From Flammula alnicola (taxonomy: Eukaryota; Basidiomycota; Agaricomycetes; Agaricales; Strophariaceae), in contig JADNRV010000006.1 in assembly GCA_015499995.1 (NCBI GenBank), positions 248,001 to 312,000 of the forward strand: a stretch of DNA of 64,000 bases, written 5' to 3'. Shown piece after piece: positions 1 to 64,000 of this stretch. The notes under the pieces were generated by a model that was not told where the DNA came from, did no database searches, and saw only the letters and a list, made by a program, of their open reading frames with translations. The position numbers and the translations under genes were made by a program. How positions within the stretch are numbered: position 1 is the stretch's first letter; every line of letters begins with the position of its first letter.

Positions 1-45
1 TACCTTGATCTGCAAAGCTATCCTGACTCGATTCTTGTTTTTCAG

Positions 46-2384
46 GCTGTTCGAAGACAATTTACGGTACCAGGTTTAAGGTGAGGATGGCGTCTGCTAA
101 TTTTTTCTGCCCGTGCTCACGATCAATTAGTGCATGCACCCGGAATGCCCTGACTACGACCTCTGCGAAAATTGCGAAGCACTTCCAATTCCTGTTCATC
201 CTCGGAATCACTCCATGCTCAAAATGAAGACCTCTGACACTGTTATCCCGACTGTTTATCGGGTTGGCCAAACGAATCTTATCAATCAACCTGACGCGCC
301 TTCGCGCCGAAACCCATCGGGCGTTCATACGTGGGCAACGCTTCCTTCCCCACCTGTAACTACCACATGCGATACACCGCCAGTGTCGACTTTCCGTGTT
401 CGACCGGAGTCTCCTCAAGCTCGCACTCCGGTAGAGGAGGATCGGGTTAAAACTCCTAAACCCGTGCCACCTTTACCGCCATGGATGGCTATTCGGCCCT
501 CTGCTAGTGATAATCAGCCGTCTGTCCGTGCAGCATCGCCGGTTAAACCTCCTCCAGTCCCGCCAAAGCCTGAAATGATTTCGAATCCTTCGTGGGCGTC
601 CATTCCGGGATTCTTTGGACCGATGGACTTCGACCCACCTTACTATGTCTACGGTGGGGGGATTGCGAACCCTTTTATGGACGACCCTGTAGGAACTCCT
701 CCCTTCGGCCCTGCTTTCCCTGTACTGCCTGATCTTGTAAGGCCAAGCAATGTCGAAGAGCCTGCTATTAAAGTCGAGACCGAGGAGAAGGAACTCTCAT
801 TGCCAAGCGTTCCCGACCACATCCCAAACCCATGGCCTACTACCAATCCAGCCGAACGACAGGAACTTTTGCAGCTCATCGCTGACTTTGCAGGTCCTTC
901 GACATCTGCTAAGATCATCAGTTCGCTCACGGATGCGCCTTCTCGTCGAACCTCAAGGGATGAGTCCACAATGAAGAAACCACTCGTGGACCTCTCTTCT
1001 GTGGAATCTTCTATGTCTTTCCTCGCGCCCGCTGCAACTCCGGCATCTGAGACGGTGCAGCCAGAGGAACCGCAGTCTCAAGAACTCCTTCCTAATGTTC
1101 CTGTTACTGCGGAATTCTTCACCTCTGTGCGCCAACCATCGCCCTCCGAAAGCGCCCGCTCAGGGGCTGGTAATGAACGGAATGAGAAGATGGAAGTGAA
1201 AGACGAGAACGCAAACGTGGATGTAACTCCCCGATCGGACGAACCCACATATGCCGGTTTCGCTGATTTCTCGGTCTCCATGTCGCATTTATTGCAAGAG
1301 CTAGAGAAATTAAGTCCCGTCGTACTTGATCGACAACAATCCACGTCATCGAACAAGCCCGCGAGTGTGACTGAATCGTCTGTCTCGGGTGAAGCTCTCC
1401 TCGACCCACCTGCGTCGAAGACTTCGCCTTTCGAGGGTTGGATCCCACACCGCCGGTCGCTGGCGGATCTTATGAACGAGATTCCTTCGTTGATCCCAAC
1501 CAAGTCGCAGGCAACCTCGGAAAGTCCACCTGAGAAGCGCATTCCATTGAGTGCGGCATTTGTCGAGGATGTCACTGTTCCTGATGGGCAGGTCTTCCCG
1601 CCCGGTGCCGAGTTTGTGAAGTGCTGGCGCCTGCTGAATGATAGCGAACGTGACTGGCCCGAGACGACGGAGTTGGTATTCGTTGGAGGAGAGTCGTTGT
1701 CGGCGGAGAAAGCTGTGGCTGCCATGACTGTCGAATTGGGCAAGGTCGTTGCTGGAGCTGAGATCGATGTTTGGACTGGAGAGTTGAAGGTTTGTTTGTC
1801 TTCCTTCTGTCTTCGCAAGAACAAGCCCTGATGTATTTATTTATCTAGGCTCCTGATGCTCCTGGCCGCTATGTTGGTTATTGGAGACTGAAAGCTGATG
1901 GCGAGTTGTTCGGTAACAGCCTATGGATTGAGTAAGTTCAATGTTATCATTGTCAATGATAAGATGTCCTAACAGTGTATCGTTTAGGATTGACGTCGTT
2001 GAATCTGATGTTCATCATTCATCGGACGAGTCCATGGCTTCTTCCTCTATCATCATGCCCGCTGCTTCCTCTGCCCACCAGAGCGAGCATGCTCCTTCCG
2101 CGACGGCTCATACGATCTCTGCTACCGCGTCCATCGTGTCCACAGAAGACAACATGTCGGACGCAGGCTCGGACGTCTCGTTGATCAGCATGCCCTCTTC
2201 GCCCTCTGACGATGAAGATGATGTCCTTTGGCATGATAGCCGTTCGCAGACTTCTGCAGAGCTCGCTGCTGCTGCTGCCGCCGCCTCTGCCGCCGCTTCT
2301 GCTGTGGCTCATGGAAGCCCCGCATCGGCTATGGATTACGTTTTGTTATACGATGATAACTCTTCATCTGAGGAGGAAAGGTAA
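46..2384 (+). CDS. NBR1-like selective autophagy receptor (5' end outside window)
   Basis: Cargo receptor linking ubiquitinated or protein cargo to Atg8 on the phagophore. Readable exons are 46-80, 131-1789, 1849-1931 and 1988-2384; bases 1-45 are the end of an intron, so the N-terminus (where PB1 would lie) is missing. Exons 1-2 join in frame into a ZZ zinc finger (CSKTIYGTRFKCMHPEC, then DLCENC). A long Pro/Ser-rich disordered stretch follows, then the four-tryptophan FW domain, whose Trps sit in KCWRLL, RDWPE, DVWTGEL and GYWRLK, split by the intron at 1790-1848. The C-terminal tail has an acidic Ser patch, an Ala run and an aromatic-hydrophobic motif MDYVLLYDDN that fits an Atg8-interacting motif. 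The family assignment (ZZ plus FW) is firm; the LIR is inferred. It converges on RIB7. Confidence 0.88.
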
Positions 2385-2790
2385 ATGGATGTCAGCGTAA
2401 AGCGGTCCAATGTGTATTTGTATCTAAGAACAAGGTATTGTCAAAGCATTGCTCCTTCCTTTTTTCCTGATCCATCTTCTCCATGTAAAATAAATAGTTG
2501 CTCTAGAGTCCGTCGACCATCCCCTCTTTTGTGTTCCGTTATCATCTTGTACAGTTCTATCCTTCCTGTCCTAGCCTGGTCTATCTTTCCCTCCCTTGTC
2601 CTCCATCATGCAGCCTAAATCATAAATCACACACCATATTTGCATGCGTATTCTGGCATATCTTGCTGCATATCTAGGAAAATGGGTGGCCATTCTTTGT
2701 CGTCGCTACATACACGTTCAGCAATGCAATCTTGGTTTTACCCCAAAGAATTGATTGTTCATTCTGACATTCTGTAAGGGAGAATGGTAG
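2385..2790. other. intergenic, convergent 3' ends
   Basis: Between the stop codons of the NBR1-like gene and RIB7. It is AT-rich with short ORFs only. It probably holds both 3' untranslated regions; nothing else is seen. Confidence 0.6.
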
Positions 2791-3736
2791 TTATTTACAA
2801 GCAGTAACGTCCAAGTTACGACAAGAAACAAGCGAAACTACAGTATCTCTACCCATTAATTCCGTATGCACTTCTTTGAACTTGGCCACGATTTCCCCGT
2901 TTTCAGAGAGCAAAGTGGGGTATTGGTACCCTACTCCAGCATGCCCGACTAGCACAGGAGCAATGGTAATTATCAGGGCGTTCACGACGCTTTCGGCCAA
3001 AAAGGACGCGATGATACGCGCGCCGCCTTCGACCATCAACGAATTTATGCCCAGATCTCGAAGTTTTTGGAGGATTGACAGGATAGGGAGGTTCGACGTC
3101 ATTCCACTGGACGATGATGAGGATATTTCGATTATCCGCGCACCAGCTGCCTCTAGTGTTTCCTTTCTTCGCAGAGCTACCTCATCGGTGGCAACAGAAC
3201 AGACGACCCACGGCCTCCTGCCGATCTTGTTCTGGAAGTTTTTCAAGAGTTTACAGGTGGGCGGCAGACGGAGGTGGGTGTCGATGATTATGGGTCGTGG
3301 GAGGTGGTAGGGCGTTGACGTGGGTTGTGGTAGGTGCCGGACTAGCTCACGCCCACCACTAAGTTGGTATTTCAAGCCGCAAAAAAGGATCAATCGCACC
3401 GTTCATTGTGGATCATCGTTTATGGCTGTACCGATACCGACGAGAATGGCGTCGTGCATCGTCCGCATCCTAGCTTGCGCATTGGAAAATTGATTTTAGT
3501 TCCGTTCATTCAGTCATAATGAGCAAGTCGCGTGGCCGTCGTTTGGGAGATGGCGTACCAGTGTGTCATGACCATGCTCTCCTTCCCGCTCAGGATGAGC
3601 TGCCGTCCTTCCGCACCAGCGATTTTGGCGTCGAGAGATTGGGCGAAGGTTAGGGTGACGTGGGGCCGCGTTGGCGATGGGGAGTTAGAACGTGGTTTGA
3701 GAACGGCATCGAGGAATGCAGGAGGAGATGTGCCAT
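2791..3736 (-). CDS. RIB7: RIB7, 2,5-diamino-6-ribosylamino-pyrimidinone 5'-phosphate reductase, with two apparent frameshifts
   Basis: NADPH-dependent reductase of fungal riboflavin synthesis, related to the RibD C-terminal domain. Exons on the minus strand: 3736-3559, 3469-3400 and 3341-2791. Recognisable family blocks are VTLTFAQSLDAKIAG, GKESMVMTHW, RTMHDAILVGIGTA, NDDP, LPRPIIIDTHLRL and MVEGGARIIASFL. The splice TG/G rejoins HWMRT exactly, and AACG/TC rejoins NVRH. Two breaks remain: the only nearby ATG (3736) is one base out of frame with the TSPPAFL block, and the codon after NDDPQ is a stop unless one base is added near 3404. The rest is intact to the stop. RIB7 is normally essential in fungi, so consensus error is as likely as true decay. 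The family call is firm; coding status is uncertain. Confidence 0.8.
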
Positions 3737-4071
3737 TGCGATGGTAGTGTGACGCTGAATAGTGTATCAGGTGAACGTGGACACGAGTCCGGATGTAGGA
3801 AACCTGCCTGAGCGAGATGAGATGTTAGGAGTGGGCAAAGACCGGTGGGTCAGGTTTCACATGATGGATCCGGATGGAAGCGGGAAGACGCCAACTTGAG
3901 TGGAAGACCACCACAACCTGGTCCCCTTCCAAAGCTTCATGAATCATTCATTGTTCATTAACGTTCATCCTTTATATTGTTGTCTTCGCGATAGCTAAGT
4001 ATTGCTCATATAAAGGCCTTCGTTTGAAGGATGGTTTCTTCTTTTCGTATCGCCGCTCCCACTTCGTCTCA

Positions 4072-6492
4072 ATGCCAGTTGAGCCACTACCCACACCAAC
4101 AATCGCCGTTGACGACCTCCCAGACGTCGAACTTGGATCCACCGGATTAACCTCTTCGTACGAAAACGTCCTTGATCTGTATTTTTCAGAGTCTTCTGAT
4201 GAATCAATATCCAACAGCTCGCAGTGGGCGGAAGACGGATTTTCGCAACATTCAGATGAGGGTTCAGAGACGATAGCAGAACTTGGTAATTCCATCCTCT
4301 ACGGTGAAGACTTTGGAAAGAAAGCTTTCCTTGGTAAAGTTGCATCCGACCAGGCTATTGAGGTTTTCTTGGACGGCACCAAATTATACGCACCGCACAG
4401 AAGAGGTGGAAAGACATACCGGAGGTTGCCTCCACCGTGGACCACCTGCACACCCCCATGTGCGATTTGATACGTGAAGTCTTGAAATCATTTGGTTACT
4501 GTGAAACACGCCCTCTCGTTGACTCTTATAGGATACTACCTCCGCCCCATGATGATCATTCGTCGACAAAACCACTGAAACCCCTTCCTCATCTTATGGC
4601 CATAGGATCCGGGATAAACTTTGGTCCACTTTCTTCTCGATTCAAAAAAGGGCCCTCCTACAGATTGTGTATCTCACCTATAGAGCTTCAAACAGAAAAA
4701 GGCTGCAATTTTTTTAACGACCTCGCTCAGATTGCGTTCTATGCCCGGTGAGCTTTTTATACCATCAATACAACTTTTTCTCATTTACTCTTCTAGACAA
4801 TGCTTTTTGCGGCAGCTGAATAGGAAATTCGTCTATTCGCTTCTCATAACCGAAAAACACGTCAAGCTCTACGTTTTCGACCGCAGTGGCGTATACCACT
4901 CGTCAAGCATCGACTTCCATCAAGACGCCACCGACTTTGTGCGACTAATACTTGGCGTGTGCTCACCTAACGATGACATGGTCGGGTTTGATATCAGTAT
5001 ACAGTGGTGGGAAGAGGACGACGGACAGTTACACCGATATCTGCTGGCTAACGGGGCAGATGGTACGCCTGAGTTCTACAGTCAGCTGACTCCAGAGGAC
5101 GATACGGTTTTTTTCCGTCGATTTATTCAGGGACGTGGCACCTGTTGCTGGCATGTCTGGGACCAGACCGGGGAAGGCTTGCTATTGAAGGATGTTTGGC
5201 GCTCCGTTGGCGATTTACCAGAGTGGGAGTTTTTGGAGGCCGCTAAGGGGCTCGCTGGTGTGGGTCAAATGATCGCGTATGAAGAAGGTTCCTTTATTTC
5301 AAAGATGAGAGGCATCGATATCGATGCAATTCCGGATGCATCGCGAACGTCCTTTTGCGATAGAAGATTCTGTCGCATGACGTTGGAGGACTACGGTGGG
5401 TACTCCCTCAGAGACTTTACAAATCACGAACAGCTGTTATTTGCTTTTCGTGACGCTATTGCTGGTGCGTAACATTCTGATCATCCTTCTTGAGAGTGTC
5501 CGTTCATTCCTTCTTCGATTTAAGGTCATCAAAATTTGTGGAATGTAGGAATTTTACATTGTGATATTAGCATCGATAATATCCTCCTAGGGAAACCTGA
5601 AGCTCAAATTGGCTACCGAGGTATTCTCATCGATCTCGACATGGCAACCTGGCTTAATCGCCCAGAAAACGCAGAAATAAAATTCCATAATATGGTGTGC
5701 TATTTTTTCTCAAAACGAACCTTTTTTTGCTGACAGTCACGTAGGGAACTCGGGTGTTCCAGTCGGTCAACGTACTTGAGAGCTTCCAATACAGAGAAAG
5801 GAATTTTCACGTGATCACCTCGATGACCTTGAATCTTTTTTCTACGTTTTGTGGTCGATATGCACCTCGTACTCTGGGCCCGGTTCGGAACTTGACTCGG
5901 CATCGTCGCATCTAGGTCTTACGGCTTATCAAAATCCTTGGGATTCCGCTGAAATTAAACGTCGCCTATTTTTTATGCCCATGAAAAGGGGCGCTATGAA
6001 ACAACGGAATACTTTGGCCCAATATTCCAAAAGCTACTGACAAAGTTACATGAATTCTTTCGGGAGTGCGTCTTGCGCAAAAGGTGTAGAGACCAGCTGG
6101 ATGATCCTCATCTGTCTTGGAACGAGCTCAAGCCATCTGCGGCCCAAGATTATGCGACTGTACTTGGTCTTGTTGACGAAGCTATCAAAGAGCTGGCGAC
6201 GTCTGGTACTGCGGTGGTTGGCGATGCCGACGAACCGGACTTGGGCGTGGTCGTTACGGACACAACTCTACCATCGCCTACTATCTCGACAAAGACACTT
6301 TCGGAACAATCAACTTTGGGCGATACTGAGGATAATGTTATCATCAAGCCAGCGTCTCCGATACACAAGAGAGCTTTGGATGAAGATGTTCGAGTTCTCG
6401 CCGAGGAAAATCCTCCGTTGAAGAAACAGCGGAACTATCCCCGTGCCCCTCTGTCTCCTCCTTTTCTAGAACTTGAAGACCATCTGGAATGA
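4072..6492 (+). pseudogene. FunK1-type fungal protein kinase, multiply frameshifted
   Basis: Full-length relative of the kinase at 39799-42072. In order it shows the N-terminal FunK1 segment (YGEDFGKKAFLGKVASD), a QLNRKFVYSLLITEKH block after an intron at about 4748-4797, an N-lobe with a lysine in GLLLKDVWRS, a catalytic loop GILHCDISIDNILLG, the DFG-equivalent GILIDLDMA, then GTRVFQS and DHLDDLESFFYVLW. The catalytic loop reads HCD where the intact paralog has HRD. Comparison with the paralog requires single-base shifts near 4395-4405, 5806-5812 and 5985-5995, none at a plausible intron. Decayed gene or poor consensus; by homology it would be a Ser/Thr-type kinase. The 3' end is an acidic, Pro-rich tail. 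Confidence 0.75.
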
Positions 6493-6883
6493 TCTTTGAG
6501 TTCTGTAAGGCTGGACATTGTTAATTGTCTCGTAGAATTTTAATCTATGTAAATTTGATGTAAATAGTATAGTTCTCTGTTATCAATTTGTACTTGCGTG
6601 AATAAATATTCCACAATGACCCTCAACGAGGCTCCTTGACTCAGAATCTGGTCCATGAAATGAATTGGAAATGAATAACTAAACGCACCAAAAACGACCA
6701 GTTGGTTCACTTGGTGGCACAAACGCGTTATGTAATCAGCTGGTCGCCACTCGAGCCACTCCTAGCCACTCCTTCAATTCGTCGAACATCCATCGCAACG
6801 CTTGAGCGGGCCACCCAAGGGCCACCCCTCCTGGCCCAAAATGCACATCATGAAAAAGTGGGCACGCTTGACTCGTCGTGGAG

Positions 6884-6890
6884 TATAAAA
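6884..6890 (+). promoter_or_regulatory. TATA box
   Basis: TATAAAA 49 bp before the ATG at 6939. Similar TATA boxes precede the kinase C-lobe genes at 36702 and 38201, which supports one shared promoter style for this family. Confidence 0.5.
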
Positions 6891-6938
6891 TGGGATGTCT
6901 TCGCGACGTTTTTTCTCCTTGCTCTCTCAACCTCCAAG

Positions 6939-8359
6939 ATGTCAAACTTATCCGTTATGCTTCCCGGTTTTCAAGCTGGACGCATTGTCGCGCCTGCTGC
7001 CACTCCTCCACCTGGACCTCTCCTCGAGACTGACATGTCTATGAGAACCCTTGAGGGATTCTCTGACATGAAAGAGGTGCTCTCAATTCTGCTTGATACC
7101 GTCTATGGTAGGTTTACTTCTTTGCTGTATTTTCTTGTCTCTCACCCTCTGTTATTTAACATTGTCAGATCTTTACGATACATGGCAAGCCACTGGGAAG
7201 ATACATGGAAATATCAGCCCCGATACCATATGTATAAACTCCTTAGGGAAGGGCTTCACAATCAACGCCGGTGCTAGACCTGCCAACCCGAACTTCAAAT
7301 CGGCGGAGTGGCTCAGCAATGCTTTAGACATGAGCAACCCCAATACCAATCCGAGGCCTACCCACCGCTTCCGCATACGTTGGCCCAACAGGCCATCATT
7401 GCATTGGAGAGGATGGATTCTGTAAACAGTCCTTTTCGGAACGAGAATTACTTGGACCTCAATGTTAGGATGGGTGCCTACAGTGACGTTCTGGCGACAC
7501 TTCCCTCGCCCCCGGTTGTGCCTGAACTCCTCCCGCCTCGCGTCAAAATGCCCGAGCCGACCTACATCGACGATCTGGAGTCGTTAATACATGTCTTGGC
7601 ATACATTATCACCACCCACAGTGGCCCCGTTGCACGCAATCTGACGCTGGGTAGTACTGGAGATTCGACTCTGGCGAAGCACTCTGTATAACAATCTTTG
7701 AGAGGAAAACAATTCCCGGCACAACCATACCGGTCTCAGAGGAGATCCTCACTTGGACCACCACTAAAGGCAACGCTGCTCAGGACATAAATTTAGAGAT
7801 GGAGTTCCTAGAATCCTCCGCTTATCCGATGGAGAATATTACTATCGTCACTAGGGTGCCCCAGCCAATTGCCCCAGTATCATCCCTCGCGGTCCACCTC
7901 AAGGAGCGCTTGATCGCAAATGCGATCAACAGGTCGCCCGATGACTTGATAAAAGTTTGTCCCATAAATCCTTATTGGGGGGAAGGCAAGGTCATGCTAC
8001 ATTTAATGTTGGATTTGCTGGCCTCTTTGGAGATGGCGAAGACTTTTTGCGGAGATGACTTGAGTGATCCCACGGAGGACGCCGGAATGGCGTACAAGGA
8101 CTTCATCAATGCCTTGAAAGAAGCGCTGGTGGCGCTCGAAAGGCATGGCCAGAAGGTTCTGCACTGCATCCAGGCTACATTCGAACCTCGCAAGGAACGC
8201 GGCTCTTACTTTGATTTCGATTCTGATGAGTCTGACGAGGACCGGCGTCAAAGCGATGAGGACGACCTCATCGGCGTCAACCCACGTCACCCGCCTGGAC
8301 TTGATTCGGACAGTGATTCTTCGCATTCTTCTAGGTCTGGTCAAGGCTTCAGGAATTAA
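6939..8359 (+). pseudogene. kinase C-lobe-only FunK1 relative, frameshifted
   Basis: There is no N-lobe. Exon 1 (6939-7108) ends at a GT donor and rejoins at 7171 as VYDLYDTWQATGKIHGN. The sequence at the catalytic-loop position is HGNISPDTICI, so the HRD aspartate is absent. YIDDLESLIHVLAY follows, the FunK1 C-lobe signature YLDDLESF, then a helical C-terminal part and a very acidic Ser/Asp tail. It resembles the gene at 38201-39250 over much of its length (shared YIDDL, PMENITIVTRVPQ against PLEDITFRTSVPL). The reading frame breaks near 7330-7341 and 7676-7684, each reparable by one base, so as given it does not code through. If expressed it would be a catalytically dead kinase-like protein. 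Function unknown. Confidence 0.65.
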
Positions 8360-10154
8360 ACTGATACATGCATTGAAGTGGGGGTGGAACCCTCGACAGC
8401 TTGAAGAACATCAACTTGTGGTTGGAAATTGCTACTATTTTGGTTCTGTTACTCGATATACTGTCTCCCGAATATATAATATGTCTTCACTCGAATGTGG
8501 TTCAATGTTAGGGCAATAACATCTATGTTTTATGTAAGAGACTATGCCACAATTTTGATACAATTCTCCGTTCACCCTTATATTGCTTACAATGTACGTG
8601 CATTCTTTTAGCTTCTTCTGTGTCCATGCAGCCTCCCTCACGATGACCGGGTTTCCTCGGAGTCTAAGTAAGTTGATATTAGTATAGCCTGGAGTAGATT
8701 GCTTACTCCTTTCTTTTTGAAGTTCCAAGTTCGGGGCTGACTGGAGAAGCATTTGATCCGTGAAAGATAAAATAGGAGGTGGCGTTTTGGCCAACTGCCT
8801 ATATAACACGACTTGACTCGGATCACTTCCTCCTCTCCGTCGTCGCCAACAACAGAAAGTATGCTATTCCCTTAACTGGGCAGCTTGTACGTCTCGACCT
8901 GTTCCGCTGGCCTACACTATATCAACTACTGGACATACGGCAGTCGCGTCACGAACCTTACCTCTGAACGCCCTCGAACCTTAGAACAAAACACCGAAAA
9001 TGTCCTCTTCCGAGTCCTCCCCGTGGTCTCAGTGGCCGTCTCTCCTCCTTCCACGACCCAAACTCCGCCATTTTTGGCAGAAGCCCCACTCAAAGTCATC
9101 CTCTGCACTGTCACTCGCCTCTGGCACGACTCTATTCAGTAACTCCACCCTGAAGGATCTTCGGCGTCCTTCTTCATTTAGATCTCTTTCTGCCGTGTAC
9201 ACGTCAAGTGGAAAATCGACCAATGTCATGCCGCAGGCGCTCGAGCAGCGGGCGCGGGTAGACGACGCGCCTCCGCAATTGAAGCCATTAATTTTAGCAA
9301 GGAGCCTCTGGTTGATCTTATGCGACCACCATACCGGCCACGCTCGCCCTCTTTGCCCACGACCCAATCAATCCCACGAAGAGGATTCCCTCCATACGTA
9401 TAACGACATTTGGCGCCTGAACTCAGATGGAGGAATTGACGACTGTATTCGAAGTTTTGCCACAACGGTCCACGTGGATTGCTATATCACTGAAGTGGTG
9501 TTTTTGGCCTTGGTTTGATGGATGCGTTTTCGAGTAAGTAGTTGCGACATTCATTTTTTCAAGTAAAGTGTGCTCAACATTCTTTTACAGCTTATCATAC
9601 CTGCTACTATTTATATACCCAGATACCCGGACCCCGTTATACGCTACTTGTGGAAAGGATCTCGCTCTCATGGATGCGGTACGCAGCCGCTTCTCATCGC
9701 AACTCCCAGGCAGAGTGCGAGTTCGTGATATAATACTTAGTAAACGATCTCAATTGCATATCTAATAAAATAGGAGCACAAAAGGAGACATATGCGGCTG
9801 ACTTTGGTTGCTGGCCCAAGCAGAGAGACGACATCGATCATCTCCACTTTCGTCAAAGCGTTGTGAAGCGCAGCCGAGTTGTTGCTGGTCCAGTACCCTT
9901 GCATCCGCCGATATTCATCGACTGCTTGTGCGTATATGAAGGGGTATCAGCAAAGCGTCTCCTGTCCAGCATTCCAAGCGTTTCTAACTTAGAATGTTCA
10001 TCGCAAATAATGCGCTTTGCGGGCCACGGGTATGTAAAACGAGGCGCCCGACTCCCCGCCTCCGTTCGCGGTACCCTACATTGCGAACACCCTGCTCACT
10101 AGAGTCCTAACCTCACAAAACCAGGTCTGACCATAAACCCCAGATTAATTGCTC
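8360..10154. other. intergenic or decayed sequence; TATA-like box at 8800-8806
   Basis: TATATAA at 8800-8806 precedes a 172-codon open frame at 9000-9518 with no recognisable domain. Two frames alternate in reading sensibly (VSPPSTTQTPPFLAEAP, then LVDLMRPPYRPRSPSLP), which suggests a decayed gene, perhaps the 5' part of the kinase-like relic that follows. I could not build a supported model. Confidence 0.35.
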
Positions 10155-11263
10155 ATGAAACCCACTAGCGCGTACCCCTTCTTCCTGTCAGGAGACATAA
10201 GGACCCTCGAGGACTGCAGCAGCGTCGAAGAGTTTCTCCGTGTTATGCACGCGCCATATCTGGTACGTCCTCGTCTTCGGGATTTTATTCGAGCTCCCTT
10301 GGGTCTGACGGTGTTGTTGATTATATGCAGTCCACGGCCAGGTTTTTTCTACACAGGAAAAGTCCCAGGAAATATCAGCCCCAGTAATATCTGTGCTGAT
10401 AGCTACCCCATCTTGATACCTTCCCGCAGTGAAGGCATTGAAGACGAAGTCCCACACACGCTGGGATGCCCCATCGATCCCGATGCCATGCCAATACCGC
10501 AATTTCAATCTGCGCGGCGCCTGAGAAAGACCATAGGAAATCCGTCTTGACCGCACAGCGTCTTTCTTTGTCGGACCAAAGTTTCCTGAGAACGGCGCAG
10601 ATATTATGGAGCGTAACTGGGCTGCTCTGACCTACCTCGACGACCTCGAATCGTTCATCTTAGCCCTTGTTTGGACGTGCAGTGGCTCGGGGACCAAATT
10701 CCGCGACTGAAATGGTGATCGAGGACATGGTTCCCTGGAAGCTCATCGATGCTTCTGAGGCTCATCATACAACAAGCTCGAAGTCTGACTTCGAGCTTGC
10801 CTCTGCGCTCAACAACGACATGGAAGGTGCGGTGACTATATGCGAGTTCGCCGGGCCAATGCAATGATTCGGAGGACGCGTTTGCACGAAACCCACCGAA
10901 CCTGACGAGTACACCATTCAAATGGACTATCTTGCCAACTATATGCACGTCAACCACACCATAGTGCACTGCAGTCAATTCACTCTGCATGAAACGTTGG
11001 AAGAAACTGGTCAGAGCGCCGTCCTGAGGCAGTTGATCGAAGAGCTGTTACGCACATTGCAAGGTGCGAAGAGGGAGCCGGGGAGAACGATTCTGAACAG
11101 ATCAGCGAAGGTGCTAGATGGTTCAGGCGCCAGCGGCATGAATGGCGGGAGAGGGATCAAGAGGCCGTGATGCAGCGGCCAGCCATGAAGCAGGCGATGG
11201 ACGTCTATCTTAAGTTCCTTGATGCGTTCGACAACGCTCTCGGTCGTTTTGCAGAGCGCTGAC
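10155..11263 (+). pseudogene. degenerate FunK1-family C-lobe relic
   Basis: Fragments of the same family as 6939-8359. At about 10350-10400 the frame reads FFYTGKVPGNISPSNI, matching GKIHGNISPDTI of the neighbour. At about 10607-10710 it reads NWAALTYLDDLESFILALVW, the FunK1 C-lobe signature. These blocks lie in different frames, separated by a stop at 10548-10550, and no splice pair I can see joins them. Downstream (10922-11263) the frames contain helical, charged sequence without identity. Taken as a decayed third member of a local tandem group on the plus strand (4.1, 6.9 and 10.2 kb). Confidence 0.5.
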
Positions 11264-11617
11264 AGAGTAGAAATCTAGTAATTTATAGGCTTTCGTAGGG
11301 TTGAACTTGAAGATGAGTCTGCCAAACAAGGATGATAATTTACCTGGTGAGCTTTTGGTCGTGCAATTACTACCTGTATCGAGATTTGAGCGAGTCCCCC
11401 CTGGAAAGGAATTACAACAATAAATATGTGGACAGTAACTGAGGTTCCACTAGCTGGTTACAGGAGAGATAGAGAAGGGAGTTCTACAACCATCATAGAA
11501 AAAAAAACGTACATATACATCCATGGTATAGGTCATACAGTGTCAGTACACAACAGACAGTTCGCCGAACATCGTTTAGCATCACCAGCAAGGAACTTTA
11601 CCTTGAACATTCCAGAG
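11264..11617. other. intergenic
   Basis: AT-rich spacer between two decayed genes. No ORF, repeat or RNA feature recognised. Confidence 0.5.
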
Positions 11618-12539
11618 TCAACTCTTCGACAGCCTTTCAAAGAACCCACGCGTCTTCCTCATATCCGGACAAACCGCCAACCTCAGCTTCTCATCCTCCA
11701 GCAGGACCCTCCGGCCATTCTCCCCAGTCCCAGTCTCCAGCCACGCACCGATGCCCAGGCGCACCCCGCTGTCCTTGAACACCTTTGCCAACTTGTCCCG
11801 CTGCAACGACCACTTGAGCTTGCGCACATAGGCAGCAGGGACCGGGCGATGTTTGGCGAGGACGACTCCACGTCGGGGTAGACATGGCACGAGTACAGCG
11901 TCTGCAGCGAGCTCCCAGGCGGGTCGGCTGTTGTCCTTCTGCGGAGCTGCACGGAAAGCACGTTCGACGCGAGCCGGCGCGACAGAGAGCGGCCGTTCTC
12001 GTACTGGATTATCGACTACGGATCGAAAGCATTAGTGCCAGCGCCTCCCAATCCAATAACTTCAGTGAATGTGAGACTTACATTGAGTGAATAGAAATAA
12101 GCGCCCATCCTCCACCGCCTCTCAATGCCCAAGCCCCTAAGCACGCCGCGATGCACGAGGTCCGGCACGTCGGCCTCAACGCATGCCCCTGCGGGCTCTT
12201 TCCAAACAGATTATGGTTCACGCGCGACGGCGACACGATCTTCAGCCGGTATCTATGCAAACCGGGTCGCTGGTGAGCGGTATGAGCGAGGGCGCGACCT
12301 GCGCGATGATAGCCAAGTCCGGGAGGTCCAGGTACGAAACTACACCCATACATACAGTACGTTAGTCGTTCGCTTGCGTTTCGATCCAAGAAGAAAGAAA
12401 GAGACGCACGGATATGAAGTAGAATCTCGGGCGGGAAGCTTAGCAACCCAGTCGAACCCGAACCTCCTGGAGTCGAGTGACTGGCCTTCACAGAGTCCTC
12501 GTCGTTGCCTCTAGCAACGGAATTCGTCGAATCCAACAT
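11618..12539 (-). pseudogene. F-box protein with several apparent frameshifts
   Basis: The start at 12539 gives MLDSTNSVAR, then a clear F-box spanning an intron: LLSFPPEILLHI joined to LSYLDLPDLAIIAQVAPS. Later blocks match a conserved basidiomycete F-box family that I recognise but cannot name: RLKIVSPSRVNHNLFGKSPQG, DLVHRGVLRGLGIERRWRMG, a TTADPPGSSLQTLYSCHV block and KLKWSLQRDKLAKVFKDSG. These lie in three different frames; single-base changes near 12245-12250, 12164-12172 and 11824-11832 would join them. The protein would be an SCF ubiquitin-ligase substrate adaptor. Decay or consensus error cannot be separated from the sequence alone. Three lesions in under 1 kb of otherwise conserved protein is striking. 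Confidence 0.7.
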
Positions 12540-13622
12540 GATATGCAGGACGAAGAGAGTATACGTTGTGAAGTGATGAAGCGGCACTAAATCCGCATCC
12601 GCAGAGTGTGGGTTTGTGCAGTGGTCAAGAGCCGCTGCAGCGTGGTCCCGTCGCGACTCAACCTCAGGGGTGCACCATCCCATTTTTGGGAGCAATCCCG
12701 TGACTGATCGAGGACCGTCTTCCACGATCGCCGCCACACAAAACCGGACAGTGTGTGCAAAAAATGCTTATATTTATGGATGTGATAGCTAATAGTGGAC
12801 AAAGTGATTATGTATGTGCTTTAACAAAAAGGAAGGATGAAACGCTGTCGGAAAGAAAGTGGGATGGAGACCCACTCATGCGAGGGAACGAAGGTAGTTG
12901 GAATAGAAATAACCTTTGCGCAGATAAAATCAACCTGACACGAAAGTATGAAGAAGTAGTCGAACAAGAAGCCATGGCGACGGACGAAAGAACAAAAACC
13001 TGAATAGTCAAACCAAAAAACGTGGTATAAAACAGGAAAATAAAAGCGGAATACTAATGCTGGTAATACAACGGCGAAGGAAGAAAAAACTGGATATATG
13101 CTTACAACGGTGAAGTTCAAGTAGGAATCTAAAGTACGAAAACAAAGTTGCTAAAGTAACAAGACTAGAAGGATAGTAATGGATTGAAGGATAACAAACC
13201 CTCGTGCGAAGCGGGCTGAAATCCCGTAGGTCTGAAGGTTGACCAATGCGTGACCAAAAAATATGCGTCGAATCCAGTATAACATATAAAAGGGAATGGA
13301 GCGGAGTCGTCCTCATATCACAATTATCACAATTCCAGAGGCTGGTGCAAGCGTTCGACACTATTCCATGAAGAATGCAAGTCCTGCCGGTTGGAGGCCT
13401 CACATGGTAGACGTCGCCTGCTCCACCTCGACTCTAATACCTCTCACAATTGAATGAGAAGCCGACTGCTCGTCTATGCTGGGCGTGGGTGATCTTCGTC
13501 CTCCTGCACGGAATCCCATCTCCAAAGAATTATACGCCGGAGCAGGACTCCACGATGACGGCCTCCACGACGGCCTTCTCCCTCTGGCAGAGGCTCACCA
13601 TCATCGCCTCCGATAGCCGTAC
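12540..13622. other. intergenic, no gene seen
   Basis: About 1.1 kb, A-rich in the middle, with short ORFs in all frames and no recognisable domain. It separates the 5' side of the F-box gene from the 3' end of the DUF6533 gene. Confidence 0.5.
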
Positions 13623-15492
13623 TCAAGTTGCCGAGATCCATACCAGTCCGAGGCGAATGTCGTCCATTTCTACATCTCGCTCAAGGTCAATATCCATAGG
13701 GTCTGGATGTATGCTGCCCAGTGTGGTGAGGATGACGTTGGAGCTAATTGTGCTGACCACACCACGGTTCCGATAACGGCTACCATTCTTGCTGCGGTGG
13801 CCTGGAGGGGTATAAGGAGATCCTTGCTGTGTCAACGACTTCGTGGTGAAAGCGGCGATTCCAGTGCCCTCTGAATGAGAGACTGTCTCGGAACCGCGCT
13901 CACGAAGGTCGAGAATCTGTCAAAGGAGTTATAAATTTGACTTGACAATTTGACGTGGATTATATGCGTACCAAACGACAAGCAAGAACAGGCCCGAGCA
14001 TGACACTCAGAGGAATATTGATGGCCGAGATGACCTGACGCGGTCTAAATAATGGAGCCAGTCAGAAGGTCGGAGGCTAAGTTACAGCGATAACGAGACG
14101 TACTGCAGATAGAAGACGCCATTGATCTGCGAATAGACAGGCGTCAGAAAAATGGAACCCCGATTCCTGAAATTTACGCACCAAGTTCGCAATGGAAATC
14201 AAAATGTAGTAAAAGACACCTGACAGATACAGAACAGGATTTTAAGCAGTTGAATGACTGAAGATAAAATGAAACAAACCCTCGCGAAGAAAGGTCTGAA
14301 TCAGGCGGCTATTCGGCCCACCGTTGCGTCTGCGGATGTTGAACGCTTTCCAGACGGTCATGAAAGTTATAACGGTGTCGAAAAGGAGAGGCGCGATCTA
14401 CGTCCATAGAAAAAGATTAACCCACGTCTTCCGTCGAGTCACCAGAACGATAAATGCTTACAAAGAAGCCTATTTTTTAGGAACGGAGTCAGCGTTTGAT
14501 TCATGAATAAAGTCAAAGAGCAAACCAACCGAGTAAATGCGCCGAATGCGGTTTCGACATAGGAAAACAGGGCCTTTATCCTGGAGGAAAAGTGTTAGTG
14601 ATTACCGATAAATTAAGAAGTTTCTGCATACAAACGGAGGTTTGAAGAAGGGCAGCACTAAATGCGCAATTTTAGTGAGAATTATAGGTAAAAGTTCTAA
14701 GATATTAACTTACACAACATCTGGGTTGTGTCGACGTAGAGCTGGTAGGCGACAACTCCGGACAAGGCTGAAACCAAGAAACAGAGGACATATACATTTC
14801 TGCTGAAGAACGCGTATGTACGGATCAAGAGGACAGCTACAAAGATCAGGGTTAGCAAGCTTGATCGTGGCACAAGCCGTGCTGACCTACATTCGGAGCC
14901 AACTTGATTCCACATAGCGAGAGCTACCGGAATCTAAAGAGCGAGACAACCTCAGATATGCGCACGGTCAGACGGGTGGTACGATAACAAACTTTGTATA
15001 TGCGCTCGCATGTCGCCCTTGGGTGGTCAGAGACGAAGCAGTAGAGCAAGTAGGGTACAACAGTGATGACCCAGTAGCTAGAGAGGTTCAAGTTATGTAA
15101 AGGCCAATCAACGTGCCGCATAGACTTACCGGCAGAAGAGATAGGCCATCTTAACAGGAGTCCAGTGGGTCCTCCATACCTGCGAGAAGAGTGAGAAGAG
15201 ATGTATGCGAGAAATAATCAGAGAGCGAGCAGTGGCACGTACAAAGCGGTATTCTCTTGGGAGACTGATGATCCAGTCCCATAGAACTACGGCATCTAAA
15301 AGGTCAAAACGACGTGCGTCAGAAAGCGAGAAAACGGAGAAGGAGAGCTGGGGGCGCATTACACATGGCTATAAAATCCTCGGATGAGTTTGTGAGTTCG
15401 TAGGAAAAGCGAAGTCAAGGATACGTACCACAAAAGTATACTTGAGTGACAAAGATGAAGTGGTCCGCCGTTGTCAGGTCATCGGAGTCCAT
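13623..15492 (-). CDS. DUF6533-domain multi-pass membrane protein
   Basis: Agaricomycete-type seven-helix membrane protein of unknown role. The start MDSDDLTTADHFIF is at 15492. Exons rejoin as CDAVVLWDWIISLPREY, then VWRTHWTPVKMAYLFCR, then YWVITVVPYLLYCF: the DUF6533 signature in which the N-terminal helices carry W-R-T-x-W-T-P-x-K. Further exons give an IPVALAMWNQVG block, VLLIRTYAFFSRNVYVL, LLFDTVITFMTVWKAFNIRRR, FLREGVFYYILI and a last exon ending in a soluble Asp-rich tail (VEMDDIRLGL). About ten exons, some very short, all with usable GT-AG sites and no frameshift noticed. A second family member starts at 63538. The call rests on recognition of the family; function is unknown. Confidence 0.75.
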
Positions 15493-16172
15493 TGTGGCGA
15501 ACGGTGAGGAGAGAAGGATGGAGGGGGAGAGAAAGAGGGGGAAGGTGGGGGTAAGAAAACAAGAGAGACAAAAGGCGGAATGAAAAGGGAGGGCGACGCG
15601 ATCTGGGAGAGACCAGTAACGTCACAACAGACATTCCACAAACTCTGGAAGAAGCAACTCTACATCCTTTTTCGGTCAGAACCCCACCAACGCCGCCGCG
15701 TTCTTCTCTTCCGCGTATTTTTGGGGCACTCAAAACATCCCTCCGCCACACTACATGTTGTCCAATGAATACTGACACTATACAACGTGGGCACAAGAGT
15801 TTATTTCTGATCAATTAGCACCAGCTAAAGCACTGCGGATGAACTATTGTAATCAGCCTCGAGGAAAGCATCGTAAAGATTCTGCTCTCACCAAGATCTA
15901 TGCCGGCTTGCGCTATATCGCTAGTTCAGTACAGATGCAGTGTCGTCCTATGACGGTCTAGTTCTGTTTCCAGCGAGTCATAAACGATCATCAACGAGAT
16001 CAAGAACTTTGAAGAACGCGTCGTGCGCGTACGTGATCACGAACACTCATGCGTCCGTTCCCGCGCAGCACGTGACTCACTGCACCTTATCGTGGGCCGA
16101 GGTTCCGATTCTGAACGTGGACGACATCCTCCGAGTCCGACAAATCTACGTAAGGCTCTCTGCTCTACAAAA
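15493..16172. other. divergent intergenic region
   Basis: Shared 5' region of the DUF6533 gene (minus) and ALG9 (plus). It contains a purine-rich tract at 15510-15600 and no credible coding frame. Confidence 0.55.
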
Positions 16173-18665
16173 ATGTCGTCGCAGGTTCAGAACCTGACCT
16201 TCAGGCGACCAACAAATGATCCTCAAAAGCCAAAAGCTGCACCTGCAGCGCGTCATACCGGTATTCTGCAAGACCAGCTTCGCAGGCAAGTTACTGTTTC
16301 GATTTCCTGTGTTTCTGAGAACTGCAAGCTTATGGACGATCTATAGAGCTCAGCGTCGACCATGGGTCCCGTCATTCTCTCTTGCGGTTCGCATCCTCTT
16401 ACTGGCCCGAGTCTCTGGAGCAATGTACTCTAATATCAGCGACTGCGACGAAGGTCCAAGCTCCTCTGATTCGCTGGCACCGCATGATAACTCATCTACT
16501 CTGAACCTCAGTGTACAATTTCTGGGAACCTCTGCACTTTCTGGAGCAAGGATACGGGTTCCAGACATGGGAGCTATCACCCCAATATGCTCTTAGAAGC
16601 TGGGCCTACATTCTTCTGCATTATATCCCGCCTCACATTGGAAATATTGTGCTCTCTGGTGACAAGGTACGTCAGCGTTCATACAACAAAGTTGTTATCC
16701 TGTTGAGAGTTTGATGCGAGTAGCGTGCAGCCTTCTTCGCCGTCCGTATCTTCCTGGCAACGATCTCAGTTCTCGTCGAAGCAACATTGTTCCGAACCAT
16801 AGTCGAGAGAATCAACGAACGCGTAGGACGTTACTATTTCTTCTTCATGCTCTTCAGCGCGGGGATGTGGAATGCGTCTGTAGGTAAGTATACCTGTTTT
16901 GTTTATAGGAAGTTCAGGAGTCTAATTGCCTACCCGTTCAGCCTTCCTTCCGTCGACATTCGCCATGTATACTTCCGCTCTGGCATTCTCGTATGCGTTT
17001 ACCCCCACCAGCACGAAGAATAGCCGCCGTACGCTTGCTGCCACTCTGCTATTTGCAACTGGCGCTATTGTAGGATGGCCATTCGCTCTGGCCCTCGCGA
17101 TTCCCTTCGTTTTCGAGGAGCTATTTGTCTATGGAGCGGACATTGTCACACCCGAGGATCGCCTCCCCTGGTTTAAGAACCGAGTCACTCGCCTTGTCGG
17201 AGCTGGTCTTGCAGCATCGCTCATCTTCGTGAGTTTTCTCTCCTTTGCCACTTGGCATTCATTCAGCTCTTCCTCCTTCAGATTCCCGTCGTAGGCATCG
17301 ACAGTCTCGCATACGGCAAACTCGAAATCGTCCCATGGAACATAATCCACTACAATATTTTTGGCGGCTCTGAACGTGGCCCAAACCTCTACGGCACGGC
17401 TCCTTGGGACTTTTACATCAACAATCTCATCGTCAACTTCAACTACCTCCCGTTCCTCGCCCTGCTATCTCTTCCTGCTTTGAGTATTTCCTACTTCATC
17501 GATCGTAAACGTCTCGGGTTCACCACTCCTACCGCCAACCAGAGCTCGCCGTTTACCATACTCGCGTTAAGGCTTGCACCACTGTACGTATGGCTTGCGA
17601 TTTTGACACTGCAGCCGCATAAGGAGGAACGTTTCATGTTCCCTGCATACCCATTGCTGTGCTTCAATGCCGCTGTTTGTGTGTACCTCGTCCGAGGTTG
17701 GACGGAGGTTGCATTCGTCAAAGTTACTAAGTCGCCTTACAGAGTGAGTTAAACTCAATACTGTTTGCTGAAGTTTGTTGCTTCGTTGAGCTGACAAAAA
17801 CACACATAGGCCTCGCAGTCTTTGATTTTCAGCAACCTTACGTTGTCTGTGGTCGTTGCGTCTTCCGTCATCTCCCTTTCGCGCATCCTCGCTCTCTTCC
17901 AGTACTATCATGCACCGTTCAGCGCCGCCTTGGCATTCCAAGCCACAGAGGTGCCTCGGCTGCTCAACGTCACTGGTCTGCTCCCAGTATACCCGGAGGG
18001 CACGTCGGAGGAAGATAGACCGCGTATCGACCTCACACCAATCAAGGACTTCGACCTGGCGTTGTGCTTCGGCAAGGAGTGGCATCGGTTCCCTGGGAGC
18101 TACCTCGTTCCGAATGGAATTAGGGTCGAGTTCGTGAAGAGCGAGTTTGATGGGATGTTGCCGAGGCATTTCGAGGAGAAGCTGGTGGGCGCTGCTGTGG
18201 GAGAAGAGGCCGGGATTGTTAAGAGGCTTTCGGATAAACTGTGGATGAAGCCGCAGACGACATACGTGCCGAATGATTTGAATGATTTGAATAAGGAGGA
18301 TATGTCGCATTATGTGTGTTTGCGTTTCTTTGACTATCCTATTTTTATTTATGCTAACTATTCGTTCTTTTTTAACTTTATAGGTTCCTGTTAGTCAGTG
18401 CGACTACCTCATCGACTTGGACTTCCCCCTGCACCCTAGCTCCACGTCCCTGGAACCGCGGTACGCAACGATGACCGACACCTGGGAGAGGGTCTCCTGC
18501 CATCCGTTCCTCGATGCGCGGCACTCTTTCCTCCTCACACGCATGTTCTGGTTGCCCGGAAGTAAATGGAAAAGCCAGAACGAGTTCGGTGATTACTGTT
18601 TGTTGAGGAACAAGGAGCGGGTGGAGATGAAGGAGAAGGAGGTGCGTAGAAGAGCGAGAGACTGA
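16173..18665 (+). CDS. ALG9: ALG9, dolichyl-P-mannose alpha-1,2-mannosyltransferase
   Basis: ER multi-pass glycosyltransferase (GT22) that adds alpha-1,2 mannoses to the lumenal lipid-linked oligosaccharide for N-glycosylation. The start MSSQVQNLTF is at 16173. Exon 1 ends at 16285 and intron 1 (16286-16346) has a GCAAGT donor, a GC-AG intron that restores LRRAQRRPWVPSFSLA. Hallmarks: VYNFWEPLHFL (exon 3, 16512-16666), GMWNASVAFLPSTFAMY across an intron, GWPFALALAIPF, WNIIHYN, and HKEERFMFPAYPL, the lumenal-loop motif of ALG9 rather than of PIG-B. A final intron joins SHYVPVSQCDYLIDLDF. Many hydrophobic helices. No frameshift in about 2.5 kb, in contrast to the genes at 3-12.5 kb. The C-terminus is a charged tail. 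Confidence 0.9.
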
Positions 18666-18968
18666 GAAATGTCGTTGAAGATCGAAGATCGAAGGCTGGT
18701 CGAGCAAAATTGTTTCAATTGTTGTGAAGTACTTACTATAGAAGTATTATAGCTAATAATATAAAACTGCAACCCTAGGTTGCACTAATGACCAAGGACT
18801 GGAGGGCAACATTAGAGAATATTTTGAGAATATTGTAAAGAAAAAGAAAAATATTTGCGAATGCTTGGCATGAGCCTCTGGCTGCGCATAGCGTCCGCCA
18901 CCGAACCAACGACAGGCTAAAAATCTGCGCCGTCTCTACTCTCACTTCAAATTGGCATCGCCATCATA
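18666..18968. other. intergenic
   Basis: Short AT-rich spacer between ALG9 and the 752-aa gene, both on the plus strand. No feature recognised. Confidence 0.5.
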
Positions 18969-21227
18969 ATGGCCGACTTCCCTACAGACGAAGATCCCAA
19001 CGAGCTTATTATCTCTCCATCAGGATCGGCGTTCGACGCCCTGTACACGCTCAACCCACCTTCTCCGATTTTGACGCCCTCTCAGCTAACCTTTACGTGG
19101 TCCTCGGGCGATATACCTGTTCTTCTCTATGACGATGCATATATGGACGCATTTGCAGAATCGTCAGCCTCATATGAGGCAAATGAGCATATTAACCCTG
19201 GGAATGGTGGTAAACGGGATAGTTCTGCGACTTTACGAGGGATTGCAGGTGCCAGTGCTGGTATTGTTAACGTTCGGCTCTCTGCTGTGGGTCCTCCTGC
19301 CACTACTCGTGATCAGCGCCGCGAATCTATCAGGACTTCACCCTCTACTGGCATTTACATTGGCTCTGGACCTGAACTCATCGGTAGCCTCGAAAGCTCG
19401 AATACCGTGAGCTCTGTGGGGACCTTTGGGCCGCGGCGGAAGACTCTTAGAGCCCGCGAAATATCACAGTATTTTGAGGCCCCTGGACCAGTGCTTCTTC
19501 CTGATATACCGTTTCCCAAGGCCGCATCAACAACGCTGCCTGACAAACGATCAAATATCCAAACTAACGATGCTGTTTCTCGAAAAAGGTCGTCTACTCA
19601 GACTCTTTCTGGCGTATTTTCCAATCCTAGTGTCTTGTTAGATGGCAATCGAAGTTCTCGCGTGATAGAGAAGCGCGACTCAGGTCGTCCGAACCAGGTC
19701 GATCCAGAAGAGTGTCGGCAAACGCCCGATTATACAATCGTTGAAGAGGCTTCTGGCTTTCGTGACGATGACGAGACCAACAACTCTTTGACTCCTAAAA
19801 AGGCGGTTTCGAAGACAACTGTTCCCCGAGATCCCCGGTTTCCTCCAGCAATGCATATCACAAGCGCTCACGACAAAGGCTCCAGTCCGCCTCGCCAAGT
19901 CACGCCTACGCGTCGCAGTGTTCTTGGCCGTCATGACATCAATACTCAGAACATCGACACACTCCACCCGTTCCGAGCGAATCATGAGCCACATGGCCAC
20001 AACCATCGCAGTGAAAAGCCACCCAAATCGGAAAACCACCCTGATCAACCGCATTTTAGCCTGCAAGAGGCGGAACACAGTTGGTTAAAGCACATCACAG
20101 TCCAGTTTCTCATCGATCAGGAAGGATTTCGTGCTGCCCAGCCTTCGTTCAGATTTACTGGTATTGTACGCCTCCGCTCTTCACAGCATTCGAAGAGTCC
20201 AGACGCGGTTATGGCACAGTTCAGGCCGGTGCCGAGGCAAGCTTTCCATTTCCACTACGCGCCTTTCGAGACCCCTCCCATCCTAAGGCGCGTCACTGTC
20301 AACGGCGACGAGACGCACGACTATGTTTCCAAGCAGGCGCTTTTGACGCTGAAAACGAACGGTGTGTATGTTTTAAACAGCCATGAAATACTTTCTGGAA
20401 GCCACCACCACGATGCTGAAGCGTTGAAGCTGCATTGGCGGTTCGAGTATGTTGTGGATGATCGACTAATGGACGCCTCTGGAAAAGTCATGGAAGGCGA
20501 GAAAGTCTTGACACCTCTTACGTTTTCTTGTACGCCAGCACTTATGTTATCTTTTCATGGCAAGAAAAACACCATTATGCACATATTCAAGAAAGGGGTG
20601 GCCCCTAAATTGATATCCGAAAAGCTTCAACCTCCCGGATCGCTTAAATCGAGTCCGAATAGGTCTGCGAACGCAGGTACTCTGACCTCCTCACAGACAG
20701 ACGCGCATATATCCCACTTTTTCTTGTCGAAAGCTCAGGCATGGAACTTGCATCGTCGTGGCCAGTCGCATAGCGTTCGGCACGCAGGCATGCCAAAGAC
20801 GTCCTCCATTCATCCGACTCTGCGGCCTGGCACTGTTTCTCATCAAAATCGAGGCGTCGAGGACACCGACCCCCGCGAGCAGGAATCCAGGCCAATGACC
20901 CGACGTCGTCGAAACTCTTCAGCAGCTGGCCACTGCGAGTTTATGCAAGTCGGCCCCCAATTCAGCACCGTGGTGTCGTCCAGTAGACACCGGCGCGAGG
21001 TTTCTGGTGTTGACACTCATGCTTTCGTCTCACCCACCCGTCATATCATTCCACCTGCGCAATTGACTGAATTGCTCGACACTGTTGCGAAAGAGGATTT
21101 GGTGGCGCCCGAGCCTACTTCTGGACCTGCTGTACTTGACCGTAACAGTAGCGGGTTCGTTCCTCTAACGCCTAGACCTCGACATACAACAATTATGAAG
21201 CACCGAGATCCCGCGCGAGCGCAGTGA
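18969..21227 (+). CDS. conserved basidiomycete protein of unknown function (752 aa, intronless)
   Basis: A single uninterrupted frame starting MADFPTDEDPNELIIS. The first 370 residues are low-complexity, rich in Ser, Pro and Arg, with acidic patches and probably disordered. Residues about 375-560 look folded: it begins HFSLQEAEHSWLKHITVQF, continues RPVPRQAFHFHYAPFETPP, HWRFEYVVDDRLMDASG and LTPLTFSCTPALM, and ends IFKKGVAPKLISEKL. I have seen similar blocks in other agaricomycete hypothetical proteins but know no function. The C-terminal 190 residues are again basic and Ser-rich (RRRRNSSAAG). No signal peptide or membrane helix. Being intronless is unusual among its multi-exon neighbours. 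It may be a nuclear or cytoplasmic regulatory protein, but that is only inference from composition. Confidence 0.75.
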   Translation: MADFPTDEDPNELIISPSGSAFDALYTLNPPSPILTPSQLTFTWSSGDIPVLLYDDAYMDAFAESSASYEANEHINPGNGGKRDSSATLRGIAGASAGIVNVRLSAVGPPATTRDQRRESIRTSPSTGIYIGSGPELIGSLESSNTVSSVGTFGPRRKTLRAREISQYFEAPGPVLLPDIPFPKAASTTLPDKRSNIQTNDAVSRKRSSTQTLSGVFSNPSVLLDGNRSSRVIEKRDSGRPNQVDPEECRQTPDYTIVEEASGFRDDDETNNSLTPKKAVSKTTVPRDPRFPPAMHITSAHDKGSSPPRQVTPTRRSVLGRHDINTQNIDTLHPFRANHEPHGHNHRSEKPPKSENHPDQPHFSLQEAEHSWLKHITVQFLIDQEGFRAAQPSFRFTGIVRLRSSQHSKSPDAVMAQFRPVPRQAFHFHYAPFETPPILRRVTVNGDETHDYVSKQALLTLKTNGVYVLNSHEILSGSHHHDAEALKLHWRFEYVVDDRLMDASGKVMEGEKVLTPLTFSCTPALMLSFHGKKNTIMHIFKKGVAPKLISEKLQPPGSLKSSPNRSANAGTLTSSQTDAHISHFFLSKAQAWNLHRRGQSHSVRHAGMPKTSSIHPTLRPGTVSHQNRGVEDTDPREQESRPMTRRRRNSSAAGHCEFMQVGPQFSTVVSSSRHRREVSGVDTHAFVSPTRHIIPPAQLTELLDTVAKEDLVAPEPTSGPAVLDRNSSGFVPLTPRPRHTTIMKHRDPARAQ

Positions 21228-21504
21228 CATCGTTCGATGCGATTATCTGCTGAGAATCTTTATTCGATATATTTCATCTTCGAGCTAAGCAGGACAAGAA
21301 CATACAGAGAATTAAATTATTTTGGAAGTCCAGCTCGGCCAGAAATACAGGTGCACGAATCCAGGTATAGATAGATACAGTACTTGTGATCCATACGTTT
21401 CAGAGGTAAAAGAAAAACGCATATAAATTCATCAAGATTCCACATCATGTACGTGCTACATGGCACAAAGGCCTTACTTTGAGAAGACAACGAGCGGTCT
21501 CCGC

Positions 21505-24408
21505 TCAATGGCAACAACTAGTGCCACTGCCATTTGCGTTGCTCTCGAAGGCAGGAACACTGAGCTTGTCCTTGCTAGCAGGGACATCCATACTAGGATT
21601 TGCCTTGAAGAAAGAGATGGGCTTGAACGTCACGTTTAGGTGTTCCACCGGCATTCTGTATGAAATTCATTAATACGGATGATCTGTTGTGGATGGGAAA
21701 GAAGACTTACACAGGCCAATCTTCAGGGCGAGGAATATGCGTTACACCTAAGAGACAGCGATCAGTGGTGTGCGATCCGCAGTGATGTGCCCGACACTTA
21801 CCGACGGTCACGTAAACCAGGATGTCTTCGTCCTCGACTGGCAGCTTGCCCTCGACCCAAGATCCAACGGAATCCTCTGGCTCATCTCTCGTCTGAGGAA
21901 CATACTTACCTGCAGGCCACATCCTCACAGTTCCGCTATCCTTGGCCTCGACATCCTTGACGACCCAGAGAGCGCTCTTCAAGAAAGCAGCCCGCTTAGC
22001 GGCCCAGCCATCTGCCTTGGTCATCATCGGGGTAGCACCGCCCTTGACGCCGATGCTATATCCAACGTCCTTGCCCGAGGCGTAGTGTTGCCGCCCTTTG
22101 TTGACGATGCGCCACCTGCGCTCCTTAATGAAGTCGTAGTCGCGGGCCGTCTCGTTCGTGATGGCCGTGTCCTTGGTGTAGAACGCGTTGCCGGCGAAGT
22201 TGTCTTTCGACCCGGTGGGAGCTTCGGCTGGGAAGATGTCAGTCTCGACGACGGTGTTCTTGAGCCCGTCGATCATCGGGTCGATGCGGATACTGAACAT
22301 ATGTTGATGGTACTGTGCATTGATGCCCGGTGCGACGAGGACTCCGTATGGATTGGGTTCACCCTCCTTGTGCGCGTAGACATTTAGAATGCCAGTAAGA
22401 CGGGCCTCGAACTCGATGCCTCCATCCTGGTAGAAGAGGTAATTCCAGATGTACTCTGTCAGACGAATTAAGTCAGAAACTCAAGGTCAAAGAAGGGTAT
22501 ACTCGGTGCTCACCGTAATTTGCAAGAGTGCAAACCATGCTGACGACGAGTCTTCTCCGCCTGACCGTCTGGGACCTGCCATTGGGCCTGTAGTCGGTAT
22601 GTTTCCAGAGCACACCATTGTCCTCTTCGTGGATGCAGATCACGTTCTTGATGACGATGGCGCTGCCGTCATGGGCGACGAATGAACCAGGCTATACAAG
22701 AGGAAACAGTCAGCCATGTGCATCAGGATACATACAACGTTTCTGTACGAACCATGTAATGAATTTGCCCCAAGCAATCACATCCGAGAGACAATTCATT
22801 TGCCATCGTACCCATACCGTATTCACCCCTAATATGCTGAAATTAGACAGTACAGTGACGTCACAGACAGGCGACGTACGAATCAAAAGCGAATTTCCTG
22901 GGATGTGGAGACTCTGGAGCACCGTAAGGAACAACCATCTCCGCCAATGACAAGCGGTACACGATAGGCCTTATCTCTCCGTGGTCGTTATACGTAATGG
23001 TGGACAGGGCGATACCTTCGCGATGGGTGAAGGCTGTTAAAGAGGCGTCAGTCGAGGGAAATCCTTCAATGTATAACATCGTTGACTTACAAATGTGCAT
23101 CTTCCAATTTTGCCATTCCAAAACGTGGCCGTCCACCTTGAAGCTGACGCCTTCCGGCTGCACAACATGGAGGGGTTTCAAATCTTGCCTAGGATGGTAT
23201 CCTCCCTCCTCCGTCTGTGCCATTAAGTCAGGAAGGAAATCAAAGGCCTTGCGAGGCACGGGAATTCGCTCGCGCTGGGAAGCGGCAAACGAGTCCGCGT
23301 CGATAGGAGGAGGCGCAGTGCTAGGGGCACTGAGCTTAACGGAGCCGTCCGCGGCACGGGCATAGTGCGCAGGGAAATCTTGGAAGGGGTGTTACAAGGA
23401 TGGTACGAGGATGGAAGCAGTAACGGTGCTTACCGACGTGAAGGAGCTCCTCTGTGTTAGCGTCTATCACGGGAATAAAGTCCTGTTGACCGGAATGAGC
23501 GACTATGGTGGTTAGTAGGACATGAATATAAACGTACCAATGGGTGCGCGTAGAGATTGTCATGTTCTGAGAAACGAGCATACATGAGAGCTTGTTGCAC
23601 ACGACGCTTCTGGGGAAATCTGTCGTCGTATCCTATTGACCAGCCGTCACAGAAAATCTGCTCAGGCAAAACGCCTGAGAAGTCAAGTGTTAGAAACCCG
23701 TATTCAAAGTGCTGCTATAGAGTGCGGTGCTCACCGACATCCTTAGCCAATTGCTGGATAACTGGATTATTCTTCACGACCACCTCACATGCGATGAGCT
23801 CTTCTACGGAAATTTGAGGCTGGAATTCTTCGGGGAGGAGGGTCAAAACGTCCAGTTCCCACTCGACCTTCTCGTTGAGAGAGAGTATGGCATTGTAGGC
23901 GCGTCTGTAGAACAATATAGTTAGACAACACTCCTGAGGAGAAAGTACATTTCTATGACTTACCCATTGACAACGTCCAAGAACTACGTCGTGCGACGTC
24001 AGACGTTGGTCAGAGAATAAAGTAGGCTACTTACATCACTTTCAGCTTTCCTCACGATCGGGACAGGACTCTCTGGCTTCGCTCCGGGACTCAAGGGAAT
24101 ACCAAGGTACGCAAGGACAGCTTTCTTGGGAGCTGGAAGGAGGCCACATGTAATGAACTTGATCGCCTTGATTTCGGACTTGGCTGCAATATGGCGTCTA
24201 ATTGAAAGAGACACAGCTGCAATCTAGAAAGTGATGTCATTCGAGGTTGTTTAATTAAAAAAAGCATTATGATTTGACGTACCTCGTCGGGGGTCAGTGG
24301 GTCCAGGGGATGTTTGAAGGCCGTCGGCACTTGTTTGGGTTCGGTCTGGACGCTGGACGCTGTGCTGGGCACAGCATTGTCGGACGTTGCTCTTCCGTCG
24401 GGACTCAT
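21505..24408 (-). CDS. copper amine oxidase (primary-amine oxidase)
   Basis: Oxidises primary amines to aldehyde, ammonia and hydrogen peroxide using copper and a topaquinone made from its own tyrosine. About a dozen exons on the minus strand, start MSPDGRATSDNAVP at 24408. Domains N2 and N3 precede a catalytic domain with RKAFDFLPDL, AFTHREGIALSTI, YGAPESPHPRKFAFD and GEYGMGT. The topaquinone tyrosine sits in TLANYEYIWNY, spanning an intron at about 22456-22513. Copper ligands: the HQH pair in YHQHMFSIRIDPM and the distal His in VTHIPRPEDWPV. The final exon ends SGTSCCH; no peroxisomal SKL-type tail is seen. No frameshift noticed. Upstream, a TATATATA sequence lies about 70 bp before the ATG. 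Likely used for amine nitrogen or carbon. Confidence 0.9.
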
Positions 24409-24475
24409 AGTGAAGATGTGTTGTGCGCTTGGGAAAGTTGGGAGGGATATAGGCTATTGGCGCCGTTTAAGTCCC

Positions 24476-24488
24476 GCTATATATACCT
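24476..24488 (-). promoter_or_regulatory. TATA box of the copper amine oxidase gene
   Basis: GGTATATATAGCG on the minus strand, about 70 bp upstream of the ATG at 24408. Position and sequence fit a TATA element. Confidence 0.5.
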
Positions 24489-25629
24489 CCAGTGCTCCGA
24501 GTCTGGATGCCTCGAGGAACTCCGCTTCTTCAAAAATCGTATCAGGATAGCGATCAGGGAGCATAGAAGCTTTCCTCCGTGAAAAAAAGTCATCTAGGCC
24601 TTGAGAAGCGGACGATTATCTGCAAGAGAATGCAGATTAATAATTTTTTGGAGGAGGCGGCCTGAAAAACCATGTGAGTCAGGTGATCGGCCAACTTCCT
24701 AGCCGAGGACTCGGATACAACGCTCACGCGACCCTGAGCCGAGATAAGAGCACTTGGATTCGGAATTGTCATGGAATTGACTGGACTCGTACATTGGCGG
24801 CTGGCCTGCTTTGACTCTGGTGTTCTCTGGTTCGGTTGTGAACGCTTTGAGTACTTGTATAGTTCAAGTGCATATCTGCCTAAGCTTGGAAGACATCCTG
24901 TTGAATCAACATCGTCAGCAAGATTGGAAGAGTTTTGTGCGAGGAAGCTGCAAATGATGCCAGAACTCTTCTAAAGCCGTCAGCTATCGTCCTGTGACGC
25001 ACACGCCGATTCAATTTTGAAATAAGGTTGAGTGTTTACCATAGATACCGCACAGGAACACCAACTGCGGCAACACCATGTGAGAAGAACAGGTGCTCGA
25101 TATGTATGGCTCACCCTTCATGTCACTGTCGACGTCGTTCATCATGTGAACGTTCATGTGAAAGAAGAGCACTCATTGAACAGTCATTACCCAGCTACCC
25201 AGTATCATATTTTTGTTCAATTTCCACAGCACCAGCCTGAAGCTTGAATCATCGACTCAGTATCCTCCTAATCAGCGGTCCAAGGGATCGATATCTATCT
25301 CCTTCGCCCCGCGATCTGTTGCAGTTGCCACTGGTTGTAACACCCGAAAGATAAGATAGGCTATGCACTCCGCTTCCCTGGTCTGGATGCGCATACTGAG
25401 CAGAGGAGATAAGATAAGCATATCTCATGCATTCTGATCGTCGTCGATTTACCGACCGATGGATGCTTTTCGGCCTAAAAGCCAGAGGCTCACAGGTGTA
25501 TTTTACATCTCTGGAGAAAGTTGGGCCGAGATAAATGTGTTCAATCTTCCACGATGCCCAAGGAGATGAGAGGAGATGCTAGTATACAAGCTGTGGTTTG
25601 ACAATAAGGAGCTATAAGGAGAACTTACA
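24489..25629. other. intergenic, no gene seen
   Basis: About 1.1 kb upstream of the amine oxidase. Only short ORFs without recognisable domains; no repeat found apart from the one starting at about 25630. Confidence 0.5.
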
Positions 25630-25826
25630 GTGACTTGCATTGCCGTTTGCACGACAAGTTTCGATGAAAGTTGTTTGCATGTGTTGGCGTGAGAGTTCGG
25701 CATGTCAGGCGGCTGCTGGGCTCCCGGTTATTCAAAAAATCTCGGATTTGGAAATTTCGGTGGTTCGGCAATTCGGCGGCTCGGCGAATGATCGGATTTC
25801 CCAAAGTAGACAGTGCCAAAGACGCC
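25630..25826 (-). repeat. dispersed repeat, inverted partner of 27594-27822
   Basis: Read on the minus strand it contains GATCATTCGCCGA, then CGAAATTTCCA, then CGTGCAAACGGCAATGCAA, in the same order and spacing as the plus-strand copy at 27594-27822. The two are clearly related but diverged. Together they form an inverted pair around the decayed SET gene. Identity of the repeat family unknown. Confidence 0.6.
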
Positions 25827-26152
25827 GTAGCGCGCTCGGAGGGAGATTGTCTGGCCTCTGCAGGTTGGCAGCCCAGCCACTGAGCCCTAGTAATATATCA
25901 CAAGAGTAAACAAAAGTATTCTACATATGAATGTGCGAAAAAATGAGTGCATGAGTTGAACTGACCGCGCAAATTCTCAAATGGTTCAGCGAGCGCTTAC
26001 AGAGCGATGTCCACCTTAACCCAAGATCCAAGTGCCTATGCTTACTCACGAAACACCTGATATACAAGTTTTATCACTCCGAGGAAGCACCTCCCTTCGT
26101 CAGTCCTAATTTTTCAATACCGACAAAGGCTAACAAACATCTTGTATCATAG

Positions 26153-27275
26153 GAATTCCCTGTCGTCACTGCCTTGGATGCCGATCTACAGACAGAACAC
26201 ACTGCGGCCTTGAATGTCTCCGTCCCATCGAGCTCGAGATGTCCCTCCAGATGCCTAAGGATACCAGCACATTCCACCTCACTTGCTGCTCCAAAGCCTG
26301 CATGCTCGCTTCCAAGAAACAATCACAGTCGCTCCTCTTCACTCTCGATGCGCCCTTTCCCCCTGAGTTTCCATCTGCACTGTCACCCCCAGTCGCACAG
26401 GAAGCCCGCCGAGAAGCACAAGCCAAATTTGCTGAATATATCAAATCTTCACCTTTGCTCGTCACCCGATTTATTGCACAACAGGTCGCAGGCGAGACGC
26501 AGAAACTGGTGCAGGCTACATCCCCCAGTGCGAATTCCAGCGCGGCAGAGGGCGACTTTACGGACGCAGAGGAGCAGACGGAGAAGTACGTTCTGGCAGA
26601 TCACTTAGAGCACTTGCGGTACTTGGAAGTCGTTCCGAACAGGGAGACCGAGTTGCTTGCGAAGATCCTCCAAACTGCCCTGCCTGGCTTAGAAGAATTT
26701 ATTACCCCAGAGAAATACGCTACGTCTACCGGTAAGATGTCATATAATGCTTTCAGTGTTTGCTTCGGTGGAGGTCGGGATGACAAGGTTCATATCTCAT
26801 CTATTTCTCGTTCTATCATACCCTAGCTTACCCCTCACATTAGCCCGAACCTACTTGCAGTCCCGAGGAAGTTGAGAAGACCCGTACTCCCTACGGCACC
26901 CAACGCCAAATTGGCAGTGCCCTTTATACCGTCTCGTCCTACTTGACCCATTCTTGCCAACCTTCCGCGCGACCGTCCTTTAGCTCAGGCACTGCCAAAC
27001 CGCGACTTGAAGAAGGGCGACGTCGTCCAGCATACAGACGAATCCGTCATTGAGTGCAAACGCATGAGGTGTTTCGAGCTTGCAAGAGGATGGCGATTCT
27101 CGAGTCTTGTGGCTGTGAGCGCTGTATCGAAGAGGGCAAAACAATGTCCTTGGAAGAGAAGGGCGGTGCCAGCGACGAGCAGAAGGATGAGTCCAAAGTC
27201 GAGGACTCGGTAAAGAACTACACAGTGGGACATGTAGCAAGCCAGGCTCAAGAGCATGGAAACACCATTGATTAA
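26153..27275 (+). pseudogene. SET/MYND-like (SMYD-type) protein, 5'-truncated and broken
   Basis: Related to fungal SET-domain lysine methyltransferase-like proteins with an embedded zinc cluster. Following an acceptor at 26151-26152 it reads IPCRHCLGCRSTD...THCGLECLRP...FHLTCCSKACM, a MYND-like Cys/His cluster, then a helical region, then after an intron LYTVSSYLTHSCQPSARPSF, the NHxC-type post-SET-core motif. Beyond SFSSGTA the family's expected strand is missing: the frame jumps near 26986-26996 to NRDLKKGD, several residues are absent before HTDESVIECKRMR, and another shift near 27096-27105 is needed to reach SCGCERCIEEGKTMS. The N-terminal SET half is not found upstream. Multiple lesions including a real deletion make this a pseudogene rather than sequencing noise. 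Confidence 0.7.
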
Positions 27276-27593
27276 TCTCAATGGTCAAGCGTTGCAAAAA
27301 GAATGTCTTGAATCATCTATCTAATTAATTAGATATCCTATCAGAGCTTGAGTATCAATAAAGATAACAGCATAACGTATTTCTTTAAAGGTTTTGAGAA
27401 GTTGAAGTCGCAAGAGTGAAAGGGTGGGAAGAGGAGAACATGAACAGCCACGGTATATATATCAGTGCACCGAGGCGGAGGAGAAGTGAGACATTGGGTT
27501 AAAGAGTAAGAACCCCAGTCAAGCCACGTCGAGGCTCAATAGTGTTCAACTACGTAGTCGTATAGTACCTGTAAAACAATTCAACCATTGCAA

Positions 27594-27822
27594 TGTGCCG
27601 AGCTGCGGTGCCTCTTTTGGAAATGCGATCATTCGCCGAATCGGCGAACTGGCGAACTGGCGAAATTTCCAGGACCCAGATGTCCTCCGGTTATTCCTGC
27701 GAGTTCCTGCGTCGGGCGAGTTTTCTGCGCCGGAATGTATCAGGCACGGTCAAAGGCAAGACACGGACAAACACATTTTCCCAACATTCGTGTGCAAACG
27801 GCACTGCAAATCACTGTAGTAT
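27594..27822 (+). repeat. dispersed repeat, inverted partner of 25630-25826
   Basis: Contains GATCATTCGCCGAATCGG, tandem GGCGAACT units, CGAAATTTCCA and GTGCAAACGGCACTGCAA. Translated in one frame, both copies give a similar pseudo-peptide (IIRR...EL...RNFQ... CKR.CKSL). That shows nucleotide homology; it does not indicate a gene. Confidence 0.6.
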
Positions 27823-28335
27823 GCATGCTGCTGCTCGATCCAAAAAGTCGGCGATAAAAGAAGCATCCGGCTGTACTTGGGTTTATGTGTCGAACATATT
27901 TAGCATGGATGGTCCATGGATTTGTTTAAGTCGTTGACGTTGTATGTTGGAGGCCGGAAGTTGCCGCCATGCTTCCATCTCCGCTTACTCTTAGAAGGCC
28001 GACAGTCGCGCCTCTGTTCATCTCAGCATCGAGCACATAGCGGTCCACAGCTTCAGAAACTCTGGCCTTTCAAGGATTCTATTGTATTGTGAGTAGGCTC
28101 GCACGTTTGACCGATATAAACACTCTGTCATTTAAATCTTCAAAACAATGCCTGCTTCAACAACAAGAGCATTGATATAATTGTTCATATTCATTTCTGA
28201 CAACCGTGTATCCTTCTGTTTATCTGTAGACACTCCAGCGACAACCATTGTCAACTTCTGACAACCTATGGGATATATCAATCACCCTCTGAAGACCGGC
28301 CCTCTCATTAGAATTTAGAACTCCTTTCATGTTTA
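27823..28335. other. intergenic
   Basis: No coding frame or RNA recognised between the dispersed repeat and the MITE. Confidence 0.5.
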
Positions 28336-28467
28336 CAGTCGAACCTCTCTTAACCCATACCCCTCGGTGGACGGCCCACGCTATGGGTTATGGGGGGTTA
28401 CCGGTTATGGGTTATGAGAGGTCACTTTTGGTGTAAATCTCGGCATGGGTTATGAGGGGTCCGACTG
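28336..28467. mobile_element. TA-flanked MITE, Tc1/mariner (pogo/Fot-like) type
   Basis: 132 bp. The left end starts CAGTCGAACCTCTCTTAACC; the right end, read as its reverse complement, starts CAGTCGGACCCCTCATAACC. The inverted repeats match at 20 of the first 23 positions. The element is flanked by TA on both sides (28334-28335 and 28468-28469), the signature of Tc1/mariner insertion. The interior repeats the motif ATGGGTTATG. No coding capacity. It lies about 340 bp upstream of the membrane-protein gene at 28803. Confidence 0.8.
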
Positions 28468-28802
28468 TATTAGCTTTCTAACCTGGAAGGCATGTGCCTG
28501 AGCAACCGGGTAGTATTGCTGCCGAGCTAATTTGCACCTACAGGCTACCGCCACTCACATGCGTATTCGAACCTACGGAAATTTTATTCTTGGTGGGGCT
28601 TGTATTGTGCACGCCGCGCACATCACCTGGCTTCCCTGCCAATGTCAGCTGAAGGCATTTATTTCAAATGCCCCTGTTTTCTGCTTGGATTCTACTATCA
28701 CTAACTCACGAGCTACTCAGGCTCTCTGGCAACTCTTCAAGCGTTGGAATCTGGATGCTGATCAGGGCGTAAACGCGTAAACACTGACAGACTGTGGAGA
28801 AG

Positions 28803-30145
28803 ATGGGCTCTACACCATATTATGGGCCTGACGAATCAGCCTATGATATTTTTCTTGAACGAACATTTCTGGCTGGAGATTTCGTGACTGGATTGGGTTA
28901 TGGTGAGTTTGTTTACCACTCCCTCCCCATGTTTGTTCACGGAACGGTATACTCACGTTCTGCAAACATACAGGCATTCAAGTAATGCTCTACACTTCTT
29001 GCGCGATATTTCTATGGAATGCGCGCCTTTCGCGAGGCAGGCAGTCGGTATTTTTGCTTGGCTATATCACACTCCTCCTTTGCACCGAGACAATATTTTG
29101 TGCCGTCCAAGCTCGAACCGTGCAAGTAATCTACATCGACAACCGCAATTACCCAGGTGGACCTTGGGCGTATTTCCTGGCGACGCAATACCTTGCTATT
29201 AACGTCATATTCTTTGCAACGCTCTTCGTTTTGACATTCCTCGCGGATTTGCTCGTGGTGCGTTCCTCTCCAGACTTTTTTTTTTTTTTTGTTAATCGTC
29301 ACTAACAGTGTTTGATGACAGCTATGGCGGTGCTGGGTCATCTGGGGCGGTTCAACAACGGCTATTTCATATGGCGTCATAGCCTTCCCTTCCCTCATGG
29401 TGCTTGCCTCTTTCGGTGCGTGACCCCGCATTGTTTTGTTATGCTTCCATTCCATCTTATTTTTTCTTTCTTTTCAGTCATGGGTACCCTTTGGACCCTC
29501 CAATCCAGCCAGCCTGGGCTTTCTCTATACAGCGCGCTTCCCATGGCCTATGGAACCTCATACTACGTCATCTCCCTCAGCGTCAACATCATCTTGACCA
29601 TCCTTATCACCATCCGGCTCCTCCTATACCGTCGACGCTTGCTAGAAAGCCTCCCCTCTGCTCACGGTAGCCACTATGTCTCTTTGGCGACAATATTCGT
29701 CGAATCCGCTGCACTCTACTCCATTTTCGCCCTGATATTCATTGTTACCTACGCCATAAACAACCCAATAAACCAGATATTTTTATCAGTGGCTTCTTCT
29801 GCGCAGGTACGTGCCTGATAATACTGGCTATACGAGTTGTGGTACTGATGGCAGTACCTCGGTCCTCGGTAGCAAATTGCAAGCTACTTAATTATTTACC
29901 GCTTGGCTGAGGGACGCGCGTGGAACCAAGGGACGTTCGCGAATGAGGAAAAGCTACAGACTTTGCGCTTCAATTGTACGAGTACGACATCTCAAGGTAC
30001 CGGCCTGACCACATCGAATCTCGAAACTCCAGTTGACGGTGTACCGCTTGGCATGCCTTTTTCGAGACCCGGTAAAGTCTCCTCTGTCGTCACTTCTCCT
30101 TCCGGAAAGGAAGAAGAACTTTATCAGGTATCTGTGTACCCTTAG
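28803..30145 (+). CDS. fungal multi-pass membrane protein (seven-helix, unknown function)
   Basis: Five exons: 28803-28902, 28974-29257, 29322-29415, 29478-29806 and 29873-30145, all GT-AG and in frame (about 359 aa). The start is MGSTPYYGPDESAYD. Hydrophobic helices recur: VMLYTSCAIFLW, VFLLGYITLLLC, YLAINVIFFATLFVLTFLA, the short exon LWRCWVIWGG...YGVIAFPSLMVLASF, YYVISLSVNIILTILITIRL and ALYSIFALIFIVTYA, then a Ser/Thr-rich cytoplasmic tail ending VSVYP. The L-x-R-C-W-V-I-W segment is typical of a large family of agaricomycete integral membrane proteins, often annotated only as hypothetical. No frameshift. It resembles the DUF6533 proteins in architecture, but I did not see their W-R-T-x-W-T-P motif. 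Confidence 0.75.
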
Positions 30146-30783
30146 AGAGTTAGAATTCGAAGTAGCTGCGAAGCTCGAAGATTAATACTAGTCGTACATT
30201 TTCAAACATTTGTAATTGTAGAGGATTGTGGATTAAAACTGCCACTAGTCTTGCACTTGCCATCCTACATCAGTAGTATTTCTACCTCACTTGCTTGCTC
30301 GCAGCACTTATTCGAGAATATACGGTCACCTGACCAACCTGGCTTGAGTGGCACTTGGACTGATCATGTTCAAGCGCGACTAAAAGCTTTGGAACAGGAG
30401 AGGCAAATAGAGTCGAACGAGAAGAATGGGATGATTTGTGCGTGAAACCTACCCGCCAGATTTTCGACACACATGGCAAGACCTTTTGTCGTGTAGAAAC
30501 TGCCTCTGAAAAATGAACGAAAAACGGTGCTGTGAACGGTGCTATTGTACTCAACGCATTCCAAATTTCTTATCCCGGTCTGCTTGGCAATTGTGCACAT
30601 AACGGTATACAGTCTCCTGCTGGTCAAGCAATAATCGTGCATATCAGCCGGGGAAAGACACATGAAATCCTTCCTCCAAATATTTCCAAGGGTATATAGA
30701 AGCCTACAAATGAATGTGGATATATGACTTGAAGTTGATATGGTCAGCGCGCGAGAGCGCTCAAGACACATCGTGTACTGAAA
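30146..30783. other. intergenic, convergent 3' ends
   Basis: Between two converging genes. No credible coding frame or repeat. Confidence 0.5.
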
Positions 30784-33437
30784 TCACGTCCGGATATCAT
30801 GCGGGGCAGCTCCGTTACCCTCGTTCTCCGCAAGATCTGTGATTTCCGTAAGGGTTAACGAGCGGCGCGGCACAGGCCGTGAGCCTTCGGTGTGTTTCGA
30901 CTCGGGGCCAAAATAGGCATTCAGACACGGAGAGCTCTTCAACTGTTTTATGTCGGCGTGGATGATTGCATGGCAGAACATGTCCAGGTCTAGATCGTTC
31001 TGAATGGATCCTAAGTGAGAATACGATTCCGTGCGAGGATGTGAAGTGCAAAAACATACATCATCATAGCCTGCGGGGATTGGTGAGTACTTCAGGTAAT
31101 AGAGGGGCCGACACGCCAATAAACATTAACGCACCGAAAGGTTGCTCAATTTCCTCGCCAGCCGCGAGGAAACCAAGATAAATAAATGCGGCAATGGCCA
31201 CACCAGGGATCGTGTGGTATCCGAATTGACTGACGAGCTGAAAGGGTAAGAAGAATAAGTAAACCCACACGGTGCTGCACGAATATGAGATCTCAGGGCA
31301 TAAAGCAAATACAGAGTTACTTACTGTCTGTTATATGAGGTTGTGTACAAAACGGAGGGACAGTCAGCATAGCGCTTCTCATCGTTGCGGAAGAAGAATG
31401 AATAACCTGATGTGTACGGAATAAACGCTTCATGTCGACTTGTAGGTCAGCATATTAAATCTATCAGTAAAATGAGAAGACATACAATGGCAAAGGGGTA
31501 GTGAGAATTCGCTCAAGGGCTAGAAATATATCAGTATGTAAACCCAATCAAGCACATAAGCAGAGGCACTCGCTAGATAAGGAATCTTCAAAGGCAGCTA
31601 TCGTTCCCAACATCGGACCCAAACTTGTACCTAGAGTTACAATATTAGTAGTTCAGTTCTAATCCTGCGGCGCTTTCAAGACGACATACCAGGAACCGTT
31701 CCCCGATCCTCTAAGGTGCTGCACCACTCACTAAGGCATCGCAGAATTTCAAGAGGAAGGTTCTCGCCCCTCCGGCGATTTTTGGACGATGCTTCGAGTG
31801 TAAACCAGGATGGATAGGTCCTTGCCACCGTCGCATACCCGGTTGGGTGTCGCCATTCAAGCCATTCACATTTTCAGCTTCCTATTTCGAAAAGCATTAT
31901 GATGGGTCAGCGTAGTGCGCACAGGAACAGTCCACTCGCGAAGTCGCGTCGCTACCAATACTAACCGTCGTTACACCGGGGGGCAGGACTTCCAGAGGAG
32001 CAGGCTGGAACTGCTGTCTCAGAAGGGATATCGTCCCAGCAAACGGAATCAAATCACTGGATATTTTGTCCATGACATTATCGTCGGGCGGAGGCTGCGA
32101 GGACGGCAGGAGGGGTTGATGCTGGCTTTGCGCTGACAGACTTGAGAGCTGGGATGACTGGGACGCGCTGCGCCTGAGCAAGCGATGCACAGCACCAGTA
32201 GAAGATGCGCGAGAGCCTGACGAGAGCTTCTTAGGGTCGAACGTCCCATAGGCATTGATAGGCGGGATAATCGGGTCGACGTCGACGTCTACGAGAACGT
32301 GCGAAGACGATGCTCGTGGAGGGGAAGCCTCTGATGGAGGTTGGACGATGAGCGTCTCCGTCGCAATCCGATGTGCGCGTCGTGGAGAAGGTAACGAAGA
32401 TGCCATCGCCTGCTGGGTATGTTTATCGTCGGCGGCCGTGTGATCGTGCTGAAAGAACTCAGTACAACTGGCAAGAGAAGGATGTGAGGATAACTCACAT
32501 CGTGCATCGGACGAACGAGATGATAGAGATCTTCATAGTAGATGCCCAACTCCCCTAATTGTGACGTATTTAGTAGGTGAAATGGCACACGATCGATTTT
32601 AATGGCTACCTCGAATATGATGTTTAAGGGCAATTGCAAAACTCATCACAACTTAGAAAACCATTCATGAAAATAATAAAGCGGGGAACATACCCTTCAA
32701 TTAGATCGAGAGCCATCCGCTTCTCTGCCATCACCTTATTTAGCTCTTGCGTAGATCGCTGCACTCGGCCTGTCTCGATCTCCTCTGGCGTCTTCGCAGT
32801 CAGACGGGGAGGGACATGGAACCAAAAGAGTCGCCCCAAAGTACGCGCATTTCGTATCACGTCTGACCAACCCGTCCTTCCCATCCAATAGCGGTCGTAC
32901 CTGTAGGCAGTAACATTAAGTAGGCAAATATGGGCATTCTAAGACAGGAAGCAGCTCTCACCCACTAACGGCACGATACGATATGACAAAACCGATGACA
33001 ACCCCTTTTCACAGTTCAGCAATTATCCACCACGCAACCTCGAACGAAGACCAACCAAGCACTGTCAACATAACGCTAGGAATTTCGAGGCTGACGATGT
33101 TCTGCATCGAGAGCGTGACGACAACTATTATAGGGGTAAGAATCGATGGTTGAGGACTTCATAGATGATCACAAAGGTCGTACCTACGGCAAATGCAGTG
33201 TGAAGCAAGACAGCTGGCCATATCCTCCAGATCTAATTGCCAAAAAAAAAATACGCGTCAGGAGCAAACCTTTGAACAGCAAAACCAAATTACCACTGAA
33301 CCTCGTCCTAATGTCCAAGTGATCAAAGAATATGTGGGGACATGTGGAATGGCATCGTAAATTGACCCAGGTCGAGAAGCTGGTAAAAGGGGATGGTTTC
33401 CCGTCGTGGATCGTTTGTTTTTGAGGGTATTAGGCAT
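30784..33437 (-). CDS. bestrophin-like (UPF0187/RFP-TM) anion channel
   Basis: Fungal bestrophin-family membrane protein, expected to conduct anions. Minus strand, many exons. The start MPNTLKNKRSTTGNH (33437) leads into PGSIYDAIPHVPTYSLITW, IWRIWPAVLLHTAFAV, a helix VVVTLSMQNIVSLEIPS, then YRAVSGYDRYWMGRTGW, NARTLGRLFWFHV, KHHIRGELGIYYEDLYHLV, a long Ser/Gln-rich cytoplasmic insert, ERILTTPLPF, LFFLPFQLVSQFGY, AAGEEIEQPFG and NDLDLDMFCHAIIHADI. These are the conserved blocks of the family in order. The tail ends GAAPHDIRT. The large disordered insert in the middle is longer than in bacterial members. No frameshift noticed. Confidence 0.82.
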
Positions 33438-33968
33438 GCGGGGTGATGGCGATCGTTTATTAATTGACTTTGACTTTAAGCTGTGAGTGGAACGAGAGTC
33501 GGATTGTCTGCGAAGGTGGTCAAAGGATGGTTTGCGTAGAGTGCATGGTTCTCGCGCGCTGCAGCTTGTGCTGGCTGTTATAAAAACGTTGCTACCCAAT
33601 GGCAGGGCGCTGTTCTGTTATACTGTCTCCGCGACCCTGAAGAGGGAAATCACCATCACGTGACAATATTGGAGATTGAAGGGATGAGAGTTTCGGTTGA
33701 CCGCCGTCCGTGAAGTTGGGACAAGGCTCGAGCGCTCCGAGAGTCCTGGACATCCGTGGGTGCGAACATTCAACAGACATCACTCCGAACTTTTTCTCTT
33801 CCTTGACACATATCCCACATTGACTGGTTTCTGCCTCCAATCATCTTGTCGCGCCATAGACCACCTCTAGATTGCTCCCATCTAGACTTCTCCCAGGAGA
33901 CACATCCCGCTTGAAGTTAAAGAAACGTACTACCCTCATCATAGCAACCACCTCAAATTCCTCCAACA
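33438..33968. other. divergent intergenic region
   Basis: Shared 5' region of the bestrophin-like gene (minus) and the acidic-protein gene (plus). No additional gene seen. Confidence 0.5.
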
Positions 33969-34572
33969 ATGTCCGATGAAACGAGTGCGACCGCGCCAGA
34001 GCATCACGAAGAGTCCAAAGGTGTCTTGAATGGTACCGACGGGAATGAACCCGCTACTATTGACGTTGAAGGCGATGAAGACGAGGAGAGTGACGACTTC
34101 GGTGAAGACGAGGAGGCTGACTACGAGGTGTGTTTCTGGACCTCTCTTTGGCTGTGTCACCAACCTTCCCTTAATAGGAGGATAGACAAATCGCCGGGGA
34201 CGAAGATGATGACGAGGAGGAAGAGGAAGAAGAGGGCGAGGAAGGGAACGGGGTAAGTTGTGGCTTTCCGTCGTTTTCTTCGACGCTAATTATGTTTTCA
34301 ATAGGGAAAAGACACTTTGACTCACCTCCTTCTGGGAAACGTGCGTGATCCACTCATGTTTAAAAATATCTTGCTAATCAAAGGATGCTCGAATGTAGCC
34401 CAACGCGCCTGTCGAAGATGATGAATTCGGAGACGAAGAAGAAGAGGACGACGAAGAGGACGACGAATACGTCGAGGAGCAAGAACCTGCCCCTACGAGC
34501 GCCAAGAAACGTTCTCGGGAGGATGTCGCCGATGATGAAGATTCACAAGGTGCAAAGAAAGTCAAAGCTTAG
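33969..34572 (+). CDS. small, highly acidic, disordered nuclear-type protein
   Basis: Four short exons: 33969-34127, about 34177-34252, 34305-34340 and 34399-34572. They give MSDETSATAPEHH, long Glu/Asp runs, an island KDTLTHLLLGNPNAPVEDDEFG, more acidic runs, and a basic C-terminus KKRSRED...AKKVKA that looks like a bipartite nuclear localisation signal. Composition resembles acidic histone chaperones and prothymosin-like proteins, but no domain identifies a family; the hydrophobic island could be a short binding helix. Exon joins keep frame (GNG/GKD and LGN/PNA). An inference of a chromatin role rests on composition only. Antisense Ser-rich ORFs here are shadows of the acidic repeats. Confidence 0.65.
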
Positions 34573-34990
34573 AAATGCTGCGCCTTTGGACACCTTAAAA
34601 ACGCAAGCCCACACTTCTCACCGAAATTCACCGGACTTCTAGATAAACGAAAACATTCTTGAAAGAACTGCTAACCATGTAAACTGTACCCTGCTGTTGT
34701 TATTCTTTCTTTATACCGCCCCCGCGACGGTCTCTTATTTATTCAGGCCTGCGTCATGGACTCGAGTATGTATGTAGCTCCGATCTGCCTACTTTCTGCT
34801 ATTGGTGTTGTACGTGTTTTCTCTAGCAGAGAAGGTTATTTGAGACAGACTGTTGTACTTGTCAGCATACTACAATTTTGGGCTTTATTCTTAGAGAAGG
34901 TTGGATGCATGTTGCCAATCCAAAAATCCTACAGCGCCAACAGTTCTCGGCTACAATATGTAGCTCTCTTGGCAAAAGGGAAACCAATGG

Positions 34991-35074
34991 GCCTGACCGG
35001 GAATTGAACCCGGGACCTCCTCGAAACTCCCTGAACGGGCCCTAACAAGGAATCATACTACTAGACCATCAGGC
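34991..35074 (-). tRNA. tRNA-Pro (AGG) with a 15-nt intron
   Basis: The minus strand reads GCCTGAT...GTCAGGC as the acceptor stem (last pair T-G), a D-arm with CTAGTAGTATGA, anticodon stem CCTTG/CGAGG, and T-arm CCGGG TTCAATT CCCGG. The loop begins TTAGGG, placing anticodon AGG at the canonical position, and an intron of about 15 nt (CCCGTTCAGGGAGTT) sits one base 3' of the anticodon, as in eukaryotic nuclear tRNAs. No CCA is encoded. Confidence 0.9.
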
Positions 35075-35229
35075 CGTTGTATAACGTCCTCCAGACCACC
35101 ATCCGGGCTCGGCTGCTGTTCAGGACGCGCAGCGACGGTGGGGGAACACTTGGGGAACACGACTGAATATTACCAGCCTTTGCTTTTACATCTCCATGGC
35201 ACGAATGTACACACCAGCGATTGCCATGT

Positions 35230-36028
35230 TTACGGAACCAATTCTTCCTCCTCCCATACTCCGTCTGTCGCGCCTTGCTTCTTGGTGAAGAGTGTCCTCC
35301 TATCCGGCGTTTCTTGCAAATCCACGAAGTCAATCTCAATGGGGTCAATAATGACCAGCGCGAAATTGCTCAACGCCTTGTCCCAATTTCGCTTCGCCTC
35401 CTCATATTCCTCCTTGGGTAGGCGAGGATCAGGTTCTTCGAGGCGTTCAGGCCACTTCTTAGCCTCCTCCTGGCCACCTTCAATCCTCGTGCCCGGTACA
35501 GGGCGGCACCAACCAGCTTTCAGACGCGCACTCATGGAATTGAATACCGCGACACGCTTCGATTCCCAATCCTCGTTTTTGAACAGTGCCAGTGCGCTAC
35601 CGGGCGCCGCTTTCGCTAGGCTCCGCGTGAAATGCGAGTGAAGCGGATGAGTCGGTGTAGGGACGACGTATACCTCGGCGATGAAGCGGAACTGCTGATT
35701 TGTGCCCTCGATCCACCACACAACCTCGGCCTTTGGTTCGAAGGTGAGTTGACGGACTTTGGGTGCACGGATGTCTGTCGAGCTTAAAAGGAGAGAGAGC
35801 GCAGGATTCGTAGGGCTGTCGAGGAACTCGCGGAAGACATGCGAACGGACTCGAGGAATCGGTCCTTCAGGTCTCGTTGAATCGATCGTGGCAATCTGAA
35901 TTACTACAAAATCAAGAGGTCAGGAAGAAACGTAACTCAGAGACGATAAACAAAGGACCTGTTTGATTGTTGTACTTGGCGATAGCCTTTTCAATGGCTA
36001 CTTTCCAACGCGGAGCCCCCAGTGTCAT
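35230..36028 (-). CDS. PNPOx-like FMN-binding protein (Alr4036 family)
   Basis: Pyridoxamine 5'-phosphate oxidase-fold flavoprotein; the substrate is not known. The start MTLGAPRWKVAIEKA is at 36028. A short first exon ends near 35960 and rejoins as VIQIATIDSTRPEGPIPRVR, followed by SSTDIRAPKVRQL, EVVWWIEGTNQQFRFIAEVYV, the helical middle (NSMSARLKAGWCRPVPGTR), ALSNFALVIIDPIEIDFVDL and a C-terminal WEEEELVP. These are the conserved blocks of the fungal Alr4036-type family. Length about 240 aa fits. No signal peptide. The 3' end lies 156 bp from tRNA-Pro on the same strand. Confidence 0.78.
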
Positions 36029-36701
36029 GGTCAATGTTTCAGGGGTAAAGGTACTAGGAGGAGCTGAAGCGCTTGAATGACGCACGCGGGCTAAGCCGAG
36101 TCGGAGTTTACATGGCCTTACACCGTGTTCAACTTATTCAAGCGCGGGTAAGCGCTATCGATATCCCTTCCATGGGCTTGAAAGGGACGACCGCATTCTT
36201 AATTCTAGTCGTGGTAAGAATTACGCAGAATCCGTCAGGTACCATGCAATCTAATTGACGCGATGATCTGAAGTGTTCATGTTAACTTGCAAACGTTGCC
36301 TATGCGAAATGTTGTAGGTCCCTGTAGGTGCCATAAGTCGCAGAGTTGGCTAGAAACTGTCGTCTTGTAATAACTCCCAGACTACTGGACCTTGGTACGT
36401 TACCGTACATATCTCTCAGATATTCCCATCGCTGCTCTTTTTTTAAAACAAGATTTCAAGATTTCCAGTGGCACGACACGCCTAAGTAATTTTTTTAAGT
36501 TGGCCCTTTCGATGCCCAAACAATGGATTTTTCATGACGAGAATAGATCCAATAGCTTGGAATCATCATTTGATCCCAGTTATACACCACGCCTCTGTGG
36601 CCCATCTCAAATGTCCTATAAAACTAGTTCGACGTTTGATACGCTTTCCCTCCATAAGCCACCTCTATACACACGAAGTGCGAACATAAAGTTGCACAAT
36701 C
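36029..36701. other. divergent intergenic; TATA box at 36617-36623
   Basis: TATAAAA at 36617-36623 lies 79 bp before the ATG at 36702. Otherwise AT-rich sequence without a coding frame. Confidence 0.5.
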
Positions 36702-37549
36702 ATGCACACAAAATCCCAACCCAGTCACCGCATGGAAAAAGGCTCGCACCGCACCCGCAAACAGCAACATTTTTCGCGATTGGCCATGCAGCCGGCCAGG
36801 TCTCTCCATCAATTCAAAAGGCCTCAGGATGTATTGCGCGCCGTTCGCGATGCGATTGTTGGTAATGTCACTTTCTCTGGCCCCTATTTGTCTTGCCCAG
36901 CTAACGCTTACCCTTCGCGTCTACAATAGCCCACAAGCGAAATTATATGTCTACTGGTACCATTCACGGCAACGTGACGGTTGACACCATCTTTATCGGA
37001 GGCCACCCTGACGCGCCCACTGCTCAAGGCTTTCTAGTCCACCCCTCGCCAATGACCGCTGACCCCACCTTCAAATCTGTCATGGCCCTATCGCATACTC
37101 TCCGACGCACGTATCTACTACCCGTCGACTATCTCGATGACCTCGAATCCTTCTTCTACGTCCTTGCCTGGATGTGCTACGCATATGATGGTGTCGTCAA
37201 TGGCCCGCCCCATTTCGTCCCCGTACACCAGCGTGCTCTTGCGCTCTCGCGGTGGGCGGCCAGTCCCTCTTCCCGTGAATCCGTGCTAGAGAAGGAGGGG
37301 ATGCTCTTTGGGACCGGGATCGTGTACGGCCAGTCTCCGGTGTCTGGTTTCTGGGGCGGGGAGACGTACCAAGAGCTTCTGGATTATTTACATTACGTGC
37401 TTGGTTCAAGATACAGAGAGAAACTAGAGCTTGGGCGCCCACGCACGATACAGGAGTTACGATCCGATGCAGCGGAGGACTACGATGCTTTCTTGTCAAT
37501 CATCGGCTCGACGATCTACTCGCTGGAGCGTAGACCGACGATAGTATAA
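36702..37549 (+). CDS. kinase C-lobe-only FunK1 relative, catalytically dead
   Basis: Two exons (36702-36861 and 36930-37549) joined in frame as AVRDAIVAHKRNY, about 259 aa, intact. No N-lobe and no ATP-binding lysine. The catalytic loop position reads GTIHGNVTVDTIFIG: Asp of HRD is replaced by Asn. The DFG-equivalent GILIDLDMA of the intact kinase is GFLVHPSPMT here, so the metal-binding Asp is also lost. The substrate-lobe signature YLDDLESFFYVLAWMCYAYDG is well kept, as is the downstream helical part and the DYDAFLSIIGSTIYSLE end. A pseudokinase-like scaffold, function unknown. It is transcribed in the same direction as its neighbour at 38201, with a TATA box. Confidence 0.7.
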
Positions 37550-38200
37550 GATTATCGGGCCACCTGTATTTGTAATTGTTAATGTACCGTTATTGTTTTT
37601 TTCTCGACTCTTTTATATGACCTCTGAATTGCTTGGGAGCGCACATAGGAAGATTGAACTCTAATTGTTAATTATAGGCGAATAATCTTATGGATTGCTT
37701 CTTTCAAGACGGCGGCGCACAGTTATCTCGGGCCAATGCAAGTAACAAATAATTACCGACCTCTGGTCGAGAGGCGCTTCAGGCCTGGGTAGTTGGCGCG
37801 ACAAGCAAATTAAGGCGGACGCATCAAGGAGTTGCCATATCTCAGGCCTAATTTGGGTGATAATTTGGTTGACACCTGCGCCACCAATGCGCCACTCGAG
37901 AATCCGTCCTTGACAATATACCCTCACTAGAACCAAGCGCCAGTGCGGTTTTGGTACGGGTTTCAAGCACTCATTTCCAAAAATGTAAATTCGCACCGCC
38001 TCACGCAGCTGGCCCTGGACGACTACCACCGCGCTTGAGTGGCAACATTATGTAGGCTGGGTATATAAGGGGATCATCTTCCTCCCTTTTTGTTTTCTAT
38101 TCGATATCGCCCTCTGCTTCTGCATTCAAATCGATCACAGCCAGCGACCCACGCACCATCTAGTTCCAAGAGACGAACTCCACGGATTCATAATATATCG
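37550..38200. other. intergenic; TATA box at 38062-38068
   Basis: TATATAA at 38062-38068, 133 bp before the ATG at 38201. No other feature recognised. Confidence 0.45.
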
Positions 38201-39250
38201 ATGATGGATTTTGCCAAAGTCTTTAATACTGTTTACAATCGCGTCTTCGGTATTCATGATGCGAGTCCAGAAATCATCACACCTACCGTCACCCCTCCCC
38301 CTCCCCCTCCCGCCCCACTCAATTCAGCCACTCAGGCTCTCATAAAGTGTATCACACGGAAACTTGATATCCAAGTGCTCATCTCCCGCAAAGTATTGTT
38401 CTCTGCTCTCTACGATATTATTTCCGGTGCGTCAACGATCTAGCTTTCTGTACTCGATATTCTGACATCCTTTGTCATATCTATTTTATTATTGACAGAT
38501 CACGGAAATGTCTTTGCAGCCACGGCAAAGGTCGACTGCGTGGACCTCAATCGCGCAGAGGTTATACGCGCCCTAGCACCAGAGGATCGCAGGAATGGAT
38601 TCCTCGTACTCTCAAATGACTCTGACATCGGAACAGCTGACTTGAATTTGAACCAAGCAATTCAAGCCCGACTCAATCACGAGCCAACGTACATAGATGA
38701 CCTCTCCGCCGTCAAACATATCGCGGAACGCATGCTCCGTGCACACGAAGAGGAGAAATCTATTGTCGTAACCAGGTTTAACAAGGATATGGAACAGGTA
38801 GACTCATGGAGGACGACGTCTTGCAGAGGTGAGGGAGAAATAGTCTCGTACACTGCGGCGCTTGTAGCTCGTGGGGTTCCTTTGGAGGATATCACTTTCA
38901 GAACCTCAGTCCCACTGAACAGCGAGCCTCTTCTGGGTCAAGCTTGGTACTTCAGAGAGACCTGTCTTCTAAGGTGGATCTACGGAACACTATCAATGCA
39001 ATTAGATAGAGAGAAAGAGAGGTATGCCAAGTGGGAGAAACGAGAAATAAACTTGGAGGAGATGAAGGCCGATGCGAGAGAGGTCTATGCTTCGTTCGGT
39101 CAGGCTCTCACCGCTGCTGTTGTGGTTCTGGGAGTGTTCGAGAAGGACTATGATGGAATGATCGAGCAGTGGGAGGAGCCAGGGCGTCTCCTCAAAGCCA
39201 AGCGTCGGTCTGGGGGGGATATTAACGATGGACCGCGGCACGCTGCTTAA
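38201..39250 (+). CDS. second kinase C-lobe-like FunK1 relative, highly divergent
   Basis: Exons 38201-38426 and 38499-39250 join in frame (IISDHGNVFAATAK), about 325 aa, intact. The start is MMDFAKVFNTVYN, followed by a Pro-run linker. The HGN triplet aligns with the catalytic-loop HGN of the genes at 6939 and 36702. TYIDDLSAVKHIAERML aligns with YLDDLESF of FunK1. The C-terminal half (PLEDITFRTSVPL, then YRE-type helices ending AAVVVLGVFEKDYDG) parallels the gene at 6939-8359. No ATP-binding or catalytic residues are identifiable. It is the most diverged family member here, and its link to kinases rests on the relatives. A second in-frame ATG lies directly after the first (38204). Function unknown. 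Confidence 0.62.
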
Positions 39251-39798
39251 ATTGAACCTTCTGTACGGAATATTTATGTAAACATGACACAGAGCGTTGA
39301 TCAAGTCAGGCGCCCATTCAAACGTTCACCTTTTGATTCCTTAAGATGTGGCATGGGCACGTATTAGCAAACAAGAGTATAGGAAAGTCGAACCTCAGCT
39401 CCTTCTGGAGGAGCCGCCTGGTGCCACATGTCACCAACAGAACTTGGCATTGCCCGTGAGCGGTATAATATTATGCTGACTTGATTATTAGACCCGCCAA
39501 CGATAGCGCCGTCCTTGCAGATGGCAGACTGGTGACCGGCAACGTTCGAAGAGTATTTACCAAATACATGTATCCAAATTCTCTGAATTCTGCAACTCGA
39601 TTTCGCCTCTTACCAGGATCCGTTGCCGACTGACTTCATACATTTTAAATTCAGGTGAAGATGATTGAACATGGATTGGTCTTTGTCTAATATACACTAT
39701 AACACATCGCATCAAAATTTCATGGCCAACCCCAGTAATAATGGTAAAAAAATCCATGCGTGCAAGCAGACATACAAGATCAAAGGAGCGGAAGCGGT
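39251..39798. other. intergenic, convergent 3' ends
   Basis: Between converging FunK1-family genes. No ORF or repeat worth naming. Confidence 0.5.
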
Positions 39799-42072
39799 TT
39801 AATCTTGTTCAATACTAAGGGAAGAGGGCTGTCTGAGAGTGTGCCGATTTCTAGTCCTGGATTTCTTCAGTTTGGGGCTGTCGTCGGAATACGCTGAATT
39901 TGAATGTCTCTTGAGTGGAGAAGAAGGTCCTGGGTCACAACCACCATTTCTCAAAATATCGCTCAAAGGTTCCCGAGTTGAGAACAAGCTTGTTGCGGGA
40001 GTCGTAGGCTGAGACGCAGAATGGTCGAGCATAGCCTCAGAGATAGGCTCGCCATTAGTCGGCGCAGTGGAAGCGAGGAGCTCCGCGATAGCGGTATCGA
40101 CGAAGCCAAGAATAGTCGCATAATCTCGCTCAACTTGTTCGGGCGATGGATGGATCATAGTCTCGACCGTCGAGGGCGAAACGCGTTTCGTGAACATAAG
40201 CCTGCGGAACGCAATCCGTGAGTGCATTAGGTCGCCGAAGAACGTGTGAAGTTTGTCCAACAAACGTAGGAAGATAGGCCCAAAAAATGGCGATATCGTC
40301 ATGGAAGATTCTTCTAGTAGATACGACAAGAAAGTGTGCTTGATGCTGGCCGCAATGATCGGACTTCCACTCTCCCAAAGGACCAGAGTTTCAGGGAAAG
40401 GGTCGAGTATCGTTTTAGGTCCAGAGTAACCGAAGCAGACCCAACATAAGACATAGTAAAAAGACTCGAGATCGTCGAGATAATCCTGAGTCATGTTCGT
40501 TCTGCCGCAACTCTGGATCACATTGGGCGACTGAAATGCTCGAGTTCCCTATAAGAACGGGGAGTCGTCAGCAGGAATCAATCAGCAAATTTAGAGAATA
40601 CAGACAGTCCTGAAATCCGCCTGTACTGAACGCTCCGCAACGTTTATCCTGACTGCCATGTCAAGATCGATGAGAATTCCTCGATTACCAGGTGGGGAAC
40701 CAGGTTTGCCGATGAGGATATTGTTGATACTGACATCACGATGGAGGATCCCTATATTCAATAGATTTTGGTGTCCTTAAAGAAACAATGAAATTTACAT
40801 TGAGAACGATGAGAAGAGATGGACTCACCCGCAATAGCATCGCGGTAAGCAAACAACAAGTCTTGCGGGTTTTCAAAGTCCTCGATAGGCGGACCATAAT
40901 ACTCTAGGATCAATCGGGAAAACGTTCGGTCACAGAATCCCTCTAAAAAAACAGTGATTCCTCTGAGGGTCGAGATATGCTGGTCATCGTTGTCTTCATA
41001 CGCGATCATTTGGCCTACACCAGCCAGTCCTTTAATGGCCTCCAAAAGTTTCCATTCCGCCGTACGACCGCGGGACCGCCAGGCATCTTTTACGAGGACG
41101 ACTTTGCCCTCATCATCCTTGGATTTCCAACAACAGGTGCCACGACCCCGAATTGTACGACGATAAAAGATGGGTCTCTCCGGTTCCAAGGTGAGCGTTA
41201 CAGGGTTCTTGTCTGCATCGACAGTTTCGAGGACGCGTTTGTCGCCTAGCCAGTATATGGACGTGTCAAAGCCAATGATGCTGTCATCAGGTGAGGAGAC
41301 GCCGAGGATCAGTCGAACGAAATCAGTGGCTTCCTGGTGAATGTGGATTGGCGATGACTGATGTACGTGAACGCCGCTGCGATCGAAGATATACAGCCGG
41401 GCATATTTCTCGGTGATTATGGGGCAACAGACAAACTTGCGATTCGACTGCTGTATGAACAGTTGCCTAAAGGAGGAGGATGAGACTCTCATTACAGCTT
41501 ATGTTATCCTAGGCTTACCTGGTGTATATCGAAATCTGAGTGAGATTCTGGCCTTTCATAAAGTTTTTCTGCGTCTTGACTTCGACAGGCGATGCACATA
41601 TATCGTAGTTTGGTATCCCTGCGCGTACTGCCTCCGGTTTGAAGTTCGTGCCAGACCCTAGAATAGCCACGTTAGGCGACATCGTCAATTGGGGTAGGTT
41701 GTACTCCTCTCGGCCATCTACGTGTTTGAATTGTTTGTTATGCGTATTGACGACAGAGCGTGTGTCGGAGTAGTCAAAATGTTGTAAAATGGCCTGGATG
41801 ATGGCCACGACGGGGGTGTAAAGCAGTTTCTCGTCCTTATACGGCTCCGTGTCTATGACGCGCCATCTTCTTGCCTCTGTATCGTACAGATCCGTAGCAT
41901 TTAGGAAATCTTGGATCTCCTCGTTGGATGCGACCTTTCCGGCGAACGTTCGCCTGCCAAGATCTTCATGGTGATAGATATGATCGGCGAGCTCTGCTGC
42001 GACTTCTGGCTCCTCTGAAGTCGAGGTCTGAAAAGGTGTCATCGTTGGATTCTGGTTTGCCGCTGAGAGCAA
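39799..42072 (-). CDS. FunK1-type fungal protein kinase, apparently intact
   Basis: Four exons (42072-41519, 41466-40829, 40775-40606 and 40548-39799) sum to 703 codons in frame. It shows the FunK1 N-terminal region (HEDLGRRTFAGKVASNEE), a QQSNRKFVCCPIITEKYARL block, the N-lobe with lysine in KVVLVKDAWRS, catalytic loop GILHRDVSINNILIG with HRD and the Mg-binding Asn, DFG-equivalent GILIDLDMAVR, activation segment GTRAFQSPNV, then DYLDDLESFYYVLCWVCFGYSG. All catalytic residues are present. The C-terminal tail is Ser/Thr-rich with basic patches. FunK1 kinases are expanded in mushroom fungi with mostly unknown targets. The transposon dimer begins only 150 bp upstream of its start codon, which could alter its promoter. 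Confidence 0.85.
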
Positions 42073-42221
42073 ACCGCAACTTACAGTCCAGTGAATTTAT
42101 ATCCTGATGCTTGGTTAGGATGCCACTGGTCAGAACGTGCCGCAGGCAAGCAGAGGAATAATGGCGAATCGGAATAAACCCTGTGGCCCGCGATGGCTAA
42201 GAATGAAATATGTTCATTGTT

Positions 42222-42246
42222 GGGCCCGATACTGATGTCGGGTGAA
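42222..42246 (+). repeat. terminal inverted repeat, copy 1 left
   Basis: Begins GGGCCCGATACTGATG; pairs with the reverse complement of 48680-48704. The motif GATACTGA inside it recurs twice near the opposite end. Confidence 0.7.
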
Positions 42247-42635
42247 GAAAATAAATAAATAAAATAAATAAATAAAATAATCGCAGGAACATCTGGAATC
42301 ATCTCGAACCTCTTTGGACTCGACGCACATCTTGAGCGCGTTCACGACCCCCTTGTCAATAGATCACCATGAACGCGATCTATCAACCATCCTCGGTGAA
42401 GAACCTCATCCCTGGTCATCCCTGACCCTGATTGATGGTCCTGATCTGTTCGATCTCGCATTATCTGGGTGTTATCTGAGCCAGATGACAACACAATCCA
42501 AACAGGCCACAGCCGACATCGACCATGGATTTGGGCAGCTGATTTCATGGACAGTTTAAAGATCATTAATATTGAGACGAGGTGCAGTTCTTCTATGCGA
42601 TAACATGGGAATTTATAATGATAGACTACTGTCTT

Positions 42636-45600
42636 TTATAGCCAGGCTTCCCAGCAGGGCACGTCTGGTTTCTTGCTGTTTCTCCCTCGACACGAACTCT
42701 TTTTACAATCAAGACAGACTGCCCCGCAGAACCTGACCTCCTTCTTTCCTTTACACCCATCCTTGAAGCATTTCTGACATCTTCGCGGCTTGCGAGCCCT
42801 CTTTGCGGGTTCCGTTCTCACCAAATGGTCTCCGACACGCTTTCGTGATATATATCCTTGAATGGACGATGTGGAGCTTGTACCGGCAGCCTGGGTGGAC
42901 ACTGCTGCTGCCTGTTGCACGTTGTCAGAATTTCTCGGTGTCGGTGATGTGTTGATTGGTACGTTGAATCCGTGGTTGACACTGTTCGGCTTAGCAGGTC
43001 TTTTAGGTACTGGAGGTGCATGGGCAGATCTTGCGGGGTTCCGAATCGCTTCAAGCACGGGTTTTCGCGTGTTCAGAGTTCTGGAGAGGGTTTCCTTGAC
43101 ATTGAGATTTATCTTCCAGGTATTGTAGTAAGCCGTTAACTGTTCAATGAGCTAATTTCCACTTTCAGACCGAAATCAACGGATGCAGGTGTCCGTAATC
43201 CATACCTTGTACGTCAACTCCTTCTGACCATCGGCAAGGTAGTTCCACACTTTGACGGCCTCCTTCCAATTAGGCGACCCGTTTTTCGGACTAAAGGCCT
43301 CATTTTCGCGCATGAGCTTTCGAAACATATCCCTTTCAGCCGGTGTGTGAATTGGTAGTGCGGGCTTTCTTGTTCCTTGCTTACGTGCGAGGAAAACATG
43401 TTGTCGCTTGCAACCTTCAAGTTCAAGTGAAGGCATGTACTCTGACATTCCGCTGCTTGAACGAACATCAGGAGGTATTGGAAGGATGCCCGAAACCTCG
43501 TTCGCTGGTGTATACAGGTTCCCATTCACCCATCCCGTGATTTTGGGTGCGCCAACGAGAACATCGTGTAAGAATTCTTGTAACTCTTGCCGCTTGTTGG
43601 TGGTCCAGATACTAAAGTGACTTTGATAGCGTTTTCCGGTGCTGTTGAGTGTTCCGACCTGGAATTAGGTGCGTCAGTCATTATTTTGGCACAGCAAAAA
43701 TAAAGTATTGATGTACCAGCAGGTTGTGCCGAATCACGAAGTCAAGAAGGCATGCATTCACGTGTCGGATGGAGGCTCCTGAAGTCGGCAGACGTGAACG
43801 AAGGTGGGTATGCACCCCGCCTTCTGTAAATGTCGTGCCTCGTGAACAGCGGTAGATTGGTAAACCGCCGTTGGCGTTGTCGATACCGATCTGTGTGTAC
43901 AGTGGGATGCCAGGTGGATCTGAGACATAGCCATTGTGAATGAGATTTAGGATGTTCTTCGCAATCCTCCAGGCCGTTGGATTAAAGAGTGGCATCCCTG
44001 TCTTCGCATCTTTGAGCGGCCCATAAGTTCGAAATACAGATTCTACAAGAGGGTACAGCTGTTCAGGAGGTGGAATAACCCTCTTGCAGTGCTTCCAAAC
44101 CCAGGCAGCACGGGTTCGAACAAGGTCGTCGAATGTCAGTGGAGGATCTTGGGTCGCAGCCCAAGCGGCAACACGGCACTTGTCCTCGTTGTCGGGCACA
44201 AAGAGGGCATCACGCAGTGCTTTGCCAAACTCTGGCCGTAGCGAGTGGACTGCCGATATGTAGATTCGGTTGAAAAGGTGAAAAGGGTCATTGACGACCC
44301 GGCTTAGAATTTTGTTGGTCCACTGATTTGGAGGAGGCCCAAGTACAGTGTCACCTTCCGCGGCACTCGATGGATCGACTTCGCATGTAGTAGCTGTGCT
44401 GGCTTCAGCTATGGCTGCTTCGAGGTTGGGCTCATCATCTGGAACTCGGTCCAATATAAGGTCAGCCAATGAAGGATGTTCTTGTTCTTCCGACTCGTCC
44501 AACTGAAAAGCTGTTCCAGGGGTCTTCACGTCAGTTGCCTGTGATGGTGATGTGTCCAGCGTTGGTTGAGTTGGAGATTTGTGGAGATGTGAATCACTAT
44601 TCTCCGATGGCCTGGAGCGCAATGGATTGAGGTTTGAGTTGGGAGGCATTACGTGGATAGCATCAGAAAGTCGGAGGTGGCTTCGCAAGCAGACTAAGGT
44701 GAATGATGGTGGGCCAAAGCTTGCCAGAGCACGTCTACGATGAGAGTTGATAATAGCTCCAGGAACAAGAACTTCAGTTATAGTAACAGCAGTGCGTTTC
44801 GGGGTGATATTAATACCATCATATTCGGTGTCATTGTGGTGCTCAGATATGTGTCCGCGTGCGATTATTCGAGATAAGTCGTCGTGATAAAGGATGATGC
44901 TGGTTAAAGCCGCTAAATTATCGGGTAGAGGCTGTGGAGGATTGATTTGGATAAGTTTCTCGTAAACAAGAAGTGAGGCATAAGCATCGAGCGCAGCGTA
45001 ATTGAGCATCTCTTGGCTAAGCTCTGCCTCTTCCCAAGCAGTACTGATGCGTGATGATGTGTTTTTCGGAAGTTGTTTATGCAGAACGGCAGCACAGAGG
45101 TCTGTAAGACTGCATTTTGCGGAGGTAACAGCCTGTCGTTCCTTGGCAAACTTGGCAAGATCCAATGCACCAACAAAAGGAGACGAAGGTCGACATGCAG
45201 ATTCAAGGTATTTCAAGTCTGCGGCAACCATCCGGCCAACTTTGACCACATTAGGATTCGATAAAAGTAGCATCAAGGCCTGCGGAAGACGCCCCGCTTC
45301 AATCATTGCACCAACCTATAAGGTGAATGAGTATCATTCAAAATATTACATGTGTTAATTATTGCACATGCCTGGAGAATGAAAACACAATTGCCGTGAG
45401 CAATTTGGATAATGGCAGTATGTCCGCGTCCGACAATGCGACCATCAGATGTAGTGTTGATGTTCCATTCAGCATCAAATCCAATGGCAGTCGCTCCATT
45501 TCCGTCAGATGGAAGGCTATCAAGGACGGTTCGGGCAGCATCTTCAATTGCATTCCATGATGCCTTGACAAGAACAACAATGTTTGAAGGAAGAACCAGA

Positions 45601-48563
45601 GGTTCCAAATCTGCATACTTCTCCACGGAAACAACGTCTTGTAGAAGCGAGGGAAAGGAGGATTCAAGAAAGGGTTTATCTCCTAAAACATTGTCGGTAT
45701 AAAATGCCAAAGGAGGTACATGGCCATATTGGTCAAGAGATTCCCTCATTTTCTTGAGAGCGAGTTCGAATTGTGAATGAGCCTCCATCGCAACAAGCGC
45801 ACATACACGAATTTCACCCTTCTCATTCGTGACTGTCAGGAGCCCAGTAAAGATCATTACACCATTGACTCGTGAGATATGCTTCGTGATTATGACTGCC
45901 CAAATGCACATTTATTCTCACGTGCCCGCGCGCGATTTGGGTCTGCGCGCCCCCGAAATGGCCTCAACTCACAATTTCGTCAGGTTTTCAGCTCAAACAT
46001 TCTAACTAGACCTCCCCACATGTATTTAGTAGGTTCAATTAGCTCACATCACTCTCCATTAACACAATGAAGTGAATTGAACTGTTTTTGGCAATAGCCA
46101 AACACTTTCCCACGGATGCTAGACTTTGGTGTATGTATGTGCATCCCTCCATGCCGACTCGAATCCAAAACCTCTGAGCCTTCAATCAACCTGAAATGAC
46201 CTCAATAATAAGCTCAGCCTATCTAATAGACCTTTCTGTATGTTAATATTAATATCTTAAATGACTCAGATAGTCTTTTGAATTTGAGATGCATGTCTTC
46301 GAAGTACAACTAAGTTCGAATTGTAAGAAATTTATATTATTGCTACAAAAATGCTTGTCGCCTTCAAGTTGATTGCTCAAACTCCCAAATGCTGGAGATT
46401 GTGCGAAATTTCAAGTGTTTGGCTGTTGCCAAAAACAGTTCAATTCACTTCATTGTGTTAATGGAGAGTGATGTGAGCTAATCAAGAGCTAAATGAAACT
46501 ACTAAATACATGTGGGGAGGTCTAGTTAGAATGTTTGAGCTGAAAACCTGACGAAATTGTGAGTTGAGGCCATTTCGGGGGCGCGCAGACCCAACTCGCG
46601 CGCGCGCGGGCACGTGAGAATAAATGTGCATTTGGGCAGTCATATCGTGATCTGATACAATATGATTTTAGTCATGTACGTACAAAAAAAGCTATATGTA
46701 TTTGCTTACCTTGTGGCTATGATCAATCGCACAAATCTCTGCACTCAACATGGCGGTGTGCTGGTTTAACTCATCTTGGTGTTCCTCAATGAAGTGGTCA
46801 TACATGTCACGGAGCCACTGAGAACTCGGGACATAGCCATGCGGCCCATTTGGCGAGCGATCTTTGAATGGGAGAAAATCCTCAAACTTCTGACCTCGCC
46901 ATTCCGACAACCCTCGTGACGTAGCAAGGGAATGGAGATATTGAAGATGAAGCTCGTCATATTTCTGCAGATGTTGCACTCGTAAAGCATCAGAGAACTG
47001 CTTTGCTCCCATTCCATTCTGAAAACACGATCGCATAAAAGTGAACAGGGAGTGTGATATACCACTCCGACAACTCAACCGCGCCGGAAATTCTGCCGCT
47101 AATTCGGGTGGTAGCCTGGCAAGAATGCGGCTGTCCCAGCTTCGGAATGTAGCACTTGCTCCTTTTGCGGAAGTACAGTTCGGGCAGCGGTATCGAAAAC
47201 CGATGATCCAGAATGAGCCATTGAGATCAACACAACGGCGTGGAAAGGGGACGTGGTCATGGCGATATAACTTCTTTGAGCAATTTGGGCATGGAATTCC
47301 ATGACACAGCGGCTCTGGATCCCAAAGAAAGAACCGAGGTAGCATGAGATTTGCAGGCGATACATGATCACGACGTAGAATGAAATAGGGTGACAGGCAT
47401 GGGAACCAGAATGTTTGAAGGTCACGGTAAAGTGGCGGAAGGCCTCGGGCGTCACGATTACGGCACTCGTCAACTTTCTGCTGAAATGCAGAAAGAAGCC
47501 ATTGAGGTTGTGGATGGCGCTGGGCTCGACGGGAACTCGAAGATTCGTGCGAATCAGATGCACCGGCAGGTTCAAGGACAGGATCAACCTCGTCTCCTGT
47601 TTTCTCATCCTGCATATCATCATCATCACCCAACCCATCCTCCATCATGCCCGAATAAATGTCTTCGCTATTGTTCGCAGACAAAAGCTCAATGCCACCT
47701 TGGGGGTCTTCATCCGGGATAATGCGATGGGAGTTTACTGAATTGGAGGTAGGTGGCGGAAGTGCGATGTGTTCTGCAGGAGGAGGTGGAGCCTCGGATA
47801 CAGGCCTCGAAGGCGACGACGGCTTGGACCCAGAGTGGGAAGGAGATAAAGAGGACAAATGTCCAATCTCGCTATTCCGGCCGTGGGTGGTGGGTTCCGT
47901 GGCCACGGTGCGGGCTGTGAAAGCGGTTTCAGTGCGGTTTTGCGAACGTGTTGAGCCAACGGTTCCGGGAATAACCTAATTTATTTTTTAGAATGATTTG
48001 AAGCCTTCAGTAATTAAAATTAACATACAATTCTTCCAAACTCGATGGTCGTTGGCGGTACCGCCTTTCGAGGACGACCAAGAGGCTTTTGAGAGACCGT
48101 AACATTGCTCGCTGACCCTGGGTTGTCAACTTCGGCTTGGGCGCGCTGCTTGGGACCTGAGCCACGAGGCCGTCCAACAGGCCGCTTCACGGCTGGCACT
48201 GAGGCTTTCGCGTGCATGCTGGTGCTTTTGTTGCGGCTTCCACGGGGCCGTCCGCGACCACGCTTTGTGGAAGGTGATGATTGGGATGGGCCGGGGTTAT
48301 TAGGGACATCAGAAACTGTGGATTGTGATGATTAGCATTCTTAAAATAAGCACTGTAGAAAGCAACTATACCTTCCGTTAAAGGTGCACTGAGTGATGCC
48401 TCACGGTGGCTATTTCCTTCGATGGAAACATTGTTCTTTGTGCTGCCACCACTGTAACACCGACATGTGAATTTGGATCCAAACTTGAACAGCCATCACG
48501 GACTTACCTCGAGTGTGCAGCCAGATCATTACCGAAGGCGGCGCCCGGGTTGTCGATGTCCAT
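42636..48563 (-). pseudogene. transposase gene of copy 1, disrupted by a foldback element
   Basis: Exons by comparison with copy 2: 48563-48508, 48451-48372, 48315-48029, 47975-46710, 45890-45372, 45315-43717, 43658-43206 and 43139-42636. The 754-bp insertion lies in exon 5, after its first seven bases. If the original 3' splice site is used, the exon reads ITI then a stop inside the element. The AG at the far end of the element would add five bases and put the rest out of frame. So this copy should not make full-length protein, although every other exon is identical in translation to copy 2. The protein is described under copy 2. Confidence 0.8.
45884..46651. mobile_element. 754-bp foldback element (long-TIR MITE) with 7-bp target duplication
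   Basis: Element 45891-46644, flanked by TCGTGAT at 45884-45890 and 46645-46651; copy 2 of the host transposon has a single TCGTGAT there (52371-52377), proving an insertion. Both ends begin TATGACTGCCCAAATGCACA and the inverted arms stay similar for about 215 bp, with small indels, GC-rich CGCGCG runs and a shared TTCACTTCATTGTG stretch. The central 300 bp is AT-rich and non-coding. The long arms should form a stable hairpin. The mobilising family is unknown; 7-8 bp duplications are typical of hAT-like and some other families. Confidence 0.88.
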
Positions 48564-48679
48564 GTGTCTGGTTATGGAGTTCTCAACTTTGCGGTTTGAC
48601 TGACGGCGAAGGTGAACGGTGTGAATATTTCTTTCTTACATAATTATTATGTAAGTAGGTCAGTATCAGAATCAGTATC

Positions 48680-48704
48680 GTCCCCTGGCATGAGTAACGA
48701 GCCC
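48680..48704 (-). repeat. terminal inverted repeat, copy 1 right
   Basis: The reverse complement begins GGGCTCGTTACTCATGCC. It abuts the ATTGT junction at 48705-48709. Confidence 0.7.
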
Positions 48705-48709
48705 ATTGT
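48705..48709. repeat. junction target duplication between the two transposon copies
   Basis: ATTGT, one base short of the ATTGTT found at both outer ends; the first G of copy 2 is also missing. A target-site-like spacer thus separates the head-to-tail copies. Confidence 0.7.
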
Positions 48710-49122
48710 GGCCCGATACTGATGTCGGGTGAAGAAAATAAATAAATAAAATAAATAAATAAAATAATCGCAGGAACATCTGGAATCATCTCGAACCTCT
48801 TTGGACTCGACGCACATCTTGAGCGCGTTCACGACCCCCTTGTCAATAGATCACCATGAACGCGATCTATCAACCATCCTCGGTGAAGAACCTCATCCCT
48901 GGTCATCCCTGACCCTGATTGATGGTCCTGATCTGTTCGATCTCGCATTATCTGGGTGTTATCTGAGCCAGATGACAACACAATCCAAACAGGCCACAGC
49001 CGACATCGACCATGGATTTGGGCAGCTGATTTCATGGACAGTTTAAAGATCATTAATATTGAGACGAGGTGCAGTTCTTCTATGCGATAACATGGGAATT
49101 TATAATGATAGACTACTGTCTT

Positions 49123-52100
49123 TTATAGCCAGGCTTCCCAGCAGGGCACGTCTGGTTTCTTGCTGTTTCTCCCTCGACACGAACTCTTTTTACAATCAAG
49201 ACAGACTGCCCCGCAGAACCTGACCTCCTTCTTTCCTTTACACCCATCCTTGAAGCATTTCTGACATCTTCGCGGCTTGCGAGCCCTCTTTGCGGGTTCC
49301 GTTCTCACCAAATGGTCTCCGACACGCTTTCGTGATATATATCCTTGAATGGACGATGTGGAGCTTGTACCGGCAGCCTGGGTGGACACTGCTGCTGCCT
49401 GTTGCACGTTGTCAGAATTTCTCGGTGTCGGTGATGTGTTGATTGGTACGTTGAATCCGTGGTTGACACTGTTCGGCTTAGCAGGTCTTTTAGGTACTGG
49501 AGGTGCATGGGCAGATCTTGCGGGGTTCCGAATCGCTTCAAGCACGGGTTTTCGCGTGTTCAGAGTTCTGGAGAGGGTTTCCTTGACATTGAGATTTATC
49601 TTCCAGGTATTGTAGTAAGCCGTTAACTGTTCAATGAGCTAATTTCCACTTTCAGACCGAAATCAACGGATGCAGGTGTCCGTAATCCATACCTTGTACG
49701 TCAACTCCTTCTGACCATCGGCAAGGTAGTTCCACACTTTGACGGCCTCCTTCCAATTAGGCGACCCGTTTTTCGGACTAAAGGCCTCATTTTCGCGCAT
49801 GAGCTTTCGAAACATATCCCTTTCAGCCGGTGTGTGAATTGGTAGTGCGGGCTTTCTTGTTCCTTGCTTACGTGCGAGGAAAACATGTTGTCGCTTGCAA
49901 CCTTCAAGTTCAAGTGAAGGCATGTACTCTGACATTCCGCTGCTTGAACGAACATCAGGAGGTATTGGAAGGATGCCCGAAACCTCGTTCGCTGGTGTAT
50001 ACAGGTTCCCATTCACCCATCCCGTGATTTTGGGTGCGCCAACGAGAACATCGTGTAAGAATTCTTGTAACTCTTGCCGCTTGTTGGTGGTCCAGATACT
50101 AAAGTGACTTTGATAGCGTTTTCCGGTGCTGTTGAGTGTTCCGACCTGGAATTAGGTGCGTCAGTCATTATTTTGGCACAGCAAAAATAAAGTATTGATG
50201 TACCAGCAGGTTGTGCCGAATCACGAAGTCAAGAAGGCATGCATTCACGTGTCGGATGGAGGCTCCTGAAGTCGGCAGACGTGAACGAAGGTGGGTATGC
50301 ACCCCGCCTTCTGTAAATGTCGTGCCTCGTGAACAGCGGTAGATTGGTAAACCGCCGTTGGCGTTGTCGATACCGATCTGTGTGTACAGTGGGATGCCAG
50401 GTGGATCTGAGACATAGCCATTGTGAATGAGATTTAGGATGTTCTTCGCAATCCTCCAGGCCGTTGGATTAAAGAGTGGCATCCCTGTCTTCGCATCTTT
50501 GAGCGGCCCATAAGTTCGAAATACAGATTCTACAAGAGGGTACAGCTGTTCAGGAGGTGGAATAACCCTCTTGCAGTGCTTCCAAACCCAGGCAGCACGG
50601 GTTCGAACAAGGTCGTCGAATGTCAGTGGAGGATCTTGGGTCGCAGCCCAAGCGGCAACACGGCACTTGTCCTCGTTGTCGGGCACAAAGAGGGCATCAC
50701 GCAGTGCTTTGCCAAACTCTGGCCGTAGCGAGTGGACTGCCGATATGTAGATTCGGTTGAAAAGGTGAAAAGGGTCATTGACGACCCGGCTTAGAATTTT
50801 GTTGGTCCACTGATTTGGAGGAGGCCCAAGTACAGTGTCACCTTCCGCGGCACTCGATGGATCGACTTCGCATGTAGTAGCTGTGCTGGCTTCAGCTATG
50901 GCTGCTTCGAGGTTGGGCTCATCATCTGGAACTCGGTCCAATATAAGGTCAGCCAATGAAGGATGTTCTTGTTCTTCCGACTCGTCCAACTGAAAAGCTG
51001 TTCCAGGGGTCTTCACGTCAGTTGCCTGTGATGGTGATGTGTCCAGCGTTGGTTGAGTTGGAGATTTGTGGAGATGTGAATCACTATTCTCCGATGGCCT
51101 GGAGCGCAATGGATTGAGGTTTGAGTTGGGAGGCATTACGTGGATAGCATCAGAAAGTCGGAGGTGGCTTCGCAAGCAGACTAAGGTGAATGATGGTGGG
51201 CCAAAGCTTGCCAGAGCACGTCTACGATGAGAGTTGATAATAGCTCCAGGAACAAGAACTTCAGTTATAGTAACAGCAGTGCGTTTCGGGGTGATATTAA
51301 TACCATCATATTCGGTGTCATTGTGGTGCTCAGATATGTGTCCGCGTGCGATTATTCGAGATAAGTCGTCGTGATAAAGGATGATGCTGGTTAAAGCCGC
51401 TAAATTATCGGGTAGAGGCTGTGGAGGATTGATTTGGATAAGTTTCTCGTAAACAAGAAGTGAGGCATAAGCATCGAGCGCAGCGTAATTGAGCATCTCT
51501 TGGCTAAGCTCTGCCTCTTCCCAAGCAGTACTGATGCGTGATGATGTGTTTTTCGGAAGTTGTTTATGCAGAACGGCAGCACAGAGGTCTGTAAGACTGC
51601 ATTTTGCGGAGGTAACAGCCTGTCGTTCCTTGGCAAACTTGGCAAGATCCAATGCACCAACAAAAGGAGACGAAGGTCGACATGCAGATTCAAGGTATTT
51701 CAAGTCTGCGGCAACCATCCGGCCAACTTTGACCACATTAGGATTCGATAAAAGTAGCATCAAGGCCTGCGGAAGACGCCCCGCTTCAATCATTGCACCA
51801 ACCTATAAGGTGAATGAGTATCATTCAAAATATTACATGTGTTAATTATTGCACATGCCTGGAGAATGAAAACACAATTGCCGTGAGCAATTTGGATAAT
51901 GGCAGTATGTCCGCGTCCGACAATGCGACCATCAGATGTAGTGTTGATGTTCCATTCAGCATCAAATCCAATGGCAGTCGCTCCATTTCCGTCAGATGGA
52001 AGGCTATCAAGGACGGTTCGGGCAGCATCTTCAATTGCATTCCATGATGCCTTGACAAGAACAACAATGTTTGAAGGAAGAACCAGAGGTTCCAAATCTG

Positions 52101-54289
52101 CATACTTCTCCACGGAAACAACGTCTTGTAGAAGCGAGGGAAAGGAGGATTCAAGAAAGGGTTTATCTCCTAAAACATTGTCGGTATAAAATGCCAAAGG
52201 AGGTACATGGCCATATTGGTCAAGAGATTCCCTCATTTTCTTGAGAGCGAGTTCGAATTGTGAATGAGCCTCCATCGCAACAAGCGCACATACACGAATT
52301 TCACCCTTCTCATTCGTGACTGTCAGGAGCCCAGTAAAGATCATTACACCATTGACTCGTGAGATATGCTTCGTGATCTGATACAATATGATTTTAGTCA
52401 TGTACGTACAAAAAAAGCTATATGTATTTGCTTACCTTGTGGCTATGATCAATCGCACAAATCTCTGCACTCAACATGGCGGTGTGCTGGTTTAACTCAT
52501 CTTGGTGTTCCTCAATGAAGTGGTCATACATGTCACGGAGCCACTGAGAACTCGGGACATAGCCATGCGGCCCATTTGGCGAGCGATCTTTGAATGGGAG
52601 AAAATCCTCAAACTTCTGACCTCGCCATTCCGACAACCCTCGTGACGTAGCAAGGGAATGGAGATATTGAAGATGAAGCTCGTCATATTTCTGCAGATGT
52701 TGCACTCGTAAAGCATCAGAGAACTGCTTTGCTCCCATTCCATTCTGAAAACACGATCGCATAAAAGTGAACAGGGAGTGTGATATACCACTCCGACAAC
52801 TCAACCGCGCCGGAAATTCTGCCGCTAATTCGGGTGGTAGCCTGGCAAGAATGCGGCTGTCCCAGCTTCGGAATGTAGCACTTGCTCCTTTTGCGGAAGT
52901 ACAGTTCGGGCAGCGGTATCGAAAACCGATGATCCAGAATGAGCCATTGAGATCAACACAACGGCGTGGAAAGGGGACGTGGTCATGGCGATATAACTTC
53001 TTTGAGCAATTTGGGCATGGAATTCCATGACACAGCGGCTCTGGATCCCAAAGAAAGAACCGAGGTAGCATGAGATTTGCAGGCGATACATGATCACGAC
53101 GTAGAATGAAATAGGGTGACAGGCATGGGAACCAGAATGTTTGAAGGTCACGGTAAAGTGGCGGAAGGCCTCGGGCGTCACGATTACGGCACTCGTCAAC
53201 TTTCTGCTGAAATGCAGAAAGAAGCCATTGAGGTTGTGGATGGCGCTGGGCTCGACGGGAACTCGAAGATTCGTGCGAATCAGATGCACCGGCAGGTTCA
53301 AGGACAGGATCAACCTCGTCTCCTGTTTTCTCATCCTGCATATCATCATCATCACCCAACCCATCCTCCATCATGCCCGAATAAATGTCTTCGCTATTGT
53401 TCGCAGACAAAAGCTCAATGCCACCTTGGGGGTCTTCATCCGGGATAATGCGATGGGAGTTTACTGAATTGGAGGTAGGTGGCGGAAGTGCGATGTGTTC
53501 TGCAGGAGGAGGTGGAGCCTCGGATACAGGCCTCGAAGGCGACGACGGCTTGGACCCAGAGTGGGAAGGAGATAAAGAGGACAAATGTCCAATCTCGCTA
53601 TTCCGGCCGTGGGTGGTGGGTTCCGTGGCCACGGTGCGGGCTGTGAAAGCGGTTTCAGTGCGGTTTTGCGAACGTGTTGAGCCAACGGTTCCGGGAATAA
53701 CCTAATTTATTTTTTAGAATGATTTGAAGCCTTCAGTAATTAAAATTAACATACAATTCTTCCAAACTCGATGGTCGTTGGCGGTACCGCCTTTCGAGGA
53801 CGACCAAGAGGCTTTTGAGAGACCGTAACATTGCTCGCTGACCCTGGGTTGTCAACTTCGGCTTGGGCGCGCTGCTTGGGACCTGAGCCACGAGGCCGTC
53901 CAACAGGCCGCTTCACGGCTGGCACTGAGGCTTTCGCGTGCATGCTGGTGCTTTTGTTGCGGCTTCCACGGGGCCGTCCGCGACCACGCTTTGTGGAAGG
54001 TGATGATTGGGATGGGCCGGGGTTATTAGGGACATCAGAAACTGTGGATTGTGATGATTAGCATTCTTAAAATAAGCACTGTAGAAAGCAACTATACCTT
54101 CCGTTAAAGGTGCACTGAGTGATGCCTCACGGTGGCTATTTCCTTCGATGGAAACATTGTTCTTTGTGCTGCCACCACTGTAACACCGACATGTGAATTT
54201 GGATCCAAACTTGAACAGCCATCACGGACTTACCTCGAGTGTGCAGCCAGATCATTACCGAAGGCGGCGCCCGGGTTGTCGATGTCCAT
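49123..54289 (-). CDS. AT-hook / DUF6729 / RNase H-like / DEDDy-exonuclease transposon protein (about 1587 aa)
   Basis: Exons 54289-54234, 54177-54098, 54041-53755, 53701-52436, 52377-51859, 51802-50204, 50145-49693 and 49626-49123 sum to 1588 codons with no frame loss. Intron 5 uses a GC donor (GCATGT). Order: three AT-hooks (KRGRGRPRG, KRPVGRPRG, KPLGRPRKA; about residues 55-135); acidic linker; DUF6729-like module (about 324-414) with LPRFFLWDPE and two CPNC knuckles; a segment with AIDHSHK (Asp 559) and LAFYTDNVLGD (Asp 629) resembling the first two acids of an RNase H-like transposase; 3'-5' exonuclease with FDAEW (Asp 702, Glu 704), VAADLKYLE (Asp 769) and YAALD (Tyr 842, Asp 846), the complete DEDDy set; a long unassigned region; and a C-terminal Cys cluster (CQKCFKDGCKGKK, then CLDCKKSSCRGRNSKKP). 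Element-borne and bounded by inverted repeats, so presumably the transposase. The exonuclease call is firm; the transposase core is inferred, since I could not place a third acid. Confidence 0.8.
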
Positions 54290-54405
54290 GTGTCTGGTTA
54301 TGGAGTTCTCAACTTTGCGGTTTGACTGACGGCGAAGGTGAACGGTGTGAATATTTCTTTCTTACATAATTATTATGTAAGTAGGTCAGTATCAGAATCA
54401 GTATC

Positions 54406-54430
54406 GTCCCCTGGCATGAGTAACGAGCCC
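54406..54430 (-). repeat. terminal inverted repeat, copy 2 right
   Basis: Same as 48680-48704; followed by ATTGTT, the outer target duplication. Confidence 0.7.
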
Positions 54431-54436
54431 ATTGTT

Positions 54437-55372
54437 GACCCAGTGCCCGCATAATTTAAATTAATAACGTGACAGTGCTTGCATTTATCATGTGACCGTG
54501 TTCACCGTGGGGTGTCCGACGGCCGGCCTGTTAACTGAGCCACGTAGTCCCTCAATTATGTTCGAGACGAGAAGTCAGAATCCGTGAGCACAAGGACTGA
54601 AAATGCTGTGAAAACGCGGTCGGATACGTGTTGCTGGACCTATGCGCGATGGTGAGAGTCAACGAACTCAGACGAAAACTTTCGTTCTCGCCATCGCTCG
54701 GCTGGAGGCCGGAACCGGCCGTTCCGCCCCCTTGCTTGACAGTGAATGATATGTACATACTATGTAGACGTCACGAAATTGGGTCTTAACCGGTCTTTCT
54801 TCCATCTCCTACTATAACTTTTTTTCGGCCTTTCTCAGGGGTTGAACGTTGAAGGTTGAACGCTCCGCGCTCAGCGCTCAACAACGTTACTGGAGGATCC
54901 AGCACACATAGTGTTGTTGGCTCAACCTCGCCATCTCGCCACACCAGGCCTCGCCATGTGGCGATCGCCGGGTGGCGATAAAAAAATTCTAAAATGGGGT
55001 GGTGAATGGGTGGCGAGTCCCAATTAAGTAATCACATAGATCCAGAAGTCCATAATACCATATCGATGGAAATTTTAATTGGCCAATACTACACACTGTA
55101 CACAGTCTCTACATTGCTAAAAATGTCCAAAAACAAGGGTGGACATTCAGTGGATGAATTTCTTCACCAACATTTCACACCTGTTGGTGAAAAAACGGCC
55201 TCCAAGTGATGGAATAAATTCTCCGACAGATGGGGATGACCTTTCATCCCCAGTGAGAAACGCACATGACCATAGATAACCACGTTGTACCTAATCTAAT
55301 CTATGTAACGTAATTGAACGATATCCAAACGGTCTTGTTGGCTTCACTTTTTACCCTCATCCACGCCTATCT
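54437..55372. other. non-coding region with palindromes and TCGCCA repeats
   Basis: Contains the palindrome CGGAACCGGCCGTTCCG at about 54709-54725, a GTTGAACG/CGCTCAAC hairpin at about 54840-54890, and a cluster of TCGCCA and TGGCGA motifs at 54925-55020. Possibly the 5' terminal region of the TNP2 element that follows. No gene. Confidence 0.4.
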
Positions 55373-58300
55373 ATGTCGAACAACACCGAACAGGAGCAAC
55401 TCTTGCTCTGTGACTGCCATATATGTATGCGTGGTGGTCGACGAGAGCCCAAACCAGTACAACGTCGCACATATAATAACCATGCACCCTACCGACAACA
55501 TGTCGGCTCGTACGCCGAGTATCTTTCACAGCAACCACACATTCAACCACCTGGGATGACAGCTAGTCATCCCAACTCAACACCGCAGGCTGTAGCTGGA
55601 TCAAGTAGGCGATCAGAAAGTCCACATCGTGAAGGCTCGGATGAGCTTGATCGCCACCGAAACAAACGAGTCCGATTACAAGCAGAGCAACGTGAAGATA
55701 GTGAATCTGATGAGGGTCTCGGACAAGAGGGTGTTGAAGAGGGCAATGGTCTAGGAGTTGGAGATGGTGAATTCGAGGAGGAGATGCGGATTGGATATCG
55801 GGCGGACAGCCCATCGTTTGACCAGATCGAGCCGCTACAGTTTGACGAAGATGAAAATGTATGATCACATATTTTTATTACATGTATACCATATATTGGA
55901 ATGTAATTAATTTACTGAAATCTCAGGAGGAAGAAGATAACATAGATCCAGGCAGCCTTGCTGATCAACACCTCTCTCCAGAGCCTGAACAGGATGGCGA
56001 GCGAGGCAATCCTCCTGCGACTCCGCCTCCAGAGCCTCCCCAACCTCCAAACTTGGTCCTGGAAGACTTCGAGGTGGAAGCAACTTTGGAAGAGCTTCGC
56101 GTCGTACAGCAATTTATCGAGGCTATTCGAGGCGCATCTCTTGACAACAAATCCCCATCCGAGATGACACTAATCGAGCGCATGAAAAATCCTCCAAAGG
56201 AGGTTCTCAACCTCGCAGATGAAGAGGAATTGCGTACCGGTCTCGAGCTCTTCCTCAGCACCGACAGTGCATCAGAAGAGGTCTTCAATAAATGTCGCGA
56301 GACCTTCAATCGCTCGATGCAGAGACAAGAGATTCCTGACCATCAAGGCATTCCGTCATTATTCGAGGTGAAAGAACGTATCAAAGAAATTACTGGAGTC
56401 GATTCTATCAAGCACGACATGTGTCCCAACACCTGCATTGCATACACGGGCCCGTTTGAAGACCTCGAAATTTGCCCCAAGTGCAACGAACCACGTTACG
56501 ATCCACAACTCCTAGCTGCTACCAATGGTGTAAATAAAACGCCGCAACGTCAATTTCACACAATTCCTATTGGTCCACAGTTACAAGCGCTTTGGCGAAC
56601 ACCGGAGGGAGCACAGTCAATGCAATATCGTCGAAACAAAACTCAAGAAGTACAGCAAAAAGCATCTCAAAACGGCGACCAGATTACCTTTGACAAGTGG
56701 GATGATATTTTCCATGGAACTGCGTACCTTGATGCAGTCTCTGCTGGAAAAATCAACGACGACGACATGGTCCTTCTTATGTCTATTGATGGCGCCCAGC
56801 TATATCAGAGCAAGCAGTCAGATTGCTGGATATATATATGGGTTATACTCGACCTTCCGCCTGACCAACGTTACAAGAAACGTCACATCTTCCCCGGCGG
56901 ATTCATCCCTGGACCAAACAAACCAAAGAACGTTGACTCCTTCCTGTACCCAGGATTTGAGCATGCTGCGGCTATTATGAAGGAGGGATTGGTCATCTGG
57001 AGCGCACTCGATGGCCGGACATTCCTCTCAAAGATATTCCTTATTCTTGGGACTGCCGACGGCCCTGGATTGACTTATTTGAATGGACTAACAGGACATT
57101 CTGGTGCATATGGATGTCGCCTCTATTGTCTGGTCAAAGGCCGAAGAAAAGAAGGAGGTAATCACTACTATCCTGCCTTACTGAAGCCAGAGAATTACAC
57201 CGTCGACGGCTGTGATCATGGCGATGTTGATGGATCACATCTACCGATTGGAAACGCCACAGATTATCGCGAGGCTCTAAAGCACGTTCTCAAGTCGCGA
57301 ACTACCGCGCAGCATCAGCAAAACCGAAAGGCAACAGGAATAACCAAGCCCAGTATTTTTAGCGCATTCCCACCCGATCGAACACTCAGTGTTCCGAACT
57401 GTTTTGGAACAGATCTCATGCACTTAATCTCTCTAAACATTCCAGATCTTTTGATTAGCCTCTGGCGTGGCAGTCTTGAATGCGACACTTCTGATAGCAA
57501 GACCACCTGGAACTGGGCCGTGTTTATGGATGTCACAATTTGGAAGAGGCATGGTCAATCCGTAGCCGATGCGACACCATTTTTACCGGGTTCATTCGAC
57601 AGACCTCCGCGAAATCCCGCAGAGAAAATTTCAAGCGGCTATAAAGCTTGGGAATTTCTGACGTACCTCTTTGGTTTGGGGCCGGGGTTGCTTTATGGTG
57701 TCCTTCCAGGCGAGTATTTTAGGAACTATTGCAAGCTTGTCGCAGGTGTTCGACTACTCCATCAACGCTCGATCTCAGTAGAGCATCTTCAACGGGCTCA
57801 TCGGCTGCTCGTTGAATTTGTCATCGAGTTTGAATCCATCTACTGTACTAAATCAATCAATTCGGCGGTCACAGGTCACAGGCCTACTCGATTTGACGAA
57901 AGGTCACAGGGGTCACACTAAAAATCCCCAAAATCCCCGTGGAACGGTCGTTCCGGGCATCAAAAAGCTTACAAATCCATCAAAATATGCCAAATATAGT
58001 AATTTGACGAATTCAAAATTTCGTCAGTTGGGTCACAGGTCACACCTACTGACGAATTGATTGATTTAGTACAGTATTACCAACGAAAATCATCCCGCTT
58101 ACATTTCTGCCGCCAAAGCATTCACGCGCTTCTCCATCTTGGACCCGAGGTGCCACGCCTTGGGCCTGGTATTACATATACGCAGTGGGCGTTAGAGAGG
58201 ACAATAGGTAATCTAGGAGAAGAAATTCGCCAGCCATCGAAGCCCTTTGCGAACCTCTCTGAGCGAGGTGTCCGGCGTGCGCAAGTTAATGCACTCATCG

Positions 58301-58961
58301 CTGTGTTGCCGGACCTCGATCCACCAAAGCCGCTTTCACGTTTATCTCAGGATCTTGGTGACGGTTATATTTTGTCAATGCCTGATAAGTGTCCTCGACA
58401 AATTTCTGATGCCGAAGAACTGGCTGTGTCTCAATTTTATCACTCAAAGAACCTTGACATCGTCGAAGGGTTTAAATTACAAAAATGGGCTCGACTTCGT
58501 CTACCAAACCTCCAGTTTGTGCGTACTGCTTGGAAGGAAAGATCTAGGCCATTATACAAGGTTAGAATGTCCCGGAATATAATGGTAAGTAAATTATATT
58601 TCCATTCATTAATTATGCTGATTTCTTTTAGTTCTACCGCCACAACGCAGGCCAAGCTCCATTCTTCGCTGAGGTCCAGTACTATTTTCAGGCCGAACTC
58701 GCAGAGCAAACAGAAACACTTGCTTTGGTGTCAACATATGGACCACCCAATCCCCAACTCTTGGAAGAATCAAGCGGTGCATTGCTTGTTTGTCAATACC
58801 AAGGAATTGCGTCGCTTGAAGTCATTTCAGTAAAAAATATTGTCAGCTGTGTTGCAATGGTACCATTCAAGAATCCAGAAGATGGGAGATTTTTTGTATG
58901 TGAGAAGACGGGACTAGAGGTAGCATTTTTGGGTGGGGCAGAGGAGAACGAAGACTTGTAA
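55373..58961 (+). pseudogene. TNP2-type (CACTA/Plavaka-like) transposase, interrupted by a MITE
   Basis: Exons 55373-55858, 55927-58584 (containing the MITE 57843-58074) and 58632-58961. The N-terminus has a Cys cluster (CDCHICMRGGRREP). The TNP2 core includes a zinc ribbon (MCPNTC, ICPKCNEPRY), LLMSIDGAQLYQSKQSDCW, GGFIPGPNKPKNVDSF, GTADGPGLTYLNGLTGHSG with GCRLYC, PPDRTLSVPNCFGTDLMHL, NSGYKAWEFL-type sequence, and ERTIGNLGEEIRQPSKPFANL. These are the hallmarks of fungal TNP2 transposases. The MITE, at the codons for FESIYYQRK, brings stops, so the protein ends early. Removing the element and one TA restores the frame exactly. Apart from the MITE the gene looks intact, so inactivation is recent. 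Terminal repeats of the parent element were not identified. Confidence 0.85.
57841..58076. mobile_element. 232-bp MITE with TA target duplication (Tc1/mariner type)
   Basis: Element 57843-58074, flanked by TA at 57841-57842 and 58075-58076. Perfect inverted termini: left CTGTACTAAATCAATCAATT, right its exact complement AATTGATTGATTTAGTACAG, extending two more bases (CG). The interior has several GGTCACAGG copies and a GGAACGGTCGTTCC palindrome. Non-coding. Precise loss would leave one TA and restore the transposase reading frame, which independently confirms the borders. Confidence 0.9.
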
Positions 58962-59039
58962 CATTCTACATGTGACCCAATTTGGCCGACTACTGTTAGC
59001 ACTGTAACACTTGGACTCGTACCATATAGTCTTTCTATT

Positions 59040-61378
59040 ATGTCATTCTCGCGCCCTCTCACTCGCTCAACAAGCCGTGTAAATCAGCCATTTTATACTT
59101 CAGAAAGGTATGTTGCAACTTGGAATGTCTCTTATGTTATGAATATTGGCCAACTCGTTCGTTGTCATGTACTAGTGCACGGCCAGCACCCCAGGTCACA
59201 ATTGGAAGTTATGCCAATCTCCCTCCTCGAAAACGGCCTAGTCGTGACCATCCTGGTGGCCATGAAGGATTTAGTGTTGAAAATTCTCATCACAGAGTAC
59301 GTGCTACCAACCTGCTTGTCGAAACACCTGTCGATGCTGAGTGTATATCATCAGAGCTATGACGAATTGTATTATTTCAAGAAAGCAACACACCGAGAGT
59401 TGATGGAAGCAGGGAACCAGGCGCATCTCGACCTTTTTGACGCATACACTAGGTTGGATGCAAGTTACATGGAATCAAAGTAGGTATATGCGCTATCTTG
59501 GATCGATTTTACATTGACAAAGTCTCTTATTCAGAGCTTTACTCGACAACTTAACTAAAAGGATGGAACATGCGATTACGACTGGTCCAAGCTCCACACC
59601 TGATAGTGCTACTAGCTCCCAGCCCTCCAGTCTTGGCCCCAAACCCAAGAAGGACGACTTTCCCCACCTCAAATTCTGGTTCCGCCGACTCTACAACCTC
59701 CACCTGCGCGAGAAGAAGAAGGCTAAGGCTGTGCTCAACCCAAACAGTGGGAAGGCAGCTCGTGGGGGTGCGCGACTTGCAGAAACAGGAGAAAATGTCG
59801 CGACGGACTACATTGAAACAGAAGATGGCGAGATAGTTGATGGGCCGACGGCTGCCAGCATTCGACTTCGGCTACGGAACATCTTCAACGAGATGTCAAA
59901 ACCCCAGAATTCGATGGCTCTACCGAACACTTGGTCTGATGCAGGAGTCACAGAGCGCGAATACCTCCTCCGCGAGCTGTACAAGGATTTCCCCTACATT
60001 CGTTTGTGCGACGATGACTGGAAAGCTATTCTGCTGGCCGGAACTAACCTCACAGCCTACCATAACCGCAAGAAGAGGAGGGACAAGGCGATAACAGTCA
60101 AGCAGGAGGCTGGAGTGAAGACCGAAGCTTGTCCACCCCCCGAGGACTTGGGCAGATTGGCCAACGACGATGATGAACCAGCGGATCCCATTACTGCCGT
60201 TGGTGATGTCTCCACGTCGACGATCACGGCTGGCAAACGCAAAGCACCTCCCATGCCTACGCCTTCTGTGGATCCCTCCAAACGACCTCGTATAACATCT
60301 GCCACGTTGCCAACATTCCCATCCTCAGACTCCTCCCAGCTCTCGCCACCATCTCGCTCAACCCCCCCAATATCGCCAGCGATCTTTGCTATCGATCCCA
60401 GACTTATGGCGGCCACAGAATCCCCATCAGACGAGGCCGCACCAGTCCCCGTTCAAGCTGACATGAAAAAACTGTTGGCCCGTCCAAGGCCCAGACCTGC
60501 CGCTGGAGCGATTACTGGGAAGCATGCCGACAAGGGTAAGGGGAAGGAGGCCAGCGAGGCAGATGATGGACAACCTACCCCGAGTCTCCCACAGCCCGCA
60601 TTGAATGCTGCAGTTGCTGCAGCTATGGGAGCTCACACGCAGATGGAAGATGGCCCAGCTGCAGCAGTGGCAGCGCCAGTAACTGGGTCTCCTCTTGGAG
60701 CCGGTACCGCTGGCCCTGCTCCTCGACCTTTTGCGGTCACTAATACATTGTAAGTTCGCTTACATCCCCAAGTGTTATGTCAATAATTCTAACCTATATG
60801 CTAGCGCTTCCCTCTTTGGGCCTCCTGTTGGTCCTTCTACACGACTCGAGTCACTTCGCGCTGTGAAAGAAAAAGGTCAGCTTGGTTCGGATGATAGAAA
60901 GAAAACACGCAAGCAAGGTTTGCCCCTCTGCATCTCCTTTCTTTCAAGCCATGTTGTCATCGACTGATCATGAATCCCAGCCACTACCGCCGCCACTGCC
61001 AGTGTCGATAATGTGAATGTTACCGCCGGCATGAAGAAAGTGACGAAGACATTCGCTCCGAAGTATGTAATTCATGTCATGTCATTTGATCTCATTTCAT
61101 TCTACTAAATGTCTTCCGTCTAGGAATCTATACTATATTGAATACCTGAAGAGCCATGCACCAATAACGATTTCAGCTTTCGAAGCGCAATGGAAGAAGC
61201 TCGGGAAACATGAACAAAAGGTGAGTCTTAATATTTTAAAGACTATTCCTCTTGCTAACGATGCAACGTAATTACTTCCCCTCCAAATCTCTAGCATTGG
61301 ATCGATGTAAGCAAGGGAAAAAAATTACAACCCACAGCCTTGGCCGCAGACGATGATAAGGATGACCTGGACGATTGA
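59040..61378 (+). CDS. companion gene of the TNP2 locus, half-HMG-box-like C-terminus
   Basis: Eight exons can be chained in frame: 59040-59107, 59176-59296, 59355-59479, 59535-60749, 60805-about 60916, about 60982-61062, about 61124-61221 and about 61295-61378. The N-terminus is MSFSRPLTRSTSR; then a helical region ELYYFKKATHRELMEAG...YTRLDASYM; a conserved-looking block KFWFRRLYNLHLREKKKAK and EREYLLRELYKDFPYIRLCDDDWKA; a long Pro/Ala/Ser disordered part with basic patches (GKRKAPPMP, DPSKRPRI); and a last part NLYYIEYLKSHAPI then FEAQWKKLGKHEQKHWIDVSK, which resembles helices 2-3 of an HMG box, ending in an Asp-rich tail. It starts 79 bp after the transposase stop on the same strand, so it may belong to the transposon. 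Function unknown. Confidence 0.6.
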
Positions 61379-63537
61379 TATGTGTAACTTATCCCATTGA
61401 TGACAGCTCTCAGCCTATCTCGCATCCATTCCCTTGCTCTGCAGCTCCGTGGCCCGCATCGTAGTATCTCAACCCTCGACCAACATCGACCGCCAACTTT
61501 CTTAATCACACCTTCAATATCTCGCCTCTACTTTGCCTCTTCTCCAACTCTGCTTCGTCTCGGACTCACCTCTGCTCCGCCACTGCTTTATCTCTGCTCT
61601 ATACCACTGCATCACCTTCCCTTCTGTGTTGCTAGATTTCCTGCTGAATAGGCCGTTTTCGGTCACGACTCGCGACATGCTATTATTTCTGATGTGCTCT
61701 CCGCCCACGCACGACGGTGCTGGTCTACTCTCTCTGCTGGCTGTTCTAGTCCGATATTTTCTCGTCTCGGGGCTCTGAAGTCGTCGTTTATTCCCTTGCT
61801 GGCTTTCTATATAACTACGTGGTGTGATATCCTTCAATTCTTCGTGTTTTCTCTACTTATATGACTCACTTACCTTTTCTAGGCTCCAAACTATGGCCTT
61901 CGACATTCATGCTGACGATGCGCTACACAGCTTCAAGTTGTTCGATATGATTCGAAGACTGAGTTTCTCGCGGCAGTGCGATCTCGTTGGATGTGGTCCG
62001 ATGGATGGATCATGTTCGGTGTCGCAAGATCTGATTCGGTCAGTGGGCCTCCTGCTAACCTCCCACGGTTCGGTCTCGTTGGATCTGGTTCGACGGATTA
62101 GATAGAGATTGTTTGATGTTGTCAGATACTGCAATACAACCTCTTAACGTGTTGTCACATTTCGTTCGATATGATATGATATAATAAGAAGGATTGTAAA
62201 ACCAAAACTAGCGACAGGAAAATCGTCGACCCACATGTGACACGTGTGATATCGTTTGGTATGTTTCTATTTGGCAAGCTGCATTTCTCACTGGGTTTCA
62301 TCCATGGTCCCAATTGATCAAGTATATGACTTGTCAATGTTGGATGATATTCGGGCAGGAAAGGTCGGTCCTATCAATGTTGATGATGAACTTGAGGTTA
62401 TTTCTCACAATGGGGCTACGGATACATGGGATTCTGCTTCCTTGCTCTGCTCTTTAGGTGTATGAACTATGTAGGATGACTTGTACACCTATATTTTAGC
62501 TTAGTTTATCGAAAATTGGCCGTTTTGCACTCTCGCCACTCGCCAGGTTCAGCCAGGTTCCCACGCCATATGACTCGCCTTGACGGCGAGTGGCGAAAAC
62601 TTTTGGAGGTTCAGCCATATACACTAAGCACACAGCTCATACAGTATCTCTTCGAACGGTCGCAACGTAGAAGGAAGTTCGAAGTTGAGGCCTCTGTTCT
62701 TGCACTTAGCGCGAATCCCGAGCAGGCTGAATTGTTGCGCGATTATGTACTACAAGAGACGCTGTGATCCGCCTCCCGTTGTTTCACCAACGGTCCGGGA
62801 GAAAAAGAAGGATGCAAGTCGGGTATCGGGGTAGCATTTTTGGGGATCGATACATTCAGCGGCATTGGAGCCACATTCTGGTAGAAAATCTCCCAGCCTA
62901 TATTTTCAATCACCCAACATCGATCCATCGGGTTTCAAATTTCACTGATCATCCCTCAGGCCTCAGAGTCGATGTTAGATCTGGTTGCTATTATCATCCA
63001 CCAGCTCACGATGTCCGCCATTCAAAGCGATCTCAATCATCAATGCCTCCTTCACTTCGTTTCGCCTCATTTATTTTCTTTCGGTGTCTTTTCTTTGTCT
63101 CCATGGACAAGATAGTCCTCATCTCGTTCGGCCTCAACTTATCTTTTTTCATAAAAGTACTAGTTGCAGGACTGTGCCTGTTCAGAATTCTCGTCGTCAT
63201 GCAATTGGTGGTCATCATTATATCATGATAGGCAATTGGCGACCGCGCACGATCTTGGTATGATTTTATGATCTTTCCTGCAAGTACATCCTTCTTGTAG
63301 GCATTCAGCGACAACGAACTGCTGGAATATGTCACTTCAGGGCCAATAATAGGTGGGGATCTGCTATCTGTATATTCTTAGAAAGCACTCCTTTACATAA
63401 ATCCCTAGTTTGCCTATCTTGCTTTCCCTTGCTATTCCCCGTTTCTCTGGCCGCGTGCTGCAGCGCAGCATCTTTGTCTCTATTCCTACTCCTCGAGGGA
63501 CCTTTTTCTTGTCCAGCTTTCGAAGGCAGAGTCTGAG
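61379..63537. other. 2.2 kb without a supported gene
   Basis: Pyrimidine-rich sequence at 61400-61800, low-complexity short ORFs, and at 62525-62605 a cluster of CTCGCC/GGCGAG motifs (GCGAGTGGCGAAAAC) comparable to those at 54925-55020 on the other side of the TNP2 locus. No domain recognised in any frame. It may include the 3' end of the TNP2 element and the promoter of the gene at 63538. Confidence 0.4.
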
Positions 63538-64000
63538 ATGTCTGTCGACTCGTTCATCCTTTCTCCTCAAAAATTGGATTCTCTCGTTGGGGCAGAGGTG
63601 GCAAGAGTGCTGTCGATCGCAATATTTGCATTAACAGGTGTGCCCCCCCCCCACTTTTTACTAGAAATTTGTGGTGATTCTGAATCTCGAATTACTCAGT
63701 ATATGACTATGCCATTACAATAGATGACGAGGTAAGGGCGTCTGGCGCTTTGCCCTTGTTGTCCGTTTCCTAAACACCTGCAGATATTTTACTTCTGGAC
63801 AGGGCCCTTCTCCATTTCTCATTGTCTGTTTTTTTTCGTGAGTGTTTCTTCGGATGAAATACCATGAAACGACTAGACGATTATTACGCTTTTTCCAATC
63901 AACAGAATCGTTATGTTCCGGCCAGCATCATTCTGTGCGTCCTTTATCTTCGACTCCAGTAATTATCGCTGAAATTCTGTTTAGTCTCGCTATCATCGGT
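63538..64000 (+). CDS. DUF6533-type membrane protein, 5' part (continues past window)
   Basis: Exons 63538-63637, 63700-63731, 63784-63837 and 63906 onward. They join as FALTVYDYAITIDDE, IFYFWTGPFSISHCLFFFNRYVPASIILC, matching the start of DUF6533 proteins: a V-x-D-Y-x-x-T-x-D-x-E-x-x-x-F-W pattern, then a helix with F-x-N-R-Y. The start MSVDSFILSPQKLDS. The first intron has a run of ten C. The window ends in or after the next intron. Same family as 13623-15492 but a different subgroup (FWTG against WRTH). Function unknown. Confidence 0.7.

What the first reader, a model, noticed from the sequence alone, without database searches (positions are those of the whole stretch)
42222..54430. Large fungal DNA transposon whose protein combines AT-hooks, DUF6729, a candidate RNase H-like core and a complete DEDDy exonuclease
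The element is defined on both sides by inverted ends and a 6-bp duplication, and carries one 1587-codon gene. A WRN/RNase D-type 3'-5' exonuclease with all five catalytic residues (Asp 702, Glu 704, Asp 769, Tyr 842, Asp 846) directly follows a region with two Asp motifs typical of transposase cores. An exonuclease inside the presumed transposase could trim transposon or target ends, or take part in excision repair. DUF6729 and exonuclease proteins are common as unexplained hypothetical proteins in mushrooms; this window shows such a protein on a bounded mobile element. I do not know a named superfamily with this architecture.
Basis: partly seen in the sequence, partly recalled or inferred. 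Interest (0 to 1): 0.88.

Follow-up and report, generated by a model that had tools for sequence, protein, structure and literature searches.

The report
Mushroom Dada transposon with nested exonuclease
This is a recently moved jumping gene of a mushroom, present as two head-to-tail copies, whose cutting enzyme carries a DNA-trimming enzyme inside its own catalytic core; the design is already known as Dada, but the eight-base target copies and the shorter spacers in its tandem arrays give new clues to how it moves.

Summary
Window 42223-54429 carries two head-to-tail copies of a 5.7-kb DNA transposon, not one, identical except for a 754-bp inverted-repeat element inside copy 1. The pair is flanked by an 8-bp, not 6-bp, duplication (CATTGTTG), and an exact empty site exists elsewhere in the genome. 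The 1591-aa protein is a DDE transposase with an IS256-like fold. The DEDDy exonuclease does not follow the core but is inserted in it, between the second Asp and the DxxH motif (D559, D629, exo 691-857, D1079xxH1082, E1234). That architecture was published in 2013 for the Dada superfamily (Laccaria, Ectocarpus), so the 'unnamed superfamily' idea falls. Added here: defined ends and short inverted repeats for the exonuclease branch, perfect 8-bp duplications at 8 of 13 scored insertions (3 more nearly so), no small-RNA target detected, and tandem arrays at three loci whose spacers are only 6-7 bp of the 8-bp duplication. Zebrafish Dada-U1 shows the same 8-versus-6 discrepancy in that paper. IS256-type transposases make 6-8 bp end-to-end junction spacers, so an IS256-like end-joining step is a testable reading. 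The exonuclease's role is inferred.

The parts
42215..42222 (.). 8-bp target duplication CATTGTTG, left outer copy
   Evidence: single copy in the empty site
42223..48703 (-). Transposon copy 1 (6481 bp including a 754-bp inserted element)
45891..46644 (.). 754-bp long-inverted-repeat element inserted 7 nt into exon 5 of copy 1 with a 7-bp duplication TCGTGAT; copy 1 gene probably broken
48704..48709 (.). Inter-copy spacer CATTGT = 6 of the 8 duplicated bases
48710..54429 (-). Transposon copy 2, uninterrupted, 5720 bp
48710..48726 (.). 3' terminal inverted repeat (protein sense), GGCCCGATACTGATGTC as read on +
   Evidence: 13 of 17 bases match the other end
54413..54429 (.). 5' terminal inverted repeat (protein sense), GGCTCGTTACTCATGCC as read on -
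54430..54437 (.). 8-bp target duplication CATTGTTG, right outer copy
49123..54289 (-). Transposase gene of copy 2: exons 54289-54234, 54177-54098, 54041-53755, 53701-52436, 52377-51859 (GC donor after it), 51802-50204, 50145-49693, 49638-49123; 1591 aa
   Evidence: manual GT/GC-AG model; 126 homologues for aa 320-1420 of which 120 were listed
53788..53991 (-). Three AT-hook-like GRP motifs, about aa 63-130 (motif recalled; not scored by Pfam in this protein)
   Evidence: sequence; G93 74/78, R94 72/79, P95 83/84 rows; no AT_hook match at E <= 1; weak matches in 4 of 39 relatives
52523..53161 (-). DUF6729 (aa 322-534), with CxxC...CxxC (C370, C373, C405, C408)
52448..52450 (-). Transposase catalytic Asp 559 (first D)
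52180..52182 (-). Transposase catalytic Asp 629 (second D, YTDN)
51440..51996 (-). DEDDy 3'-5' exonuclease domain aa 691-857 (contains intron 51803-51858); D702 51961-51963, E704 51955-51957, D769 51704-51706, Y842 51485-51487, D846 51473-51475
50765..50776 (-). DxxH motif D1079-H1082 opening the helical insertion domain
   Evidence: 112 of 112 rows with both positions present
50309..50311 (-). Transposase catalytic Glu 1234 (RGTTFTEGGVH)
   Evidence: 107/108 rows; helix 897-910 of the model
49126..49269 (-). C-terminal Cys-rich domain (about aa 1544-1591)

Best explanation
It is an autonomous Dada-type DNA transposon of a mushroom. One protein presumably binds the short inverted ends (AT-hook-like motifs, DUF6729 with a Cys4 motif) and cuts and joins DNA with a DDE RNase H core of the IS256 fold, leaving 8-bp duplications. 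A WRN-like DEDDy 3'-5' exonuclease is nested in that core between the second Asp and the DxxH/helical insertion domain, and most likely trims 3' DNA ends made during transposition. Shown here by sequence and model: element, ends, 8-bp duplications, empty sites, nesting and conservation of both active sites. Inferred: end binding by the N-terminal part, that the protein is active, which strand the exonuclease trims, and that tandem copies arise when the 3' end of one copy is joined 6-7 bases outside the 5' end of a sister copy.
Against: Dada is described with 6-7 bp duplications, no terminal inverted repeats and small-RNA targets; here they are 8 bp, short inverted repeats exist, and no snRNA or tRNA gene was found at the sites. 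The C-terminal Cys-rich domain lacks the His of the described CCHC finger. I could not compare with the Repbase Dada sequences, and the Laccaria protein P0107 does not keep the exonuclease residues in my alignment, whereas the paper says that the Laccaria Dada do, so P0107 need not be the published element. B1 and D1 have 2 and 1 mismatches in the duplication, B2 a T-run difference; for C1 and C2 none was found next to a recognisable 5' end. Exonuclease residues are changed in 9 of 111 rows, so it may be dispensable in some relatives. No activity was measured, and the tandem mechanism rests on three loci.
Confidence: 0.87

Rival explanations
1. A separate, unnamed superfamily of the IS256/MULE type that acquired its exonuclease independently of Dada.
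For: 8-bp duplications and inverted ends differ from described Dada. Weak MULE profile hits in 4 of 39 members, best E 0.019, at 324-381 in P0067, about the D1-D2 stretch. ISCth4, of the IS256 family, is the best transposase fold match listed.
Against: The exonuclease type, its exact place between the second D and DxxH, the host group (mushrooms, Laccaria) and the N-terminal CCCC motif all match the published Dada description. MULE hits are below the curated cut-off.
Confidence: 0.1
2. The exonuclease is a structural insertion only; its catalysis is not used in transposition.
For: Other transposases carry helical insertion domains at this place (Hermes, Transib, P element, RAG1, as stated in PMC7780238). 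9 of 111 rows have changed catalytic residues.
Against: 102 of 111 rows keep all five residues, and the exonuclease shows a substitution ratio like the core (few changes).
Confidence: 0.2
3. The tandem pairs come from independent insertion of a second copy into the duplication, from unequal crossing over, or from assembly errors.
For: C12 has two different elements separated by a full 8-bp copy of the duplication, as double insertion predicts. Copies in the window pair are identical outside one insertion, and assembly quality could not be checked.
Against: Three arrays have spacers of 6, 7 and 6 bp, shorter than the 8-bp duplication; double insertion or exchange should leave 8. A genome stretch with the empty site exists, so the window pair is not simply two filled alleles merged. 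C48 holds four units, of which the three compared in full are identical.
Confidence: 0.35

Closest known systems
Dada superfamily, exonuclease-bearing members of Laccaria bicolor (Dada-1_LB, Dada-2_LB listed) and Ectocarpus siliculosus (Dada-1_ES) (Kojima and Jurka 2013, PMC3706591)
   Same: Long intron-containing gene; DDE plus DxxH; DEDDy exonuclease between second D and DxxH; N-terminal CCCC motif; Cys cluster about 45 aa from the C-terminus; tandem copies reported for zebrafish Dada-U1 with an apparent 8-bp duplication but a 6-bp spacer
   Different: 8-bp duplications supported by empty sites, short imperfect terminal inverted repeats, no small-RNA target found, C-terminal Cys-rich domain without His
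IS256 family, ISCth4 (PMC7780238)
   Same: RNase H core with helical insertion domain and C/DxxH; 8-bp A/T-rich duplications; 6-8 bp end-to-end junction spacers resemble the 6-7 bp spacers here
   Different: Bacterial; no exonuclease mentioned in the passages read; copy-out mechanism shown there, not here
MULE/Mutator (PF10551)
   Same: 8-11 bp duplications (PMC6446971, passages) and a CxxH/DxxH motif; weak profile hit
   Different: Below curated cut-off; own-genome MULE copies give no profile-profile match (template of two sequences); the word exonuclease does not occur in PMC6446971
KolobokD (PMC9587614) and ISL2EU (PMC4482050)
   Same: Transposons encoding an exonuclease (DEDDh type; YqaJ type)
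   Different: Listed there as an accessory protein (KolobokD) or as a second ORF (ISL2EU), not described as nested in the transposase; other superfamilies

Membership tests
Dada | DDE triad plus DxxH after the second D | tested here: met
   D559, D629, D1079xxH1082, E1234; 95 of 97 and 112 of 112 rows; fold
Dada | In fungal and algal members, DEDDy exonuclease between second D and DxxH | tested here: met
   136 of 137 proteins with both halves, of 224 examined; compared with PMC3706591 text
[quoted passage not shown]
   C370, C373, C405, C408 in the window protein; the fourth Cys is not universal in relatives
[quoted passage not shown] at least two CxxC in the last 130 aa of 44 of 121 rows, many rows being partial
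Dada | 6-7 bp target duplications | tested here: not met
   8 bp in 8 of 13 scored insertions; the 2013 paper could not rule out 8 bp for Dada-U1. Not treated as defining the superfamily
Dada | No terminal inverted repeats | tested here: not met
   13 of 17 terminal bases match in the window element. Not treated as defining
Dada | Insertion in snRNA or tRNA genes (members with definable termini) | tested here: not met
   0 Rfam matches in the window and 40 loci (some overlapping), 0 tRNAs in the 40 loci and in 9 joined empty sites; the one tRNA in the window is 7 kb away. An snRNA gene split by an insertion could be missed. Not treated as defining: the Laccaria members bear no target in their names
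Dada | Sequence homology to Repbase Dada proteins | not testable with these tools
   Repbase sequences and the paper's supplements were not available
IS256 (ISCth4) | RNase H core with helical insertion domain, C/DxxH, 8-bp duplication | tested here: met
IS256 (ISCth4) | Copy-out/paste-in through a circle | not testable with these tools
   Only tandem junction spacers of 6-7 bp seen
MULE | PF10551 match over the curated cut-off | tested here: not met
   4 of 39 members, best E 0.019; P0067 15.7 bits against 27.6
KDZ / Plavaka | Pfam match to their transposase families | tested here: inconclusive
   Not among the 25 families listed of 26 found in 39 members; that Pfam holds such models is recalled

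The most novel reading that the evidence does not exclude
Dada transposons make true 8-bp duplications but join ends to each other 6-7 bp outside a partner's 5' end, as IS256-family transposases do when forming figure-eights and circles. This would be an IS256-like end-to-flank strand transfer in a eukaryote, with the nested exonuclease trimming the 3' ends. The published 6-bp duplication of zebrafish Dada-U1, inferred partly from tandem spacers, would then be a junction spacer and not the duplication.
Probability: 0.3. Interest if true: 0.72.

Novelty: new member of a known kind. Interest (0 to 1): 0.4.

Why it matters
It gives a home to a set of unexplained 'DUF6729 / 3'-5' exonuclease' proteins of mushrooms (126 hits, 120 listed): most are probably transposases, and DUF6729 is their N-terminal part. 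It supplies ends, 8-bp duplications, a polymorphic insertion and a confident structure model for the exonuclease branch of Dada, so activity tests become possible. The spacer data raise a concrete question: does a eukaryotic DDE transposase join ends as IS256 does, and is the nested exonuclease needed for it?

Tried and rejected
Structure of P0025 without an alignment: useless (pLDDT 35). A 6-bp duplication: rejected by ends shared between copies and by empty sites. A first idea that the base next to the 3' end is usually altered: dropped, because B3 proved perfect (I had miscounted a T run). What remains is D1 (1 base) and B1 (2 bases), each next to an element end. Profile-profile comparison with own-genome MULE copies: no match (probability 0.1, template of two sequences). 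Search for exonuclease-free relatives with the core alone: 353 hits, the 120 listed all at E <= 1.8e-90. Among all 224 proteins then held, only P0091 had both core halves and no exonuclease match. The size window left out proteins over about 1,050 aa, and the weaker hits were not listed, so animal Dada proteins could not be seen. Papers: no text with DUF6729. Searches found nothing. led to PMC4482050 (passages: a YqaJ exonuclease as a second ORF in ISL2EU). led to PMC12730594 (the word exonuclease absent; text part 1). One search listed five papers, of which I looked into PMC3985635 and PMC7473861 (passages). Searches were listings on other terms; from them I looked into PMC9674265, PMC7780238, PMC9587614 and PMC6446971. 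'Dada' appeared in a family table of PMC7473861; I then recalled the 2013 paper and its DOI. My keyword searches had missed it, so other relevant papers may also have been missed. Transposase folds other than ISCth4 and integrases were not among the rows shown; that excludes nothing. C147 holds two related non-autonomous right ends 1443 bp apart, but no intact 5' end stands at the junction; it is not counted as an array.

Full report
WHAT IS IN THE WINDOW. Two copies of one element lie head to tail at 42223-48703 and 48710-54429. Outside a 754-bp insertion in copy 1 they do not differ by a single base. Ends in protein sense are GGCTCGTTACTCATGCC... and ...GACATCAGTATCGGGCC, 13 of 17 bases complementary. 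The pair is flanked by CATTGTTG on both sides; between the copies stands only CATTGT. Joined flanks with one CATTGTTG match C85:59180-59399 over 220 of 220 bases, so filled and empty sites both occur in this assembly, presumably as two haplotypes (inference), and the insertion left an 8-bp duplication.

THE FAMILY IN THE SAME GENOME (74.4 Mb, 861 contigs). A protein search found 50 exon-level matches, which I group into six sequence families: A (window), B (C27, C201 twice, C439, C68 truncated), C (C323, C223), D (C346), E (C257, C220 twice) and F (C179, C334), plus a distant one on C174. B copies at different places stop being alike at the same ends. I compared both ends of 13 insertions. Perfect 8-bp duplications: window pair, B3, E1, the C220 pair, F1, F2, the 867-bp element of C667 (L071) and the second element at C12 = 8 of 13. 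B2 differs by one T in a run (B4 shares B2's flanks and is not counted again), D1 by 1 base, B1 by 2. For C1 and C2 none was found next to a recognisable 5' end; C1 does carry its right-flank octamer ACATATTC upstream, but without a GGC end beside it. B5 is truncated, and the left side of the C48 array is disrupted, so neither is scored. The pattern search gave 29 right ends; a left end with a duplication inside the 1.5 kb held was found automatically for only one of these loci (L071), so most of the rest are not scored. Empty sites were sought for 6 insertions: full-length matches for A (100%), B3 (100%) and the C220 pair (99% at C734, and eight more full-length at 91-95%); for F1 (100% over 41-220 at C445, C124 and C45, 42-220 at C434), F2 (up to 99% over 1-141) and B1 (96% over 2-123) repeat copies run across the junction at 110. 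The nine duplications listed (B1, B2 and D1 left out, C48 included) are 35% G+C and share no sequence; the joined flanks do not resemble each other.

THE PROTEIN. Exons joined by hand give 1591 aa. Pfam: DUF6729 and PF01612. 126 homologues at E <= 0.001, of which 120 were listed; the named ones are mostly mushrooms, with several proteins from some species (for example Ephemerocybe, Arthromyces, Mycena pura), plus the yeasts Sporobolomyces and Rhodosporidiobolus (the grouping of genera is recalled). In the alignment of the window protein with these 120, D559, D629, D1079, H1082 and E1234 are over 98% conserved and the five exonuclease residues over 95%. With all positions present: DDE 95 of 97, DxxH 112 of 112, DEDDy 102 of 111. 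Between two own-genome copies (C1, C2) the approximate nonsynonymous/synonymous ratio is 0.15 for the exonuclease (3 and 6 changes), 0.04 and 0.16 for the two core halves, 0.67 for the linker, 0.25 for the N-terminal part, 0.11 for the C-terminal part, and 0.18 overall; counts are small.

WHAT IT IS. Kojima and Jurka 2013 (PMC3706591; text part 1 of 4 and passages read) define Dada: DDE plus DxxH, N-terminal CCCC and C-terminal CCHC motifs, 6-7 bp duplications, no terminal inverted repeats, small-RNA targets where ends were definable. They state that Dada of Laccaria bicolor and Ectocarpus siliculosus carry a DEDDy exonuclease between the second D and DxxH, and suggest that it processes 3' ends. 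A Laccaria bicolor protein in my set (P0107) has the same order of parts, though its exonuclease residues are not kept in my alignment, so it need not be the published element. I therefore file the element with the exonuclease-bearing Dada, at about 0.87, without having seen the Repbase sequences. The nesting and its proposed role are theirs; a paper on Agaricus bisporus lists 15 Dada families (PMC7473861, passage).

WHAT DIFFERS OR IS ADDED. (a) 8-bp duplications, with empty sites. (b) Short imperfect terminal inverted repeats beginning GGCY. (c) No snRNA or tRNA gene at the targets: 0 Rfam matches in the window and 40 loci (some overlapping), 0 tRNAs in those loci and in 9 joined sites; the window's one tRNA is 7 kb away. 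(d) Tandem arrays: window (spacer 6), C220 pair (7), C48 with four 1123-bp non-autonomous copies preceded by a 28-bp piece of a right end (spacer 6), and C12, where two different elements stand 8 apart. The junction pattern gave 9 hits, 7 of them junctions at these four loci and 2 that look like chance; its reversed control gave 1. No right-end-to-right-end junction was found; left-to-left was not searched. In protein sense the window spacer lacks the first two bases of the duplication, the C220 spacer the first; the C48 spacer lacks the first and one G of a G run. So the 3' end of the upstream copy seems joined 6-7 bp outside the 5' end of the next.

HOW IT MAY WORK. Established: RNase H-type DDE chemistry for this fold; ISCth4 makes 8-bp duplications and end-to-end junctions with 6-8 bp spacers, in both directions, and IS256 circles have spacers of 5, 6, 7 and 19 bp (PMC7780238, section 7 and passages). 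The zebrafish Dada-U1 passage reports an apparent 8-bp duplication and a 6-bp tandem spacer, and settles on 6 partly because of the spacer. Inference: solo insertion gives 8 bp, while tandem copies come from strand transfer into the flank of a partner end, as in IS256. Double insertion remains likely for C12. The exonuclease, closest to WRN by sequence and fold, is placed in the chain next to the transposase active site and probably trims 3' ends of flanking DNA; nothing here shows which.

VERDICT. A real, recently mobile element; the striking architecture is already in print; the points added are ends, 8-bp duplications, targets and spacer lengths.

Noticed in passing
window 45891-46644: 754-bp element with inverted-repeat arms of over 200 bp (segments 97-100% complementary) and a 7-bp duplication TCGTGAT, inserted 7 nt into exon 5 of transposon copy 1; absent from copy 2, so it arrived after the copies separated or was lost from one.
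   Followed up: partly
G000:C48:121878-126428 (L048-L051, L073): Array of four 1123-bp non-autonomous copies (the three compared in full are identical) with spacer CTCGGC, preceded by a 28-bp fragment of a right end; outer right flank GCTCGGCG.
   Followed up: partly
B1 (C27:24397-31231) and D1 (C346): Three substitutions inside target duplications all lie at the base touching an element end (B1 both ends, judged against repeat copy L086; D1 one end). Possibly carried-over or mis-trimmed flank bases.
   Followed up: partly
L003 (C849:153686) and L004 (C778:569380): Stray ends related to the window element (93% over 84 bases and 84% over 61 bases); the rest of these elements was not traced.
   Followed up: no
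G000:C334:936067 (F2 flank) and other places: F2 is inserted in an abundant repeat rich in GGTAAATTACC-like motifs: 37 of the 40 scored matches are other places that run across the insertion point, two of them inside or beside the C147 non-autonomous elements.
   Followed up: no
proteins P0062, P0064, P0070, P0071, P0089, P0118 (all Mycena by name): An exonuclease catalytic residue is changed (mostly the first Asp) while the transposase residues present are mostly kept, hinting at relatives that lost exonuclease activity.
   Followed up: no
window 34989-35075: ARAGORN calls a tRNA-Thr on the minus strand (bacterial settings); not connected to the transposon. Rfam gave no match in the window at gathering score.
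   Followed up: no
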